A DNA stretch of 64,000 nucleotides from Burkholderia sp. USMB20 (GTDB lineage Bacteria > Pseudomonadota > Gammaproteobacteria > Burkholderiales > Burkholderiaceae), in NCBI RefSeq assembly GCF_000949135.2, contig NZ_JTAN02000021.1:992001-1056000 (forward strand), read 5' to 3'. Below are positions 1-64,000 of this stretch, piece after piece (positions within the stretch are counted from its first letter, which is position 1; each line of letters starts with the position of its first letter). Below the pieces are notes generated by a model. That model did not search any database. It was given only the letters and a program-made list of their open reading frames with translations, and had not been told where the DNA came from. The position numbers and the translations under genes were made by a program.

Positions 1-794
1 AAGCCGACGCAGCCCGCCATCATCGCGAAGCCGAGCACCGACACGAGCCGCGCGGCGTGCTGCGCATCGAACCCCGCGACGTCGCGCAGGTACGGGCCGA
101 CCCACAGCGACTGCATCGCATAGAACACGCCCTGCGTGACGATCGAGAACGACGAAATCTTCCAGAACGCACGGCTGCCCAGGATGTGCCACGTGCCCTT
201 GAACTGGCTGACGATCCCGCCCTGCTGACGCGGCCGCTCGGCTTCCGGCGCACCGAGGCCGATCGCGGCCGCGACGACGATCGTCAGCACCGCGAGGCCG
301 CCGCAGATCACGCGCCAGCTCGTCACGCCGAGCAGCCAGGTCAGCGGCGAGCCGACCGCGACGCCGCCGAGGCCGCCGACGGCCATCACGAGACCGTTGA
401 CGAGCGGCAGCCGGCCGACCGGAAAATGCTGCGCGAGCGCCTTGAACGCCGCGCCGAGACACACCGACACGCCGACGCCGATCAGGAGCCGGCCGACCAT
501 CATCGTGCCGAGGTCGTGCGCGATGCCGAACACGGCGGCGCCGGCTGCCGCGAACAGCAGCATCCCGGCCGCCACGCGGCGCGGGCCGAAATGGTCGAGC
601 AGCACGCCGGCCGGAATCTGCGCGCCGGCGAAGCCGAGGAAATAGAGACTGGTGAGCAGCCCGAGATCGGCGGCCGACAGCCCGAGCTCGTGCGTGACGA
701 ACGGCGCGAAGCCGAGATTGACGCCGCGGAACACGTACGACACGAAATATCCGATCGCAAACAGCGCGAGCACCCTCACCTGCACCGACGACAT
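1..794 (-). CDS. MFS transporter, C-terminus outside the window
   Basis: This is the N-terminal 264 or so residues of a major facilitator superfamily permease; the rest lies left of position 1. The protein begins MSSVQVRVLALFAIGYFVSY and shows alternating hydrophobic segments. The typical inter-helix 2/3 motif is present (GVLLDHFGPRRVA, about residues 61-73). A central charged loop with the sequence PEAERPRQQGG separates the two six-helix halves, followed by the start of the second half. The ATG at 794 is the first in-frame start after the hairpin at 850-881. The substrate cannot be told from the sequence; this subfamily includes sugar-phosphate and cyanate/nitrate-type exporters. Confidence 0.85.
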   Translation of the reverse strand, partial: MSSVQVRVLALFAIGYFVSYVFRGVNLGFAPFVTHELGLSAADLGLLTSLYFLGFAGAQIPAGVLLDHFGPRRVAAGMLLFAAAGAAVFGIAHDLGTMMVGRLLIGVGVSVCLGAAFKALAQHFPVGRLPLVNGLVMAVGGLGGVAVGSPLTWLLGVTSWRVICGGLAVLTIVVAAAIGLGAPEAERPRQQGGIVSQFKGTWHILGSRAFWKISSFSIVTQGVFYAMQSLWVGPYLRDVAGFDAQHAARLVSVLGFAMMAGCVG

Positions 795-849
795 CGCTTC
801 TCCTTGTGACTGCGCGCAGCGCGCAGCAACGGCCGCGCTACCGCGCACA

Positions 850-881
850 AACGAAAACGCCGTCACCTCGGTGACGGCGTT
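850..881 (-). terminator. Rho-independent terminator downstream of mltD
   Basis: A perfect 11-bp stem (856-866 with 871-881) with a 4-nt loop is followed, on the minus strand, by TTTTC. It lies about 75 bp after the mltD stop and before the next leftward gene, so it most likely ends the mltD transcript. Confidence 0.75.
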
Positions 882-953
882 GCTACGCGTTTCGTCGGAT
901 GATAACGCAATCGCGCGCCCCGGTCGGGCCGCCGCGCCGCGATCGCGGCCGCG

Positions 954-2522
954 TTACTTCTTGCCCTTGTGCGCAGCGGCCTTCGGTGCAGCCTTCGCGG
1001 GCGCGGCCTTGGCCACGCGGGCCGCCGGCTTCGCGGCACCGTGCTTCGCGCCGCGCGACTTGCCGCCGACCGACAGGCTCGCGCGCTCGATATGCGCGCC
1101 GGCGGTCGACGTCGCGATCCGCTCCGGCCCCGGCTCGGCCGGCACCGCGCGGCCGACCGGCACGTGCAGCACGAGCGCCTGGCCCGGCATCGCGAGATCG
1201 CGATGCGTGCGGTTCCATGCCTTCAGCTGCGCGACCGACACGCCGTAGCGGCCGGCGATCGCCGCCATCGACTGCTTGCGGCGCACGCGGATCAGCATCT
1301 TGCGCGTGTCGGGCACGTCGGGCTCCATCGCGAGCACACCGTTTTCCGCGACGTCCGCGCTGATGTCCTCGTCGTCGTCATCGCCGCGCGGCACGACGAT
1401 CGTCGAGCCCGGCTTCAGGCGCATGCCGGCCGGAATCTTGTTGACCGACATCAGCGTGTCGGCGTCCACGCCGATCTTCTCGGCGATCGCGGCCGGGCGC
1501 GCGCGCTCGCTGACCGTATAGGTGGTCCACGTCGACAACTGGCCGTTGTAGGCCTTCAGGTTCTTCTCGAACGCCGCCGCGTTGTCGAACGGCAGCAGGA
1601 TCTGCGGCTCGGTCGCGCCGAGGATCACCGGCTTCGCGAACGACGGGTTCAGCGAGCGGAACTCGTCGAGCGACAGGTTCGCGAGCTTCGCGGCCACCGC
1701 CACGTCGATGTCGCGCGCCGTCGTGACCGTCACGAAATACGGGTGGTTGGGGATCTCCGGCAGCGTCAGGCCGAACTGCTGCGGATTCGCGATGATGTTC
1801 TTCACCGCCTGCAGCTTCGGCACGTAGTTGCGCGTCTCGTTCGGCATCCGCAGGCTCTGGTAATCGGTCGGCAGGCCGGCCGCCTGGTTGCGCGCGATCG
1901 CACGCTGCACGTTGCCTTCGCCCCAGTTGTACGCGGCCAGTGCGAGGTACCAGTCGCCGAACATGTCATGCAGGCGCGACAGGTAGTCGAGCGCGGCGCT
2001 CGTCGACGCGAGCACGTCGCGACGCTCGTCCTGCCACATGTTGCGCTTCAGGTTGTACGTGCGGCCCGTGCCCGGCATGAACTGCCACATGCCGGCCGCC
2101 TTCGCGACCGACAGCGCCTGCGGGTTGAACGCGGATTCGATGAACGGCAGCAGCGCGAGCTCGGTCGGCATGTGGCGCGCCTCGAGCTCCTCGACGATGT
2201 GATAGAGGTACTTCTGCGAGCGCTCGGTCATGCGCTGCACGTAATCGGGACGCTGCGTGTACCAGGTCGTCTGCATGTCGACGAGGTCGCTCTGCAGGTC
2301 GGGCATCTGGAAGCCGCGGCGAATGCGGCCCCAGAGATCGGGGTCGGCACTGGTCAGGTCGCCGACGGATTGCTTGTCGACGTCGACAGTTTCTTTGGCG
2401 GTGGCTGATTTACGGAGGTAGTTGGACGTCGCCTGCGAATCGGCGGCGTTGTTGGCGACAGGGGCCTGGCTCGCGCAAGCGGCGAGCAGCAGGACCACCA
2501 TCGCACTCAATATAAGTCGCAT
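954..2522 (-). CDS. mltD: Membrane-bound lytic murein transglycosylase D
   Basis: This 522-residue lipoprotein cleaves peptidoglycan glycan strands with formation of 1,6-anhydromuramic acid, at the outer membrane. A lipoprotein signal ends in LLAAC (Cys16). The SLT catalytic domain lies at about residues 110-230, with the Glu in PFIESAF and the following GMWQFMPGTGR block. Two LysM peptidoglycan-binding modules follow, at about 335-380 and 405-450. The C-terminal 60 residues are an Ala/Lys-rich basic tail, common in Burkholderia MltD but not conserved elsewhere. It is a single gene, not obviously in an operon. Confidence 0.95.
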   Translation of the reverse strand: MRLILSAMVVLLLAACASQAPVANNAADSQATSNYLRKSATAKETVDVDKQSVGDLTSADPDLWGRIRRGFQMPDLQSDLVDMQTTWYTQRPDYVQRMTERSQKYLYHIVEELEARHMPTELALLPFIESAFNPQALSVAKAAGMWQFMPGTGRTYNLKRNMWQDERRDVLASTSAALDYLSRLHDMFGDWYLALAAYNWGEGNVQRAIARNQAAGLPTDYQSLRMPNETRNYVPKLQAVKNIIANPQQFGLTLPEIPNHPYFVTVTTARDIDVAVAAKLANLSLDEFRSLNPSFAKPVILGATEPQILLPFDNAAAFEKNLKAYNGQLSTWTTYTVSERARPAAIAEKIGVDADTLMSVNKIPAGMRLKPGSTIVVPRGDDDDEDISADVAENGVLAMEPDVPDTRKMLIRVRRKQSMAAIAGRYGVSVAQLKAWNRTHRDLAMPGQALVLHVPVGRAVPAEPGPERIATSTAGAHIERASLSVGGKSRGAKHGAAKPAARVAKAAPAKAAPKAAAHKGKK

Positions 2523-2673
2523 GAAAATCTCGGCTTCCGACGGCTGGAAATTGCTGGCGATACTACGGAAGTGCGTGCTTCACGTCAATAAAAACACCGA
2601 AAACTCAGCGAAATCCTACATTTGCAGCAATTTTTACAGACACCACCTGAGGTTTGGAGTCCTCCCGAAATCG

Positions 2674-3480
2674 TCATCTGAACCGGTTTTTCCACTCGCG
2701 CATCAGCGTGAATGCCGCCAGACGATCCGGCACCGTTTCGTGCAGCTCGGCCTCGAGCGTCGCATGGATGGCCGCGCTGTCCGCCCGCATGAACGGGTTG
2801 ACGGCACGTTCGTGCGCGATCGTCGTGGGCAGCGTCGGCACGCCGCGCGCGCGCAGCGCCTGCGCATCGTCGCGCCAGGCGGCGAGCGCCGCGTTGCCCG
2901 GTTCGCACGCGAGCGCGAAGCGGATGTTCGACAGCGTGTATTCGTGTGCGCAATGCACGCGCGTGTCGCCGGGCAGCGCCGCGAGCGCGTCGAGCGACGC
3001 GAGCATCTGCGCGGGCGTGCCTTCGAACAGCCGGCCGCAACCGCATGAGAACAGTGTATCTCCGCAGAACACGTGAGGCGTGGCCGCGCCCTGCCCGGCC
3101 GCCTGGAAATACGCGATGTGGCCGCGCGTGTGACCCGGCACGTCGAGCACGTCGAACGCAAGCGCCGGTGCGCCGAGCGTCACGCGATCGCCGCCCGCGA
3201 GCGGGCGCGTGACCACGTCGATCGATTCTTCCGCCGGGCCATAAACGACCAGCGGCACATCGTCCGGTTGGCCATCGCGCAGCGCCGCGACACCGCCGAC
3301 GTGGTCGGCGTGATGGTGCGTGAGTAAAATAGCGGTCAAGCGCCAGCCGCGTTCGGCAAGAACACGGCGTACCGGCGCGGCTTCACCCGGATCGACGGCG
3401 ATCGCATCGCGGCCGTCCGAGACGAGCCAGATATAGTTGTCTTCGAATGCCGGCACCGGCACATATTCCAGCTCGTTCAT
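2674..3480 (-). CDS. gloB: Hydroxyacylglutathione hydrolase (glyoxalase II)
   Basis: This 268-residue cytoplasmic enzyme hydrolyses S-D-lactoylglutathione to D-lactate and glutathione, the second step of methylglyoxal detoxification. It is a metallo-beta-lactamase-fold protein with the binuclear metal motif THHHADH at residues 54-60 and later metal ligands in VPGHTRGHI and FCGDTLF. The C-terminal HxxHEYT region ([12 protein letters not shown]) is diagnostic of glyoxalase II. The reading frame is open far upstream, but the ATG at 3480 gives the family N-terminus ([18 protein letters not shown]). It is divergent from the methyltransferase at 3499, with only 18 bp between the two start codons. 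Confidence 0.95.
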
Positions 3481-3498
3481 GGGCACGCAATCATCGTT

Positions 3499-4311
3499 AT
3501 GTCCGATCGTCAAATTATAGACTGGCCCGCCTGGACCGACTCGCCACCCGGCCGCTACGTGCTGGACTGGGAGCAGGCGCAGCTCGACCGGATCGTGTCC
3601 GACGTCTTCGGGTTTCACGCGCTGCAGCTCGGCCTGCCGCAGCTCGACGCGCTGCGCGAGAACCGCATGCCGTATCGCGGCCTCGTGCTCGACCCGGCGA
3701 GCGGCGCGAGCGCGCCCTACCAGTATCCGTGGGCGCGCGAGGCGCATGCGCCCGAGCATGCGCCGGCCGATCGCAGCACGACCTGGTGCGACCTGCTCGA
3801 CCTGCCGTTCGAGTCGCAGAGCGTCGACCTGATCGTGATGCCGCATACGCTCGAATTCACGTCCGACCCGCACCGCCTGCTGCGCGAGGCCGAACGCGTG
3901 CTGATGCCGGAAGGCCAGCTCGTGATCACCGGCTTCAATTCGCTGAGCCTGTGGGGCATGCGGCAGTCGTTCGGGCGCATGGCCAACCGCCCGTTCGTGC
4001 CGGCCGCACGCGACCAGATCGCGTTCATCCGGCTCAAGGACTGGATCAAGCTGCTCGGCTTCGATCTCGAGCGCGGCCGCTTCGGCTGCTACCGGCCGCC
4101 GCTCGTCACCGACAAATGGCTTGCCCGCTACGGCTTCATGGAAGCCGCCGGCGACCGCTGGTGGCCGATCTTCGGCGCCGTCTACATGGTCACCGCCGTC
4201 AAGCGCGTGCGCGGCATGCGTCTCGTCGGCCCGATCAAGATGAAGAAGCCCGTGCTCGCGCCGGGCCTGACGCCGGCGGCCACCCCGACCACCCATCAAG
4301 AACACTCATGA
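3499..4311 (+). CDS. SAM-dependent class I methyltransferase
   Basis: The 270-residue protein has the second half of a class I methyltransferase fold: [12 protein letters not shown] (motif II region) and the [13 protein letters not shown] segment typical of Methyltransf_11 proteins. The glycine-rich motif I is weak ([11 protein letters not shown]), so the SAM site is diverged. It sits directly upstream of rnhA and overlaps it by ATGA, an arrangement common in beta-proteobacteria, so the two are probably co-translated. The substrate is unknown. Confidence 0.85.
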
Positions 4312-4751
4312 CCACCGACACCATCGACATCTATACCGACGGCGCCTGCAAGGGCAACCCCGGCCCCGGCGGCTGGGGCGCACTGCTGCGCTACGGCGAC
4401 CGCGAAAAGGAGCTGTTCGGCGGCGAGCCGAACACGACCAACAACCGCATGGAGCTGATGGGCGTGATCGCCGCGCTCGAGGCGCTGAAGCGGCCGTGCC
4501 GCGTGATCGTCCATACCGACTCGCAGTACGTGCAGAAAGGCATCAGCGAGTGGATCCACGGCTGGAAGAAGAAGGGCTGGGTCACCGCGGCGAAAACCCC
4601 GGTGAAGAACGCCGACCTGTGGAAGCGGCTCGACGCGCTCGTCGCGCAGCACGAGGTCGAGTGGCGCTGGGTGAAGGGCCATGCGGGCCATCCCGAAAAC
4701 GAACGCGCGGACGCGCTCGCGAACCGCGGCGTCGCATCGCTCGCGGCCTGA
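4308..4751 (+). CDS. rnhA: Ribonuclease HI
   Basis: This 147-residue endonuclease degrades the RNA strand of RNA/DNA hybrids. The catalytic acidic residues are visible as D11 ([14 protein letters not shown]), E49 (NNRMELM) and D71 (HTDSQYV), with the final Asp in the C-terminal ENERADALA. The basic protrusion [10 protein letters not shown] is the substrate-binding handle of bacterial RNase HI. Its start codon overlaps the methyltransferase stop (ATGA), and dnaQ follows 50 bp downstream on the same strand. Confidence 0.97.
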
Positions 4752-4801
4752 ATCGCAGCCTGAACGCAGGCCGCCCTACCGTCTTTCCCGATTTATCCGA
4801 C

Positions 4802-5536
4802 ATGCGCCAGATCATTCTCGATACCGAAACCACCGGCCTGAACCCCCGCACGGGCGACCGCCTGATCGAAATCGGCTGCGTCGAGCTGCTGAACCGGCGG
4901 CTCACCGGCAACAACCTGCACATCTACGTGAACCCCGAGCGCGACAGCGATCCGGGCGCGCTGGCCGTGCACGGCCTCACGACCGAATTCTTGAGCGACA
5001 AGCCGAAGTTCGCGGAAGTCGTCGACCAGATCCGCGACTTCGTGAAGGACGCCGAGCTGATCATCCATAACGCGCCGTTCGACCTCGGGTTCCTCGACGC
5101 CGAATTCGCGCGGCTCGACCTGCCGCCGTTCACCGAGCATTGCGGCGGCGTGATCGACACGCTGGTGCAGGCCAAGCAGATGTTCCCCGGCAAGCGCAAT
5201 TCGCTCGACGCACTGTGCGACCGGTTCGGCATCAGCAACGCGCACCGTACGCTGCACGGCGCACTGCTCGACTCGGAGCTGCTCGCCGAGGTCTATCTCG
5301 CAATGACGCGCGGCCAGGACAGCCTCGTGATCGACATGCTCGACGACGCAGGCGCCGACGGCGGCGCGGCGAACGGCCAGCGCGTGGCGCTCGCGTCGCT
5401 CGACCTGCCGGTGCTCGCGGCGAGCGACGACGAACTGGCCGCGCATCAGACCCAGCTCGACGAACTCGACAAGTCGGTCAAGGGCGCCTGCGTATGGCGC
5501 AAGTCCGCCGACGCGGACGCCGCCGAAGCCGCCTGA
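4802..5536 (+). CDS. dnaQ: DNA polymerase III epsilon subunit, proofreading 3'-5' exonuclease
   Basis: This 244-residue exonuclease is the proofreading subunit of the replicative polymerase core. The DEDDh motifs are present: D7 and E9 in DTETTG, the Asp in IIHNAPFDLGFL, and the His/Asp pair in HRTLHGALLDSELLAEVYL. The C-terminal 60 residues are the linker that binds the alpha subunit. The rnhA-dnaQ neighbourhood is widely conserved in proteobacteria. Confidence 0.96.
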   Translation: MRQIILDTETTGLNPRTGDRLIEIGCVELLNRRLTGNNLHIYVNPERDSDPGALAVHGLTTEFLSDKPKFAEVVDQIRDFVKDAELIIHNAPFDLGFLDAEFARLDLPPFTEHCGGVIDTLVQAKQMFPGKRNSLDALCDRFGISNAHRTLHGALLDSELLAEVYLAMTRGQDSLVIDMLDDAGADGGAANGQRVALASLDLPVLAASDDELAAHQTQLDELDKSVKGACVWRKSADADAAEAA

Positions 5537-5576
5537 CGCGGCGTCTCACGAGCCGAAGCCGTGCCTGCAGCCGTGC

Positions 5577-5972
<396 letters not shown>

Positions 5973-6027
5973 TCATACCGGAGCCGACCCCGCCGGAACC
6001 GCCGCCGGACGGGGGATTCCCGGCAAT

Positions 6028-6057
6028 TTGCACGATCGTCTGCCATCGTGCTATCAT
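6028..6057 (+). promoter_or_regulatory. Candidate sigma-70 promoter for the MHS transporter
   Basis: TTGCAC at 6028-6033 and TATCAT at 6052-6057 are separated by 18 bp, so a transcript would begin near 6064 and carry a leader of about 385 nt before the ATG at 6451. The rest of the 5910-6450 intergenic region contains no convincing gene. It holds a perfect 10-bp palindrome TAAGCGCTTA at 6349-6358, which could be a regulator site. Confidence 0.5.
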
Positions 6058-6450
6058 GTCGCCTGTTTCAACATTCAATCTCTGTCTATTCGATTTCGCA
6101 AGAAGTCCGTCCGCGCATTGCGGGCCGGTGCTTCGACCGAAATTGCATCCACAGGAAAGCCCGCCCGACAGGCCCGCTTTTCTCGTTTCGTTGCCCCTCC
6201 GGGGCGCTTGCCGGAACGCCGGACTCCGTCCGCGCCGGCATCTGCCGCTCGCATCACGCGGCCCATTCTTCATGAGCGCACCGTCGCGACGGCCCATCGG
6301 GCCCGCGTCGAAGCAGTCCCTTACGGCCCTTTACCGCCTCATGTGCAGTAAGCGCTTAAATGGCCTGCCCCGACGCGCAGCACACGACATCGCGCTCGCC
6401 GGCAAACCGTGTCGGACGGCCCGCCCGTTCCGGCGCAGTCAAAGGAGTAC

Positions 6451-7935
6451 ATGACCTTGACCGCAACACACGTCAGCCCGACCGCTGCTTCTTCCTCCAC
6501 GTCGTCCGGCGAGGCTCCGCTCGCCGCGGACGACATTACCGTCGTCGACCAGAGCCTGCTCAAGCGCGCCGTCAGCGCGATGGCCATCGGCAATGCGATG
6601 GAATGGTTCGACTTCGGCGTCTACAGCTATATCGCCGTCACGCTCGGCAAGGTGTTCTTCCCGTCCAGCAGCCCGTCCGCGCAGTTGCTCGCGACCTTCG
6701 GCACGTTCGCGGCCGCGTTCCTCGTGCGCCCGCTCGGCGGCATGGTGTTCGGCCCGCTCGGCGATCGCATCGGCCGCCAGCGCGTGCTCGCCGCCACCAT
6801 GATCATGATGGCCGTCGGCACCTTCGCGATCGGCCTGATCCCCAGCTACGCGTCGATCGGCATCATGGCGCCCGTGCTGCTGCTCGTCGCCCGCCTCGTG
6901 CAGGGCTTCTCGACCGGCGGCGAATACGGCGGCGCCGCCACCTTCATCGCCGAGTTCTCGACCGACAAGCGCCGCGGTTTCATGGGCAGCTTCCTCGAGT
7001 TCGGCACGCTGATCGGCTATGTGATGGGCGCCGGCGTGGTCGCGCTGCTCACCGCGTCGCTGTCGCAGGAAGCGCTGCTGTCGTGGGGCTGGCGCGTGCC
7101 GTTCCTGATCGCGGGCCCGCTCGGCCTGATCGGCCTGTACATCCGGATGAAGCTCGAGGAAACGCCGGCGTTCAAGCGCCAGGCCGAGGAGCGGGAAGCG
7201 CAGGACAAGGCCGTGCCGAAGGCGCGCTTCCGCGAGACGCTGATGCGCAACTGGCGCGCGCTGCTGCTCTGCGTCGGCCTCGTGCTGATCTTCAACGTGA
7301 CCGACTACATGGTGCTGTCGTACCTGCCGAGCTTCATGTCGTCGACGCTGCACTTCGACGAGTCGCACAGCCTCGTGCTGGTGCTGATCGTGATGGTGCT
7401 GATGATGCCGCTGACGCTCGCCGCCGGCCGCCTGTCGGACAAGGTCGGCCGCAAGCCCGTGATGCTGGCCGGCTGCGTCGGCCTGCTCGCGCTGTCGATC
7501 CCGTCGATGATGCTGATTCATGCGGGCACCACCGCGTCGGTGTTCGGCGGCCTCCTGATCCTCGGCGTGCTGCTGTCGTGCTTCACCGGTGTGATGCCGT
7601 CGGCGCTGCCGGCGCTGTTCCCGACCGAGATCCGCTACGGCGCGCTCGCGATCGGCTTCAACGTGTCGGTGTCGCTGTTCGGCGGCACGACGCCGCTCGT
7701 CACCGCGTGGCTCGTCGACGTGACCCACAACCTGATGATGCCCGCGTACTACATGATGGGCGCGGCCGTGATCGGCATCGTGTCGGTCGTCGCACTCGCC
7801 GAAACCGCACGCCAGCCGCTCAAGGGCTCGCCGCCGGCCGTCGCGTCGCGCCGCGAGGCACACCAGCTGGCGCGCCAGCTGCGCGAGGAAGAGGACACGG
7901 AAATCTACGGCGTCGTGTCGACCGCACGCGCCTGA
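6451..7935 (+). CDS. MFS transporter, metabolite:H+ symporter (ProP-like) family
   Basis: A 494-residue, 12-helix permease of the MHS family. The family signature GNAMEWFDFGVYSYIA follows a 45-residue cytoplasmic N-terminus, and the loop 2-3 motif GPLGDRIGRQRVLA is present. The helix 4-5 block GFSTGGEYGGAATFIAEF is typical of proline/betaine and dicarboxylate symporters. The ATG at 6451 is chosen because of the AAAGGAG ribosome-binding site at 6441; in-frame codons run further upstream. ProP-like osmoprotectant uptake is likely but not certain, because citrate and alpha-ketoglutarate permeases share these motifs. Confidence 0.88.
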   Translation: MTLTATHVSPTAASSSTSSGEAPLAADDITVVDQSLLKRAVSAMAIGNAMEWFDFGVYSYIAVTLGKVFFPSSSPSAQLLATFGTFAAAFLVRPLGGMVFGPLGDRIGRQRVLAATMIMMAVGTFAIGLIPSYASIGIMAPVLLLVARLVQGFSTGGEYGGAATFIAEFSTDKRRGFMGSFLEFGTLIGYVMGAGVVALLTASLSQEALLSWGWRVPFLIAGPLGLIGLYIRMKLEETPAFKRQAEEREAQDKAVPKARFRETLMRNWRALLLCVGLVLIFNVTDYMVLSYLPSFMSSTLHFDESHSLVLVLIVMVLMMPLTLAAGRLSDKVGRKPVMLAGCVGLLALSIPSMMLIHAGTTASVFGGLLILGVLLSCFTGVMPSALPALFPTEIRYGALAIGFNVSVSLFGGTTPLVTAWLVDVTHNLMMPAYYMMGAAVIGIVSVVALAETARQPLKGSPPAVASRREAHQLARQLREEEDTEIYGVVSTARA

Positions 7936-7954
7936 GCGTCGCCCGCTCGCCCAT

Positions 7955-7981
7955 GAAAAAGCCCCGGCCGAAGCCGGGGCT
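7955..7981 (-). terminator. Terminator of the small gene at 8053-8271
   Basis: AGCCCCGGC and GCCGGGGCT (7960-7968 and 7973-7981) form a 9-bp stem with a CGAA/TTCG tetraloop. On the minus strand it is followed by TTTTTC. Confidence 0.7.
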
Positions 7982-7997
7982 CGATCGAACCCGATCC

Positions 7998-8030
7998 GCC
8001 CGACCGGCTTGCGCCGGCCGGGCGTTTTTT
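7998..8030 (+). terminator. Terminator of the MHS transporter
   Basis: GCCCG-CCGGC pairs with GCCGG-CCGGGC around a short loop and is followed by GTTTTTT at 8024-8030 on the plus strand. It lies 60 bp after the transporter stop codon. Confidence 0.75.
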
Positions 8031-8052
8031 CATCCGTAGACGTGACGCGGGT

Positions 8053-8271
8053 TCATGCGTGCGCTTCGCAGTGGCGGCAGAAGATCAGCGCACGCGAACG
8101 CGACACGGCTGCCTGCGCGCCGCGCGCGGCGACGATCAGGCCGACCTGGCCGAGATTGAAGTCGCGCTCGACCATCAGTTGCGTCAGCGCGGCAAGCGGC
8201 AACACGACGGAGGGGTGGTACAGACTCGATTCGATCAGCGCTCTCATCATCGGCTCCATCAGGCAATGCAT
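8053..8271 (-). CDS. Small hypothetical protein
   Basis: A 72-residue protein, not recognised. Codon use is strongly GC3-biased like that of its neighbours, which supports real coding. The sequence is predicted soluble, with a short central block (VVLPLAALTQLMVERDFNLG) and a C-terminal CRHC pair of cysteines that could bind metal or form a disulfide. The start is uncertain: ATG at 8271, or the downstream double ATG (MMRALIES) preceded by GATGGAG. It has its own terminator at 7955-7981. Confidence 0.6.
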   Translation of the reverse strand: MHCLMEPMMRALIESSLYHPSVVLPLAALTQLMVERDFNLGQVGLIVAARGAQAAVSRSRALIFCRHCEAHA

Positions 8272-8593
8272 ATTCGATGGAGTGGATTCTAGGGACGGCC
8301 CGCATCCGGATAAACAGCGCGAATGCGAAGTCACTTGTCAGCGGCGGAGAACAATCGGCTCGTCCTTGCCGGACGGGGCCGGGCGGGCAGCGCACGAGCG
8401 CGCGGGCGCATAAAACGCAGCGGCGCGACGTGGTTTTCAGCACGCCGCGCCGAACAATAACGCGCGGTCGGACGCGCCGCGGACTGCGGTTGAGTCGATA
8501 CGCGCCGAATGCCGGCCCGGTTCCAACGCGGCGGGGCCAGACGCGCCGCCCTCGCCCGCCGTCGTTTCGGTGCCGCCCGGATCGACGCCGGGT
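8272..8593. other. Intergenic region, nothing recognised
   Basis: These 322 bp between the small gene and the glutathione S-transferase contain no frame with convincing codon use, no strong hairpin and no repeat. It should hold the promoter of the small leftward gene. Confidence 0.5.
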
Positions 8594-9223
8594 TCAGGCG
8601 AGCGGAGTCTCGACAAACGCCGGCAGCGCTTCCGCACGCGCCGAATGCGCGGCCAGCGCCGGATACCGGGCCGGATCGATCCGCGCGAGCGCCGGATAAT
8701 CGGCGGCCATGAACTGCGTGAAGCGCCACGCAACGGCGACGGTCACGTCGGACTGCAGCAGCCGTGCGCCGCCGAACCAGCCGTTCGCGGCCGCGACGAG
8801 CGGCTCGAGTTCGCCGTACGCGGCTTCGAGCTGGCTCAGCACGCGCTCGAGCCACGGCGCGTGCTGTTTGTCGGTCGGCCGCAAAGCGTGCTCGTACACC
8901 ACCTGCACCGTCTTCTCGGCCGCCGCCAGCGCGAGGCCGACCGGCACCAGCGTGCGCAGCCGCGCGTCGGCGGCGTCGGGCAACAGGCGCCGCTCCGGCG
9001 CGACGCGATGGTCGAGGTAGTCGACGATCAGCGACGAATCGAGCAGCGTCGCACCGTCGTCGGTCACGAGCGTCGGCGCCTTCACGACCGGGCTGAACGA
9101 CCGGAACCGGTCGAACTGACGAAACACCGAGACCGACTCGTGTTCGAACGGCAGGTCGAGCAGCTTCGCCGATATGGCGACACGCCGCACGAACGGGGAA
9201 TCCAGCATGCCGATCAGCTTCAT
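8594..9223 (-). CDS. Glutathione S-transferase family protein
   Basis: A 209-residue protein with the thioredoxin-like N-terminal domain (MKLIGMLDSPFVRRVAISAK; the Ser in SPFVRR is the likely glutathione-activating residue). VKAPTLVTDDGATLLDSSLI carries the cis-Pro and the DS pair that contacts the gamma-glutamyl group. An all-helical C-terminal domain follows. The closest general type is the YibF-like GST. The physiological substrate is unknown. It is divergent from phaZ. Confidence 0.9.
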   Translation of the reverse strand: MKLIGMLDSPFVRRVAISAKLLDLPFEHESVSVFRQFDRFRSFSPVVKAPTLVTDDGATLLDSSLIVDYLDHRVAPERRLLPDAADARLRTLVPVGLALAAAEKTVQVVYEHALRPTDKQHAPWLERVLSQLEAAYGELEPLVAAANGWFGGARLLQSDVTVAVAWRFTQFMAADYPALARIDPARYPALAAHSARAEALPAFVETPLA

Positions 9224-9405
9224 CGCAAACGCTCCGCTTGAGGGAATGGGACCGACGACTGTAGCAGCGCCGTGCGCCGGTGCCTAGCGCGATGCCGCCG
9301 AAACGCGCGGCGAAATCCGCGTCGTCCGGTCACGTTTCCGACACCCGCTGCGCGCCCGGAGTGACCATAATGCAGATTCACCCCCCTTCCGCCTCGAGGT
9401 TCGCC

Positions 9406-10629
9406 ATGTGGTACGACGTCGTCGAGCAGCAGCGGGAATGGATGCGCGCCTGGCGCGAAGCGACGCGCCACGCGTTCGACGTATGGCCCGCCGCGACGCT
9501 GCCGCACGCCGCGTCGTCGTGCTACGACGACCTGTTCGAGCCGCTCCTCGGGCCGGCCGCCGGGCCGCCGCGCTTCGAGATCCGGCGGCCGGCCGTCGAC
9601 GAGCGGATCGTCGCGCGCACGCCGTTCTGCCAGTTGCGGCGCTTCGCACGCGACGATGCGCGGCGCGCGGTGCTGCTGTGTGCGCCGCTCGCGGGGCACG
9701 CGGCCGTGATGATGCGGGAGACCGTCGAGGCGCTGCTCGCGGACGGCGACGTCTGCGTGACCGACTGGGTCAATGCGCGCGACGTCCCGCTCGCGGCGGG
9801 CCGCTTCGGGCTCGACGAGTACGTGGCGACGCTCGACGGCTTCGTCGACGCGCTCGCCCGCGACGACCGGCCGCTGCACGTCGTCGCCGTATGCCAGGCC
9901 ACCGTTCCCGCACTCGGCGCACTCGCGCTGCGCGCCGCGCGCGGCCACGCACCGCCCGCGAGCGTCACGCTGATCGGCGGGCCGCTCGACGCACGCATCA
10001 ACCCGACCACGCTCGGCACCACGGCCGCGTCCCGTTCGCTCACGTGGTGCCGCCGCCACCTGATCGACATCGTGCCGCCCCGCTTCCCCGGCCGTGGCCG
10101 GCACGTGTTCCCGACCTATCTTCAGCAAGGCGAGATCGCGCTGCTGTATCCGCAACGCTTCCTGACGCTGATCGAGGACTACGCGCGCGCCGCGTCGCAC
10201 TTCGACCTGACGGCGCTGGCGGACGCGCGGCGCGCGCTGCGCGAATACACGGCGCTGCTCGACATGCCGGCCGAATACTTCCTGGATACCGTCGATATCG
10301 TGTTCCAGCGGATGTGCCTCGCGAACGGCACGTGGCAAGTCGGCGGCCAGCGCGTGGAGCCGGCCGCGCTGCGCGGCGTCGCGCTGCTGACGGTCGAAGG
10401 CGGTCGAGACGCCGTCACCGGCGCCGGCCAGACGCATGCGGCACTCGACATGTGCCGCGGCCTCAAGGCCGGCGAGCGCCAGCGTCTCGATATCGACGAT
10501 TGCGATCACTACGGGCTGTTCACGGGTGCGCGCTGGCACGGCAACGTCCATCCGGCGCTGCAGCGCGTGTTCGCGCAGGCCGAAGCCGTTCGCCCGGGAT
10601 CGCGCCGGCGCCGGGTCAGGCGGACGTGA
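9406..10629 (+). CDS. phaZ: Intracellular polyhydroxybutyrate depolymerase
   Basis: This 407-residue enzyme mobilises stored poly(3-hydroxybutyrate) granules. It belongs to the PhaZ1-type intracellular depolymerases, which use a Cys rather than Ser nucleophile; here the motif is VCQAT with Cys163. The typical N-terminus MWYDVVEQQREWMRAWREAT is obtained from the ATG at 9406, preceded by CGAGG; in-frame ATGs at 9280 and 9370 would add residues that do not match the family. The C-terminal DCDHYGLFTGARW block supplies the catalytic His. The 3' end overlaps the convergent phosphoribosyltransferase gene by 14 bp. Confidence 0.92.
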   Translation: MWYDVVEQQREWMRAWREATRHAFDVWPAATLPHAASSCYDDLFEPLLGPAAGPPRFEIRRPAVDERIVARTPFCQLRRFARDDARRAVLLCAPLAGHAAVMMRETVEALLADGDVCVTDWVNARDVPLAAGRFGLDEYVATLDGFVDALARDDRPLHVVAVCQATVPALGALALRAARGHAPPASVTLIGGPLDARINPTTLGTTAASRSLTWCRRHLIDIVPPRFPGRGRHVFPTYLQQGEIALLYPQRFLTLIEDYARAASHFDLTALADARRALREYTALLDMPAEYFLDTVDIVFQRMCLANGTWQVGGQRVEPAALRGVALLTVEGGRDAVTGAGQTHAALDMCRGLKAGERQRLDIDDCDHYGLFTGARWHGNVHPALQRVFAQAEAVRPGSRRRRVRRT

Positions 10630-11347
10630 GGTCGTCGTCCGGCCCGCGGGCCGCATCGAGGAGCGCGCGCACCTCGTCGTCGCCGGTCTGGTCGAAACGC
10701 GCGTAGAACTGGCTGATCCCGAAGAAGCGCAGCGGCTGCGACACCGTCACGAACGCATCGGCCAGATCGTCGAACGCATGCTGGGCGCCAGCCGGCGCGA
10801 CGGGTGCGGCGGCCACGATGCGCGCGGGATGGCGCTTGCGCAGCGCCTGCAGTGCGACGCGCATCGACGCGCCGGTCGCGATGCCGTCGTCGACGACGAT
10901 CGCGATGCGCCCGTCGACCGGCAGCGGCGGCCGCGCGCCGCGATACAGCGTGTCGCGGCGCTGCAGTTCGGCGGTCTCGCGCAGGATCACGTCGGCCAGT
11001 TGGGAATCGGACACGCCCATCGCGCGGATCGCCGCGTGCTGCAGGTGGATCGCCCCGCCGGTCGCGATCGCGCCGATCGCGAATTCGGGATCGGAGGGCA
11101 TGCCGAGCTTGCGCACGACCAGCACGTCGAGCGGCGCGCGCAGCGCCTGCGCGATCGGGAATGCAACCGGTACGCCGCCGCGCGGCAGCGCGAGCACGAC
11201 GACGTCGCGGCGCCCCGCATAGTCGTGCAGCGCGAGCGCAAGCTGGCGACCCGCGTCGGCGCGATCGGCAAAACACTCGGTCAAGATCGGCTCCCTGCCG
11301 TTGGGCCGGATGCGCGACCTGCGCGCCGGCACCTGTTCAACGAGCAT
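10616..11347 (-). CDS. Phosphoribosyltransferase family protein
   Basis: A 243-residue type I phosphoribosyltransferase-fold protein with the PRPP-binding loop IAIVVDDGIATGAS (about residues 147-160) and the N-terminal beta-hairpin region VVVLALPRGGVPVA. This stand-alone family is frequent near PHB and stress genes in beta-proteobacteria, and its reaction is not established. The start could also be the TTG giving LTECFADRADAG, because the first 20 residues are basic and poorly conserved in type. It is convergent with phaZ, with the two stop codons overlapping. Confidence 0.85.
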   Translation of the reverse strand: MLVEQVPARRSRIRPNGREPILTECFADRADAGRQLALALHDYAGRRDVVVLALPRGGVPVAFPIAQALRAPLDVLVVRKLGMPSDPEFAIGAIATGGAIHLQHAAIRAMGVSDSQLADVILRETAELQRRDTLYRGARPPLPVDGRIAIVVDDGIATGASMRVALQALRKRHPARIVAAAPVAPAGAQHAFDDLADAFVTVSQPLRFFGISQFYARFDQTGDDEVRALLDAARGPDDDLTSA

Positions 11348-11459
11348 GGTTCATCGGACACGCCGATGCAAGCGGGGTCATACCGGCGTGCGCGGCAGGC
11401 GGATCGCTGCACGGAAAAGGATGGGTGGTGTTCGCCCGGGGCGGGCCGCCGTCAAGCGC

Positions 11460-11969
11460 TCAGAGCCCGCCGGCCTGCCGATACAGCCGCCAGAACGACT
11501 GCGCGTACGACTGCGCGAGTTCCGGCGCGCGCTGGAACACGTTGACCGTTTCCGCGTGCGCGGCCGCGTCGTCGGACAGCGTCGTCAGCGCGACGCTGTC
11601 GTCGACGATCACGAAGCGCGGTGCGGGGTCGCCGTGCCGCGAATCGATCGCGACGTCGATGCCGGCCGATTTCAGATAGCCGGCGCCGCTGTACTTGCCC
11701 GCACGCGGCGAGCGCACCAGCACGACCCGCACGTCGATCCCGCGCGAACGCGCCGCGCGCAGCGCCGCCGCGACCGCTGGCGGCACGTACGCGTAGCCGG
11801 CCAGCAGCACGCGACGCTGCGCCTGACCGATCAGGTCGACGGTCGCGTCGGCCGCCGCATTGTCATACGAAAAGTACCTGCCGACCGCGGCGGCGTCGGA
11901 CGGAATCGGGCTGGCGTGGACGGTCGCCGCACAGCAAAGCGCGGCGACGAGGAAGGCGGCTGGTCTCAT
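11460..11969 (-). CDS. Secreted phospholipase D-like protein with degenerate HKD motif
   Basis: A 169-residue protein with a clear signal peptide (MRPAAFLVAALCCAATVHA) and the Nuc/PLD single-domain layout: YFSYDNAAADATVDLIGQAQ, then VLLAGYAYVPPAVAAAL, then GIDVRVVL. Where active members have HxKxxxxD, this protein reads APRFVIVDD, so the catalytic His and Lys are Ala and Arg. The downstream GS-x-N segment is also replaced (LTTLSDDAAAH). It probably lacks nuclease or phospholipase activity and may bind a ligand or partner in the periplasm. An ATG at 11981 would add four residues. Confidence 0.75.
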   Translation of the reverse strand: MRPAAFLVAALCCAATVHASPIPSDAAAVGRYFSYDNAAADATVDLIGQAQRRVLLAGYAYVPPAVAAALRAARSRGIDVRVVLVRSPRAGKYSGAGYLKSAGIDVAIDSRHGDPAPRFVIVDDSVALTTLSDDAAAHAETVNVFQRAPELAQSYAQSFWRLYRQAGGL

Positions 11970-12153
11970 GGCGGGCGCCATTGTAGCGACGCCAATTCGC
12001 ATGACAAGCGCCTGCTGCAGCGCTGCTGCGCCGGCGCAACACCTGGCGCGTAACGACCGGTCGGCAGGCAGATTTCGAACCGGATTTCGAACTGGATTCG
12101 ACGCAGATTCGAAGCGGTTCCGGCGCGTGATCCGGCCGCTCGCCCGCCGCCGG

Positions 12154-13086
12154 TCAGCCGGCCGCGACGCGCGCGAGCCAGCTCGCGATACCGTCGACGG
12201 AACGGAAATCCGCGACGCTGCGTGCCGGCAGCGCCGGATACGCGCTGCCCGCCATCTCGGCCAGTGCGCGGCCCGGGCCGAGTTCGAGAAACGCGGTCGC
12301 GCCGGCCTCGACGCACGCGGCCAGGCAGGCCGCCCACTCGACCGGCTCCGCGATCTGGCGCGCGAGCTTGTCGAGCCCGGCGTCGACATCGAGCACCGAC
12401 GCGCCGTCGATCCCCGAAAACAGTCGCGTGCCGGGCAGCGGCCGGCGCACGTTCACGGCGGCCAGCGATGCGCGAAACGCGGGCACCGCCGCCGCGAGCC
12501 GGTGCGTGTGCGACGCGATCCGCACGCACACGGGCGCGACACGCAGCGCACCGTCGCGTGCGGCGGCGTCGGCCACCGCGGCGACGTCGGCCTGCCGCCC
12601 GGCCAGCACGAACGCATCGCCCGGATTGGCGATTGCGATCGCCGCATCGCGGCCGTCGCAGAGTTGCGCGAGCCGCGCACGCGTGAGCCCGCGCACGAAT
12701 GCCATCCGTTCATCGCCGCCGCTCGCGGCATCCATGGCGCGCGCGCGCGCCTCGGCCAGCGCCAGCGCGTCGTGCGGATCGATCATCCCCGCGACGCTCC
12801 ACGATGCGACTTCGCCGACGCTGTACCCCGCGACGCAACGACGCCGCGGCCACATCGCCTCGAGCAACATCGTCGCCGCAAGCGCCTGCACCGTGCAGAG
12901 GATCTGCGCAGCGCGGTTCTCACGCAGCGCATCCGGTTCAGCGTGTCGCACCCAGTCGCGCGGATCGTCGCCGAGGAGCCGGCCGGCGTGCGCGAACAGC
13001 GCATCGGCTTGCGGCGCCGCGCTGGTCAGCTCGAACATGTCCGCACGCTGCGCACCTTGCCCCGAACAGAGGATCGCCAGCGTCAT
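12154..13086 (-). CDS. mdcH: Malonate decarboxylase epsilon subunit (malonyl-CoA:ACP transacylase)
   Basis: A 310-residue acyltransferase that loads malonate from malonyl-CoA onto the prosthetic-group thiol of MdcC, activating the decarboxylase. It has the FabD-like fold with LCSGQGAQ at the N-terminus and the nucleophile elbow GYSVGE; the catalytic His lies in ASHTH. It is the last gene of the leftward mdc cluster, starting in an ATGA overlap with the end of mdcB. Confidence 0.92.
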   Translation of the reverse strand: MTLAILCSGQGAQRADMFELTSAAPQADALFAHAGRLLGDDPRDWVRHAEPDALRENRAAQILCTVQALAATMLLEAMWPRRRCVAGYSVGEVASWSVAGMIDPHDALALAEARARAMDAASGGDERMAFVRGLTRARLAQLCDGRDAAIAIANPGDAFVLAGRQADVAAVADAAARDGALRVAPVCVRIASHTHRLAAAVPAFRASLAAVNVRRPLPGTRLFSGIDGASVLDVDAGLDKLARQIAEPVEWAACLAACVEAGATAFLELGPGRALAEMAGSAYPALPARSVADFRSVDGIASWLARVAAG

Positions 13087-13993
13087 CGTCCCGCCTCGTT
13101 CGTCTCGCCCGTTTCGCCCGTTTCGCCCGTCTCGTCCGTTTCATCCGTCTCGAGCGCATCGACGAACACGCTCATCGCCAGCAGGTCGGCCGCGCCGCCC
13201 GGGCTCAGCCGGCGCGCGACGAACGCGCGGTGCGCAGCGGCCGCGTGCAGTCGCCAGTCGCGGGCGCGGATGCCGCCGCGGGCAACGAATGCGCGTGCCG
13301 TGGCACGCGCGAAATCGAGGCCGGCCTGCCCGCCGCGGTGCAGCAGGTTCGTATCGTCGAGCGCGGCGATCAGCGCGAAGCAGGCGTCGACGCGCGCGGC
13401 CTCCGGATCGTCCGGCACGCAGCGCTGCGCGCGGCGCAGGGCCGGCAGCCCGACGCCGTACACGTCGTGAACCCGTCGGCCGCCTCGCGACGCGCGCCGC
13501 CGACGCCGTAGCGGCGGCTCGCGCGCTCGCCGTGACTGTCGGGCAGCCGCGGGCCGCCGAGGATCTCGGTGCCCCAGCGCCGCGCGACGAACGCGCCGAG
13601 CGTCAGCGTGCGTGCCGCGGTGCCCGGCACCGTGCGGCGGCCGGCGGCCGCGCACAGCAGCCCGAGCCCGAAGATCGCGCCGCGATGCGTGTTGACGCCG
13701 CCGGTCGCGGCAAGCATCGCGTGTTCCGCGCGCAGCCCGATCTTGCGCAGCACGGCCATGTCGGCGTCACGCGCACCGGCATCGGCGAGCTCCGCGAAGT
13801 ACGGCCGCAGCACGGCCGCGCTGCGCACGAACATCGTGGCATCCATGTCCGCGTGACTGCCGGTGTCGACGTGACTGACGAGGCCCGGCTTCGGATAGGT
13901 GTCGATTTCCAGCACGAGGCTGTGCTCGGCGAGTTCGGCGATGCGCTCGGCATCGGACGGCGCCGGCGCGCGGCAGGCGGCCCACGCACTCAT
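13083..13993 (-). pseudogene. mdcB: mdcB, triphosphoribosyl-dephospho-CoA synthase, frameshifted as read
   Basis: MdcB makes the 2'-(5''-triphosphoribosyl)-3'-dephospho-CoA precursor of the MdcC prosthetic group. The first frame (from 13993) encodes the CitG/MdcB N-terminus and core, including LEIDTYPKPGLVSHVDTGSH and GGVNTHRGAIFGLGLL, up to REAADGF near 13470. The continuation VYGVGLPALRR, DDTNLLHRGG and the C-terminal LSPGGAADLLA is in a second frame down to 13083. One missing base near 13463-13472 explains the break; restoring it gives about 303 residues, the family length. Both outer junctions (ATGA with mdcG and with mdcH) are intact, so this is either a recent mutation or a sequence error. 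Confidence 0.85.
13092..13154. repeat. 9-bp tandem repeat at the 3' end of mdcB
   Basis: Seven imperfect copies of a 9-bp unit (plus-strand type CGTTTCGCC) encode a tripeptide run of the type D/G-E-T at the C-terminus of MdcB. Being a multiple of three, copy-number change would not shift the frame. Confidence 0.8.
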
Positions 13994-14658
13994 CGCGTGC
14001 CTCCGGTGAATGCGTCGGCAGGCATCAATTCGACGGCGATCGCCGTCTTGACCGCGACTTCAGGCAGCCGCGCATGCAGCTCGCGCCAGTTCACGCCGGC
14101 GCCGTCGTCGCGCAGCAGTTCGCCGTCGATGCGCATCGGCGCGCGTGCGTCGAGTGTCGCCAGGCCGTCGAGCAGCGCGGCGAGCGATGCGGCGTCCGGC
14201 AGCGGAAACACGAGGTCGAGATCGGACGACGCGCTCAGGTAGCGCTCTCCCGTCAGCGCCTGCCATGCGAGGCTGCCGAATACGCGGCCCTGCACGCCGC
14301 AGCGGGCGCCGAGCGCAGCCAGGTCGCGCAGCGTCGCGTGCCATGCGTCGGGCGCGACAGCGAGCACATCGGCGAGCGTGGGCAGCGGACCGACCGACGC
14401 GAGCGCGTCGGCGGCGACGTTCATTGCAATGCGCCGCTTGCCCGCCGAAGGCGGCAGCGGCAAGCCGAGCGGGATGCGCCCCGCATCGGCCTCGTCTGGC
14501 GACGCGCGGCGCACGATCAGCGGCCAGCCGTGCGCGGCCCACGCCTGCACGAGCGGATCGGCCGCCAGCGCGGGATCGCGCGCGCAGGCCGCGCCCCACC
14601 CGGCCGCCGTCAGCGTGACGAGCGTGTGGCGGCGCAGCGGCGTGTCAGCGTGCGGCAC
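13990..14658 (-). CDS. mdcG: Malonate decarboxylase holo-ACP synthase
   Basis: A 222-residue phosphoribosyl-dephospho-CoA transferase that attaches the triphosphoribosyl-dephospho-CoA group to the Ser of MdcC. It has the nucleotidyltransferase-like block RVFGSLAWQALTGERYLSASSDLDLVFPL, with the SDLDL acidic pair for metal binding. I chose the GTG at 14658: it gives the short family N-terminus (PHADTPLRRHTLV) and a 14-nt overlap with mdcE, the same spacing used between mdcD and mdcE. Upstream in-frame codons lie inside mdcE and read as arginine-rich junk. Confidence 0.88.
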   Translation of the reverse strand: MPHADTPLRRHTLVTLTAAGWGAACARDPALAADPLVQAWAAHGWPLIVRRASPDEADAGRIPLGLPLPPSAGKRRIAMNVAADALASVGPLPTLADVLAVAPDAWHATLRDLAALGARCGVQGRVFGSLAWQALTGERYLSASSDLDLVFPLPDAASLAALLDGLATLDARAPMRIDGELLRDDGAGVNWRELHARLPEVAVKTAIAVELMPADAFTGGTR

Positions 14659-15352
14659 GCGCGAGTGCCTCGACACGCCGCGCGACGTCGGCCGCGACCG
14701 GCCGGCCGCGCGCCGCACGCACGTCGTTGCGATCGGCCGGCTTGCCGAGCCATTCGGCGACCTGCGCGTCGAGCGCGCGGGCCGGGTCGAGCACGGCGTC
14801 GACGGCACCCATCTTCACGAGATTGTCGAGCCCCGGCGCGAACACCGGCGTCGAGCGAGCCATCTCCTTCAGCACGTCGATCGGCAGCTTCGTCACGCGC
14901 GACATCGACGGGAGGTCCATCACTTCCGGCTCCGCGCCCGGCAACGCGAGCAGCGTGCGCGTCGCGAGCGCGGTCGCGATGAACGCGCCCGCGGCCGTAT
15001 GGCCGTACAGCAGGCCGATCGTCCGGTGCCCGGCGAGCTCCGCGTGCATCAGGCATTTCGCGAGATGCGACAAGCCTTCGTTCAGGCCGAGCAGTTCGTC
15101 GCGCTTGCTCATCCGCTGGCTGTCGCTGTCGACGAGCACGAGAATCGGCGTGTCGCCGCCGCGCCCGATCGTGTCGAGCACGTGCGACGCGAGCGTCACG
15201 GCTTCGTCAATGCCGAACGGCAGCCGGTCGGCGACGCCGATCACGTCGACGCGCGTGCCGGTCAGATCAGCGTGGCCCGCCAGCAAGCCGCCGGTCCGCG
15301 TGATCGCGTGGCCGTTCGGGAACAGCGAGGTCAGAACTTCATCGAGCGTCAT
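14645..15352 (-). CDS. mdcE: Malonate decarboxylase gamma subunit
   Basis: A 235-residue crotonase-fold carboxyltransferase subunit which, with MdcD, decarboxylates malonyl-S-MdcC to acetyl-S-MdcC. Recognisable blocks are the central DTPILVLVDSDSQRMSKRDE and the C-terminal VFAPGLDNLVKMGAVD. The ATG at 15352 gives the usual N-terminus MTLDEVLTSLFP and overlaps the end of mdcD by 14 nt, suggesting coupled translation. Confidence 0.93.
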   Translation of the reverse strand: MTLDEVLTSLFPNGHAITRTGGLLAGHADLTGTRVDVIGVADRLPFGIDEAVTLASHVLDTIGRGGDTPILVLVDSDSQRMSKRDELLGLNEGLSHLAKCLMHAELAGHRTIGLLYGHTAAGAFIATALATRTLLALPGAEPEVMDLPSMSRVTKLPIDVLKEMARSTPVFAPGLDNLVKMGAVDAVLDPARALDAQVAEWLGKPADRNDVRAARGRPVAADVARRVEALARAAR

Positions 15353-16274
15353 GCTGCGGCTCCTGCAGTTGATCGGCGAGCTTCGCGAATTCATCGTCGG
15401 GCATGCCGGGAATCGCTTCCGGCTCGCTCGCCCCGAGCGCGCGCCACACGTCGAGCGCGTCCTTGCATGCGCCGAACCGTTCGACGCGCGCTTCGAGACG
15501 CGCCTGCTCCGCGCGCAGCATCGCCGCGTCGAAGTTCGGCGCACGGCCGATCAGGTCGAGCGCGGCCGCGCGAAACGCGTCGGGCGTATCGGCCACGTAG
15601 CGGTCCGCGCCGCCGATCAGACGGCGGTGCTTGCCGCCCATCGTGCGCCAGATCAGCGCGCGGTCCTTCGCATCGAATTCCTCGACGCCGCGATTGGTCT
15701 CGATCACCTCGGGCCCCGACACGCTGATGCGCCCCTGCTCCGACACCGCGAGCGCCGAACAGCAGGCGGCGAGCAGACCGCCGCCGCCGTAGCAGCCCGC
15801 GCGCCCGCCGATCAGCCCGATCACCGGCACGCCGGCCGCACGCGCGTCGACGAGCGCACGCATGATCTCGGCGATCGCCAGTTCGCCCGCATTCGCTTCC
15901 TGCAGCCGCACGCCGCCCGTATCGAACAGGATCAGCACCGGCGTGCCGAGGTCGCGCGCCGCACGCAGCAGCCCCGTGAGCTTCGCGCCGTGCACTTCGC
16001 CGAACGCGCCGCCCATGAAGCGGCCCTCCTGCGCGGCGACCAACACCGGCGTGCCGTCGAGCCGGCCGCGGCCGACCACCATGCCGTCGTCGAACTGCTG
16101 CGGCAGGTCGAACAGCGGCAAGTGCGGGCTCGTCACACGATCGCCCGGTCCGAGAAATTCGGTGAAGCTGCCCGCGTCGAGCAGCCCGTCGACGCGCTGG
16201 CGCGCCGACGCTTCGTACCAGCTCGCGCGGTTCGCGACGAATGCGGGTGCGTCGTGGATCGCGTCGGTCATCAT
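15339..16274 (-). CDS. mdcD: Malonate decarboxylase beta subunit
   Basis: A 311-residue carboxyltransferase subunit, partner of MdcE. Blocks typical of biotin-independent malonate decarboxylase are VVGRGRLDGTPVLVAAQEG, GGAFGEVHGAKL, LILFDTGGVRLQEAN and GGRAGCYGGGG (the oxyanion/CoA loop). Two adjacent ATGs (16274 and 16271) are possible starts; both overlap the mdcC stop. Confidence 0.94.
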   Translation of the reverse strand: MMTDAIHDAPAFVANRASWYEASARQRVDGLLDAGSFTEFLGPGDRVTSPHLPLFDLPQQFDDGMVVGRGRLDGTPVLVAAQEGRFMGGAFGEVHGAKLTGLLRAARDLGTPVLILFDTGGVRLQEANAGELAIAEIMRALVDARAAGVPVIGLIGGRAGCYGGGGLLAACCSALAVSEQGRISVSGPEVIETNRGVEEFDAKDRALIWRTMGGKHRRLIGGADRYVADTPDAFRAAALDLIGRAPNFDAAMLRAEQARLEARVERFGACKDALDVWRALGASEPEAIPGMPDDEFAKLADQLQEPQHDAR

Positions 16275-16585
16275 GCGCCTCCCTCGATCGCTCGCACGGC
16301 CTGCGCGAGCCGCAGCGACACCATGTCGGGCCGCGCGCCGCCGTCGTTGATCGACAGCTTCAGGCCGCCCGGTGCGCGCCGTTCGACGAAGTCCGACACG
16401 ACGGCCTGCCACACCGCGCCGAAACCGACCGCCGCGGTGCGGATGTCGATCTCGCATTCGTTGCCCGGCAGCACGCGCTCGACGAGCACCTCGAGATTGC
16501 CGGACGCGACCACGCCGACGAGCGCCGTGGCCAGTTCGCCCTGCGCGCGTTCGCGCGCGGTGAAGCGATAGTTCAACTGTTCCAT
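16271..16585 (-). CDS. mdcC: Malonate decarboxylase acyl carrier protein (delta subunit)
   Basis: A 104-residue carrier that bears the acetyl/malonyl thioester on a covalently attached dephospho-CoA-type group. The attachment Ser is in VVASGNLEVLVE (about residue 27). The ATG at 16585 is chosen because the upstream in-frame stretch lies inside mdcA and is low quality. It lies 10 bp after mdcA. Confidence 0.93.
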   Translation of the reverse strand: MEQLNYRFTARERAQGELATALVGVVASGNLEVLVERVLPGNECEIDIRTAAVGFGAVWQAVVSDFVERRAPGGLKLSINDGGARPDMVSLRLAQAVRAIEGGA

Positions 16586-16595
16586 GCCCTCTTCC

Positions 16596-18242
16596 TCACC
16601 AGTTGCGGAACCGGGCCGGCGGCGCATACAGGCCGCCCGACCAGTGCACGAGATCCTTGATCGAGCGCGCGGCAAGCCAGCGGCGGTCGGCGTCGAGCGG
16701 ATCGATGCCGAGATCCTCCGGGCGGCGGATCACGCCGCGCTCGCGCAGCCGCTCGACCAGCCTGCGATCGCGGCCGCGGCCGACTTCCGTATAGCCGGCC
16801 ACGCCGCGGATCGCATGCTCGCGTTCGTCCTTGTCGCGGCACATCAGCAGGTTCGCGATCCCTTCCTCGGTGACGATGTGCGTGACGTCGTCGCCGTAGA
16901 CCATGATCGGCGCGAGGTCGAGCTGCAGCTTGTCCGCGAGCTTCAACGCGTCGAGCTTCTCGACGAACATCGGCACGTTCTTGTCGCCGAACGTCTCGCC
17001 GATCTGCACGACCAGCTTGCGGCCGCGCCTGAGCGCCGCAGGCGTGTCGGGGTCGGCCTCCGCACCGGCCTTCAGCCACGGCTCGCTCGGGTGACGCCGG
17101 CCGCGTGCGTCGCTGCCCATGTTCGGCGCGCCGCCGAAGCCGGCTATCCGCTCGGCCGTGACCGTCGACGAATGGCCGGACAGGTCGATCTGCAGCGTCG
17201 AGCCGATGAACATGTCGCACGCGTAGAGGCCGGCGGTCTGGCAGAACGCGCGGTTCGAGCGCAGCGACCCGTCGGGGCCCGTGAACCACACGTCGGAGCG
17301 CGCGCGGATGTAGTCGTCCATCCCGACTTCCGAGCCGAAGCAGTGAACCTGCTCGACCCAGCCCGATTCGATCGCGGGAATCAGCGTCGGGTGCGGATTG
17401 AGTGCCCAGTGCGTGCAGACCTTGCCCTTCAGCCCGAGCTTCGCGCCGTAGGTCGGCAGCAGCAGCTCGATCGCGGCCGTGTTGAAGCCGATCCCGTGGT
17501 TCAGGCGCTTGATCCCGTACGGTTCGTAGATGCCCTTGATCGCGAGCATCGCGGTCAGGATCTGGGTCTCGGTGATCGCGGCCGGGTCGCGCGTGAACAG
17601 CGGCTCGACGTAGAACGGCCGGCCGGCCTCGACGACGAAATGCACGCGGTCGCCCGGAATGTCGACGCGCGGCACCTTGTCGACGATGCGGTCGACCTGC
17701 GCGATCACGATGCCGTCCTTGAACGCGGTGGCCTCGACGACGGTCGGTGTGTCTTCCGTGTTCGGGCCGGTGTACAGGTTGCCGTCGGCATCGGCGCTGA
17801 CCGCGGCGATCAGCGCGACCTGCGGCGTGAGATCGATGAAGTAGCGGGCGAACAGTTCAAGATAGGTGTGCACCGCGCCGAGCGCGATCTTGCCGCCGAA
17901 CAGCAGCTTCGCGATGCGCTGCGACTGCGGGCCCGAATACGCGAAGTCGAGACGCTTCGCGATGCCCCGCTCGAACACGTCGAGATGCTCGGGCAGCACG
18001 ACGCCCGACTGCACCATGTGCAGGTCGTGGATCTTCGCGCTGTCGACGTCGGCGAGCGCGGTGGCGAGCAGGTCGGCCTGCTTCTGGTTGTCGCCTTCGA
18101 GGCAAACGCGGTCGCCGGGCCGCAGCACCGCTTCGAGCAACGCGACGGTGTCGCGCGCATCGACCCGCTTGCCGTGCGCGTAAGCCGCACCGGCCGCGAG
18201 CCGTGCATCGCGCGCCTGCCGCGCGTGATTCCATCCCGTCAT
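16596..18242 (-). CDS. mdcA: Malonate decarboxylase alpha subunit
   Basis: This 548-residue acetyl-S-ACP:malonate ACP transferase exchanges acetyl for malonyl on MdcC. Two CoA-transferase-like halves are visible, with GDRVCLEGDNQKQADLL near the N-terminus, YTGPNTEDTPTVVEATAFKDG and GGAPNMGSDARGRRHPS. It is full length. It is the first enzyme gene, 168 bp downstream of mdcM in the same orientation, so a separate promoter between mdcM and mdcA is possible. Confidence 0.96.
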   Translation of the reverse strand: MTGWNHARQARDARLAAGAAYAHGKRVDARDTVALLEAVLRPGDRVCLEGDNQKQADLLATALADVDSAKIHDLHMVQSGVVLPEHLDVFERGIAKRLDFAYSGPQSQRIAKLLFGGKIALGAVHTYLELFARYFIDLTPQVALIAAVSADADGNLYTGPNTEDTPTVVEATAFKDGIVIAQVDRIVDKVPRVDIPGDRVHFVVEAGRPFYVEPLFTRDPAAITETQILTAMLAIKGIYEPYGIKRLNHGIGFNTAAIELLLPTYGAKLGLKGKVCTHWALNPHPTLIPAIESGWVEQVHCFGSEVGMDDYIRARSDVWFTGPDGSLRSNRAFCQTAGLYACDMFIGSTLQIDLSGHSSTVTAERIAGFGGAPNMGSDARGRRHPSEPWLKAGAEADPDTPAALRRGRKLVVQIGETFGDKNVPMFVEKLDALKLADKLQLDLAPIMVYGDDVTHIVTEEGIANLLMCRDKDEREHAIRGVAGYTEVGRGRDRRLVERLRERGVIRRPEDLGIDPLDADRRWLAARSIKDLVHWSGGLYAPPARFRNW

Positions 18243-18410
18243 GAACAGTTCTCCCGCTTCGATGGTTCAGCGGCATTCTAAGCCTGGCGCCGCCGCCGAT
18301 TGATGATGTTGACGAATGCGACTCAGAGGACGCCGCGATGGATGCGGCCCCGCCGCGGCCCGCACGCGCCGGCGCTTGCGCACCGATCGCCCGGATCGCA
18401 CGCGTGGCGG

Positions 18411-19178
18411 CTATGCGCCAACCAGCGCGCGTGTCGTGAAGAACAGCACCGACGGCCCGAGCAGGCAGCCGACGCCGGTATGGAACGTCGCGACCAGCGC
18501 GCCGTACGGCACGAGCCGGCGATCCGTCGCCGCAAGGCCCGCGCTCACGCCGCTCACGGTGCCGGCGAGGCCGCCGAAGATCATCGCGGAGCGCGGCGTC
18601 TTCAGGCCCATGAAGTTCGCCGCGACCGGCGTGCCGATCATCACGATGATCGCCTTCACGAGGCCTGTCGCGATGCTGAGCGCGATCACGTCGGAGCTCG
18701 CGCCGATCGCGGCGCCCGTCACGGGCCCGACGATGTAGGTGACGGCGCCCGCGCCGATGGTCGTCATGCTGACCGCATCGGTATAACCGAACGCGCGCGC
18801 GATGCACGCGCCGACGATGAACGGCAGCACGGTGCCGAGCAGCAGCGACACGACGCCGACGAGGCCGGCCTTGCGCGCCTCGGTCGGCTGCACTTCGAAC
18901 GCGGTCGCGACGATCGCGAAATCGCGCAGCATCGCGCCGCCCATCAGGCCGACGCCGGCGAACAGCTTGACGTCGGCCAGCCCCTTCTCGCCGCCGGTGA
19001 ACGCGCCGCCGACGTACGCAAGCACGAGGCCGATCACGATCGCGATCGCGGAGCCGTGCACGCGGCCGAAGGTGAGCTTGCGCGACGCGAGCGACGACAG
19101 CCACATGATCAGGCCGACCAGCGCGAACGACGCGACGAGCCCGTTGTGGGCGACGGTTTTTTCGAGCATCTGCAGCAT
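18411..19178 (-). CDS. mdcM: Malonate transporter subunit MadM type
   Basis: A 255-residue membrane protein, the larger half of the two-component MadLM malonate:Na+ or H+ symporter. About seven hydrophobic helices are visible, with GVGLMGGAMLRDFAIVATAF, GAGAVTYIVGPVTGAAIGAS and GTPVAANFMGLKTPRSAMIF. The ATG at 19178 has a GGAGG ribosome-binding site and lies 11 bp after mdcL. Confidence 0.92.
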   Translation of the reverse strand: MLQMLEKTVAHNGLVASFALVGLIMWLSSLASRKLTFGRVHGSAIAIVIGLVLAYVGGAFTGGEKGLADVKLFAGVGLMGGAMLRDFAIVATAFEVQPTEARKAGLVGVVSLLLGTVLPFIVGACIARAFGYTDAVSMTTIGAGAVTYIVGPVTGAAIGASSDVIALSIATGLVKAIIVMIGTPVAANFMGLKTPRSAMIFGGLAGTVSGVSAGLAATDRRLVPYGALVATFHTGVGCLLGPSVLFFTTRALVGA

Positions 19179-19189
19179 CGCGGCCTCCG

Positions 19190-19585
19190 TTACTGTTCTT
19201 CGAATTGCGGCACGCCCGCGAAGGCCGTGTCGTCGCGCCCGGTGCGCACGAGTACCGCGATGCAGCATGCGCAGATCGCGACCGCGCCGATGGCGGCGAG
19301 CAGCGCGACCGGCCCGCCCTTCAGCGCGGCGACGACGTTCTGGTTCGCGGCCATCGCGACGACGACCGGGATGTACATCGCGCCCCAGAAACCGACGCCG
19401 GCCTCGGTCTCCTTCGGCAGCCAGCCGCGCCGGTGCAGCCACAGGCGCAGGCAGATCAGCAGCAGCATCGCGATGCCGACGCCGCCGACGTTGGTCTTCA
19501 CGCCGATCGCGGCGCCCAGCAGGTCGCCGAGGAACAGTCCGGCCAGATGGCAGAACGCCAGCAGCGCGGTTCCGTAGATGATCAT
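19190..19585 (-). CDS. mdcL: Malonate transporter subunit MadL type
   Basis: A 131-residue small membrane subunit of the MadLM symporter with four hydrophobic helices; GVGFWGAMYIPVVVAMAANQNVVAAL is characteristic. It is the first gene of the mdc transcript as seen here. The use of MadLM-type transport rather than the single-polypeptide MdcF carrier is a lineage feature. Confidence 0.92.
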   Translation of the reverse strand: MIIYGTALLAFCHLAGLFLGDLLGAAIGVKTNVGGVGIAMLLLICLRLWLHRRGWLPKETEAGVGFWGAMYIPVVVAMAANQNVVAALKGGPVALLAAIGAVAICACCIAVLVRTGRDDTAFAGVPQFEEQ

Positions 19586-19918
19586 GAGTCGTCTCCAGTC
19601 TCTTCGTGACGGGTGCCTGACGCGTGCGGGAGTCGGGCCCGCATGCCGGTTCCGGGCGCGGACTGGGTGTCTCCTGCGGCGGGGCGCCGCGGCCCGGCGG
19701 CTCGTCGTGCGAGCGCGTTCTCAGGCGGTCGATGGGATGATGCGGTTTCGGGCCGGACGCCGGATGGCTTAGACTGACCGATGGAGCCGGCGGCGCGACA
19801 CGGGCTACGCGTCCGGTGCGCCCCGTTTGCATGGGCCGCACCAGCGCGTGATCCGATACTAGCGCCGCACCATCCGGCCATTTATGAAGTTGTCGAAACC
19901 GATTCAGTGGATTTAGCA
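19586..19918. other. Divergent promoter region of mdc and its LysR gene
   Basis: The 333 bp contain no gene. A GATACT at about 19854-19859 could be a -10 for the rightward LysR gene. No strong inverted repeat stood out by eye, although LysR sites (T-N11-A) are short and can be missed. Confidence 0.4.
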
Positions 19919-20767
19919 ATGCGTCCATTACCGCCCGAGCTGCTGCGCAGCTTCGTCGCCGTCGCCCAGTCCGGCAGTTTCACCGCCGCGTCCGAACGCG
20001 TGAGCCTGTCGCAGTCGACCGTCAGCCAGCACATCCGCCGCCTCGAGGAACTGCTCGACCGGCCGCTGTTCGAGCGCGACACGCGCAACGTGCACCTGTC
20101 GCAGCACGGCGACGCGCTGTTCCGCTACGCGGTGCGCATCCTCGAGCTGATGGACGAGGCCGTCACGTCGGTGTGCGGCCCGCCGCTGTCGGGCAAGGTG
20201 CGGCTCGCGATGTCGGAGGATTTCGCGTCCGCGCACCTGACGGCCGCGCTCGCGAGCTTCGTGCAGCGCAATCCGGAAGTCGAGCTCGCGATCTCGACCG
20301 GGCTGTCGGGCGACCTGTTCGATGCGCTCGACGAAGGCCGTCACGACCTGGTGTTCGCGAAACGCGTCGCGGGCAGCCGGCGCGGCCGCGTGATCCGCAG
20401 CGAGCCGCTGTACTGGTGCACCGGCCCCGATTCGCGGATCACCGGCCACGAGGCCGTGCTGCCGCTCGCGATGCATCCGGAGCCGAGCGTATCGCGCCGC
20501 CGCGTGCTCGAGTCGCTCGAGGCGGTCGGCCGCCCTTACCGGATCGCCGTCGTGAGCAGCAGCATCGCGGTGCTGCGCGCGGCCGCGAGCGCGGGGCTCG
20601 GCGTCAGCGCGTTCGCCGGCTACGTGATTCCGGCCGGGCTCGCGCGGCTCGACGCGGGGCTCCCCGAACTCGGCGAACTCGAATACGTGATCGACCGGCC
20701 GGCGGCCGCGTCGCGCTCGACGCTCGCGCTCGAAGCGACGCTGATCGCGGCGGCGGCCGAGCTGTAA
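19919..20767 (+). CDS. LysR-family regulator, probable regulator of the mdc cluster
   Basis: A 282-residue LysR protein with the N-terminal winged helix (LLRSFVAVAQSGSFTAASERVSLSQSTVSQHIRRLEELL) and a periplasmic-binding-type effector domain. It is divergent from mdcL, so control of malonate use is inferred from position. Its sequence is a general LysR type, so I do not give the symbol mdcR. The in-frame ATG at 19781 would add 46 poorly structured residues; the ATG at 19919 fits the family start. Confidence 0.88.
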   Translation: MRPLPPELLRSFVAVAQSGSFTAASERVSLSQSTVSQHIRRLEELLDRPLFERDTRNVHLSQHGDALFRYAVRILELMDEAVTSVCGPPLSGKVRLAMSEDFASAHLTAALASFVQRNPEVELAISTGLSGDLFDALDEGRHDLVFAKRVAGSRRGRVIRSEPLYWCTGPDSRITGHEAVLPLAMHPEPSVSRRRVLESLEAVGRPYRIAVVSSSIAVLRAAASAGLGVSAFAGYVIPAGLARLDAGLPELGELEYVIDRPAAASRSTLALEATLIAAAAEL

Positions 20768-20938
20768 CGCTGGCTGCCGCCTTCACGCCAACGCCGCCGC
20801 GGTGTTCGCGCGCAACTGACCATCTTGCCCGGAACGCGTCAGCGTCCGCGCAGTCCCCGCTCGCGACAATGGGCCGCATCGGAACGCACGGCAGTGTGCC
20901 GCGCGTCCGCTGTCCCGTCCCCTTGATCGGAGCACACC

Positions 20939-21217
20939 ATGAACGTCGTGCGAATCGCCGTCGCGGCCGCCGCAGCCGCGCTGCTGTCCCCCGCCTTTGC
21001 ACAAACCGATGCCGCCGCCCCCGCGCAGGGCCTCACGCGCGCGGAAGTCGTCGCCCAGCTGAAGCAGGCCTACCTCGACGGCGAACTGCCGACCAACGAC
21101 GGTAACTATCCGCCGGATGCCGCGACGCGCGCGCGCAATCGCGAACTGGTGCAGGCCGCGCAGCCCGCATGGCTCGCGCAGACGCCGCGGGCACCGCAAA
21201 CGGCCGCGCAGCAATAG
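20939..21217 (+). CDS. DUF4148-like small secreted protein
   Basis: A 92-residue protein with a signal peptide (MNVVRIAVAAAAAALLSPAFA) and a short helical mature part: GLTRAEVVAQLKQAYLDGELPTN is the pattern of the DUF4148 family, which is abundant and multi-copy in Burkholderia. Its function is not known. It is probably exported to the periplasm. Confidence 0.8.
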   Translation: MNVVRIAVAAAAAALLSPAFAQTDAAAPAQGLTRAEVVAQLKQAYLDGELPTNDGNYPPDAATRARNRELVQAAQPAWLAQTPRAPQTAAQQ

Positions 21218-21256
21218 CCTTTCACCGCGCGACCGGAACGCTCCGCGGCCAAGCGC

Positions 21257-22174
21257 TCAGGGCAGGAAGCTGCGGCGCCGCGCGTCGACCAGCTCGACGA
21301 GCAGCCGGTCGCGCTCGGCCGCCAGTTCCTGCATCGAACGCTCGCCCTGGATCGCGCGCAGTTCGTCGTTCAGCTTGCGATCGACGGCCGGGTCGAACGA
21401 CGGCGTGCCGAGATCGTCCCACCACGTCGTGATCGGCCCCGACAGGTGTTCGAGGAAGTGCGCGATCCCGCCCGCGCCGCCGCCGAGGTGATAGGTCAGG
21501 CACTGCCCCATCAAGCCCCAGCGCAGGCCCGGCCCCCACGCGACCGCCTTGTCCGCATCGGCGACGCTCACCACGCCCTCGCCGACGAGGTGATACACCT
21601 CGCGAAACAGCGCGGCCGCGAGCCGGTTCGCGACGTGGCCGGTCATCTCCTTGTTGAGCACGATCGTCTGCTTGCCGAGTGCGTCGTAGAACGCCTTCAC
21701 GCGCGCGATCACGCTCGGGTCGGTCGCGCTGCCGCCGACCAGCTCGACGAGCGGAATCAGGTGCGGCGGGTTGAACGGATGCGCGATCAGGCAGCGTTCC
21801 GGATGCCTGTCGCACCCGGTCTGGATCTCGGACATCTTCAGGCCCGACGAGCTCGACGCGATCGGCACGCGCGCGGGCAGCACGTCGTCCATCTGCCGGT
21901 ACAGCGCGCGCTTCAGGTCGAGCCGCTCGGGGCCGTTTTCCTGCACGAAATCGACGCCGTCGAGCGCGCGCACGAGATCGGCATCGAACGACAGCCGCGC
22001 GGAAAGTTCGGCGGCCCGCTCGCCGAGGAAGGCCGCGAGCGCGTCGCGCAGCCGCGCGTCGGCCTGCGGTGCGGGATCGGTCGCGACGACGTCGAAGCCC
22101 TTCGACAGATAGAAAGCCGCCCAGCTCGCGCCGATCACGCCGGCCCCGACGATCGCGATGCGTTGAATCTCCAT
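21257..22174 (-). CDS. 3-hydroxyacyl-CoA dehydrogenase-like NAD-dependent enzyme (lambda-crystallin/carnitine dehydrogenase type)
   Basis: A 305-residue dehydrogenase with the Rossmann motif IVGAGVIGASWAAFYLSKG at residues 6-24 and the catalytic block IASSSSGLKMSEIQ...RCLIAHPFNPPHLIPLVELV, where the His of AHPFNPP is catalytic. The single NAD plus C-terminal domain layout, without CoA-specific extensions, fits the lambda-crystallin/L-gulonate and L-carnitine dehydrogenase branch as well as 3-hydroxybutyryl-CoA dehydrogenase. The substrate is therefore open. The ATG at 22174 starts directly at the Rossmann strand. Confidence 0.85.
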   Translation of the reverse strand: MEIQRIAIVGAGVIGASWAAFYLSKGFDVVATDPAPQADARLRDALAAFLGERAAELSARLSFDADLVRALDGVDFVQENGPERLDLKRALYRQMDDVLPARVPIASSSSGLKMSEIQTGCDRHPERCLIAHPFNPPHLIPLVELVGGSATDPSVIARVKAFYDALGKQTIVLNKEMTGHVANRLAAALFREVYHLVGEGVVSVADADKAVAWGPGLRWGLMGQCLTYHLGGGAGGIAHFLEHLSGPITTWWDDLGTPSFDPAVDRKLNDELRAIQGERSMQELAAERDRLLVELVDARRRSFLP

Positions 22175-22419
22175 GTCCGTTCCGTCTCCGTGGTCTGTGG
22201 ATAGCGCGACGATTGTCGCATCGATCCCCGTCACGACGCGTTGATGCCGATTGCACTTGCCCTCTTGAAAACCGCCGCGGCGGCCTCTAATTACCCGTTG
22301 CCAGGCAGTGCCCGTCACGCGCACTGCCCCCGTTTCGACTCAGCGGAAAACCGTGCGTCGCACTCGCCATCGGCGTCGCGCCATCGTGTCTTTCGCGTCT
22401 CATGTTCCGGAGGATCCTC

Positions 22420-22860
22420 ATGAGCGGTATTCATTTCGGTCACGACCTGTTCGACGAATTCGCCCGTGTGCAGCGGCAGATGGCGAGCCTGTTCGGCGAG
22501 CCCCCGACCGGCATCCGCGCGGTGCGGCCGAGCGCGTTCCCCGCGCTGAACGTCGGCGCGACCGACGACGCGATCGAGATCGTCGCGTTCGCCCCCGGCA
22601 TGGCCGCGGCCGACTTCGACGTCTCGATCGACAAGGACCTGCTGACGATCAGCGGCGAGCGCAAACCCGCACCGCACGACGCCGGCGACGACGTGCGCAC
22701 CTACGCGCAGGAGCGCTTTCACGGCGCGTTCCGCCGCGTGGTCGAGCTGCCGCAGAACGCGGACGCCGACAACGTCAGCGCCCGTTATGAGAACGGCTGC
22801 CTGCTGATTCGCGTCGGCCGGCGCGAGGCCTCGAAGCCGCGCGCGATCACCGTTCAGTAA
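22420..22860 (+). CDS. Small heat-shock protein, Hsp20 family (first of a pair)
   Basis: A 146-residue alpha-crystallin-domain chaperone that holds unfolded proteins. The domain runs from about residue 45 to 138, including VSIDKDLLTISGER and ENGCLLIRVGR, the latter resembling the GvLtI motif. The ATG at 22420 is preceded by GGAGG. A second Hsp20 gene follows 16 bp downstream, so the two are one transcript. Confidence 0.93.
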   Translation: MSGIHFGHDLFDEFARVQRQMASLFGEPPTGIRAVRPSAFPALNVGATDDAIEIVAFAPGMAAADFDVSIDKDLLTISGERKPAPHDAGDDVRTYAQERFHGAFRRVVELPQNADADNVSARYENGCLLIRVGRREASKPRAITVQ

Positions 22861-22876
22861 CCTTCAGGAGAACGAT

Positions 22877-23293
22877 ATGAATACGAGCCAGAGCCAGACC
22901 CTGACCGAACGCCAGACCGGTGCCGCGCAGGCAGCCGCCGCCGAAGCCGCGCGCCGGCCCGCGATCACGCCGGCCGTCGATATCGTCGAAGACAGGCAGC
23001 GCGTCACGCTGCGTGCCGACCTGCCCGGCGTGCCGCGCGAAAACCTCGACGTGAAGGTGCACGACAACACGCTGACGATCGAAGCCGACACGCGCATCGA
23101 CACGCCGGCCGACCTGCGCGTGCGTCACGCCGAAGTCCGCGCGCCGCGCTACGTGCGCACGTTCGTGCTGAGCCCCGATCTGGACACGTCGCGGATCGAT
23201 GCGAGCCTGCGCGACGGCGTGCTCACGCTGACGATTCCGCGCCGCGAGGAAACGCGCCCGCGCCGCATCGACGTGACGGCCGGCAACGCGTAA
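22877..23293 (+). CDS. Small heat-shock protein, Hsp20 family (second of a pair)
   Basis: A 138-residue alpha-crystallin-domain protein: VDIVEDRQRVTLRADLPGVPRENLDVKVHDNTLTIEA starts the domain and DGVLTLTIPR is the conserved GvLtI-type end. An Ala/Gln-rich N-terminal arm of about 30 residues precedes it. The start is supported by CAGGAG just upstream. Class A/class B pairs like this often form mixed oligomers, which is inference here. Confidence 0.93.
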   Translation: MNTSQSQTLTERQTGAAQAAAAEAARRPAITPAVDIVEDRQRVTLRADLPGVPRENLDVKVHDNTLTIEADTRIDTPADLRVRHAEVRAPRYVRTFVLSPDLDTSRIDASLRDGVLTLTIPRREETRPRRIDVTAGNA

Positions 23294-23334
23294 CGTCGGC
23301 GCGTGTTCGTCACGCGACGCGCATGACGAATGAC

Positions 23335-23373
23335 GAAGCCCCGCCGGGCATGACGCGCGGCGGGGCTTTTTTT
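23335..23373 (+). terminator. Terminator of the hsp20 pair
   Basis: AGCCCCGCC and GGCGGGGCT pair around a 15-nt loop and are followed by a run of seven T on the plus strand, 45 bp after the second hsp20 stop. Confidence 0.85.
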
Positions 23374-23407
23374 CGATGTGCCGAGCAGGACACGCTCGCT
23401 GTCGCGT

Positions 23408-23710
23408 TCAATCGAAATCGAACAGGTCGAACACCGACTTCTTGCGACGCCGGCCGTCGTGCCGGTAACGGTCGTCGTGCGCGCGGCCGTCGCGCCCCCA
23501 GCCGTCGTCACGCCCGCGCGGCGCCTGCGCATCGTGCCGCACCGGCACCTCGTCGCGGCGCGCCGGCCCATCGCCGGTTTCGCGCGCGATCAGCTTGTCG
23601 AGTTCGCCGCGATCGAGCCACACGCCGCGGCACGTCGGACAGTAGTCGATCTCGATCGATTGCCGCTCGGCCATCAGCAGGTCGGGCGTCTTGCAGACCG
23701 GACATTTCAT
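23408..23710 (-). CDS. Zinc-finger (TFIIB-type) small protein
   Basis: A 100-residue protein with one zinc ribbon: MKCPVCKTPDLL and, 18 residues on, CPTCRGVWLDRGELDKLI. A charged, Arg/Asp-rich linker and a basic-then-acidic end follow (RRRKKSVFDLFDFD). Proteins of this zf-TFIIB group are widespread in bacteria and their function is unknown. The ATG at 23710 begins right at the first CxxC. Confidence 0.88.
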   Translation of the reverse strand: MKCPVCKTPDLLMAERQSIEIDYCPTCRGVWLDRGELDKLIARETGDGPARRDEVPVRHDAQAPRGRDDGWGRDGRAHDDRYRHDGRRRKKSVFDLFDFD

Positions 23711-23771
23711 CGCGTTTCTCCTTTCGTCGGACATTCCGAATCGAGGGCGGGCCACGGCCCGCCCGCCTGGC

Positions 23772-24527
23772 TCAGCGACCTTCGCCGCGCGCCACGCGCT
23801 TCGCCTTCGCGCGCCGCGCCAGCATGTTCATGCCCTCGACGAACGCCGAGAACGCCATGGCCGCGTAGATATAGCCCTTCGGCACGTGCGACCCGAAGCC
23901 TTCCGCGATCAGCGTCATGCCGATCACGACGAGGAACGACAGCGCGAGCATCACGATGGTCGGGTTGCGGTCGATGAACCGTGCGAGCGGCTGGGCGGCG
24001 AACAGCATCACGGACACCGCGACGATCACCGCGACGAACATGATCGGCACGTGCTCGGTCATGCCGATCGCGGTCACGATGCTGTCGATCGAGAACACGA
24101 TGTCGAGCATCACGATCTGGCCGATCGCGGCCCACATCGTCAGGCCGGCCGCGCCGCCGGACGCGCCCGCGCCGTCGCCGTCATGCGACACGTGGTGATG
24201 GATCTCGGTGGTCGCCTTCCATACGAGGAACAGGCCGCCCGACAGCAGGATCATGTCGCGCCAAGAGAACGCGTGATCGAACAGCGTGAACACGGGTTCG
24301 GTCAGGCTCGCGATCCACGCGACGCTGCCGAGCAGCGCGAGGCGCATCACGAGCGCGAGCGCGATGCCGAGGCGCTGCGTGCGGGCGCGCTGCGCTTCCG
24401 GCAGCTTGTTGCTGAGGATCGAGATGAAGATCAGGTTGTCGATGCCGAGCACGACTTCCATCACGACGAGCGTCAGGAGCGCGGCCCAGACGGCGGGGTC
24501 GGCGGCAAGCGTCAGCAGGGAGTCCAT
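23772..24527 (-). CDS. TerC-family integral membrane protein
   Basis: A 251-residue membrane protein with seven or so helices and the two acidic metal-binding repeats [11 protein letters not shown] and [14 protein letters not shown], which define the TerC/Alx/YoaE family. Members export manganese or calcium, or assist metalation of exoenzymes. The loop [16 protein letters not shown] is His-rich and could bind metal. The ATG at 24527 gives [20 protein letters not shown], the usual start. It is divergent from a LysR gene. Confidence 0.92.
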
Positions 24528-24586
24528 GAAAAGGGCCGATTCGAAGGTGGAAAGCCCGATGATAGGTAGCGCACGACTTCGCAAAA

Positions 24587-24603
24587 ATCAGAGAAAATCT
24601 GAT
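24587..24603. promoter_or_regulatory. Inverted repeat between terC-like gene and LysR gene
   Basis: ATCAGA-N5-TCTGAT is a perfect 6-bp inverted repeat in the 109-bp divergent intergenic region. It lies 33 bp before the LysR start codon and is the most likely operator for that regulator. Confidence 0.5.
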
Positions 24604-24636
24604 CTTTGGTTCGGTTTTTACGAAATAACGAATCCG

Positions 24637-25530
24637 ATGCTGAATTTCCGCCATCTGTACTATTTCTGGGTCGTCGTGAAGGAAGGCGGCTTCGCACGCG
24701 CCGCCGAGCGGCTCGACATGGCCGTGCAGACGATCAGCGCGCAGGTCCGCGAGCTGGAAAAGTCGCTCGGCCACCAGTTGCTGCGCCCGGCTGGGCGCGG
24801 TGTCGCGATGACCGACGCCGGCCAGGCCGCGTATGCGCGTGCGGAGGTCATCTTCGAGATGGGCCGGCTGATTCCCGACGAAGTGCGCGCGGCGGCCAGC
24901 CAGCCGACCGTGCGGCTCGCGGTCGGCCTCGCGGACGGCATCTCGAAGCTCGCCGCGCATGCGCTCCTCGCGCCGGTGCTCGACACGCCCACGCTGCGGC
25001 TGCTGTGCCACGAGGGCGAGCACGACGCGCTGCTCGCGGAACTGGCGCTGCATCACCTCGACCTCGTGCTGGCCGGCCAGGGCGCGCCGTCGGGGTCGAA
25101 CCTGCGCGTGACGAGCGAGCGGCTCGTCGCGTCGCCGGTCGACTGGTACGGGCCCGCGGCGCTCGTCACGCCGGCCGCGCGACAGCGCTTTCCGGCGTGC
25201 CTCGCCGAGCTGCCGGTGCTGCTGCCGACCGCCCACTCGGCGCTGCGCGCGCGCCTCGACCTGTGGCTGGAGCGGGAACGGATCGTGCCCCGCATCGCTG
25301 GCGAATTCGAGGACAGCGCGCTGATGGCCGTGTTCGCGGCGCGCGGCCTCGGCGTGTTTCCGCTCAGCGAACTCGGCGCGAACGACGCATCGCTGCTGCG
25401 CGGGCTGCGCCGGCTCGGCCGCGCGGGCGACGTGACCGAGGAGATCCATGCGATCCGCTCGCGGCGCGGCGAACACCACCCGCTGGCGTCGCGCTTGCTC
25501 GCCGCCGCGCGGCCGGCGCCGGCCGGCTGA
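24637..25530 (+). CDS. LysR-family regulator, NhaR-like
   Basis: A 297-residue LysR protein starting MLNFRHLYYFWVVVKEGGFARAAERLDMAVQTISAQVRELE, which is the NhaR-type helix-turn-helix. NhaR controls Na+/H+ antiporter and surface genes in enterobacteria. Here the divergent partner is a TerC-like metal/ion membrane protein, so control of that gene is the simplest guess. The frame is open upstream, but the ATG at 24637 matches the NhaR start exactly. Confidence 0.9.
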   Translation: MLNFRHLYYFWVVVKEGGFARAAERLDMAVQTISAQVRELEKSLGHQLLRPAGRGVAMTDAGQAAYARAEVIFEMGRLIPDEVRAAASQPTVRLAVGLADGISKLAAHALLAPVLDTPTLRLLCHEGEHDALLAELALHHLDLVLAGQGAPSGSNLRVTSERLVASPVDWYGPAALVTPAARQRFPACLAELPVLLPTAHSALRARLDLWLERERIVPRIAGEFEDSALMAVFAARGLGVFPLSELGANDASLLRGLRRLGRAGDVTEEIHAIRSRRGEHHPLASRLLAAARPAPAG

Positions 25531-25554
25531 AGCGAGCGCGACATCAAACGAAAC

Positions 25555-25560
25555 TATAAT
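25555..25560 (+). promoter_or_regulatory. -10 box of the DUF2242 lipoprotein gene
   Basis: A consensus TATAAT stands out in this GC-rich sequence about 110 bp before the ATG at 25669. No good -35 is seen, so the promoter may need an activator. Confidence 0.45.
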
Positions 25561-25668
25561 GACGCCCCGGCCATACGAGATTGCCACGCGCATCGCACCG
25601 ACCCCGCCGCCGCGTGCGTTGCGCCCGCAGCCCCGCGCGGCATCTCGCCGAGCCTATTGAAAGACGCC

Positions 25669-26865
25669 ATGCACAACCGATTTCGCCTGTTTTCCGTTTC
25701 GTGCGCGCTCGCGGCCGCGACCGTGCTGGCGGCGTGCTCGTCGCCACCCAAGCCGATCTACCAGCAGGAGCAGTTCGACGCGACGAGCAGCCCGTATGCG
25801 CACACGTTCCACTCGAAATCCGACGCGTCCTGCGAGGCCGCGCGGCGCGCGCTGCTGAGCCAGGGTTATGTCGTGTCGTCGTCGCGCAACGATGCGGTCG
25901 ACGGCAGCAAGAATTTCCAGCCGAGCAACGACATGCACGTCGTGATCGAGTTTCACGTCGTGTGCGCGGACGCGACTGCCGACGGCTCGTCGAGCATCGC
26001 GTACGTGAACGCGGTGCAGGACCGCTACACGCTGAAGAAGTCGAATACGTCGGCGAGCGTCGGGCTCAGCGTGTTCGGTTCGCTGTCGCTGCCGATCGGG
26101 TCGAGCGACGACGCGCTCGTGAAGACCGCGAGCGAGACGATTCCCGCCGGCGTGTTCTACGAGCGCTTCTTCAATCTCGTCGAGCATTTCCTGAAGATCG
26201 ATCCGGCCCGCCGCGATCGCGCGACCGTGAAGGCGGCCGAGAAGGAGCCCGTGACGCCGCTGCCCGAGCCTGCGCCGACGCCGCAGGGCGAGCCGATGAA
26301 GATGACGACGCCGGTCGTGCCGACGCCGCCGGCGGCGCCGGTGCCGCTGTCCGTGCCGAGCGTCGCGCCGACGTCGGGCACGTCGGTCGTGCCGGCCGTG
26401 CCTGCTGCGGCATCGGCCGTGGTCGCGCCGGGGACGATGCGGGCCGTCGGGTCGGGGTTGGGAGCCGGGGTGGGTTCGGGAGCTGCGGCGGGTGCCGCGC
26501 CGGGTTCGGGTTCGGGTTCGGGTTCGGGTTCGGGTTCGGCACAAGCTTCGGCTTCGGCGCCTGCTTCGGCTGCGGTACCTGCCAAGACCTCGGCGCCCAC
26601 CTCGGCTTCGACGCCCGCGTCGGCCTCCGCACCCGCTTCAGCTTCGACGCCCACTTCCGCTTCGGCGCCTACGTCCGCCTCGACGCCGGCCACGTCGACG
26701 TCTGCCGCTACCACGGCGGCATCGTCCGTGCCTGCGCCGGCGGCGTCCGCGCCGACGCCCTCGAACGCTGCTCCGACGCCGGCAGGCAAGACGTCCGCAC
26801 CCGCTGCTGCCGACCCCGTCGCGTCGTCCGCGCCGACCGGCGCCAGCGCGCCGTCCGCGAACTGA
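25669..26865 (+). CDS. DUF2242 lipoprotein with long Ala/Pro/Ser tail
   Basis: A 398-residue protein with a lipoprotein signal (lipobox LAAC, Cys23). The DUF2242 domain covers about residues 30-180, including YQQEQFDATSSPYAHTFHSK and a DAVDGSKNF segment. After residue 185 the protein is a low-complexity Pro/Ala/Ser/Thr tail of about 210 residues. It contains a (Gly-Ser)6 stretch encoded by a perfect hexanucleotide repeat and repeated SAPTSAST-type units. The tail may span the periplasm. The function of DUF2242 is not known. Confidence 0.85.
   Translation: MHNRFRLFSVSCALAAATVLAACSSPPKPIYQQEQFDATSSPYAHTFHSKSDASCEAARRALLSQGYVVSSSRNDAVDGSKNFQPSNDMHVVIEFHVVCADATADGSSSIAYVNAVQDRYTLKKSNTSASVGLSVFGSLSLPIGSSDDALVKTASETIPAGVFYERFFNLVEHFLKIDPARRDRATVKAAEKEPVTPLPEPAPTPQGEPMKMTTPVVPTPPAAPVPLSVPSVAPTSGTSVVPAVPAAASAVVAPGTMRAVGSGLGAGVGSGAAAGAAPGSGSGSGSGSGSAQASASAPASAAVPAKTSAPTSASTPASASAPASASTPTSASAPTSASTPATSTSAATTAASSVPAPAASAPTPSNAAPTPAGKTSAPAAADPVASSAPTGASAPSAN
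26502..26537. repeat. Hexanucleotide repeat (GGGTTC)6 inside the lipoprotein gene
   Basis: Six perfect tandem copies of GGGTTC encode (Gly-Ser)6. The unit is a multiple of three, so slippage would change tail length without a frameshift. Confidence 0.9.
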
Positions 26866-27146
26866 CCGCGCGCGCCCTCGCCGCGCCGTGCACCGTGTGC
26901 GCGGTGCGCCGGCCGATCCCCGCCCCGTCACCCTCCGGCGAGAAGATCTTGCCCCCGGCCACTGGCTGCGCGCGCCCGGCGTGACGTAACCCGCGAGCGG
27001 AAACAGCCCGTCGCGACAGACGACACGCCCCCGATTCCGCGCATGCCCGCGATCGGTCCCGCCCCGCCGTCACTTCGCCGTCACTTCACCGCGACGTCTT
27101 CGTCCGCATCACGCTCCGGCTGCGCTGAGTCACATGCCCGTGCGCG

Positions 27147-28067
27147 TTACCGCAGCGTCGCGTTCAGCGTCCGCATCTGCTCGGCCGTCGCCGTCACGCC
27201 GCCGCACACGATCACCGCGATCTCCGACGCCGAAGCCAGCACCGGCACCGGTTCTTCGAGCGCGGCCAGCGCAGCACCGCACGCCGGCTCGACGACGATC
27301 CGGTGCTCGTCCAGGAACCGCAGCGACGCAGCCACCGCCTGCGCGTCCGACACGACGACCGGATGGATCGCGTGCCGCTTCGCCCATGCGACCGCCGCGT
27401 CGCACGGCCGCTTCGCGCCGAGCGACGTCGCAATGCTCGTGATCGCCGGCAATTCGACCGGGTGTCCGTGCGCGACCGAACGCGCGTAGCTGTCGGCGCC
27501 TTCCGTCCCGACCGCGACGACCGGCACGTCGTGCCAGCCGTTGCGCGCGAGCCCCTCGAGCACGCCGCACAGCAGCCCGCCGCCGCCGACCGCGAGCACG
27601 ACCACGTCGGGCTTCGGGCCGACCGACGCCATCTCGTCGATCATCGTCGCGTGCCCTTGCCACAGCACCGGGTCGTCGAACGGATGCACGAACGCGTCCT
27701 GCGTACCGACGGTCGACAGCGCGAACGCATTCGCCTCGGCCCAGCTCGCACCGTGCACGACCACCTCCGCCCCCTCGACGCGGATCAGCTCGCGCGCGCG
27801 GGCCGACGCGGTTTCCGGCACGACGACGAGCACCGGCACACCGAGTTCGCGGCCGCAATACGCGACCGCGATGCCCGCATTGCCACCCGACGACGACACG
27901 AACCGGCGCGCGCCGGCCGCATGCCGTGCTTCGCACGCCGCGCCGATGCCGCGCAATTTGAACGAGCCGGACGGCTGCAGCGCGTCGAGCTTCAGCCGGA
28001 TGTTCTTGCCGAGACGGCGCGACGCGATTTGCGAGCGGATATAGGGGGTCTGGATATGAAGCGGCAT
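27147..28067 (-). CDS. PLP-dependent serine/threonine dehydratase-like enzyme
   Basis: A 306-residue fold-type II PLP enzyme. The PLP lysine is in PSGSFKLRG, the phosphate-binding loop is SSGGNAGIA, and the glycine loop VLAVGGGGLLCG is present. The sequence resembles eukaryote-like L-serine dehydratases, which deaminate Ser/Thr to pyruvate/2-oxobutyrate. The length, without a regulatory ACT domain, makes it catabolic rather than biosynthetic (IlvA). It is divergent from a LysR gene that may control it. Confidence 0.87.
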   Translation of the reverse strand: MPLHIQTPYIRSQIASRRLGKNIRLKLDALQPSGSFKLRGIGAACEARHAAGARRFVSSSGGNAGIAVAYCGRELGVPVLVVVPETASARARELIRVEGAEVVVHGASWAEANAFALSTVGTQDAFVHPFDDPVLWQGHATMIDEMASVGPKPDVVVLAVGGGGLLCGVLEGLARNGWHDVPVVAVGTEGADSYARSVAHGHPVELPAITSIATSLGAKRPCDAAVAWAKRHAIHPVVVSDAQAVAASLRFLDEHRIVVEPACGAALAALEEPVPVLASASEIAVIVCGGVTATAEQMRTLNATLR

Positions 28068-28244
28068 GGTGCGGGACACGGTCGGGAATCGGGGCAAGGA
28101 GAACGCACGGGCCAGTGAACCGGCCCGGCAACGACGACCATCGTACGGCACGCCCGCCATGCTTTCCAATACCATCGGATGGCACTTGCTATGCTTGACA
28201 GGCATATCCACCGAATCGAGACCGAACACCGGAGCCGACACCGC

Positions 28245-29156
28245 ATGCGCCAGATCGAACTGCGTCACCTGCGTTACTTCGTGGCCGTCGCGCAAGCCGG
28301 CAGCGTGATGGCCGGCGCCCGCGCGGCCGGCATCGTCCAGCCCGCGCTGTCGCGGCAGATCCGCGAGCTCGAGGATGCGATCGGCACGCCGCTGCTGATC
28401 CGCCGCGCGACGGGCGTCACGCTCACGGCGGCCGGCGCGAGTTTCCTGCAGGATGCCACCGGCCTGCTCGCGACATTGCAGGACAGCCGCGAACGCGCAT
28501 TGCGCAGCGCGGCCGGCCAGCTCGGCGAACTGCGCCTCGGCGCGCTGCCGAACTGTCTGCCGCTGCCGGTCGTCGCGAACGTGCTGAAGGCGTTTCGCGA
28601 CGCGTGTCCGGACGTGAAGCTGTCGATCGCGCCGATGCTGTCGGCCGAACAGGCGGCGGCGCTGATGCGCGGCCAGCTCGACGGCGGCATCATGGCGTGG
28701 CGCCGCGACGAGGCGCCGCATCTGTCGGGCGTGCGGCTGCTGAGCGACCGCTTCGTGCTCGCGATGCCCGCGCCGCCCGGCGGCCGCTTCCACGCGCCGC
28801 GCACGCTCGCCGACGTCGCACACGAGCCGTTCGTCTGGTTCGACGCGCAGCGCTCCGCCGCGCACCACCGCTTCCTGATGGCCCAGTGCGACCAGGCCGG
28901 TTTCACGCCGCGCATCGCGCAGGTCGGCAGCGACATCCCGACGCTGATCGGTCTCGTCGCGGCCGGCATGGGCTGCGCATTCGTGCCGGAAAGCGCGTCG
29001 CCGACGTGCCCGCGCACGGTCCGGCTCGTCGCACTCGACGAACTCGCGAGCCGCTTCGACATCGAGTTCGTGTTCGACGGTGCGGCGGCGCCGGCTTCGC
29101 CCGTCGTCGCGCGGTTTCTCGAGGCGGTGCGCGATGCGGCCGGGCAGGCGGACTGA
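28245..29156 (+). CDS. LysR-family regulator
   Basis: A 303-residue LysR protein of the CynR/CatM-like branch with MRQIELRHLRYFVAVAQAGSVMAGARAAGIVQPALSRQIRELE at its N-terminus. The start at 28245 has a GGAG at 28231. An ATG at 28179 would add residues with no match to the family. Divergence from the dehydratase suggests local regulation. Confidence 0.88.
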   Translation: MRQIELRHLRYFVAVAQAGSVMAGARAAGIVQPALSRQIRELEDAIGTPLLIRRATGVTLTAAGASFLQDATGLLATLQDSRERALRSAAGQLGELRLGALPNCLPLPVVANVLKAFRDACPDVKLSIAPMLSAEQAAALMRGQLDGGIMAWRRDEAPHLSGVRLLSDRFVLAMPAPPGGRFHAPRTLADVAHEPFVWFDAQRSAAHHRFLMAQCDQAGFTPRIAQVGSDIPTLIGLVAAGMGCAFVPESASPTCPRTVRLVALDELASRFDIEFVFDGAAAPASPVVARFLEAVRDAAGQAD

Positions 29157-29408
29157 CCGACCGGCCCGGCATGCGCGACCCGCGCGACGCCGGCGGATTT
29201 CGCCTCGTCGCGCGGCAGCGGATTCGGCCGTCTGCGCGCAGTCGCTTCGGACGACGGCCGGTATTAGCGTCTTCGCGCACCCGGAACGTCCGTCCGAGCG
29301 CACGACCAATCTTTCGAATCGGTGACGATCGACGCCATCACGCCGGAATTTTCAAATTGACGCCAAAAAGGGCCGTTTAACGTCACTTCGAAACGTTATG
29401 CACCGAAA

Positions 29409-29414
29409 TATACT
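29409..29414 (+). promoter_or_regulatory. -10 box of the small-RNA candidate
   Basis: TATACT lies 6 nt before the first base of the hairpin transcript at 29421, the ideal distance to a start site. The upstream hexamer near 29386-29391 is a poor -35. Nothing else is seen between 29157 and 29408. Confidence 0.5.
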
Positions 29415-29420
29415 GCGCCC

Positions 29421-29494
29421 GCATCCACCCTCGTGCCAAAGAGAGGATGCCTTTCCGCCCCGGTCACGGTCCCCCTGTGACCGGGGATTTTTTT
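29421..29494 (+). ncRNA. Candidate small RNA with intrinsic terminator
   Basis: A 74-nt transcript is predicted from position 29421. It opens with a stem GCATCC/GGATGC (29421-29426 with 29445-29450) enclosing a CTC/GAG inner pair and the loop GTGCCAAA. The single-stranded linker CTTTCCG follows. It ends in a perfect 10-bp hairpin (29458-29467 with 29477-29486, loop GGTCCCCCT) and seven U. The C-rich loop could act as an anti-Shine-Dalgarno seed. It might instead be an attenuated leader of the MFS gene 180 bp downstream, but the tight self-contained architecture favours a stand-alone small RNA. I do not recognise the family. Confidence 0.55.
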
Positions 29495-29675
29495 GGGCGG
29501 CAAGCCGCGCCGCCCGGCGGGCCATATGCGCGTGCCGCCCCAATCGCGCATTGTTGACATGAAATCAAGATAATTTCGCCCGAGCACGGCTTTTTCCGCA
29601 AAAGTAACGCAGGCACACTTCACCCTGTCCACAACGGCCCGGTGCCGTTGCCCCATGCTTACCGGAGCGCATCGC

Positions 29676-30881
29676 GTGAACACCACGACTTCTTCCCCTT
29701 CCCGCCCGGGCGGCAGCGCCGCGCTGCCGCTGCTGGCGCTCGCCGCCGGCGCGTTCGGCATCGGCACGACCGAGTTCTCGCCGATGGGCCTCTTGCCCGT
29801 AATCGCCGACGGCGTCCACGTGTCGATTCCGCAGGCCGGCATGCTGATCAGCGCGTATGCGATCGGCGTGATGGTCGGCGCGCCACTGATGACGCTGCTG
29901 CTCGCGCGCTGGTCGCGCCGCTCGGCGCTGATCGCGCTGATGTCGATCTTCACGATCGGCAACCTGCTGTCGGCCGTCGCGCCCGACTACACGACGCTGC
30001 TGCTCGCGCGACTCGTCACGAGCCTGAACCACGGCGCGTTCTTCGGGCTCGGCTCGGTGGTCGCGGCCAGCCTCGTGCCGCGCGAAAGGCAGGCCAGCGC
30101 GGTCGCGACGATGTTCATGGGCCTCACGATCGCGAACGTCGGCGGCGTGCCGGCCGCGACCTGGCTCGGCCAGATGATCGGCTGGCGCATGTCGTTCGCG
30201 GCGACCGCGGTGCTCGGCCTGATCGCGATCGCCGGCCTGTTCGCCGCGCTGCCGAAGGGCGCAGCCGGCAGGATGCCGAACCTGCGTGCCGAACTGTCGG
30301 TGCTGACGCGCCCGGTCGTGCTCGGCGCGCTCGGGACCACGGTGCTCGGCGCCGGCGCGATGTTCACGCTGTACACGTATGTCGCCCCGACGCTCGAACA
30401 CCTGACCGGCGCGACGCCCGGCTTCGTCACCGCGATGCTCGTGCTGATCGGCGTCGGCTTCTCGATCGGCAACATCGCCGGCGGCCGCCTCGCCGACCGC
30501 TCGCTCGACGGCACGCTGATCGGCTTCCTGGTGCTGCTGATCGTGACGATGGCCGCGTTCCCGCTGCTCGCGCGCACCCATGCCGGCGCCGCGGTCACGC
30601 TGCTGGTCTGGGGTGTCGCGACGTTCGCGGTGGTCCCGCCGCTGCAGATGCGCGTGATGCGTGCCGCACACGAAGCCCCGGGCCTCGCGTCGGCCGTCAA
30701 CATCGGCGCGTTCAACCTCGGCAACGCAGTCGGCGCGGCAGCGGGCGGCGCAGCGATCTCGGCCGGCTTCGGCTACGCGGCGGTGCCGCTCGTCGGCGGG
30801 CTGATCGCGGCGGCGGGGCTCGCGCTCGTCGCGCTGCAGATGATCCAGCGCCGCCGCGCGCCGGTCGCTGCGAATTCGTGA
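29676..30881 (+). CDS. MFS transporter, DHA1 (AraJ/NepI-like) family
   Basis: A 401-residue, 12-helix drug:H+ antiporter-type permease. AAGAFGIGTTEFSPMGLLPVIADG is the helix 1 signature of the arabinose-efflux/purine-efflux branch; LVTSLNHGAFFGLGSVVA and the FMGLTIANVGGVPAATWLG block also fit. The GTG at 29676 is preferred because GGAG lies 8 nt before it. The ATG at 29655 is less well placed. The exported compound is unknown. Confidence 0.85.
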   Translation: MNTTTSSPSRPGGSAALPLLALAAGAFGIGTTEFSPMGLLPVIADGVHVSIPQAGMLISAYAIGVMVGAPLMTLLLARWSRRSALIALMSIFTIGNLLSAVAPDYTTLLLARLVTSLNHGAFFGLGSVVAASLVPRERQASAVATMFMGLTIANVGGVPAATWLGQMIGWRMSFAATAVLGLIAIAGLFAALPKGAAGRMPNLRAELSVLTRPVVLGALGTTVLGAGAMFTLYTYVAPTLEHLTGATPGFVTAMLVLIGVGFSIGNIAGGRLADRSLDGTLIGFLVLLIVTMAAFPLLARTHAGAAVTLLVWGVATFAVVPPLQMRVMRAAHEAPGLASAVNIGAFNLGNAVGAAAGGAAISAGFGYAAVPLVGGLIAAAGLALVALQMIQRRRAPVAANS

Positions 30882-30926
30882 GCGCCCGGTGATCCGCGTG
30901 GCGCCGATACGCGGCACCGCGATTGA

Positions 30927-30963
30927 GAAATGCCCGCGCCGAGATTCCGGTGCGGGCATTTTC
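30927..30963. terminator. Terminator after the MFS gene, possibly bidirectional
   Basis: AAATGCCCGC and GCGGGCATTTT form a stem of about 10 bp. T-rich tracts on both sides mean it could serve either strand. Confidence 0.7.
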
Positions 30964-30990
30964 GTTGACGGCCTGCGCATCGCGCGCCGC

Positions 30991-31118
30991 CGTTTCGACG
31001 TTTCGACGTTTCGACGTTTCGACGCATCGACGCATCGACGCATCGACGTACCGACGTACCGACGTACCGACGTATCGACGTATCGACGTATCGACGTATC
31101 GACGTATCGACGTATCGA
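30991..31118. repeat. Octanucleotide tandem array, 16 copies in four variant blocks
   Basis: Sixteen contiguous 8-bp units occur in homogeneous blocks: four CGTTTCGA, three CGCATCGA, three CGTACCGA and six CGTATCGA. The array lies between a plus-strand terminator and the 3' end of the deacetylase gene at 31130, ending 12 bp from that gene's stop codon. It creates artificial open frames and is not coding. Confidence 0.97.
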
Positions 31119-31129
31119 CGTCTCAGCGC

Positions 31130-32152
31130 TCAGCGCGCGCCGGCGAACCCGCCGAAGAACGCGCGCGCATTCACGTCGAGGCTCTCGAGGTGATAGCCGC
31201 CTTCCTGCACGATCACCGTCGGCAAGCCGAGCGCACCGATCGCGCCGCCGAGCCGGCCGAACCCGTCGGTCGTGACGGCCACCTGCGATTGCGGGTCGTC
31301 CTTGTAGATGTCGAAGCCGAGCGCGAGCACGAGCGCGTCGGGCTGGAACCGCGCGAGCGCGCGCAGCGCGTCGTCGAGCCGCTCGAAGAACGCCGACTCG
31401 GGCGCGCCGTGCGGCATCGGCAGGTTCAGGTTGTAGCCGTCGCCGGCGCCCGCGCCCGTCTCGTCCTCGTAACCGGCGACGACCGGATAGAAATTGGTCG
31501 GGTCGCCGTGGATCGATACGTACAGCACGTCGTCGCGGCCGTAGAAGATCTCCTGCACACCCTGCCCGTGATGCATGTCGGTGTCGAGGATCGCGACCCG
31601 GCGATGGCGGCCGAGCAGCGCCTGCGCGGCGATCGCCGCATTGTTCAGGTAGCAGAAGCCGCCGGCCGCATCGCGGCGCGCGTGATGGCCGGGCGGCCGG
31701 CACAGTGCGTATGCATCGCGCGCGCCGTCGTTCACGTCCGACGCGGCCGCGAGCGCGCTCTGCGCGGACCAGTACGCGGCGCGCCACGTGTTCGCGCCGA
31801 CCGGGCAGCTGCCGTCGGCGAGATAGCGCGCGGCCTTCGCGAGCACGCCGCGCAGCGGGTTCGGGTCGCGCACGAACACGTTCGACATCACTTCGTCGCC
31901 CCAGTCGTCGGGCATCCGCTTCCAGTCGCGATGCGCTTCCTCGAGAAAACGCAGGTAGTTCATGTCGTGCACGGCCGCGATCGGCGCGGTGCCGCGGTCG
32001 GCCGGCTCGCGCACGTCGAAGTCGAGCGCATGCACCGCCGCGACCAGCCGCGCCGCGCGCTCGGGCACCTCCTGCGGCTCGCGCATCCTGCCGCGCGACA
32101 GGTAGGTGCGCGGATGGTGCAGCAACTGTTCGGGGTGGAAATAGGTTTTCAT
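31130..32152 (-). CDS. Histone deacetylase-like acetylpolyamine amidohydrolase
   Basis: A 340-residue zinc hydrolase of the arginase/deacetylase fold. The active-site blocks are LCRPPGHHARRDAAGGFCYLNNAAIAA (tandem catalytic His) and VAILDTDMHHGQGVQEIF (zinc Asp and His). The C-terminal VIVQEGGYHLESL is also present. Length and N-terminal insert match bacterial acetylpolyamine amidohydrolases rather than AcuC. It is the last gene of a leftward run with an M20-type hydrolase and an MHS transporter, suggesting use of acylated amines. Confidence 0.9.
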   Translation of the reverse strand: MKTYFHPEQLLHHPRTYLSRGRMREPQEVPERAARLVAAVHALDFDVREPADRGTAPIAAVHDMNYLRFLEEAHRDWKRMPDDWGDEVMSNVFVRDPNPLRGVLAKAARYLADGSCPVGANTWRAAYWSAQSALAAASDVNDGARDAYALCRPPGHHARRDAAGGFCYLNNAAIAAQALLGRHRRVAILDTDMHHGQGVQEIFYGRDDVLYVSIHGDPTNFYPVVAGYEDETGAGAGDGYNLNLPMPHGAPESAFFERLDDALRALARFQPDALVLALGFDIYKDDPQSQVAVTTDGFGRLGGAIGALGLPTVIVQEGGYHLESLDVNARAFFGGFAGAR

Positions 32153-32177
32153 CGTGGGTCCTCGTCGATTCGCCGTG

Positions 32178-33443
32178 TCATGCGTCGTGCGCGGCCGCGG
32201 CCACGCGCGTCGCAACGCCCGCGCGCGCGAGCACCGCGTTGAGCAGCACGTTCGTGCCGCGCGTCACGTCGTCGGGCAACGCGTCTTCGGCCTCGTTGTG
32301 CGACAGTCCGCCGACGCACGGGATGAACACCATCGCGGTCGGCACGCGGCGCGCGAGCAGGATCGCATCGTGGCCGGCGCCGCTGACGATCCGCTCGTTC
32401 GTGTAGCCGAATGCGTCCGCCGCCTGCGCGACCAGTTCGACGCAGGCGCAGTCGAACGGCGTCGCCGGGCTGCGCCAGCAGGTGTCGATCGACACCTGAA
32501 CGCCGCGCGCGGCGGCCACGCGCGCGCAGGCGTCGCGCAGGTCTCGCTCCATCGCGTCGACCTGCGCATCGTCATGATGGCGCAGGTCGACCGTGAACGT
32601 CACGTCGCCTGCGATCGTGTTGCGCGACGCGTTGCGGATGCCGACCTGCCCGATCGTCGCGAGCCCGCGCGGCGCGTAGCCCGCGACGATCCGTTCCAGT
32701 TCGAGCGCGATCTGCGCGCTCGCGAAATACGCGTCCTTGCGATACGGCATCGGCGTCGTGCCCGCATGCGCGGCCACGCCCGTCACGCTCACGTCGAGCC
32801 AGCGGATCGCCTGCCCGCCCGTGACGACGCCGATCGTCGTGCCGTTCGCCTCGAGCACCGGGCCCTGTTCGATATGCGCTTCGAAATACGCGTCGAGCGC
32901 GCCGCCCGGCGCGCGCGTGCCGCGGTAGCCGCATGCGTCCAGCGCGGCGCCGAGCGTGACACCGTCGGCATCCTGCTTCGCGAGCGCGTCGTCGAGCGGC
33001 AGCGCGCCCGTGAACACCGCCGAGCCGAGCATCGCCGGTGCGAAACGCGCGCCCTCCTCGTTGGTCCACGACACGATCTCGAGCGGCTTGTCGGTCGCGA
33101 TGCCCGCATCGTTCAGCGTGCGCACGAGCTCCAGCGCGGCGAGCACGCCGTACACGCCGTCGAAGCGCCCGCCTTCGGGCTGCGTGTCGAGATGACTGCC
33201 GATCAGCACCGGCGCGGCCTGCGCATCGGTGCCGGCGCGCCGCGCGAACAGGTTGCCGACCGCATCGACGCTCACCGTCATTCCCGCGTCGCGGCACCAC
33301 TGCGCGAACAGGTCGCGCCCGCGCCGATCGTCGTCGGTCAGCGCAAGGCGCCGCACGCCGCCGCGCGGCGTCGCGCCGATGCGCGCCATGTCGGCCAGGC
33401 TCCGCCACAGGCGGGCACCGTCGATTTCCAGCAGGTCTTTCAT
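32178..33443 (-). CDS. M20-family Zn-dependent amidohydrolase (N-carbamoyl amino acid hydrolase/beta-ureidopropionase type)
   Basis: A 421-residue hydrolase with metal-binding GSHLDTQPEGGRFDG, SWTNEEGARFAPAM (catalytic Glu) and SGAGHDAILLA. These are the signatures of the AmaB/HyuC/AllC group, which removes N-carbamoyl or ureido groups. Which substrate is used cannot be told. The ATG at 33443 has CGGAG upstream; a GTG two codons earlier is possible. It lies 25 bp before the deacetylase gene and 30 bp after the transporter. Confidence 0.9.
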   Translation of the reverse strand: MKDLLEIDGARLWRSLADMARIGATPRGGVRRLALTDDDRRGRDLFAQWCRDAGMTVSVDAVGNLFARRAGTDAQAAPVLIGSHLDTQPEGGRFDGVYGVLAALELVRTLNDAGIATDKPLEIVSWTNEEGARFAPAMLGSAVFTGALPLDDALAKQDADGVTLGAALDACGYRGTRAPGGALDAYFEAHIEQGPVLEANGTTIGVVTGGQAIRWLDVSVTGVAAHAGTTPMPYRKDAYFASAQIALELERIVAGYAPRGLATIGQVGIRNASRNTIAGDVTFTVDLRHHDDAQVDAMERDLRDACARVAAARGVQVSIDTCWRSPATPFDCACVELVAQAADAFGYTNERIVSGAGHDAILLARRVPTAMVFIPCVGGLSHNEAEDALPDDVTRGTNVLLNAVLARAGVATRVAAAAHDA

Positions 33444-33473
33444 TTGCACTCCGATGAATTCGTTCGTTGAGTT

Positions 33474-34784
33474 TCAGCGCGAGCCGAGCGCTTCGGCGGC
33501 GGCCGGCCGGGCCGCGCGGCGCGCGTCGAGCGCGACGATGCAAAGCAGCGAGACGCCGGCGAGACCCGTGTAGAACACCGCGAGCGGCCACCACTGCCCC
33601 GCGAAGCGATGCGCGAGCCAGGTGCCGACGAGCGGCGTCAGGCCGCCCGCGATCGCGCCGCAGATCTGATAAGCGAGCGAGATCGCCGAATAGCGCACGT
33701 GCGCGGGAAACACGCCGCTCACGAAGCCGGCGATCACCGAATAGAAACCGGCCATGCAGACGACCGCGAGCGCGATGCCCGCGACGAGCGACGCGGACGT
33801 GCCGCCCTGCACGAGCATGAACATCGGGTACGGCGACAGCATCGCGAGCAGCGCGGCGATCTTCAGGAAACGCGCGCCGCCGATGCGCTCGGCGATCCAC
33901 GCGGCGATCGGCTGCGCGATGAACTGGATGATCGCGACCGCGAACAGGCTGTCGAGGATCAGCGAGCGCGACACGCCGACGTACTGCGTCGTGTACGCGA
34001 TCATGAACGTGTTGGTGAAATAGACGCCCGCGATCCCGATCGTGTTCGCGCCGATGCAGAGCAGCACGAGCCCCGATGCGGAGCGGAACACTTCGGCGAC
34101 CGGCAGCTTCACGGTACGGTTCGTCTCCTTCACGCGCGCGAACTCCGGCGACTCGTTCACGCCGAGCCGGATCAGGATGCCGACCACGAGCAGCACCGAG
34201 CTCGCGAGGAACGGCAGGCGCCAGCCCCAGGCGAGGAAGTCGGCCTTGTCCATCGACGTGACCGCGCGGAACGCGACCAGCGACAGGATCAGCCCGGCCG
34301 GGCTGCCGAGTTGCGCAAACGACGCGAAGAAGGTGCGGCGACCCTGCGGCGCGTGTTCGCCCGCCATCAGCACCGCACCGCCCCACTCGCCGCCGACCGC
34401 GATCCCCTGCACGACGCGCAGCGCGACCAGCAGCACCGGCGCGAGCATGCCGACCTTCGAATAGTCGGGCAGCAGCCCGACGCAAACGGTCGCGACGCCC
34501 ATCATCATCAGCGTCGTCATCAGCGCCTTCTTGCGGCCGATGCGATCGCCGAGGTGGCCGAACACGATGCCGCCGAGCGGGCGCGCGAAGAAGCCGACCG
34601 CGAACGTCGCGAACGACGCCATCGTGCTGACGAAGCGGTCATGCGACGGGAAATAGAGTTCCCCGAACACGAGCGCGGCGGCGGTCGCGTAGATGTAGAA
34701 GTCGTACCACTCGATCATCGTGCCGATGAACGCGGCCGTCGCGGCACGCGCCGGCTGGCGGGCGGAAGGAAGGGACTGGGTCAT
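33474..34784 (-). CDS. MFS transporter, metabolite:H+ symporter family
   Basis: A 436-residue MHS-family permease with GTMIEWYDFYIYATAAALVF in helix 1, GHLGDRIGRKKAL in loop 2-3, and GIAVGGEWGGAVLMAGEHAP in helix 4-5. It is first in the operon with the amidohydrolase and deacetylase and probably imports their substrate. The ATG at 34784 gives MTQSLPSARQ; the upstream extension is arginine-rich and lies in the promoter region. It is divergent from a LysR gene. Confidence 0.9.
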   Translation of the reverse strand: MTQSLPSARQPARAATAAFIGTMIEWYDFYIYATAAALVFGELYFPSHDRFVSTMASFATFAVGFFARPLGGIVFGHLGDRIGRKKALMTTLMMMGVATVCVGLLPDYSKVGMLAPVLLVALRVVQGIAVGGEWGGAVLMAGEHAPQGRRTFFASFAQLGSPAGLILSLVAFRAVTSMDKADFLAWGWRLPFLASSVLLVVGILIRLGVNESPEFARVKETNRTVKLPVAEVFRSASGLVLLCIGANTIGIAGVYFTNTFMIAYTTQYVGVSRSLILDSLFAVAIIQFIAQPIAAWIAERIGGARFLKIAALLAMLSPYPMFMLVQGGTSASLVAGIALAVVCMAGFYSVIAGFVSGVFPAHVRYSAISLAYQICGAIAGGLTPLVGTWLAHRFAGQWWPLAVFYTGLAGVSLLCIVALDARRAARPAAAEALGSR

Positions 34785-34893
34785 GCGGGCTCCTGGCGCG
34801 CGCCGCGGCACGCGCGATATCGTGATGGCCGGCCATCTGTCGCGGCCTCGCGCCGCACGGTGCGGCGCCCCTCCTTTATCGGCGACCGCACAT

Positions 34894-34941
34894 CATTAGT
34901 CAAATTTCAAGTTATTATTTCGCGTATAAATTCAGCTAATG
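34894..34941. promoter_or_regulatory. Interrupted inverted repeat in the LysR/MHS divergent promoter
   Basis: CATTAGTCAAATTT (34894-34907) and AAATTCAGCTAATG (34928-34941) match as an inverted repeat at 11 of 14 positions. They flank an AT-rich centre in a GC-rich genome. The right arm runs into the LysR start codon at 34939, which suggests autoregulation. Confidence 0.5.
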
Positions 34942-35907
34942 ACTGACCCGATGCGCGCCGACCTCGCCCCCTTCCTCAACGACCGCCTCGACTGGAACCT
35001 GCTGCGCACCTACCTGGTGATCATGCAGGAGCGCAGCGTGAGCCGCGCGGCCGCGCGCCTGCACGTGACGCAGCCGGCCGTGAGCCAGGCGCTGCGGCGG
35101 CTCGAGGAGGCCCTCGAGCGCAAGCTGATCGAGCGGCGCGGCGCGCACTTCGCGCCGACGCCGGCGGGCGAAGCCGTGTACCGGATCGCGAGCGACATCT
35201 ACGGCGGCGTGTCGCGGCTCGAAACGGAGCTCGACGACAGCACGGCCGACCTGACCGGCTCGATCCGGCTGCTGACGGTGAGCCGCATCGAGTCGCCCGT
35301 CTACGACGAATTCCTCGCCGACTTCCATCGCGCGTATCCGCGCATCGACCTGCAGATCGAGGTGATGCGCTCGTCGGACATCCTGTCGTCGCTGCTGCAG
35401 AAGACGGCCACCGCCGGGCTCGGCCTATGCCGCACGCCGCACGACAAGCTGGAGATGCGCTGCTTCCTGCGGCAGCGCTACGCGATCTACTGCGGCCGCC
35501 ATCACCGGCTGTTCGGGCAGACCCAATTGCGGATGGACGACCTGCTCGCGGAAAACTTCGTGTCGTTTACGAGCGACCAGATCGGCGACAGCCTGTCGCC
35601 GCTCACCGTGTTCCGCGACCAGAAGGGCTTCACCGGACGCATCGTCGCGTCGTCGCCGAGCCTCGAGGAAGTGCGGCGGCTGATCTTCGCCGGTTACGGC
35701 ATCGGTTGCCTGCCGGAGCACATCGTGCGCGACGACATCGCGCAGCAACGCCTGTGGCGACTGCCGCCTGACGAGGGCCTCGTCGACGTCGACGTGTTCC
35801 TGCTGTGGCATCGCGACCGCAAGATGAACGCTGCGGAGCAGGCGTTCCTCGACGCAATGGAGCGCTGCATGCAGCGTCATTCGCTCGCGGAACGGCTGGG
35901 GATGTAG
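34939..35907 (+). CDS. LysR-family regulator of the acyl-amine operon
   Basis: A 322-residue LysR protein. The helix-turn-helix spans LLRTYLVIMQERSVSRAAARLHVTQPAVSQALRRLEEAL after a 20-residue leader; the effector domain follows. Divergence from the MHS/amidohydrolase/deacetylase operon, with 154 bp of AT-rich DNA between, makes it the likely regulator of that operon. Confidence 0.9.
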   Translation: MTDPMRADLAPFLNDRLDWNLLRTYLVIMQERSVSRAAARLHVTQPAVSQALRRLEEALERKLIERRGAHFAPTPAGEAVYRIASDIYGGVSRLETELDDSTADLTGSIRLLTVSRIESPVYDEFLADFHRAYPRIDLQIEVMRSSDILSSLLQKTATAGLGLCRTPHDKLEMRCFLRQRYAIYCGRHHRLFGQTQLRMDDLLAENFVSFTSDQIGDSLSPLTVFRDQKGFTGRIVASSPSLEEVRRLIFAGYGIGCLPEHIVRDDIAQQRLWRLPPDEGLVDVDVFLLWHRDRKMNAAEQAFLDAMERCMQRHSLAERLGM

Positions 35908-35990
35908 GCGCGCGCATGCAGGCACGCGATTGCGCGCACCCGTGACGGGAAACAGGCGCCAGCCCGCGCGGCCCGGCGCCCGATGCACCG

Positions 35991-37049
35991 TCAGAAGCGA
36001 TGCACGATGCCGAGCTGCACGCCGCGCGCATTCGCGCCCGGATACGCGAGCGGCAGGCCCGGGTTCGCCGCGCCGGCGAGCGTGTAGCCAGCCTGGTTGC
36101 GGTTGCGCAGGTACGACAGCGCGCCATAGAAGCTCGTGCGCTTCGACAGGTCGTATTCGTACATCAGCCCGAACTGGTCCGCGTTGTCGCCCTGCGACCT
36201 CTGGTCGTGCAGGTACGCATAGCCGAGCGCGACGTAGTTCGCCGGATTGAGCTGGTACTTGACCGACAGCCCGTACACGCGCGAATCGATCCCGAGGTCT
36301 GCCCACTTCACCGCGGAGAAGCCGCCGTACACCGTCGCCTTGCCGATTGCGTACGACGCGCCGGCCATGATCGTGCGATCGGTCGTGGTCGCGGTCTTGT
36401 TCTTCAGCCACTGGCCCGCGACGAATGCCGCGAACGGCCCGTGCTCGTAGGTCACGTCGAACTGCTGGCTCGAGCCAGCCGAGCGCACGCCGCCCGCGTC
36501 GCCGAATCCGAAATACAGCCCGGCCTGGAAACCGGCGATCTCGGGGCTCTGGTACGACAGCGTATTGCTGGTGCGGAACGCGAACACGGTCAGGTTGTCC
36601 ATGCCGGACGCCTGCGTGACGCCGCCGAACGCGTCCTGCCCGCCCTGGTCGTTGAACAGCGGCGAATTCTGGCGGCCCGCACGCACCTTGCCCCACTGCC
36701 CCGCGATGCCGACCCACGCCTGCCGGTTGAACATGCTGCCCGAGCTTGCCAGCGAACCGTCGTTCGGGTTGAAGCCGTTCTCGAGCGCGAACTCGATCTT
36801 CTGGCCGCCGCCGATGTCCTCGCCGCCCTTCAGCCCGAAGCGGCTGCCCCACTGGCCGCCCGAGCCGATCGCCGCCGTGTAGCCGTTGCCGGTATTCACG
36901 TACTGCGCGAATTCGTCGATCACGCCGTACAGCGTGACGCCGTCCTGCGCGAGCGCGGCGCCCGACCCACCCAGGCATGCGGCCGTAACGGCCATGCGAA
37001 GACCGGCATGCGCCGATCGCGCCCGGGAACGAATGTCTCGTGCGTTCAT
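35991..37049 (-). CDS. Gram-negative trimeric porin (OmpC-like, Burkholderia type)
   Basis: A 352-residue outer-membrane porin. The signal peptide ends ALAQDGVTLYGVIDEF, where VTLYGxID is the start of the mature beta-barrel in beta-proteobacterial porins. Typical blocks are GSRFGLKGGEDIGGGQKIEFALENGF and NRQAWVGIAGQWGKVRAGRQ, and the C-terminus ends in the BAM signal LGIVHRF with a terminal Phe. The upstream frame is open, but MNARDIRSR at 37049 gives a normal signal peptide. Confidence 0.93.
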   Translation of the reverse strand: MNARDIRSRARSAHAGLRMAVTAACLGGSGAALAQDGVTLYGVIDEFAQYVNTGNGYTAAIGSGGQWGSRFGLKGGEDIGGGQKIEFALENGFNPNDGSLASSGSMFNRQAWVGIAGQWGKVRAGRQNSPLFNDQGGQDAFGGVTQASGMDNLTVFAFRTSNTLSYQSPEIAGFQAGLYFGFGDAGGVRSAGSSQQFDVTYEHGPFAAFVAGQWLKNKTATTTDRTIMAGASYAIGKATVYGGFSAVKWADLGIDSRVYGLSVKYQLNPANYVALGYAYLHDQRSQGDNADQFGLMYEYDLSKRTSFYGALSYLRNRNQAGYTLAGAANPGLPLAYPGANARGVQLGIVHRF

Positions 37050-37226
37050 CTGCTTAGTCCTACTATTCAATGAAAAGAGAATGGAACGACGCCGGGCACG
37101 GTGGTCTGCCATGCCGGCATCGCGGATAACGAAGGTGAGGTACGACGCGGCTGCCGGTCGAGCCGGGCTCGCGGCGGCGGGCCGCTCAGGCCGGCTGCTA
37201 GCCGGCCCGGCGGACGACGCGATGCG

Positions 37227-38657
37227 TCAGTGATGAACCTCGCCGCGTTCGAGCGGCAGGATCAGGCGCTCGGGGATGCTGCGCCGCGACGCACGCGCGC
37301 CGACGTAGTACAGCACGGCCGGCACGATGAGGCCGAGAATCCACGAGATGTCGGTGCCGCCGAGCGCGTCGACGAGCGGGCCCGTGTAGATGTGCGTCGA
37401 CATGAACGGCAGCTGCACCAGGATGCCGACCACGTAGATCGTGATCGCCATCACGTTCCAGCGGCCATAGCGGCCATCCGGATCGGACAGCGCCGGCACG
37501 TCGTAGCGCGAGCGCGTGAAGCAGTAGTAGTCGACCAGGTTGATCGCGCTCCACGGCGTGAAGAACGCGAGCAGGAACAGGATGAACGCGGTGAATTCCT
37601 TCAGGAACGAATGGCGGCCGGCGAGCGCGATCAGCGTCGACACGCAGATCATCCCGAAGATGTACACGAGACGGCTCTTCGACGACACCGCGCCCTTGCC
37701 GCGGAAACCGCTGACGATCGTCGCCATCGACATGAAGCTGCCGTACGCGTTGAGCGCGGTCACCGTCACCTTGCCGAACGCGATGCTGAAGTACAGCAGC
37801 GCGGCCACGGCGCCCGTCGAGCCGAGGCCGACGATATACGACACCTCGTGGTGCGCGAACTGGCTGCCGGCCAGCGCCGCCGCGAACACGCCGAACACCA
37901 TCGCCGCCTGCGCGCCGATCACCGAGCCGAGGCCGACCGCGAGGAACGTGGCGACCGACGACGTCGAGCGCGGCAGGTAGCGCGAGTAGTCGGCGACGTA
38001 CGGGCCGAACGCGATCTGCCACGACGCGGACAGCGACATCGACAGCAGGAAGCTCGCGAGCGAGAAGTGCCTGTTCGCGAGCAGCGCGCCGACGTCGTGG
38101 TTCGCGAACAGCTGCGTGAACATGTAGACGAACGCGACGATGCCGATCACGCTCGCGATCCGGCCGACGAAGTGGATCGCGCGATAGCCGAACACCGTCA
38201 GCACGACGATCACGGCCGCGAACAGCAGGATGCCGGCCGCGTCGTCGACGTGCAGCAATTGTGCGACGGCCTGCCCGGCGAGCACCGAGCCGCTCGCGGA
38301 AAAGCCGATGTACATCAGGCACACGAGCACGATCGGGATCATCGCGCCGTAGACGCCGAACTGCACGCGGCTCGAGATCATCTGCGGCAACCCGAGCTGC
38401 GGCCCCTGCGCGCCGTGCAGCGCCATCACCGCGCCGCCGATGAACTGGCCGAGCAGCAGCGCGACCAGCGACCAGAACACGTCGCCGCCGAGCACGACCG
38501 CCAGCGCGCCCGTGACGATGGCCGTGATCTGCATGTTCGCGGACAGCCACAGCGTGAACTGGCTCAGCAGTCCGCCGTGGCGTTCGGCGTCGGGAATGAA
38601 ATCGATCGAGCGTACCTCGATCAGACCGCCGGCTTTTCCACTGGGATTCGTTGACAC
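37227..38657 (-). CDS. NCS1-family permease (cytosine/purine/allantoin type)
   Basis: A 476-residue, 12-helix nucleobase:cation symporter-1. Conserved stretches are IEVRSIDFIPDAERHG, LGQFIGGAVMALHGAQGPQLGLPQMISSRVQFG and a C-terminal domain with FFTPWSAINLVDYYCF. The last two patterns are typical of cytosine/purine permeases of the CodB/PucI type. The GTG at 38657 is chosen because it follows GGAGATTTACCC and starts right before the conserved N-terminus. The substrate is uncertain. Confidence 0.87.
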   Translation of the reverse strand: MSTNPSGKAGGLIEVRSIDFIPDAERHGGLLSQFTLWLSANMQITAIVTGALAVVLGGDVFWSLVALLLGQFIGGAVMALHGAQGPQLGLPQMISSRVQFGVYGAMIPIVLVCLMYIGFSASGSVLAGQAVAQLLHVDDAAGILLFAAVIVVLTVFGYRAIHFVGRIASVIGIVAFVYMFTQLFANHDVGALLANRHFSLASFLLSMSLSASWQIAFGPYVADYSRYLPRSTSSVATFLAVGLGSVIGAQAAMVFGVFAAALAGSQFAHHEVSYIVGLGSTGAVAALLYFSIAFGKVTVTALNAYGSFMSMATIVSGFRGKGAVSSKSRLVYIFGMICVSTLIALAGRHSFLKEFTAFILFLLAFFTPWSAINLVDYYCFTRSRYDVPALSDPDGRYGRWNVMAITIYVVGILVQLPFMSTHIYTGPLVDALGGTDISWILGLIVPAVLYYVGARASRRSIPERLILPLERGEVHH

Positions 38658-38839
38658 GGGTAAATCTCCAAGATACTGAGGATCACAAATGGTTGGGACG
38701 AGACGGAAAACGTGCCGAGCCGCCCTTTCGGCTCGTCGGGTGCGGGGCGCCGTGGATCGCCGGCATGCGCCACGCACGCACGGTCAGCACGCTGGCGCGC
38801 AATGGGCACGACGTGTGCCGACATTGCCAGCGGATGATC

Positions 38840-38851
38840 TTGTATATACAA
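38840..38851. promoter_or_regulatory. TTGTATATACAA palindrome, GntR-type operator candidate
   Basis: A perfect 12-bp palindrome lies about 185 bp upstream of the NCS1 permease start. TTGTATATACAA matches the operator pattern of FadR/VanR-subfamily GntR regulators. The remainder of the 38658-38973 intergenic region holds no gene. Confidence 0.5.
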
Positions 38852-38973
38852 CTTGGCTGATATCGGTGATTACCCGGAATCCGGGAATTTTGGAAATCGT
38901 CTGAGAAAACGGGATACGTCCGACCCGCGGAGCAGTCGGTTGTGCGTATGACAAATGCATGGAAAACGAAAGC

Positions 38974-39651
38974 TCAGGCGCCGGCGGGCGACACGGGATC
39001 GGGTGCGGCGACCATGTCGGCCGCAGGAAGGAGTGTCAGCATGCGCCGCACGGCCTCGACGTCGCGTGCATGCAGCCATTCGTCGTAGTCGTCGCGACGC
39101 AGGATCACGACGCCCCGCTTCTCGTCGCCGGGCCGATGCATGCGCGCGAACACCGGATGATCGTCCGCATTGACCGTGAGCATCGTCATGCCGATCCGCT
39201 CGTGGCCGTCGGCCGCTTCGTAGCGCCGCCAGAGGCCGGCGACGCAGCACGGTTGCCAGCCGTCGACGCCGATCCGGTGCCACACGTTGCGGCCCGTCTC
39301 GTAGCACGGCTCGAAGATCCAGCGCGCCGGAATCAGGCAGCGCTGGCCATTGCGCCAGGCGTTGCCGTAGAGTCGCGACTCACCGACCGTCTCCGCGCGC
39401 GCGTTCACCGTATCGAGCTTCTTTCGCTTGCGGCCGCGCTCGTCGAGACGCTCGGGCTGCATGAACTTCGGCCAGAAACCGAACACCGCGCTGACGACCG
39501 CGAGACCGTCGCCGTCGGCACGTGCGATGGGCGCCGCATAGTCCGGATACACGTCGGGTTCCCACGGGTCGCGGCGAAACAGGTCGCCGATGCCGATCCT
39601 CAGCTCGCTGATGCCCGGGTCTTCATCGGGGGCGCGGTAGTGGGTACACAT
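38974..39651 (-). CDS. SRAP-family protein (SOS response-associated, YedK/HMCES-like)
   Basis: A 225-residue protein that begins MCTHYRAP; Cys2 is the residue that cross-links abasic sites in single-stranded DNA in SRAP proteins. NARAET carries the conserved Asn/Arg/Glu, RCLIPARWIFEP the catalytic-Glu region, and DDHPVFARMHRP the late His. The last two differ from the usual RCLxPAxGFYEW and HxRMP patterns, so this is a divergent branch. The ATG at 39651 is required to place Cys at position 2; the open frame upstream is ignored. Confidence 0.88.
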   Translation of the reverse strand: MCTHYRAPDEDPGISELRIGIGDLFRRDPWEPDVYPDYAAPIARADGDGLAVVSAVFGFWPKFMQPERLDERGRKRKKLDTVNARAETVGESRLYGNAWRNGQRCLIPARWIFEPCYETGRNVWHRIGVDGWQPCCVAGLWRRYEAADGHERIGMTMLTVNADDHPVFARMHRPGDEKRGVVILRRDDYDEWLHARDVEAVRRMLTLLPAADMVAAPDPVSPAGA

Positions 39652-39890
39652 GGTTGGGCAGACGATGGACGCGATGTCTTCATCGTAGGTCAGCGCGCAC
39701 GCCACGGTTGCGCGGTCGCCTGGTATGACGAAACAGTCTTGCGAGAGCGCTTTCGGCGGTCACCGCCCGCCGCGGCTCAGGCGAGCTGCTCCGATCCGAC
39801 GACAATCCGTGCGAGGCCAGTGAATCGGCGTGGAACCGCCACGATGAACGGTTCGCGCGGGAGGGTCAACCGCAACCCGCATCCCGCCCG

Positions 39891-40907
39891 CTACGCGCCC
39901 GTTCCGGCCAGCCGCGACACGCTCGGCGCGACACCGGTCCAGCGCTTGTACGCCTGCGAGAACGACGACATGTCGCTGAACCCCAGTTCCTCCGCGATTT
40001 CCTTGATCGACAGCCGCCCTTCGGCGATCAGCGTCTGCGCACGCGTCCTGCGCACCGCATTCGAGATGTCGCGGAAGCACGCGCCCTCTTCCCGCAGCCG
40101 GCGCTTGAGCGTGCGCTCGCTCGTGTTCAGCAGCGTCGCGATGTCCTTCAGCTGCGGCGGCCGGTCGAACGGCCGCGTAGCGAGGTATTCGTTCAGGAAC
40201 GACACGAAGTCGACGCGCGTGCGCCGGCGCGAGACCAGCTCCGCGCACATGCGCTCGCACATCGCGGCGGTCGCGGCGTTGGCCTGCGGCAACGGCCGTT
40301 CGAGCTGCGCATGCCCGAACGTGATCGCATTGCCGGGCCGCCCGTACCGGACCCGCGTGCCGAGTACCTGCCGGCCGCCCGGCTGCGCGTCATACGCGAC
40401 GTCGAACGTCGCGAGTTCGAACGCGTCGCCGGTCACGTCGCGCAGCACGCGACAGGTCGCGCCCATCGCACGCTCGACGAAGAAGCGCTGCAGCGGCGTC
40501 GACAGTTCCGGCGACGCGTCGAATACGATCGCGTCGTGTCGACCGGCGCGACGGTACGTCATCCCGACGAACGTATAGGTCAGCGCCAGATAGCGGCCGG
40601 CGAGCGCAACGGCGTCCATGCCGGTCGCGCTGCTCAGCAGCCCGTACCCGAGCAGCCCGTAGGCCGACAGCTGATACGACAGGCCGACCGTCAGGCCGAC
40701 GCCCGGCTCGTCGCCTGTCAGCGCGAGCAGGTTCGACGCGACCGTCAGTTCCTGCGCGGTCAGCACCGTGAAGTCCGGATCGGCGAGCTGCTTCAGCGTG
40801 AGTTGCGAGCCCTTCAGCAAGGCCGCCGGCGCGATCGCACGCGCTCGCCCGAACGCGATCATCAGCAGGACGGAAGCCGGGCTGCGGGCAAAGTTCCAGA
40901 CGTTCAT
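39891..40907 (-). CDS. AraC-family transcriptional regulator
   Basis: A 338-residue regulator of the OruR/ArgR-like AraC branch: an N-terminal effector domain of about 200 residues and a C-terminal double HTH (PPQLKDIATLLNTSERTLKRRLREEG ... IKEIAEELGFSDMSSFSQAYKRWTGVAP). It is divergent from the alpha/beta hydrolase at 41044, which is the natural candidate target. Confidence 0.9.
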   Translation of the reverse strand: MNVWNFARSPASVLLMIAFGRARAIAPAALLKGSQLTLKQLADPDFTVLTAQELTVASNLLALTGDEPGVGLTVGLSYQLSAYGLLGYGLLSSATGMDAVALAGRYLALTYTFVGMTYRRAGRHDAIVFDASPELSTPLQRFFVERAMGATCRVLRDVTGDAFELATFDVAYDAQPGGRQVLGTRVRYGRPGNAITFGHAQLERPLPQANAATAAMCERMCAELVSRRRTRVDFVSFLNEYLATRPFDRPPQLKDIATLLNTSERTLKRRLREEGACFRDISNAVRRTRAQTLIAEGRLSIKEIAEELGFSDMSSFSQAYKRWTGVAPSVSRLAGTGA

Positions 40908-41043
40908 CGGACGCCTCGTGACGTGTGTTGGCCTAGATTCTAAAGCGGTTGGCCCACGCCAGCATGGCCGGCGACCGGCCGCCGGATCAAGATGGGCTCC
41001 ATCGCAACCCGCCCTTTCGTGCAATCGACCGGAGTCCGCCGCC

Positions 41044-42018
41044 ATGTCCAAGACCTATGCCGACCAACCCGTCTGGCGTGCCATGCAGGCATTCCTGCCG
41101 TCCGACTTCCAGTGGACCGCCGACCGCGAGCCGAATGAGGCATGGTGGCGCTGGAACGGTCATCGCCTCCACCTCGACACGTATCGCGATCCTCTGGCGA
41201 AAGTGAAGGTGATCCTGTTCCATGGCGTCGGTACCAACGGGCGGCAGATGTCGATGATCGTCGGCGAGCAGCTCGCGCGACGCGGCTACGAGACGATCGC
41301 GGTGGACATGCCCGAATACGGGATGACCGAAGTGGCGCGCGGCGCGCTCGTGCGCTACGACGACTGGGTGCGCGCCGGCAGCGACCTGATCGACGCGGAG
41401 CGCGCGAAGGACGATCGCCCCATCGTGCTCTACGGGCTGAGCGCGGGCGGCATGCTGACCTATCATGTGGCCGCGCTCAACGGCAGGGTCGACGGCATCG
41501 TCGGCATGACGTTCCTCGATCAGCGCCTTCGGCAGGTGCGCGACGAAACCGCACGCAACCTGTTCATGAGCCGGGTCGGCGGCCCGATGACGCACTTCAC
41601 CGCGAAGACGCCGCTGCGCGCGATGCGCATCCCGATGTCGCTCGCGAGCAAGATGCACGCGCTCGTCAACCGCGACGACGCGCTGAAGGTGTGGCTGTCC
41701 GATCGCACGTCGGCCGGCAACGCGATGACGATGGCCTTTCTCGATTCGTACATGTCGTATCGGCCGGCGATCGAACCGGAGAACTTCCGCGTCTGCCCGA
41801 TCCTGCTCACGCAGCCGGCCGCGGACCGCTGGACGCCGAAGCACCTGAGCGAGCCATTCCTCGCGCGGATCCGCAACGTGCCCGTCAAGGTCGTGATGCT
41901 CGACAACGCCGGCCACTATCCGCTCGAACAGCCGGGACTTGCGCAGATGGTGGACGCGATCGATGCGTTCTATCGCGACGTGACGGCGCAGCCCGCGCAC
42001 ACGCGGGTGCCTTCGTGA
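41044..42018 (+). CDS. Alpha/beta hydrolase
   Basis: A 324-residue serine hydrolase. VILFHGVGTNGRQM is the oxyanion region, LYGLSAGGML the nucleophile elbow (Ser in GLSAG), and DNAGHYPLEQPG the catalytic His near the C-terminus. There is no signal peptide, so it is cytoplasmic. The substrate is unknown. The ATG at 41044 follows a weak GGAG. It lies divergent to the AraC gene with 136 bp between. Confidence 0.87.
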   Translation: MSKTYADQPVWRAMQAFLPSDFQWTADREPNEAWWRWNGHRLHLDTYRDPLAKVKVILFHGVGTNGRQMSMIVGEQLARRGYETIAVDMPEYGMTEVARGALVRYDDWVRAGSDLIDAERAKDDRPIVLYGLSAGGMLTYHVAALNGRVDGIVGMTFLDQRLRQVRDETARNLFMSRVGGPMTHFTAKTPLRAMRIPMSLASKMHALVNRDDALKVWLSDRTSAGNAMTMAFLDSYMSYRPAIEPENFRVCPILLTQPAADRWTPKHLSEPFLARIRNVPVKVVMLDNAGHYPLEQPGLAQMVDAIDAFYRDVTAQPAHTRVPS

Positions 42019-42150
42019 CCTTCCGCGGCAAGGCCCGCATGCGCAGCCTCGACGTTGATCGATCGTCGGCGACCCGGATATTGCCGGCGCGACAAGCAAC
42101 ATCGAATCCGGCGCGAGAGACCCGACGCCGACGCCTGCGACCCGCGCACG

Positions 42151-42178
42151 CAAAAAAGCCCCGCCGTGGCGGGGCTTC
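42151..42178 (-). terminator. Terminator of the bkd operon
   Basis: AAGCCCCGCC and GGCGGGGCTT pair (42156-42165 with 42168-42177). On the minus strand the hairpin is followed by TTTTTTG. It sits 27 bp after the lpdV stop. Confidence 0.8.
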
Positions 42179-42204
42179 GATCAGCCGCACGGGTCGGCAC
42201 ATGC

Positions 42205-43596
42205 TCACACGTGCAGCGCATGTCCCAGCGCGCGCAACGCCGCCTCCTGCATCGCTTCGCCGAGTGTCGGATGCGCGTGGATCGTGCCGCCGATGTCCTC
42301 GAGCCGCGCGCCCATCTCGAGCGACTGCGAAAACGCGGCGGCCAGTTCCGACACGCCGCGCCCCACCGCCTGCCAGCCGACGATCAGGTGCGTGTCGCGC
42401 CGCGCGACGACGCGCACGAAACCGTCGGTCGCCTGCAGCGTCATCGCGCGGCCGTTCGCCGCGAACGGGAACGACGCGCTGATGCAGTCGACACCGGCCG
42501 CCTTCGCGTCGTCGGGCGACCAGCCGGACGTGACGACCTCGGGATCGGTGAAGCACACGGCCGGGATCGAGGCCGGCGTGAACTTGCGGCGCCGTCCCGC
42601 GATCAGCTCGGCCACCATCTCGCCTTGCGCCATCGCGCGATGCGCGAGCATCGGCTCGCCGGCGACGTCGCCGATCGCCCATACGTTGCGCATCGACGTC
42701 CGGCATTCGTCATCGATGCGCAGCGCGCGACCGTTGCGATCGAGCGGCATCGATTCGAGCCCGAAGCCGTCGACGCGCGGCCGGCGACCGACCGCGACCA
42801 GCACGCGATCGGCCGGCAGGGTTTTCTCCGCGCCGTCGGGCGCCTGCACGCGCACCGCGCCGTCGCTCGCGAGGCCCAGCACCTTGTGGCCCGTCCATAG
42901 CCCGACGCCGAGCCGCGCGAGCGAATCTGCGACCGGCTTCGCGAGTTCCGCGTCGTATGCAGGCAGCACGCGCTCGGCCGCCTCGACGATGCTGACGTCG
43001 ACGCCGAGCTTGCGATAGACGAATCCGAGTTCGAGCCCGATGTAGCCGGCACCGACGACGACCAGCCGCTTCGGCAACGACGCGGGCGACAGCGCCTCGG
43101 TCGACGAGACGACGTGCGCGCCGAACGGCATCGACGGCAGTTCGACCGGCTCCGAACCCGTCGCGAGCAACAGGTGCTCGCAGGCGATCCGCGTCGTGTG
43201 GTCGCCGGCGACGACGTCGACCGTCTTGCCGTCGACGACGCGCGCGTCGCCGTGCAGCACGCGCACGCCGTGCTTCTTCAGCAGCGCGCCGACGCCGCGC
43301 GTGAGCCGCTCGACGATGCCGTCCTTCCATGCGACGCTTTTCGCGATGTCGATCTCCGGCGCGCGCACGCGAATCCCGAGCATCCCCTCGCCGGCCTGCC
43401 CGCGCGCCTGCTCGAACGCGTCGGCGACGTGGATCAGCGCCTTCGACGGAATGCAGCCGATGTTCAGGCACGTGCCGCCGAGCCGGTCGCGCTCGACGAG
43501 CACCGTCGGAATGCCGAGCTGCCCCGCGCGAATCGCGGCGACGTAACCGCCCGGCCCGCCGCCGATCACGAGCAGCGTGGTGTGTTCGTTCTTCAT
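42205..43596 (-). CDS. lpdV: Dihydrolipoyl dehydrogenase (E3) of the branched-chain complex
   Basis: A 463-residue flavoprotein that reoxidises E2 dihydrolipoamide with NAD+. It has the FAD motif [19 protein letters not shown], the redox disulfide [15 protein letters not shown], the NAD motif [20 protein letters not shown] and the C-terminal [15 protein letters not shown] His/Glu pair. It is the last gene of the bkd operon, 5 bp after bkdB, and is the dedicated E3 for that complex by position. Confidence 0.95.
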
Positions 43597-43601
43597 CGGG
43601 C

Positions 43602-44939
43602 TCACTCCACGAACAGCAGCGCCGGGCGCTCGAGCACCTCGCGCACGGCCTGGATGAATTCGGCCGCGTCCGCGCCGTCGACGACGCGATGGTCGAACGA
43701 CGACGACAGGTTCATCATCTTGCGCGCGACGATCGCGCCGTCGCGGATCATCGGCCGCTCGACGATCCGGTTCACGCCGACGATGCCGACCTCGGGATGG
43801 TTGATGACCGGCGTCGACACGATGCCGCCGAGCGCGCCGAGGCTCGAGATCGTGATCGTCGAGCCGGTCAGCTCGTCGCGCTGCGCGCGGTTCGCGCGCA
43901 CCGCGTCGGCGAGCCGCGCGATTTCCGCCGAGATCGACCATACGTCGCGCGCCTCCGCATGACGCAGCACCGGCACCGTGAGGCCGCCGTCCGTCTGCGT
44001 CGCGACGCCCATGTGCACCGCGCCGTATTGCGTGACGACACCGGCTTCGTCGTCGTAGCGCGCGTTGATCTGCGGGAAGTCGCGCAGCGCGATCACCATC
44101 GCGCGGATCAGCAGCGGCAGCGGCGTGAGCCGGCCGCGCGTGTCGCCGTGGCGCCGGTTCAGCTCGGCGCGCAGCGCTTCGAGCTCGGTGACGTCGATCT
44201 CCTCGACGTAGCTGAAGTGCGGAATGCGGCGCTTCGCTTCCTGCATCTTGCGCGCGATCGCGCGCCGCAGGCCGATCACCGGCACCTCGGTTGCGTCGTT
44301 GCGCTCGGCGTAGCCTCGCGCTTGCGATCCGCGCGCAGCGCCCCCGCCCGTGCGCGCATACGCGTCGAGGTCCGCGTGCAGGATCCGCCCGGCCTCGCCG
44401 GTGCCGCGCACGTAGCGCAGCTCGATGCCCATGTCCCACGCGCGCTGGCGCACCGCCGGCGACGCGAGCGGCCGTTCGCCCGGCGCGAGCGCCGCGCGCG
44501 GCGCCGCCGCATGTTCCGCGCGGCGCGGCTCGGCCGGCGCGCGGGACGCGGCGTGCGTCACCGCCTTCGACGACGCATGTGTTTCGGATCCCTCAGCGAT
44601 GGAAGATGACTCGGCAGGCACGTCGACCGCCGCCGCTCGCCGCGTCGCATCCGGGCCTGCATCGTGTGCTTTCGCGCCCGATTTCAGGTTGCCGTCGCCT
44701 TCGACTTCGAGACGAATCAGCTCGCTGCCGACCGCCATCATCTCGCCGATCCGGCCGCCGAGCTCCAGCACCTTGCCCGCCACCGGCGACGGAATCTCCA
44801 CCGCCGCCTTGTCGGTCATCACATCGGCGAGCGGCTGGTCTTCGGCGATCGTCTGCCCCGGTTGAACGTGCCAGGCCACCAGCTCGACCTCGGCGATCCC
44901 TTCGCCGATATCCGGCATCTTGATGACATGAATCCCCAT
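43602..44939 (-). CDS. bkdB: Lipoamide acyltransferase (E2) of branched-chain 2-oxoacid dehydrogenase
   Basis: A 445-residue E2 core. One lipoyl domain carries the lipoate at K44 ([12 protein letters not shown]); a flexible Ala/Pro/Ser/His linker follows. The peripheral-subunit-binding domain ([35 protein letters not shown]) is at about residue 155-190. The catalytic acyltransferase domain ends in [14 protein letters not shown], with the active His and Asp. The operon context with two E1 subunits identifies the branched-chain type. Confidence 0.94.
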
Positions 44940-44940
44940 C

Positions 44941-45984
44941 TCAGGCCTCCATCACGCGGCGCAACGCTTCGCCGACCCGGGCCGGCCCGGGGAAATACGC
45001 CCATTCCTGCGCGTGCGGATACGGCGTGTCCCAGCCCGTCGTCCGCTCGACCGGTGCCTCCAGATGGTAGAAGCAGTGTTCCTGGACGAGCGACACCAGC
45101 TCCGCGCCGTAGCCGCAGGTGCGCGTCGCCTCGTGCACCACCACGCAGCGGCCGGTCTTGCGCACCGACGCGACGATCGTGTCGAGATCGACCGGCCACA
45201 GCGTGCGCAGGTCGATCACTTCCGCATCGATGCCGGTCTCCTCGGCAGCCGCCAGCGACACGTGGACGGTCGTGCCGTACGTCAGCACCGTCACGTCGTT
45301 GCCGGGCCGCACGACGGCGGCCGTGTCGAGCGGCACCGTGTAATAGCCGTCCGGCACCTCGCTGCCCGGATGCTTGAGCCACGATGTGACCGGACGCTCG
45401 TGATGGCCGTCGAACGGCCCGTTGTACAGGCGTTTCGGCTCGAGGAAGATCACCGGGTCGTCGTTCTCGATCGACGCGATCAGCAGTCCTTTCGCGTCGT
45501 ACGGATTCGACGGCATCACCGTGCGCAGTCCGCAGACCTGCGTGAACATCGCCTCCGGGCTCTGGCTGTGCGTCTGGCCGCCGTAGATGCCGCCGCCGCA
45601 CGGCATCCGGATCGTCATCGGCGCGGTGAACTGGCCCGCCGAGCGATAGCGCAGCCGCGCGCCTTCCGACACGATCTGGTCGGACGCCGGGTAGAAGTAG
45701 TCCGCGAACTGGATCTCGCAGACCGGCCGCAAGCCATACGCGCCCATCCCGACCGCAGCACCCACGATCCCGCCTTCCGAGATCGGCGCGTCGAACACGC
45801 GCGACTTGCCGTACTTGGCCTGCAGCCCCTCGGTGCAGCGGAACACGCCGCCGAAGTAGCCGACGTCCTGCCCGAACACGACCACGTCGTCGTCGCGGCC
45901 GAGCATCACGTCCATCGCGGAGCGCAGCGCCTGGATCATCGTCATCGGCTGGGCCGACGCCGTCGTTGTTTCATGTTGCGCCAT
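44941..45984 (-). CDS. bkdA2: 2-oxoisovalerate dehydrogenase E1 beta subunit
   Basis: A 347-residue transketolase-like subunit: VVVFGQDVGYFGGVFRCTEGL, VFDAPISEGGIVGAAVGMGAYG and QFADYFYPASDQIVSE are E1-beta signatures. It pairs with the E1 alpha just upstream (2 bp gap) to decarboxylate the 2-oxoacids of Val, Leu and Ile. Confidence 0.94.
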   Translation of the reverse strand: MAQHETTTASAQPMTMIQALRSAMDVMLGRDDDVVVFGQDVGYFGGVFRCTEGLQAKYGKSRVFDAPISEGGIVGAAVGMGAYGLRPVCEIQFADYFYPASDQIVSEGARLRYRSAGQFTAPMTIRMPCGGGIYGGQTHSQSPEAMFTQVCGLRTVMPSNPYDAKGLLIASIENDDPVIFLEPKRLYNGPFDGHHERPVTSWLKHPGSEVPDGYYTVPLDTAAVVRPGNDVTVLTYGTTVHVSLAAAEETGIDAEVIDLRTLWPVDLDTIVASVRKTGRCVVVHEATRTCGYGAELVSLVQEHCFYHLEAPVERTTGWDTPYPHAQEWAYFPGPARVGEALRRVMEA

Positions 45985-45986
45985 GA

Positions 45987-47654
<1,668 letters not shown>

Positions 47655-48281
47655 TCACGCGTCGGGGCGCGCGATGTCGAAGCGGCTGTCGGGCGTCACG
47701 TGCACGTATGCGGACGGGCCGCCCGCGCGCAGAATGATGCCGGCGCCGAACGTGTCGAAGAGGCCGTCCTTCAGCAGGTCGTGACGGATATGCACGGCGA
47801 CGACCTCGCCCAGCACCAGCGTGGCCGGCGTCTCGACGCCGCGGTGGTCGCGCAGCCGGATCACGTCGGTCACCTTGCATTCGAAGTTGACGCCGCTTTC
47901 CGCCACGCGCGGCACGCCGACGAGGCGCGACGCAATCGCGGTCAGGCCGCCGAGTTCGAATTCGTTCACGCCGTACGGCACGGCGGCACAGGTCTGGTTC
48001 ATCCGGTCGGCAAGGTCGCGCGTCGCGAGGTTCCAGACGAACTCACCGGTTTCCTGCACGTTGCGCAGGCTGTCCTTCGCGGCGGTACTCGAAAAGCCGA
48101 TGATCGGCGGACGATAGTTGAATGCGTTGAAGAAGCTGTACGGCGCGAGGTTGAGCGTGCCGTCGTTGCCGCGGGAGGAAATCCAGCCGATCGGGCGCGG
48201 GCCCACGATCGCGTTCAACGGATCGTGCGGCAGCCCGTGGCCTTGCGACGGTTCGTAATAGTGGTAGTTCGAATCGGTCAT
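47655..48281 (-). CDS. Flavin reductase-like FMN-binding protein
   Basis: A 208-residue protein of the flavin reductase-like domain family. The pattern GPRPIGWISSRGNDGTLNLAPYSFFNAFNYRPPIIGFSS is the FMN-binding block typical of the DIM6/NTAB group, which includes flavin reductases and the NADH:FMN oxidoreductase parts of two-component monooxygenases. No monooxygenase partner adjoins it. It is likely cytoplasmic. Confidence 0.88.
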   Translation of the reverse strand: MTDSNYHYYEPSQGHGLPHDPLNAIVGPRPIGWISSRGNDGTLNLAPYSFFNAFNYRPPIIGFSSTAAKDSLRNVQETGEFVWNLATRDLADRMNQTCAAVPYGVNEFELGGLTAIASRLVGVPRVAESGVNFECKVTDVIRLRDHRGVETPATLVLGEVVAVHIRHDLLKDGLFDTFGAGIILRAGGPSAYVHVTPDSRFDIARPDA

Positions 48282-48513
48282 GGCGGGTGGTCTTGCGGGA
48301 GGGAAACTGCGTTGAAGTCCGTCGGCGGGGCGCGTATGCCGATGGCGGCAAACGTGTCCGGCGCGACGCGCGTGCCAGTATCACATGGCGCCGGTTTCGG
48401 TGTCGGCTTCGCCGCAGTGAGGCGCCCCGCTATCGGGTCCCGCCGCGACGATCCGTTCGATGGGCCCCGGGATCGCTCGCGCAACCATGCAGTCTCCGCG
48501 AACGGCACGGGCG

Positions 48514-49662
48514 TCAGAAATGATGCAGCAGCGCGACACGCGCGACGTATTGATTCGGGCCTGACGAGATATCGGCGGCGCCCGGAACGTACGCGTAGTC
48601 GAAGTCGGTTCCAGTGTGCGCGTTCAGCGCATGCTGATAGACACCTTCGACGAATACCGACGTGCGTTTCGACAAGTCGTAGTTCAGCTTCGCGCTCAGT
48701 TGATGCCACTTCGGATTGAACGAGCCGACCGTCGACGCCACGCGGGCCTGGGTGTACGTGTATGCCGCGCCGACGTAGAACGCGGTCGTGAAGTGATAGA
48801 GGCCGTTCACCTCGAAGTTGTCGAATTTCCACGACTGCCACGCACCGCCCGCCGGCTGCGTCGTACCGGTGAAATACGCGTTCGAAGTCGGATCGTAGAC
48901 GTCGACGTGCGAATACGTGAATCCCACGAGCGCATTCGAGAACGCGTAATTCACGCCGATGCCGATGTTCTGCTGCGACGACGCATCGAACGTGTTGTCG
49001 CCGGTGATCGCGCCGGTCGAATCGGCATTGCGTGCGTTGTTGATCTTCAGATACGACGCGCCGACCGTCAGCCCGCCCTGCTGGTATTGCAGCGCGGCGC
49101 CATAGAGACGGTTGTTCGCGAAGCCGCCCGCCTGATTGCTGAAGCCATACATCGCCTCCGCGGTAACACCGTGCCACGCGGGCGACACGTACTTGACCGC
49201 ATTGTTCACGCGGAACGAGTAGTCGGTGTTGTCGTTGTCGTACGGATGCGAGAACAGGTAGCCGGTCCAGTTGCCGTTTGCGGTGAGCGGCGAGAAGATG
49301 TCGACGCTCGGATCGTACTGACGACCGAACGTCAGGGTGCCGTATCGGTCCGACGCGATGCCGACGAACGCCTGACGGCCGAATTCCCGGCCGCCCTGGC
49401 TCATTTTTCCGTTGTTGACGTCGAAGCCGCTCTCGAGCGTGAAAATCGCCTGGTAGCCTGCGCCGAGGTCTTCGGTGCCCTTGATGCCCCAGCGGCTGCC
49501 GTAGTCGTAGCCGCTTTGCAATTGCACGGTGCCGTGGCCGCGTGCGTTGCTCGTGTAGTTGATACCGTCCTCGATCTTGCCGTACAGCGTCACGCTGCTT
49601 TGTGCATGCGCCGCGGCAGCAAGCAAGGCGGCGGGTGCGATGATCCCCAAACGCATGTTCAT
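48514..49662 (-). CDS. Gram-negative trimeric porin
   Basis: A 382-residue outer-membrane porin. The signal peptide is MNMRLGIIAPAALLAAAAHAQ and the mature start SSVTLYGKIEDGINYTSN. Standard blocks are GSRWGIKGTEDLGAGYQAIFTLESGF and FGRQAFVGIASDRYGTLTFGRQYDPSVD. The C-terminus ends ARVALLHHF, with the terminal Phe needed for outer-membrane assembly. It differs clearly from the porin at 35991, so the two are not a recent duplication. Confidence 0.94.
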   Translation of the reverse strand: MNMRLGIIAPAALLAAAAHAQSSVTLYGKIEDGINYTSNARGHGTVQLQSGYDYGSRWGIKGTEDLGAGYQAIFTLESGFDVNNGKMSQGGREFGRQAFVGIASDRYGTLTFGRQYDPSVDIFSPLTANGNWTGYLFSHPYDNDNTDYSFRVNNAVKYVSPAWHGVTAEAMYGFSNQAGGFANNRLYGAALQYQQGGLTVGASYLKINNARNADSTGAITGDNTFDASSQQNIGIGVNYAFSNALVGFTYSHVDVYDPTSNAYFTGTTQPAGGAWQSWKFDNFEVNGLYHFTTAFYVGAAYTYTQARVASTVGSFNPKWHQLSAKLNYDLSKRTSVFVEGVYQHALNAHTGTDFDYAYVPGAADISSGPNQYVARVALLHHF

Positions 49663-49996
49663 GACGATTTACCCCCAGGTCTTTTGTTTGCTGGTCGCAA
49701 CGGTTGCGTGCTGCGAAGGTGCGTCGCGTCGATGTTTCCCGGCGATGCGACGGGCGCAGTGTAATGAGCCGTTTTTCTGCTGTTAGCGGCCTGCAGCGGA
49801 AAGGTGCTCTCCAGAACGCCGGCTGTTTTTCGGCGCGGAAAGCGGATAGCCGGGTGTTGAAGCGCGCCTCATTCGGGCGACGAGCGGACGCCTGAAGCAA
49901 ATCGCGGGGAATCGATATTTCAATCGCCGGTACGTTTGCGTTTGGCCAGCGCGGGGGAGCTACAGGAACAGGCCGCCGCCATCGAAGCAGGACCTG
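49663..49996. other. Upstream region of the porin gene
   Basis: A minus-strand promoter is possible with CTAACA (complement of 49781-49786 region) and TACACT (complement of 49758-49763) 17 bp apart, about 95 bp before the porin start. Nothing else is seen in this 334-bp stretch. Confidence 0.35.
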
Positions 49997-50004
49997 AAAA
50001 ACAA

Positions 50005-50038
50005 AAAACCCGCGAGCGGCTGGTTTCTCGCGGGTTTT
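50005..50038. terminator. Terminator of the tRNA-Leu gene
   Basis: AAAACCCGCGAG and CTCGCGGGTTTT form a near-perfect stem. Minus-strand sequence after the hairpin is GTTTTTCAGG, about 35 nt beyond the tRNA 3' end. Confidence 0.8.
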
Positions 50039-50070
50039 CGGAACTTCATGGAATCGCACGGAAGCGATCT

Positions 50071-50415
50071 TGGTGCCGGGGACCGGACTCGAACCGGCAA
50101 GCCAGTTAAGGCGGCGGATTTTCGTCACACTGCTTCTTTCAAAGCCGGCGTCGTCGAAACGAAGCCGTTCGTGCGCTGGACTATGCCTTCGCCGTCGCGC
50201 GCGGGCGGTGTTGCCGCTCGTGCGCCTTAGGCGCCCCCCGTCTAGTCTCTACACCTTCCTCGCCGCAGTCGTACCGCGAGGCTTGGCTCGGCGTTGCCTC
50301 GACGCACGGCGCGCGTCAGGGGTTTCACCGAATTTGAAGGGTTCTGCACCGGTCGTTTCCGGCCGGGCACTCAATCGTTTAAGTCCGCTATGTTTACCAA
50401 TTTCATCACCCCGGC
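50071..50415 (-). tRNA. tRNA-Leu(UAA), interrupted by a group I intron
   Basis: The exons join to an 87-nt tRNA. The acceptor stem GCCGGGG/CCCCGGC has an encoded CCA (50071-50073). The anticodon stem GCGGA/TCCGC encloses the loop CTTAAAA, giving anticodon UAA (leucine). The long class II variable arm is present, and the T-arm reads GCCGGTTCGAGTCCGGT. The 5' exon is 50381-50415 (35 nt) and the 3' exon 50071-50122 (52 nt). The intron splits the anticodon between positions 34 and 35. A TAGAAT at 50431-50436 (complement) could be the -10 box. Ordinary tRNA searches that do not allow introns would miss or misplace this gene. Confidence 0.95.
50123..50380 (-). other. Group I intron (258 nt) in tRNA-Leu(UAA)
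   Basis: The intron follows U34 and ends in the required G (position 50123). P1 can form between exon ACUU and intron GAGU, giving the conserved U-G wobble at the 5' splice site (intron G at 50372). Core elements are visible: P-like AATTCGGTGAAACCC, Q-like GCCGAGCCAAGCC, R element AGAGACTAGACGG (about 50238-50250) and S element AAGGCATAGTCC (50178-50189). The GACTA of R pairs with TAGTC of S as P7. Insertion site and the runs GAGCCAAGCC and GGAAGGTG-AGAGACT match what is known of the cyanobacterial Anabaena tRNA-Leu intron (subgroup IC3). No open reading frame lies inside, so it should be self-splicing without an encoded maturase. Confidence 0.93.
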
Positions 50416-50710
50416 AAAAGGGCGGACGCGATTCTACCATTGCTTGCACATGCATTAGCTGATTCGCGTGCATTGCATCGCGATGCAGCATGTCGGCCTG
50501 CCCTGTCCACACCCGAACCCGAGCACCGCAATCGACGTCGGCGCGACACCGTCGCCGATTTCCTCCCGCGCCGCAGCATCCGCCGATACAATCGAATCCG
50601 CCCCGCTCGCCGGGCGCCAACCGTCTGATGTTTGTATCGCAGTTTTTACGAAACAGACGTCTCGTCAGTCATCGCGAAGTCACAAACGCTTTCGATAATT
50701 CTCCCGTCGA

Positions 50711-50718
50711 AAACGTTT
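50711..50718. promoter_or_regulatory. LacI-type operator upstream of the regulator gene
   Basis: The palindrome AAACGTTT within GAAAACGTTTAC lies 15 bp before the LacI gene start and has the CG-centred shape of LacI/GalR-family operators. A half-similar AAACGCTTTCGA lies about 25 bp further upstream. Autoregulation is likely. Confidence 0.6.
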
Positions 50719-50733
50719 ACATCGCGTAACTTC

Positions 50734-51759
50734 ATGCCCCCGACCATCAAGGACGTCGCCGCGCTCGCCGGCTTCTCGATCGCCACCGTCTCGCGTGCGA
50801 TCAACGCGCCGCATACCGTCAGCCCCGCCACGCTGGCGACCATCCGCACCGCCATCGACACGCTGCAGTTCCGCCCGAGCCCGCTCGGCCGGCAGTTGCG
50901 CGGCGAGCGCACGCGGCTCGTCGGCGTCGTCCTGCCGACGCTGTCGAACCCGGTATTCGCCGACTGCCTGCAGGGCATCGACGAACTCGCGACCGCGGCC
51001 GGCTTCAAGCTGATCCTGATGACGACCGAATACGACGCGGCGCGCGAGCGCCACGCGATCGAGACGCTGCGCGAGCAGCGCGTCGAGGGGCTGATCCTGA
51101 CCGTCGCCGATGCGGACACGCATCCGCTGCTCGACATGCTCGACCGCGACGGCCCGCACTACGTGCTGATGCACAACGACACGCAACGCCGCCCGTCGGT
51201 GTCGGTCGACAACCGCAGCGCCGCCTACGACGGCGTGCGCATGCTGACGGCACGCGGTCATCGCCGCGTGCTGATGCTGGCCGGTTCGCTCGCCGCGTCG
51301 GATCGCGCTCGCCAGCGCCATCTCGGCTACGCGCAGGCGCTCGAGGAGGCCGGCGTCGCGACGCTGCCGCCGGTCGAGGTCGACTTCAACGCGGCCGAGC
51401 TGCCCGACGCGGTGCTCGCGCACCTCACCGCGCGAGCCACGCGCCCGACCGCCCTCTTCTGCAGCAACGACCTGCTCGCGATGGTCGTGATGCGCGGCCT
51501 GCGCCGCGCGGGCTTCTCGATTCCCGACGACCTGTCGGTGCTCGGCTTCGACGGCATCGCGATCGGCGAGCTGCTCGCGCCGCCGCTCGCGAGCGTCGCG
51601 ACGCCGAACCAGGACATCGGCCGTCATGCATGGCAGCGCCTCGTCGAGTGCATCGGCGGCGCGACGATCGAGCGCACGTCGCTGATCCTGCCGCATACGG
51701 TACGCGACGGCGCGACGGTCGCGCCGCCGGCCGCCGACCTGCAGTTGCACCAAGCCTGA
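50734..51759 (+). CDS. LacI-family regulator of the adjacent ABC importer
   Basis: A 341-residue LacI/GalR regulator: the HTH is TIKDVAALAGFSIATVSRAIN with the hinge LGRQLRGERTRLVGVVLPTL, followed by a sugar-binding-protein-like effector domain with the block IPDDLSVLGFDGIAIGELLAPPLASV. The ATG at 50734 gives the usual MPPTIKD start; in-frame codons upstream cover the operator and are not protein. It is the first gene of a rightward run of six. Confidence 0.93.
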   Translation: MPPTIKDVAALAGFSIATVSRAINAPHTVSPATLATIRTAIDTLQFRPSPLGRQLRGERTRLVGVVLPTLSNPVFADCLQGIDELATAAGFKLILMTTEYDAARERHAIETLREQRVEGLILTVADADTHPLLDMLDRDGPHYVLMHNDTQRRPSVSVDNRSAAYDGVRMLTARGHRRVLMLAGSLAASDRARQRHLGYAQALEEAGVATLPPVEVDFNAAELPDAVLAHLTARATRPTALFCSNDLLAMVVMRGLRRAGFSIPDDLSVLGFDGIAIGELLAPPLASVATPNQDIGRHAWQRLVECIGGATIERTSLILPHTVRDGATVAPPAADLQLHQA

Positions 51760-51824
51760 ACGCGCGCGCCGCGCCATCGTGCACGGCGCGCGCAAGCTAC
51801 CCCGACCCCGCCCGGAGATCCATC

Positions 51825-52853
51825 GTGTCCTTTCGCCTGACCTCGCTGCTGCGCGTGCTCGCAGCCCCCGTCGCCTGCGCCGCGCTCGTCGCGTTCGCAC
51901 CCGCGGCCCATGCCGACGAATCCGCGATCTGCTACAACTGCCCGCCCGAATGGGCCGACTGGGCCGCGCAGATCGCGGCGATCAAGCAGAAGACCGGCAT
52001 CCGCGTGCCGTTCGACAACAAGAACTCGGGCCAGGCGATCGCGCAGCTGATCGCCGAGCAGAAGAGCCCGGTCGCCGACGTCGTCTATCTCGGCGTGTCG
52101 TCGGCGTTCCAGGCGAAGGACAAGGGCGTGATCGCGCCGTACAAGCCCGCGCACTGGAACGACATCCCCGCGAACCTGAAGGACCCGCAGGGCTACTGGT
52201 TCGCGATCCACTCGGGCACGCTCGGCTTCTTCGTGAACAAGGACGCGCTCGACGGCAAGCCGGTCCCGCGCTCGTGGGCCGACCTGCTGAAGCCCGAATA
52301 CAAGGGGATGGTCGGCTACCTCGATCCGTCGAGCGCGTTCGTCGGCTATGCAGGCGCCGTGGCCGTCAACCAGGCGCTCGGCGGTAGCCTCGACGACTTC
52401 AAGCCGGGGCTCGACTGGTTCCGCAAGCTGAAGGCGAACGCGCCGATCGTGCCGAAGCAGACCGCGTATGCGCGCGTGCTGTCCGGCGAGATTCCGATCC
52501 TGCTCGACTACGACTTCGACGCGTATCGCGCGAAGTACAAGGATCACGCGAACGTCGAGTTCGTGATTCCGAAGGAAGGCACGATCGCGGTGCCGTACGT
52601 GATGAGCCTCGTGAAGGGTGCGCCGCACGACGCGAACGGCAGGAAGGTGCTCGACTTCGTGCTGTCCGACGAAGGCCAGAAGCTGTGGGCCAATGCGTAC
52701 CTGCGTCCGGTGCGCGCGCAGACGCTCGGCGCCGACGTCGCCTCGAAGTTCCTGCCGGCGAGCGAATACGCCCGGGCGAAATCGGTCGACTTCGGCAAGA
52801 TGGCGGCCGGCCAGCAGGCGTTCGGCCAGCAATACCTGCAAGTGATGCAGTAA
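51825..52853 (+). CDS. ABC transporter substrate-binding protein
   Basis: A 342-residue periplasmic protein with a signal peptide ending APAAHADES. It is a type 2 binding protein of the iron/2-aminoethylphosphonate/spermidine-like family: ADVVYLGVSSAFQAKDKGVIAPYKP, WFAIHSGTLGFFVNKDAL and SWADLLKPEYKGMVGYLDPSS. The GTG at 51825 follows GGAGATCCATC. With the GpdQ-like hydrolase at the operon end, the ligand may be a glycerophosphodiester or another phosphate ester; this is inference. Confidence 0.88.
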   Translation: MSFRLTSLLRVLAAPVACAALVAFAPAAHADESAICYNCPPEWADWAAQIAAIKQKTGIRVPFDNKNSGQAIAQLIAEQKSPVADVVYLGVSSAFQAKDKGVIAPYKPAHWNDIPANLKDPQGYWFAIHSGTLGFFVNKDALDGKPVPRSWADLLKPEYKGMVGYLDPSSAFVGYAGAVAVNQALGGSLDDFKPGLDWFRKLKANAPIVPKQTAYARVLSGEIPILLDYDFDAYRAKYKDHANVEFVIPKEGTIAVPYVMSLVKGAPHDANGRKVLDFVLSDEGQKLWANAYLRPVRAQTLGADVASKFLPASEYARAKSVDFGKMAAGQQAFGQQYLQVMQ

Positions 52854-52868
52854 GCGCCGGACCACGCC

Positions 52869-53693
52869 ATGCTCGACCTGACTTTCCCGCTGCGCTGGCG
52901 CGTCGCCCTCGTCGCGCCGGCGCTCGCGGTGTTCGCCGCGTTCTGGCTGCTGCCGATGGCGGCGCTCGTGCGGGTGTCCGCCGACGGCGCGTTCTTCACG
53001 CAATACGCGGCGCTGCTCGGCAACGCGCGTTACATGACGAGCCTCGGCGAAACGATCGCGTTGTCGGCCGGCGTCACGCTCGCGACGCTGGCGCTGTCGA
53101 CGATCTCGGGCCTGCTGCTCGCGCGCCGCGAATTCGCCGGCAAGCGCGTGCTGCTCGCGCTGCTCACCTTTCCGCTCGCGTTCCCGGGCGTCGTGGTCGG
53201 CTTCATGGTGATCATGCTCGCCGGCCGGCAAGGGCTGATCGGCATGCTGTCCGCGAAGCTGACCGGCGACAAGTGGGTGTTCGCGTATTCGGTTGCCGGG
53301 CTGTTCGTCGGCTACCTGTACTTCTCGATCCCGCGCGTGATCGTCACCGTGATCGCGGCCGCGTCGAAGCTCGACGCGTCGCTCGAGGAAGCCGCGCGCT
53401 CGCTCGGCGCGTCGCCGTGGCGCATCTTCGTCGACATCGTGCTGCCGGCGCTCGCGCCGGGCCTGGTCGCGGCCGGCGCGATCTGCTTCGCGACCGCGAT
53501 GGGCGCGTTCGGCACCGCCTTCACGCTCGCCACCGACCTGAACGTGCTGCCGATGACGATCTACACCGAGTTCACGCTGAACGCGAACATCGCGACGGCT
53601 GCCGGCCTGTCGATCGTGCTCGGCATCGTCACGTGGGCCGTGCTCGCGCTCGCGCGCCGGTTCACCGGCCACACCGCCGCCGCCGCGGCCTGA
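52869..53693 (+). CDS. ABC transporter permease
   Basis: A 274-residue inner-membrane permease with six helices. The EAA loop EEAARSLGASPWRIFVDIVLPALAPGLVAAG contacts the ATPase. It lies 15 bp after the binding-protein gene and 10 bp before the second permease. Confidence 0.9.
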   Translation: MLDLTFPLRWRVALVAPALAVFAAFWLLPMAALVRVSADGAFFTQYAALLGNARYMTSLGETIALSAGVTLATLALSTISGLLLARREFAGKRVLLALLTFPLAFPGVVVGFMVIMLAGRQGLIGMLSAKLTGDKWVFAYSVAGLFVGYLYFSIPRVIVTVIAAASKLDASLEEAARSLGASPWRIFVDIVLPALAPGLVAAGAICFATAMGAFGTAFTLATDLNVLPMTIYTEFTLNANIATAAGLSIVLGIVTWAVLALARRFTGHTAAAAA

Positions 53694-53703
53694 GGATTCC
53701 TTC

Positions 53704-54600
53704 ATGCAATCGCTTTCCGGTTCGTCCGCGCCGTCGCCGGCGCCCGCTCCGTCGCACGCGAACGGCGCCGCCCGACGCGCGCCGCGCGTGTCGGGCGCGC
53801 GCGCGATCGCCGCGCTGCAATGGGGCGTCACGCTGCTGCTGTGCGCGTTCCTGATCGTGCCCGTCGTGATGTCGGTACTCGCGGGCCTCACCGTCAACTA
53901 TTTCCGCGGGCTGTCGAGCGGCCTCACGCTGCGCTGGCTCGAACAGGTGTGGCAGCAGTACCAGGGCTCGGTCGCGCTGTCGCTCGGCGTCGCGTTCGCG
54001 ACGCTCGCGATCGTGCTCGCCGTCGGCGTGCCGGCCGGCTATGCGCTCGCGCGCAGCAAGAGCCGCGTCGCCCGCGTGATCGAGGAAGCGCTCGTGCTGC
54101 CGGTCGCGCTGCCGGGCCTCGCGTCGGCGCTCGCGCTGCTGGTCGTGTACGGCGGCTTCACCTCGTTCCGGATGAGCCTGTGGTTCATCGTCGTCGGCCA
54201 CGTCGTGTTCACGCTGCCGTTCATGGTGCGCGCGGTCGCGGCGGTCGCCGCCGGCGCCGACCTGCGCACGCTCGAGGAAGGCGCGGCGAGCCTCGGCGCG
54301 TCGTTCGTCACGCGCTTCGTCACGATCGTGCTGCCGAACCTGCGCCCCGGCATCGTCGCGGGCGCGCTCGCGGTGCTCACGCTGTCGATCGGCGAATTCA
54401 ACCTGACCTGGATGCTGCATACGCCCGACACGAAGACGCTGCCCGTCGGGCTCGCCGATACCTATGCGTCGCTGCGCCTCGAAGTCGGCAGCGCGTACAC
54501 GATCGTGTTCCTGCTGATGACGCTGCCGCTGCTCGTCGCGATGCAGTGGCTCGGCGTCGATCCGTCCGGCACGCGCGCGCTGAAGCGTCGCCCGCGCTGA
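53704..54600 (+). CDS. ABC transporter permease (second)
   Basis: A 298-residue permease with a 35-residue Pro/Ala/Ser-rich cytoplasmic start, six helices and the EAA loop LEEGAASLGASFVTRFVTIVLPNLRPGIVAGA. It forms the heterodimeric channel with the preceding permease. Confidence 0.9.
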   Translation: MQSLSGSSAPSPAPAPSHANGAARRAPRVSGARAIAALQWGVTLLLCAFLIVPVVMSVLAGLTVNYFRGLSSGLTLRWLEQVWQQYQGSVALSLGVAFATLAIVLAVGVPAGYALARSKSRVARVIEEALVLPVALPGLASALALLVVYGGFTSFRMSLWFIVVGHVVFTLPFMVRAVAAVAAGADLRTLEEGAASLGASFVTRFVTIVLPNLRPGIVAGALAVLTLSIGEFNLTWMLHTPDTKTLPVGLADTYASLRLEVGSAYTIVFLLMTLPLLVAMQWLGVDPSGTRALKRRPR

Positions 54601-54624
54601 CCCTGCGCTGACCTTACCCTTCCC

Positions 54625-55656
54625 ATGAAACTCGATTCCACCCCCATCACCCTGACCCGCTGCGCGAAGACGTTCCGCGGCACGCGCGTGCTCGAACCGC
54701 TCGACCTGTCGATCGGCGCGGGCGAGACGCTCGTGCTGCTCGGCCCGTCGGGCTGCGGCAAGACGACGACGCTGCGCCTGATCGCGGGCCTCGACACGCC
54801 GGATGCCGGCGGCACGATCCGGTTCGGCGGCGACGACGTGACCGCGCTGCCGATCGAGCGCCGCCAGGTCGGCATGGTGTTCCAGAACTACGCGCTGTTC
54901 CCGAACCTCACGGTGCGCGGCAACGTCGGCTACGGACTGAAGATCCGCAAGACCGAGCCGCGCGCGCTGCGCGAACGCGTCGACGAGCTGCTCGCGATGA
55001 TGCGGCTCGACGCGCATGCGGACAAACCCGTCGATCAGCTGTCGGGCGGCCAGCGCCAGCGGGTCGCGCTGGCGCGTGCGCTCGCGGTGCGCCCTCGCGT
55101 GCTGCTGCTCGACGAGCCGCTGACCGCGCTCGACGCGAAGCTGCGCGACGTGCTGCGCCGCGAGATGAATGCGCTGTTGCGCGAGCTCGGCGTGACGACC
55201 GTCTACGTCACGCACGACCAGGCCGAGGCGATGGAGCTCGGCGACCGGATCGTCGTGATGGGCGCGGGCCGCATCGAGCAGATCGGCACGCCGCGCGACA
55301 TCTACTACCGCCCGGCGAACCGTACGGTCGCGCAGTTCATCGGCACGCTGAACCGGCTTGCAGGACAATGGCAGGACGGCGCGCTCGTGACGACGGGGGG
55401 CTCGATCGTCACGCCGCACGCCGCCGACGAGTGGTTCTTCCGTCCGGAGGATGCGCAGCTCGCCGATCCCGCGCATGCGCCGCTGCGCGGCGCGATCGGC
55501 GCGTGCGCGTTCCTCGGCGAACGCACGCGGCTCACGATCGAGCATGCGGCACCCGACGCGCTCGTGATCGACGTGCCGGGCCGCATCGAGCTCGCGCGCG
55601 GCACGGCGGTCGGCCTCACGATCGCGCCGGAAGGCCTGATCGCACTCGCCGCGTAA
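54625..55656 (+). CDS. ABC transporter ATP-binding protein
   Basis: A 343-residue ATPase of the PotA/FbpC/UgpC type: Walker A GPSGCGKTT (residues 40-48), Q-loop MVFQNYALFPNLTV, signature LSGGQRQRVALARAL, Walker B VLLLDEPLTALD and the switch His in VYVTHDQAEAM. A C-terminal TOBE-type domain of about 100 residues follows. It energises the two permeases. Confidence 0.94.
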   Translation: MKLDSTPITLTRCAKTFRGTRVLEPLDLSIGAGETLVLLGPSGCGKTTTLRLIAGLDTPDAGGTIRFGGDDVTALPIERRQVGMVFQNYALFPNLTVRGNVGYGLKIRKTEPRALRERVDELLAMMRLDAHADKPVDQLSGGQRQRVALARALAVRPRVLLLDEPLTALDAKLRDVLRREMNALLRELGVTTVYVTHDQAEAMELGDRIVVMGAGRIEQIGTPRDIYYRPANRTVAQFIGTLNRLAGQWQDGALVTTGGSIVTPHAADEWFFRPEDAQLADPAHAPLRGAIGACAFLGERTRLTIEHAAPDALVIDVPGRIELARGTAVGLTIAPEGLIALAA

Positions 55657-55694
55657 CACCGCCCCACGATAACCACACATTCCGAGGAACGACG

Positions 55695-56519
55695 ATGCTG
55701 CTTGCTCAAATCAGCGATCTCCACATCAAGCGCCCGGGCCAGCTCGCGTACCGGCGCGTCGACACGGCCGCCGCGCTCGCGCGCTGCATCGCGAAGCTGA
55801 ACGCGCTGGTGCCGCGCCCCGACGCGGTGCTCGTCACCGGCGACCTGACCGACTTCGGCCACGACGACGAATACCGCCACCTGCGCGACCTGCTCGCGCC
55901 GCTCGAGATTCCGTATTACCTGATGGTCGGCAATCACGACGATCGTGCGGGGTTGCGCCGCGCGTTCGCCGATCGTCCCGAATTGCAGGACGGCGAGTTC
56001 GTGCAGTACGCGCTCGACGTCGGCGCCGTGCGCGTGCTCGCACTCGATTCGCAGGTGCCCGGCACGAGCCACGGCGACCTGTGCGATGCGCGGCTCGCGT
56101 GGCTCACCGCGCAACTCGACGCTGCGCGCGACCGGCCGGTGATCGTCGCGCTGCATCACCCGCCGTTCGTGTCCGGGATCGGACATATGGACGCGCTGCG
56201 CCTCGCGCCCACCGCTGCCGCGAAACTCGACGCGCTGCTGCGCCGCTATCCGAACGTCGAGCGCGTGCTGTGCGGCCACGTGCACCGGACGATGTTCACG
56301 CGCTTCGGCGGCACGCTCGCGTCGGCCGTGCCGGCGCCCGCGCACCAGGTCGCGTTCGATTTGCGAGCGGACGCGCCGTCCGCGTTCCGGCTCGAGCCGC
56401 CCGCGTTCGCGGTGCACGTCCATACGCCGGACATGGGGATGACGTCCCATCACGTGTACGTGGACGAAGGCGACGGGCCGTATCCGTTCTATGAGCCGAG
56501 CGGGGAACTGGTCGATTGA
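55695..56519 (+). CDS. GpdQ-like metallophosphodiesterase
   Basis: A 274-residue class III phosphodiesterase. The metal ligands occur at D8 and H10 (ISDLH), D50 (TGDLTD), N80 (GNHD), a His pair at 154-155 (HHPP) and H195/H197 (GHVH). Most of these positions coincide with the numbering known for Enterobacter aerogenes glycerophosphodiesterase GpdQ, which also has 274 residues. It probably hydrolyses glycerophosphodiesters; cyclic nucleotides (CpdA-like) are an alternative. As the last gene of an ABC import operon, it likely cleaves the imported ester in the cytoplasm. Confidence 0.88.
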   Translation: MLLAQISDLHIKRPGQLAYRRVDTAAALARCIAKLNALVPRPDAVLVTGDLTDFGHDDEYRHLRDLLAPLEIPYYLMVGNHDDRAGLRRAFADRPELQDGEFVQYALDVGAVRVLALDSQVPGTSHGDLCDARLAWLTAQLDAARDRPVIVALHHPPFVSGIGHMDALRLAPTAAAKLDALLRRYPNVERVLCGHVHRTMFTRFGGTLASAVPAPAHQVAFDLRADAPSAFRLEPPAFAVHVHTPDMGMTSHHVYVDEGDGPYPFYEPSGELVD

Positions 56520-56641
56520 ACCGTACGCAATCGCGGATGCATGACGAGCGGCTGCGGCCGGTGAGGGCCGCGTCGAATGATTGCGGTTGATTGCGGTTGA
56601 GCGGGCCGGCCATGCTGCGATCGCGCCAGCCGCGCAGCCGA

Positions 56642-56793
56642 CTGCGCCTCTGCGCCTCTGCGCCTCTGCGCCTCTGCGCCTCTGCGCCTCTGCGCTTCTG
56701 CGCTTCTGCGCTTCTGCGCTTCTGCGCTTCTGCGCTTCTGCGCTTCTGCGCTTCTGCGCTTCTGCGCTTCTGCGCTTCTGCGCTTCTGCGCTT
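56642..56793. repeat. Octanucleotide tandem array, 19 copies in two blocks
   Basis: Six CTGCGCCT units (56642-56689) are followed by thirteen CTGCGCTT units (56690-56793). About five degenerate 8-bp units of the CTGCTGGG type trail after them. The array lies in the 444-bp gap between the phosphodiesterase and the MFS gene. It keeps frames open on both strands artificially and is not coding. Nothing else is recognised in 56520-56963. Confidence 0.97.
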
Positions 56794-56963
56794 CCGGGCT
56801 TCTCGGCTGCTGGGCTGCTGGGCTGCTGGGCCGCTGAGCCGCAGCACCGCCGGCACGATTCCCGGTGCTCCGGTATGATCGGCACGCTCGATCGGCGCCC
56901 GGCCGCCTGCGCCAACGACGCCGCGCCGCGCGCCACGCCGCCCAACTCCGTTCCGTTGCCGCC

Positions 56964-58163
56964 ATGTCCGCCGCCTCCACCGACCGTCCGACCGACGCCG
57001 CCTCGCCCCACTACTCGCGCAGCCTGCTGTTGCTGCTCGCGACGATCGCGGGCGTGTCGGTCGCGAACATCTACTACAACCAGCCGCTGCTCGACAGCTT
57101 CCGCTCGGCCTTCCCGGACGGCGCGTCATGGATCGGCGCGGTGCCGACCGCGACGCAGCTCGGCTATGCAGCCGGGATGTTCCTGCTCGCGCCGCTCGGC
57201 GACCGCTTCGATCGCCGCGGGCTGATCCTGATGCAGATCGCGGGCCTGTCGATCGCGCTGATCGTCGCCGCGGCCGCGCCGTCGCTGGCAGTGCTGGCCG
57301 TGGCGAGCCTCGCGATCGGCGTGCTCGCGACGATCGCGCAGCAGGCCGTGCCGTTCGCGGCCGAGATCGCGCCGCCGGCCGAGCGCGGGCATGCGGTCGG
57401 CACCGTGATGAGCGGCCTGCTGCTCGGCATCCTGCTGGCGCGCACGGCGGCCGGCTTCGTCGCCGAATATTTCGGCTGGCGGGCGGTGTTCGGCGCGTCG
57501 GTCGCGGCGCTCGTCGCGCTGGCCGCGGTGATCGTGCTGCGGCTGCCGCGCAGCTCGCCGACGTCGACGCTGCCGTACGGCAAGCTGCTCGGCTCGATGT
57601 GGCACCTGGCGGTCGAACTGCGCGGGCTGCGCGAGGCGTCGCTGACGGGCGCCGCGCTGTTCGCCGCGTTCAGCGCGTTCTGGCCGGTGCTCACGCTGCT
57701 GCTCGCCGGTGCGCCGTTCCACCTCGGCCCGCAGGCCGCAGGGCTGTTCGGGATCGTCGGCGCGGCCGGTGCGCTGGCTGCACCGTACGCGGGCCGTTTC
57801 GCGGACACGCGCGGCCCGCGCGCGATCATCTCGCTCGCAATCGCGCTGCTCGCGGCGTCGTTCGTGATTTTTGCGCTGTCGGGGACGAGCCTCGTCGGGC
57901 TCGTGATCGGCGTGATCGTGCTGGATGTCGGCGTGCAGGCCGCGCAGATCTCGAACCAGTCGCGCATCTACGCGCTGAAGCCCGAGGCGCGCAGCCGCGT
58001 GAATACCGTGTACATGGTGTGCTACTTCATCGGCGGCGCGCTCGGCTCGTCGGCCGGCGTCGCCGCGTGGCACGCCTTTGGCTGGATCGGCATGTGCGCG
58101 GCCGGCCTGCTGTTTACCGCACTCGCCGGCTGGTCCCACCATCGCGGCGCACGTCGCGACTGA
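56964..58163 (+). CDS. MFS transporter
   Basis: A 399-residue, 12-helix permease. SVANIYYNQPLLDSFRSAF in helix 1 and LLAPLGDRFDRRGLIL in loop 2-3 place it in the YgaY/YfcJ-like group of DHA1-type transporters. The ATG at 56964 gives MSAASTDRPTD and a short cytoplasmic start; the frame upstream reads through the repeat flank. The substrate is unknown. Confidence 0.87.
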   Translation: MSAASTDRPTDAASPHYSRSLLLLLATIAGVSVANIYYNQPLLDSFRSAFPDGASWIGAVPTATQLGYAAGMFLLAPLGDRFDRRGLILMQIAGLSIALIVAAAAPSLAVLAVASLAIGVLATIAQQAVPFAAEIAPPAERGHAVGTVMSGLLLGILLARTAAGFVAEYFGWRAVFGASVAALVALAAVIVLRLPRSSPTSTLPYGKLLGSMWHLAVELRGLREASLTGAALFAAFSAFWPVLTLLLAGAPFHLGPQAAGLFGIVGAAGALAAPYAGRFADTRGPRAIISLAIALLAASFVIFALSGTSLVGLVIGVIVLDVGVQAAQISNQSRIYALKPEARSRVNTVYMVCYFIGGALGSSAGVAAWHAFGWIGMCAAGLLFTALAGWSHHRGARRD

Positions 58164-58184
58164 ACGCCGCGTCGCGCACCGGCG

Positions 58185-59384
58185 TCATGCGTCGGCCCGC
58201 GACGCGGCCGGATTGACGGCTGGCGGCGGCGTGAATGCCTGCGCGGGATCCATGACCGCGGCCGGGTCCACGACGGCGGCCGGTGCGGGCACCGCAAGCG
58301 GTACCGCGGAAGGCGCGAGGATCGGTGCCGGCTCCGGCATCGCCGCCTGAGCCGGTACTGACGCCGCATCCGCCGTCGATTCGGCGGCGACGGTTGCCGC
58401 GGTCGCCACGGTCACCACGCCCGGCGCAGCATCGGCCGCCGCGCGCGCCGCGGGCCGGCGCGCGGGATCGAACAGGAACGACAGCCCGACGCTGCCGAGG
58501 ATCGCGACGGTGGCGACCACGGTTGCCGTCGTCACGGGCTCGCCGAGCATCAGCGCGCCGAGCGCGACCGCGACGATCGGGTTCACATACATGCAGCTGC
58601 TCGCGATGATCGGGCTCGTGTGGCGAATCAGGTAGCCGTACGCGACGTACGCTGCCATCGTGCAGAACACCATCAGGTACACGAACGCGAACACCGGCGC
58701 GACCGCGACCTGCTCGATGCGCTCGCCCATCAGCCACGCCCCGATCGTGGACATCAACCCGCCCAGGCCGATCTGCAGCGACGTCGACAGGAACAGGTCG
58801 GACGGCAGCTTGAGCCGCGTCGCGAGATGCGCGCCGCCCGCCCAGAACAGCGCGCCGGCCAGCACGCAGATCGTGCCGAGCGCCGAGTTCGCGGCGGCCG
58901 CGCCGCCCGAATTCAGCACGACGATGCCGACCATCCCGAGCGCGACGGCCGCCCACTCGCCCTTCGTCACCGCGCGCCCGGCGACCGCCGCGATCACGGT
59001 CGCGAACAGCGGCACCGTCGCGACCATCACCGCGGCCGAGCCGCTGCTGACCGTGCGCATCCCGAGCGCGATCGTGCCCGACGACAGCGCGACCAGCATC
59101 GTGCCGACGATCGCCGAGTTGCGGATTTCGAGCAGCGTCGGCCATTCGGGCTTGCGCCGCAGCGCGAAGATGAACAGGCCGATCCCGCCGAGCAGGTTGC
59201 GCAGCCCCGACAGCAGCAGCGGCGGGAACGACTGCAGCGCGAAATGCAGGCCGCTGTAGGTCGAACCCCAGACGAAATAGATGAAGACGAGGGCGAGCGC
59301 GACGCGGCCGCCGCGGCTTTGCGGCAGGCGGATCCGGATCGGCAGGCGGGCGAGGAAATCGAGGAGGCGGTCGAGCGGGGTCAT
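58185..59384 (-). CDS. EamA/DMT-family permease with Ala/Pro-rich tail
   Basis: A 399-residue drug/metabolite transporter of the YedA type: ten helices in two EamA repeats, with FVWGSTYSGLHFALQ in helix 1 and NPIVAVALGALMLGEPVT near helix 9. About 80 residues of Ala/Pro/Val-rich sequence follow the last helix, beyond the usual length of about 300. The export substrate is unknown. It is convergent with the MFS gene, with 21 bp between the stops. Confidence 0.87.
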   Translation of the reverse strand: MTPLDRLLDFLARLPIRIRLPQSRGGRVALALVFIYFVWGSTYSGLHFALQSFPPLLLSGLRNLLGGIGLFIFALRRKPEWPTLLEIRNSAIVGTMLVALSSGTIALGMRTVSSGSAAVMVATVPLFATVIAAVAGRAVTKGEWAAVALGMVGIVVLNSGGAAAANSALGTICVLAGALFWAGGAHLATRLKLPSDLFLSTSLQIGLGGLMSTIGAWLMGERIEQVAVAPVFAFVYLMVFCTMAAYVAYGYLIRHTSPIIASSCMYVNPIVAVALGALMLGEPVTTATVVATVAILGSVGLSFLFDPARRPAARAAADAAPGVVTVATAATVAAESTADAASVPAQAAMPEPAPILAPSAVPLAVPAPAAVVDPAAVMDPAQAFTPPPAVNPAASRADA

Positions 59385-59876
59385 CGTTCAGCCCGCCCGC
59401 ACGACGTGTCGCGTGCTCCGCTGAAAGACGCCGGAGAGACCGGCAAACGGCCCTGAGTGGACCGGGAAGGCGGAGACGGACGTGCGGAACGACATGGCAG
59501 TGCGAACGGCGACGAATAAGAACCGGCAAGCGGCGGCAGAGGGTCGAAAAGCGGGCGCGAGCCGCTTCGGCTGCGCACGCTCGGCATTATGGCATCAAGG
59601 ATTCGAAAGCATCATCAGACCAGTCTGAAAGCTTATCGACTGACGTTTCGGCGCGACATTTTTCGGCATCCGGACCAACCGGATGGGGGGCTCGATACGC
59701 GCGGCGCGGGCGTCGCGCGGGCCGCCCGGCATCCCGTCCTGCAGCAGCGATCGCTCCATCGGCCTGATGGCCAGTCATGCGCTTCAGCGGTCGCTTCGCG
59801 CTTATGGTGATGATCGGCGACGGTCGGCAGGCGCGTCCGGCCGCCGACATTCGCCCTTTCGACCCGCACACCGCCC
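59385..59876. other. Intergenic region between DMT gene and toxin gene
   Basis: The 492 bp contain no frame with good codon use. A short CAGAC-CA-GTCTG inverted repeat is at about 59617-59628. Lower GC near the right end leads into the toxin-antitoxin promoter. Confidence 0.45.
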
Positions 59877-59895
59877 ATACAAAATTTTGTATAAT
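59877..59895 (+). promoter_or_regulatory. Toxin-antitoxin promoter with overlapping palindromic operator
   Basis: ATACAAAATTTTGTAT (59877-59892) is a perfect 16-bp palindrome. The -10 box TATAAT (59890-59895) overlaps its right end, so binding there by the XRE antitoxin would block transcription. The transcript would start near 59902, close to the toxin coding region. Confidence 0.7.
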
Positions 59896-59922
59896 TCCAC
59901 CATTCTTCCGCCGAAGCCCGTC

Positions 59923-60240
59923 GTGTTCGTCGGCACCGCACTCGACGACCTGCGCGGCTTTCCGCTTCTCGCGCGCCGCGAAGCCGGCCACCAGATCGAC
60001 CAGGTGCAGCGCGGCCTCGCGCCCGACGACTGGAAGCCGATGCGAACCGTCGGCCCGGGCGTGCGGGAAATTCGCCTGCGCGACGCGAGCGGTGCGTTCC
60101 GGATCGTCTACGTCGCGACCTTCGCCGACGCGATCTACGTGCTGCATTGCTTCCGCAAGCAGTCGGCACGCACCTGCAAGACCGATATCGACCTGGCGGC
60201 CCGACGCTACCGGGCGCTGATGATGGAGAGGAAACGATGA
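59923..60240 (+). CDS. RelE/HigB-type (phage Gp49-like) toxin
   Basis: A 105-residue toxin from the GTG at 59923. The pattern DWKPMRTVGPGVREIRLRDASGAFRIVYVATFADAIYVLHCFRKQS is the Gp49-like/HigB fold of ribosome-dependent mRNA endonucleases. KPM, the Arg in REIR and the Arg in FRKQ are the usual active-site region. The start is uncertain: no good ribosome-binding site is seen. In the same frame an ATT at 59902 coincides with the predicted transcription start, so a leaderless or non-canonical start is possible. The stop overlaps the antitoxin start (ATGA). Confidence 0.8.
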   Translation: MFVGTALDDLRGFPLLARREAGHQIDQVQRGLAPDDWKPMRTVGPGVREIRLRDASGAFRIVYVATFADAIYVLHCFRKQSARTCKTDIDLAARRYRALMMERKR

Positions 60241-60518
60241 GCAACGAACGTCATGCGAGCGTCTGGGACGCAATCGAAGGCCGGCCGGCCGAAGCCGAGA
60301 ACATGAAGCTGCGCTCCGAGCTGATGATCGCGCTCAAGCAGCGCATCGCGCAGCTCGAGCTCAGCCAGGCGCAGGCCGCGCAACGGCTGGGCGTCACGCA
60401 GCCGCGCGTGTCCGATCTGCTGCGCGGCAAGATCAACCTGTTCGGGCTCGACGCGCTCGTGAACATGGCGGCGGCGGTCGGCCTGCGCGTCGACCTGCAG
60501 GTGCGCGAATCCGTGTGA
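60237..60518 (+). CDS. XRE-family antitoxin
   Basis: A 93-residue Cro/CI-type helix-turn-helix protein (RIAQLELSQAQAAQRLGVTQPRVSDLLRGKINLFGLDALVNMAAA), the antitoxin class that pairs with Gp49-like toxins. GGAGAGGAAACG precedes the ATG at 60237, overlapping the toxin stop. The toxin-first order is typical of higBA-type systems. It probably represses the operon through the 59877-59892 palindrome. Confidence 0.87.
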   Translation: MSNERHASVWDAIEGRPAEAENMKLRSELMIALKQRIAQLELSQAQAAQRLGVTQPRVSDLLRGKINLFGLDALVNMAAAVGLRVDLQVRESV

Positions 60519-60560
60519 CACGCCGCGACGCACGGCAGCACGCGTTCGCGCGCCGCCGCT

Positions 60561-61349
60561 TCACGATCCGCCGAACCAGTTGTACCCCTGATCGACCCAG
60601 TAGCCGCCCGGGAAGGTATCGGTCACGAAGATTTCCATGATGTGCTTCGGATTCTTGTAGCCGAGCTTGGTCGGCATCCGCAGCTTCATCGGGAAACCGA
60701 ATTCCGGCGGCAGGCGATGGCCGTCGTAGTCGAATGCGAGCAGCGTCTGCGGATGCAGCGCGGTCGGCATGTCGATGCTTTCGTAGTAGTCGTCCGCGCA
60801 TTTGAAGCCGACGTATTTCGCGTGCGTATCGGCGCCGGCACGCGCCAGGAACGCGCCGAACGGCGTGCCGCCCCAGCGGCCGATCGCGCTCCACCCTTCC
60901 ACGCAGATGTGCCGCGTGATCTGCTCCGCGTGCGGCAGCGCATACAGCTCGTCGAGCGTCCACACGCGCTTGCCCGTCACGCGGCCCGACAGCACGAGCC
61001 GGTACGTCGATGCGTCGACGTGCGGCACCTCGTCGATGCCGTAATACGCGTTGAACGGGAACGGCCGCGTGATGTCGGCCTCGGTGTAGGTCGGCGCGAG
61101 CCGCTCGCCGCTGAAGAGCCACGCCTGCACGCGGTCGTTCATGCGCGACACCTTCTCGAGGAACGTGTTGACCGACGCGTCGTCCTTCAGCGTGCAGCCG
61201 GTCAGCATCGTCAGGCCGCCGAGCGTCAGGATGCGGCGGTTGAACAGCCGCCGCGACGGCATCTCCAGCTCGCGGCGCACGTCGAGTTCGAGCGACTTGC
61301 GGTCGAGCGTCCAGCGCGAATCGGCGCGCTTGTATTCGGAATCCGACAT
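60561..61349 (-). CDS. Molybdopterin-dependent oxidoreductase (sulfite oxidase/MsrP-like)
   Basis: A 262-residue protein with the sulfite-oxidase molybdopterin fold; the Mo-ligand Cys is in HICVEGWSAIGRWGG (about residue 150). After a 30-residue charged leader it has an arginine-rich segment RRLFNRRILTLGGLTMLTGC that looks like a Tat-type signal with a lipobox. It is co-directional with the cytochrome b gene 29 bp upstream, which probably donates electrons, as MsrQ does for MsrP. Periplasmic methionine sulfoxide or sulfite chemistry is inferred. Confidence 0.87.
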   Translation of the reverse strand: MSDSEYKRADSRWTLDRKSLELDVRRELEMPSRRLFNRRILTLGGLTMLTGCTLKDDASVNTFLEKVSRMNDRVQAWLFSGERLAPTYTEADITRPFPFNAYYGIDEVPHVDASTYRLVLSGRVTGKRVWTLDELYALPHAEQITRHICVEGWSAIGRWGGTPFGAFLARAGADTHAKYVGFKCADDYYESIDMPTALHPQTLLAFDYDGHRLPPEFGFPMKLRMPTKLGYKNPKHIMEIFVTDTFPGGYWVDQGYNWFGGS

Positions 61350-61378
61350 GATGATTTCCTTCACCCGGAGTTGACCGG

Positions 61379-62011
61379 TCAGCGCCCGCGCAGCATCGCG
61401 AGCAGCGAGCGCGGCACCAGCAGCGCCATCGCGACGTGCACGAAGAAGAACGCGACGAGCAGCGACATCGCCCAGAAATGCACGACGCGCGCGTTGTCGT
61501 AACCGCCGAACAGTTCGCGCAGCAGCGGAAACTGCACCGACTTCCAGATCGTCAGCCCGGACAGCACCAGCACGATCAGATCGACGATCGCGACCAGGTA
61601 CGCGGCACGCTGCACCGCGTTGTAGACGCTCAGATCGTCGTGCGCGAGCCGGCCGCGCAGCGCGGCGCGCACGTCGCGCCACACGGACGCCGGCGTGACG
61701 GGCAGCATCTTGCGCGCGAGGCGCCCGGTCGCGATCGACATCGCCAGGTAGAACAGCCCGTTGCCGACCAGCAGCCACATCGCCGCGAAATGCCATTGCA
61801 GCGCGCCGCCGAGCCAGCCGCCGAGCGTGATGCCGTGCGGAAACACGAACGGCGGATAGATCGGCGACGCATCGTAGATGCGCCAGCCGGACAGCGCCAT
61901 CAGGATCGCCGCGAGCGCGTTGAGCCAGTGGCTCACGCGCACCCACAGGGGATGAATCTTGCGGGCGGGCGGCGTGACGGCCGCGCGCCCGGTGGCGGGA
62001 ACGGTTTGCAT
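61379..62011 (-). CDS. Cytochrome b561-type membrane protein
   Basis: A 210-residue membrane protein with four to five helices. RVSHWLNALAAILMALSGWRIY and ALQWHFAAMWLLVGNGLFYLA supply heme-ligand histidines, and NARVVHFWAMSLLVAFFFVHV another pair. This is the cytochrome b561/hydrogenase cytochrome b group. The ATG at 62011 follows GGGAG. It is placed between the KKDAM-repeat protein and the molybdopterin oxidoreductase, whose membrane electron donor it likely is. Confidence 0.88.
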   Translation of the reverse strand: MQTVPATGRAAVTPPARKIHPLWVRVSHWLNALAAILMALSGWRIYDASPIYPPFVFPHGITLGGWLGGALQWHFAAMWLLVGNGLFYLAMSIATGRLARKMLPVTPASVWRDVRAALRGRLAHDDLSVYNAVQRAAYLVAIVDLIVLVLSGLTIWKSVQFPLLRELFGGYDNARVVHFWAMSLLVAFFFVHVAMALLVPRSLLAMLRGR

Positions 62012-62120
62012 GATGAAAACTCCCGGAACGCGTCGACGAGACGAGTCGAGTCGAGACAAAACGAGACGCGGGCGGCCGTCGTCGAGCACATGCGCCGGCC
62101 GCACGCCCTGCCCGGCTCCG

Positions 62121-62387
62121 TCAGTTCGACGGCGCCATCTTGTCGTCCGACTTCGCCTTGCCCATCTCGTCGTGCGACATCGCGTCTTTCTTCATCGCGT
62201 CCTTCTTCATCGCATGCTTCTTCATGGCGTCCTTCTTCATTGCGCCGTCCTTCGCCATCGCGTCGTGCCCCATCGCGTCCTTCGACATCGACGAGCCGTT
62301 TTGCGACATCGCGTCGTTCTGCGCATACGCGCCCGTTGCAAGCGTGGCGAAAGCAGCGACACAGGTGGCGATCAGTACGTTTTTCAT
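62121..62387 (-). CDS. Secreted KKDAM-repeat protein (pentapeptide MXKDX type)
   Basis: An 88-residue protein with a signal peptide (MKNVLIATCVAAFATLATGAYA). The mature part is made of short Met/Lys/Asp/His repeats: NDAMSQNG, then DAMGHDAMAKDGA, then five or so MKKDA-type units, ending SHDEMGKAKSDD. The Met/His/Asp density suggests periplasmic metal (copper) binding or a sacrificial methionine pool. Homologous MXKDX repeat proteins are known only as uncharacterised. It heads the operon with the cytochrome b and the oxidoreductase. Confidence 0.8.
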   Translation of the reverse strand: MKNVLIATCVAAFATLATGAYAQNDAMSQNGSSMSKDAMGHDAMAKDGAMKKDAMKKHAMKKDAMKKDAMSHDEMGKAKSDDKMAPSN

Positions 62388-62660
62388 GACATCTCTCCAA
62401 AACATGGGTTTAAGGAGCCGAATAGACGGACGACATCGCGGGAAATGACAGCCGCTGCGAAATTTTTTTTGTGAGGTCGCGCGAAGGCGCGCCATGTTGC
62501 ACCGCTTCGCCGCGGCCGGCCGAGCCGTGGGGCCGCGCGGCGGCGACGCGCGCTGTCATTTCGACGGGCCATCACACCGCCCGCCATGCTGCGGCCGCAC
62601 CGGGATGGCCGATCCCGTCCCGGTTGAAACCGCCGCCAAGCCAGTGTATCGTGTGCGCTG

Positions 62661-64000
<1,340 letters not shown>

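What the first reader, a model, noticed from the sequence alone, without database searches (positions are those of the whole stretch)
50071..50415. tRNA-Leu(UAA) gene split by a 258-nt group I intron in a Burkholderia-like genome
Seen: two exons (50381-50415 and 50071-50122) join to a full class II tRNA with anticodon UAA; the intron begins after U34 and ends in G. P7-forming R and S elements and the GAGCCAAGCC and GGAAGGTG-AGAGACT runs are present. Known: the same insertion site and core are found in the tRNA-Leu(UAA) intron of cyanobacteria and plastids, and group I introns are scattered in a few proteobacterial tRNA genes (for example tRNA-Ile(CAU) of Azoarcus). Inference: this intron shares ancestry with the cyanobacterial type by ancient retention or transfer, and the cell depends on its self-splicing for UAA/UAG-type leucine decoding.
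Basis: partly seen in the sequence, partly recalled or inferred. Interest (0 to 1): 0.85.

Follow-up and report, generated by a model that had tools for sequence, protein, structure and literature searches.

The report
Self-splicing intron hides leucine tRNA gene
A leucine tRNA gene in this Burkholderia-like genome is interrupted by a self-splicing RNA of a well-known kind, which hides the gene from common annotation tools and, in related insect and fungus symbionts, seems to leave the reading of two leucine codons wholly dependent on such RNAs.

Summary
Window 50071-50415 (minus strand) is a tRNA-Leu(UAA) gene cut after U34 by a 258-nt group I (IC3-type) intron. Covariation over 48 relatives supports the core, with P3 and P7 pairing in every counted cell. 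Intron-free alleles, some in the same gene neighbourhood of a related genus, match the joined exons. All 65 same-genus genomes carry the intron, and none shows an unsplit copy.

It is a new member of a known kind. Its nearest relatives are other Burkholderiaceae and then beta/gammaproteobacterial tRNA introns; a special tie to the cyanobacterial intron has no positive support but is not rejected.

The unexpected part lies outside the window. Rfam's cut-off and default ARAGORN miss these genes. In 8 of 8 Mycetohabitans- and Candidatus Vallotia-type genomes both tRNAs that read UUA/UUG, Leu(UAA) and Leu(CAA), carry such introns. In Vallotia tarda default ARAGORN finds no tRNA reading UUA or UUG, although a third of leucine codons are UUA/UUG. 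Its Leu(UAA) gene sits on a plasmid published as having no tRNA genes. Splicing is inferred, not shown.

The parts
50381..50415 (-). 5' exon of tRNA-Leu(UAA), tRNA positions 1-34
   Evidence: ARAGORN with introns; same sequence in intron-free alleles
50123..50380 (-). group I (IC3-type) intron, 258 nt; two mechanical ORFs that overlap it (123 and 130 aa) match no Pfam family
   Evidence: RF00028 30.2 bits; covariation; model R1, trained on this and related introns, hits 65 of 65 same-genus genomes; ORFs
50071..50122 (-). 3' exon of tRNA-Leu(UAA), from A35, CCA encoded
   Evidence: ARAGORN
50369..50384 (-). P1: exon ACUU with intron GAGU, U34.G at the splice site
   Evidence: splice-site pair U-G in 45 of 48, C-G in 3; outermost pair absent in 24 of 43
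50349..50366 (-). P2 with GAAA loop
   Evidence: 86% of cells paired, all 7 pairs with two-sided changes; one C.A mismatch in the window itself
50234..50341 (-). P3 (50338-50341 with 50234-50237)
   Evidence: 100% of cells paired, all 4 pairs with two-sided changes
50288..50331 (-). P4, P5 and its outer hairpin
   Evidence: 97.9%, 100% and 87.1% of cells paired
50254..50286 (-). P6 and P6a
   Evidence: 100% (never varies) and 82.2% of cells paired
50179..50247 (-). P7 (R 50243-50247 with S 50179-50183), pseudoknot with P3; holds the G-C pair of the guanosine site (mapping recalled)
   Evidence: 100% of cells paired, that pair G-C in 48 of 48; six different P7 pairings, exact complement found in 128 of 129 introns
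50190..50233 (-). P8
   Evidence: 100% of cells paired
50126..50175 (-). P9 region with GAAA hairpin (50132-50145)
   Evidence: 86.1% and 92.5% of cells paired
50003..50038 (-). likely intrinsic terminator after the tRNA (G/C-rich stem, then six T)
   Evidence: read from the sequence; not listed by the simple scan, which allows loops of 3-8 only

Best explanation
The only tRNA-Leu(UAA) gene of this Burkholderia-like bacterium is interrupted in the anticodon, between U34 and A35, by an IC3-type group I intron. After transcription the intron folds (P3-P8 core, P7 guanosine site), pairs the end of the 5' exon with its guide GAGU (P1), uses a free guanosine to cut after U34, and joins U34 to A35 with release of the intron, giving a normal tRNA that reads UUA and helps with UUG. 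The intron has no recognisable endonuclease gene and has most likely been inherited with the locus in Burkholderiaceae, with precise loss in some lineages. Shown: gene, joined product, conserved fold, no unsplit copy in the sampled genus. Inferred: self-splicing, guanosine use, need in the cell, that the window's own genome has no other copy.
For: Joined exons give a complete tRNA. Fold: 92.1% of 2582 cells paired against 72.3% in shuffles and 33-41% when slid; 483 two-sided changes against 158. The exact P7 complement is found in 128 of 129 introns, a reversed control 5-mer in 4 of 129. 65 of 65 same-genus genomes have an R1 match, and in each the best match to the joined exons is one exon half. 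At least 86 of 299 family genomes (my count of listed rows) have an unsplit gene 89-98% like the joined exons; all 30 of these that were fetched are tRNA-Leu(UAA) by ARAGORN. In genus g28 three filled and three empty sites share upstream genes, and the three empty ones form one clade (100/99).
Against: No splicing data. Rfam score below its gathering cut-off; only 15 of the 41 R1-positive Pseudomonadota genomes pass it. R1 was trained on related introns, so its hits are not independent of this reading. The window's own assembly is not held. In one search the genomes also show an unsplit match at about 80% identity, taken as tRNA-Leu(CAA) but read in one genome only (L020). The minimum-energy fold is only mildly better than shuffles (z -1.71).
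Confidence: 0.93

Rival explanations
1. The intron descends specifically from, or was transferred from, the cyanobacterial tRNA-Leu(UAA) intron.
For: Same tRNA and same insertion site in the cyanobacterial rows; AU test does not reject one clade of window-type and cyanobacterial introns (p 0.249; p 0.386).
Against: Cyanobacterial introns are the least similar of the groups compared (57% mean core identity); the whole-intron tree joins window-type introns to beta/gammaproteobacterial ones (91/90, not starred); a single clade of all Leu(UAA) introns is rejected (p 0.001; p 0.003). Only four cyanobacterial rows were available.
Confidence: 0.08
2. The intron is present but no longer splices well, and the tRNA gene is decaying because UUA is nearly unused in this GC-rich genome.
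For: 0 UUA among 360 leucine codons in ten window genes; the window P2 has a C.A mismatch.
Against: Core and exons conserved in the 14 same-genus genes aligned, present in 65 of 65 genomes; two-sided changes keep the helices paired; an AT-rich relative that uses UUA heavily keeps the same kind of intron.
Confidence: 0.04
3. Intron presence in the family reflects repeated lateral gain rather than descent with loss.
For: Patchy presence inside genera g19, g23 and g28; the core-only tree does not recover all window-type introns as one clade (22 rows only; a single clade is not rejected, p 0.406); one filled g28 genome (G105) lies in a different neighbourhood.
Against: In the whole-intron tree window-type introns form one clade (99/94) within which rows of one genus often group; filled and empty sites share a neighbourhood in g28, and in part in g19 and g23; the empties of g28 form one clade; no recognisable endonuclease; no match in 50,697 phage records.
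Confidence: 0.15

Closest known systems
[quoted passage not shown]
   Same: Same tRNA, same site (U34/A35), same core (four cyanobacterial rows; plastids recalled, not compared)
   Different: Different P3-P8 and P9 sequences, lowest identity of the groups compared; no support for a special common branch, nor rejection of one
Azoarcus-type tRNA-Ile(CAU) intron of betaproteobacteria (the name Azoarcus is recalled; the rows are Polynucleobacter, Comamonas and others)
   Same: Very similar core, GAAA loops in the P2 and P9 regions
   Different: Sits after position 36 of another tRNA; separate clade (100/99)
Beta/gammaproteobacterial 'type B' introns in tRNA-Leu(UAA) and tRNA-Leu(CAA) (my label)
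   Same: Same site and tRNA family; sister clade of the window type (91/90)
   Different: P7 GAGCA/UGCUC instead of GACUA/UAGUC; different 3' domain
tRNA-Ile2 introns in Acidovorax and Burkholderia noted by the tRNAscan-SE 2.0 authors (PMC8450103, passages seen)
   Same: Group I introns in tRNA genes of these bacteria, not detected by standard tRNA tools
   Different: Another tRNA; three of 65 same-genus genomes have a second intron of this sort, after U33 of tRNA-Ile(CAU)

Membership tests
Group I intron | P3/P7 pseudoknotted core with P4-P6 and P8 | tested here: met
   P3, P5, P6, P7, P8 100% of cells paired; two-sided changes in P3 (4 of 4 pairs), P7 (3 of 5), P8 (3 of 4), P4 (2 of 6); P6 never varies
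Group I intron | U.G pair at the 5' splice site in P1 | tested here: met
   window U34.G; 45 of 48 U-G, 3 of 48 C-G, the latter all Leu(CAA)
Group I intron | Last intron base is G | tested here: met
   One of the four equivalent registers ends in G and is the one taken; the choice itself uses this rule, so it is a weak test
Group I intron | Match to the Rfam family at its curated cut-off | tested here: not met
   30.2 bits against 50; 0 of 21 relatives over the cut-off though 13 match at E<=0.001. A property of the model's cut-off, not a chemical feature of the family
Group I intron | Guanosine-dependent self-splicing | not testable with these tools
   no wet work
Subgroup IC3 | Compact core without the P5abc extension, in a tRNA anticodon loop | tested here: met
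   P5 is a short hairpin; absence of P5(a-d) from IC3 as stated in PMC11835236 (passage); other IC3 criteria recalled, not tested
Cyanobacterial tRNA-Leu(UAA) intron lineage | Same tRNA and insertion site | tested here: met
Cyanobacterial tRNA-Leu(UAA) intron lineage | Groups with cyanobacterial introns in a tree | tested here: inconclusive
   not grouped; grouping not rejected

The most novel reading that the evidence does not exclude
In Mycetohabitans and the insect symbiont Candidatus Vallotia, UUA and UUG leucine codons are read only through tRNAs that must be freed by two ribozymes of different lineages. The hidden tRNA-Leu(UAA) gene on the shrunken plasmid or chromid helps explain why that replicon is kept, and published tRNA counts for these genomes are incomplete. 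A bolder, weaker extension (a few percent): in GC-rich Burkholderia, where UUA is very rare, splicing could gate the few UUA-containing genes, as the rare-codon tRNA bldA does in Streptomyces (recalled).
Probability: 0.6. Interest if true: 0.65.

Novelty: new member of a known kind. Interest (0 to 1): 0.5.

Why it matters
The intron is ordinary chemistry in a known setting, but it hides a needed gene from common annotation tools, so tRNA inventories of other proteobacteria may be wrong in the same way. The Vallotia/Mycetohabitans case offers a natural test of complete dependence on ribozymes for a set of codons, and gives a concrete candidate reason for keeping a decayed plasmid. Filled and empty sites in one gene neighbourhood of one genus make intron loss testable.

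Tried and rejected
Rfam at its gathering score found nothing at the gene; rejected as a refutation after the local search and the covariation count. A first tree from core columns only was poorly resolved, had many long branches and did not recover all window-type introns as one clade; I rebuilt it from whole introns after dropping 18 long or odd rows (129 to 111). A single origin of all Leu(UAA) introns was rejected by the AU test. tRNA names printed by ARAGORN for some rows are mis-registered introns: before the trees 11 rows were relabelled as Leu(UAA) and 9 as CAU tRNAs with a site after U33, by reading the exons. Folding energy was uninformative; promoter scan empty. Endonuclease: two mechanical ORFs over the intron gave no Pfam match. 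R1 missed two genomes (G498, G509) that RF00028 matched below its cut-off. The window's species was not identified. Paper searches (open-licence library only, listings and some passages seen) showed no report of tRNA-Leu introns in Burkholderiaceae.

Full report
What is there. On the minus strand, window 50381-50415 and 50071-50122 are the two halves of an 87-nt class II tRNA-Leu with anticodon UAA, separated by 258 nt. ARAGORN finds the gene only when introns are allowed. Four registers give the same tRNA because A's are repeated at both ends; the one that follows U34 ends the intron in G and gives the usual U.G pair in P1. Rfam's group I model matches at 30.2 bits, E 9.2e-6, under the 50-bit gathering score, so the whole-window search lists nothing here. 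Two mechanical ORFs overlapping the intron (123 and 130 aa) match no Pfam family at E up to 1.

Is the fold real? I aligned 48 introns (chosen for diversity from 129) and counted a structure with P1-P9 and the P3/P7 pseudoknot drawn on the window. 92.1% of 2582 cells are standard pairs, against 72.3% in shuffles and 33-41% when the partners are slid; 483 cells carry two-sided changes against 158 in shuffles. P3, P5, P6, P7 and P8 pair in every counted cell, and one G-C pair of P7 is invariant in 48 of 48. Because the structure was drawn on one of the rows, the slid control favours it somewhat; the two-sided changes depend on that far less. Over 129 introns six different P7 pairings occur, with an exact complement found in 128 (in the other, L114, a G.U pair is needed), while a reversed control 5-mer was found in 4 of 129. 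Against: in P1 the outermost pair is absent in 24 of 43, and 3 of 48 have C-G at the splice site.

Joined product and loss. All 30 of them that were fetched in that call are tRNA-Leu(UAA) without intron by ARAGORN. Sixteen intron-free genes, 14 of them among those 30, were laid beside intron-bearing ones after removal of the intron and read straight through the junction. In g28 three empty and three filled genomes share upstream genes that also lie beside the window's tRNA; a fourth filled one (G161) shares only the nearest of them and a fifth (G105) none; filled and empty genomes of g19 and g23 also share some upstream genes (whose output was cut in part). A protein tree of three of those genes puts the three empty g28 genomes in one clade (100/99) among filled ones, with the deeper branching unresolved. 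Precise loss is the simplest reading; lateral gain is not excluded.

How general. All 65 same-genus genomes match the model R1, five of them twice. In none is there an unsplit match near the identity expected for tRNA-Leu(UAA): the best match in each is one exon half. The genomes also show an unsplit match at about 80%, which in the one case I read is tRNA-Leu(CAA) without intron (L020). The window's own assembly is not held. In a sample of 398 Pseudomonadota genomes R1 matches in 41 and RF00028 passes its cut-off in 15, all 15 among the 41; RF00028 below its cut-off adds two that R1 lacks. R1 was trained on relatives, so this compares sensitivity only. For 72 of the 80 ARAGORN called a tRNA around the intron; after relabelling by exons 40 are tRNA-Leu(UAA), 9 tRNA-Ile(CAU) after position 36, 9 tRNA-Arg(CCU), 7 CAU tRNAs after U33, 5 labelled Leu(CAA) and 2 others.

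Relationships. In the whole-intron tree (111 of 129 rows) the window belongs to a clade of 34 Burkholderiaceae introns (99/94), beside a beta/gammaproteobacterial clade with both tRNA-Leu(UAA) and tRNA-Leu(CAA) introns (91/90, not starred). The core-only tree recovers only 22 of the window-type rows as a clade, though a single clade is not rejected (p 0.406). Four cyanobacterial introns lie elsewhere and are the least similar group (57% mean core identity), but a joint clade with the window type is not rejected (p 0.249 and 0.386), whereas one clade of all tRNA-Leu(UAA) introns is (p 0.001 and 0.003).

Need in the cell. In ten window genes UUA occurs 0 times among 360 leucine codons and UUG 16 times. 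The dependence here concerns a rare codon. It is very different in reduced symbionts of the same family.

Symbionts. A search of plasmid records hit Mycetohabitans (9 records) and Candidatus Vallotia (4), plus three short matches elsewhere. Genome G028 has contigs of 1,123,864 and 72,431 bases, the sizes given for Vallotia tarda in PMC8692619, whose Table 1 lists 41 tRNA genes on the chromosome and 0 on the plasmid (passages). Default ARAGORN on this genome (chromosome except its last 64 bases, plasmid 1-59,800) also finds 41, whose leucine anticodons are only GAG, UAG and CAG: none reads UUA or UUG by the usual rules. With introns allowed it adds tRNA-Leu(CAA) on the chromosome (234-nt intron) and tRNA-Leu(UAA) on the plasmid (262-nt intron). 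In 431 mechanical long ORFs UUA is 4424 and UUG 2182 of 20,108 leucine codons, 33% (about 10 kb was counted twice). All eight genomes tested, four Vallotia-sized and four of 3.3-3.8 Mb, have exactly two R1 introns, one in each of these tRNAs, and only split matches to either mature tRNA at high identity. Default ARAGORN finds no tRNA on any of the 16 loci. Names rest on contig sizes or hit positions for G028, G091, G049 and G118, and on group membership for the other four.

What is in print on this. PMC8692619 and PMC8857208 name argG and tyrB as possible reasons why the plasmid is kept, and neither holds the word intron in its main text (passages and term counts). [quoted passage not shown] the introns there may well include this one, but the passages I saw do not mention a split tRNA. 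I did not read these papers whole.

Verdict. A confirmed, ordinary group I intron in a tRNA gene, not found described for this gene and family in my searches, with a wider consequence worth following: hidden tRNA genes, and symbionts whose UUA/UUG decoding appears to rest entirely on ribozymes.

Noticed in passing
L072, L074, L077, L080, L081, L089, L155, L164: tRNA-Leu(CAA) introns sit after C34, so the 5' splice site has a C-G pair where group I introns normally have U.G (8 of 8 rows; also in the 8 Mycetohabitans/Vallotia-type genomes).
   Followed up: partly
L083/L170 (Pararobbsia alpina) and L080: A tRNA-Leu(UAA) intron that falls among tRNA-Leu(CAA) introns in the trees, which suggests a move between the two tRNA genes (the AU tests allow Leu(CAA) introns as a clade of their own).
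   Followed up: partly
L076 (G249) and L082 (G303): tRNA-Thr(UGU) with a group I intron, read as lying between U34 and G35, in one same-genus genome and one g28 genome.
   Followed up: no
L018 (G011): tRNA-Arg(CCU) with a 213-nt intron as a second intron in one same-genus genome.
   Followed up: no
L290, L291, L292; L087, L088, L168: tRNA-Ile(CAU) introns inserted after U33, a second site in that tRNA; three of 65 same-genus genomes have one.
   Followed up: partly
L086 (G129): Two tRNA-Ile(CAU) genes about 5 kb apart, each with its own intron, in a small Polynucleobacter-like genome.
   Followed up: no
L302 (Klebsiella pneumoniae plasmid NZ_CP139688.1): A tRNA with an alphaproteobacterial-looking group I intron lies near aac(3)-IId on a conjugative plasmid; similar short hits in one Acinetobacter and one Aeromonas plasmid. 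Described only.
   Followed up: no
window 62658-62774: TPP riboswitch, 64.5 bits.
   Followed up: no
window 13955-14049: ARAGORN reports a tRNA-Asp with anticodon ATC, probably a false call.
   Followed up: no
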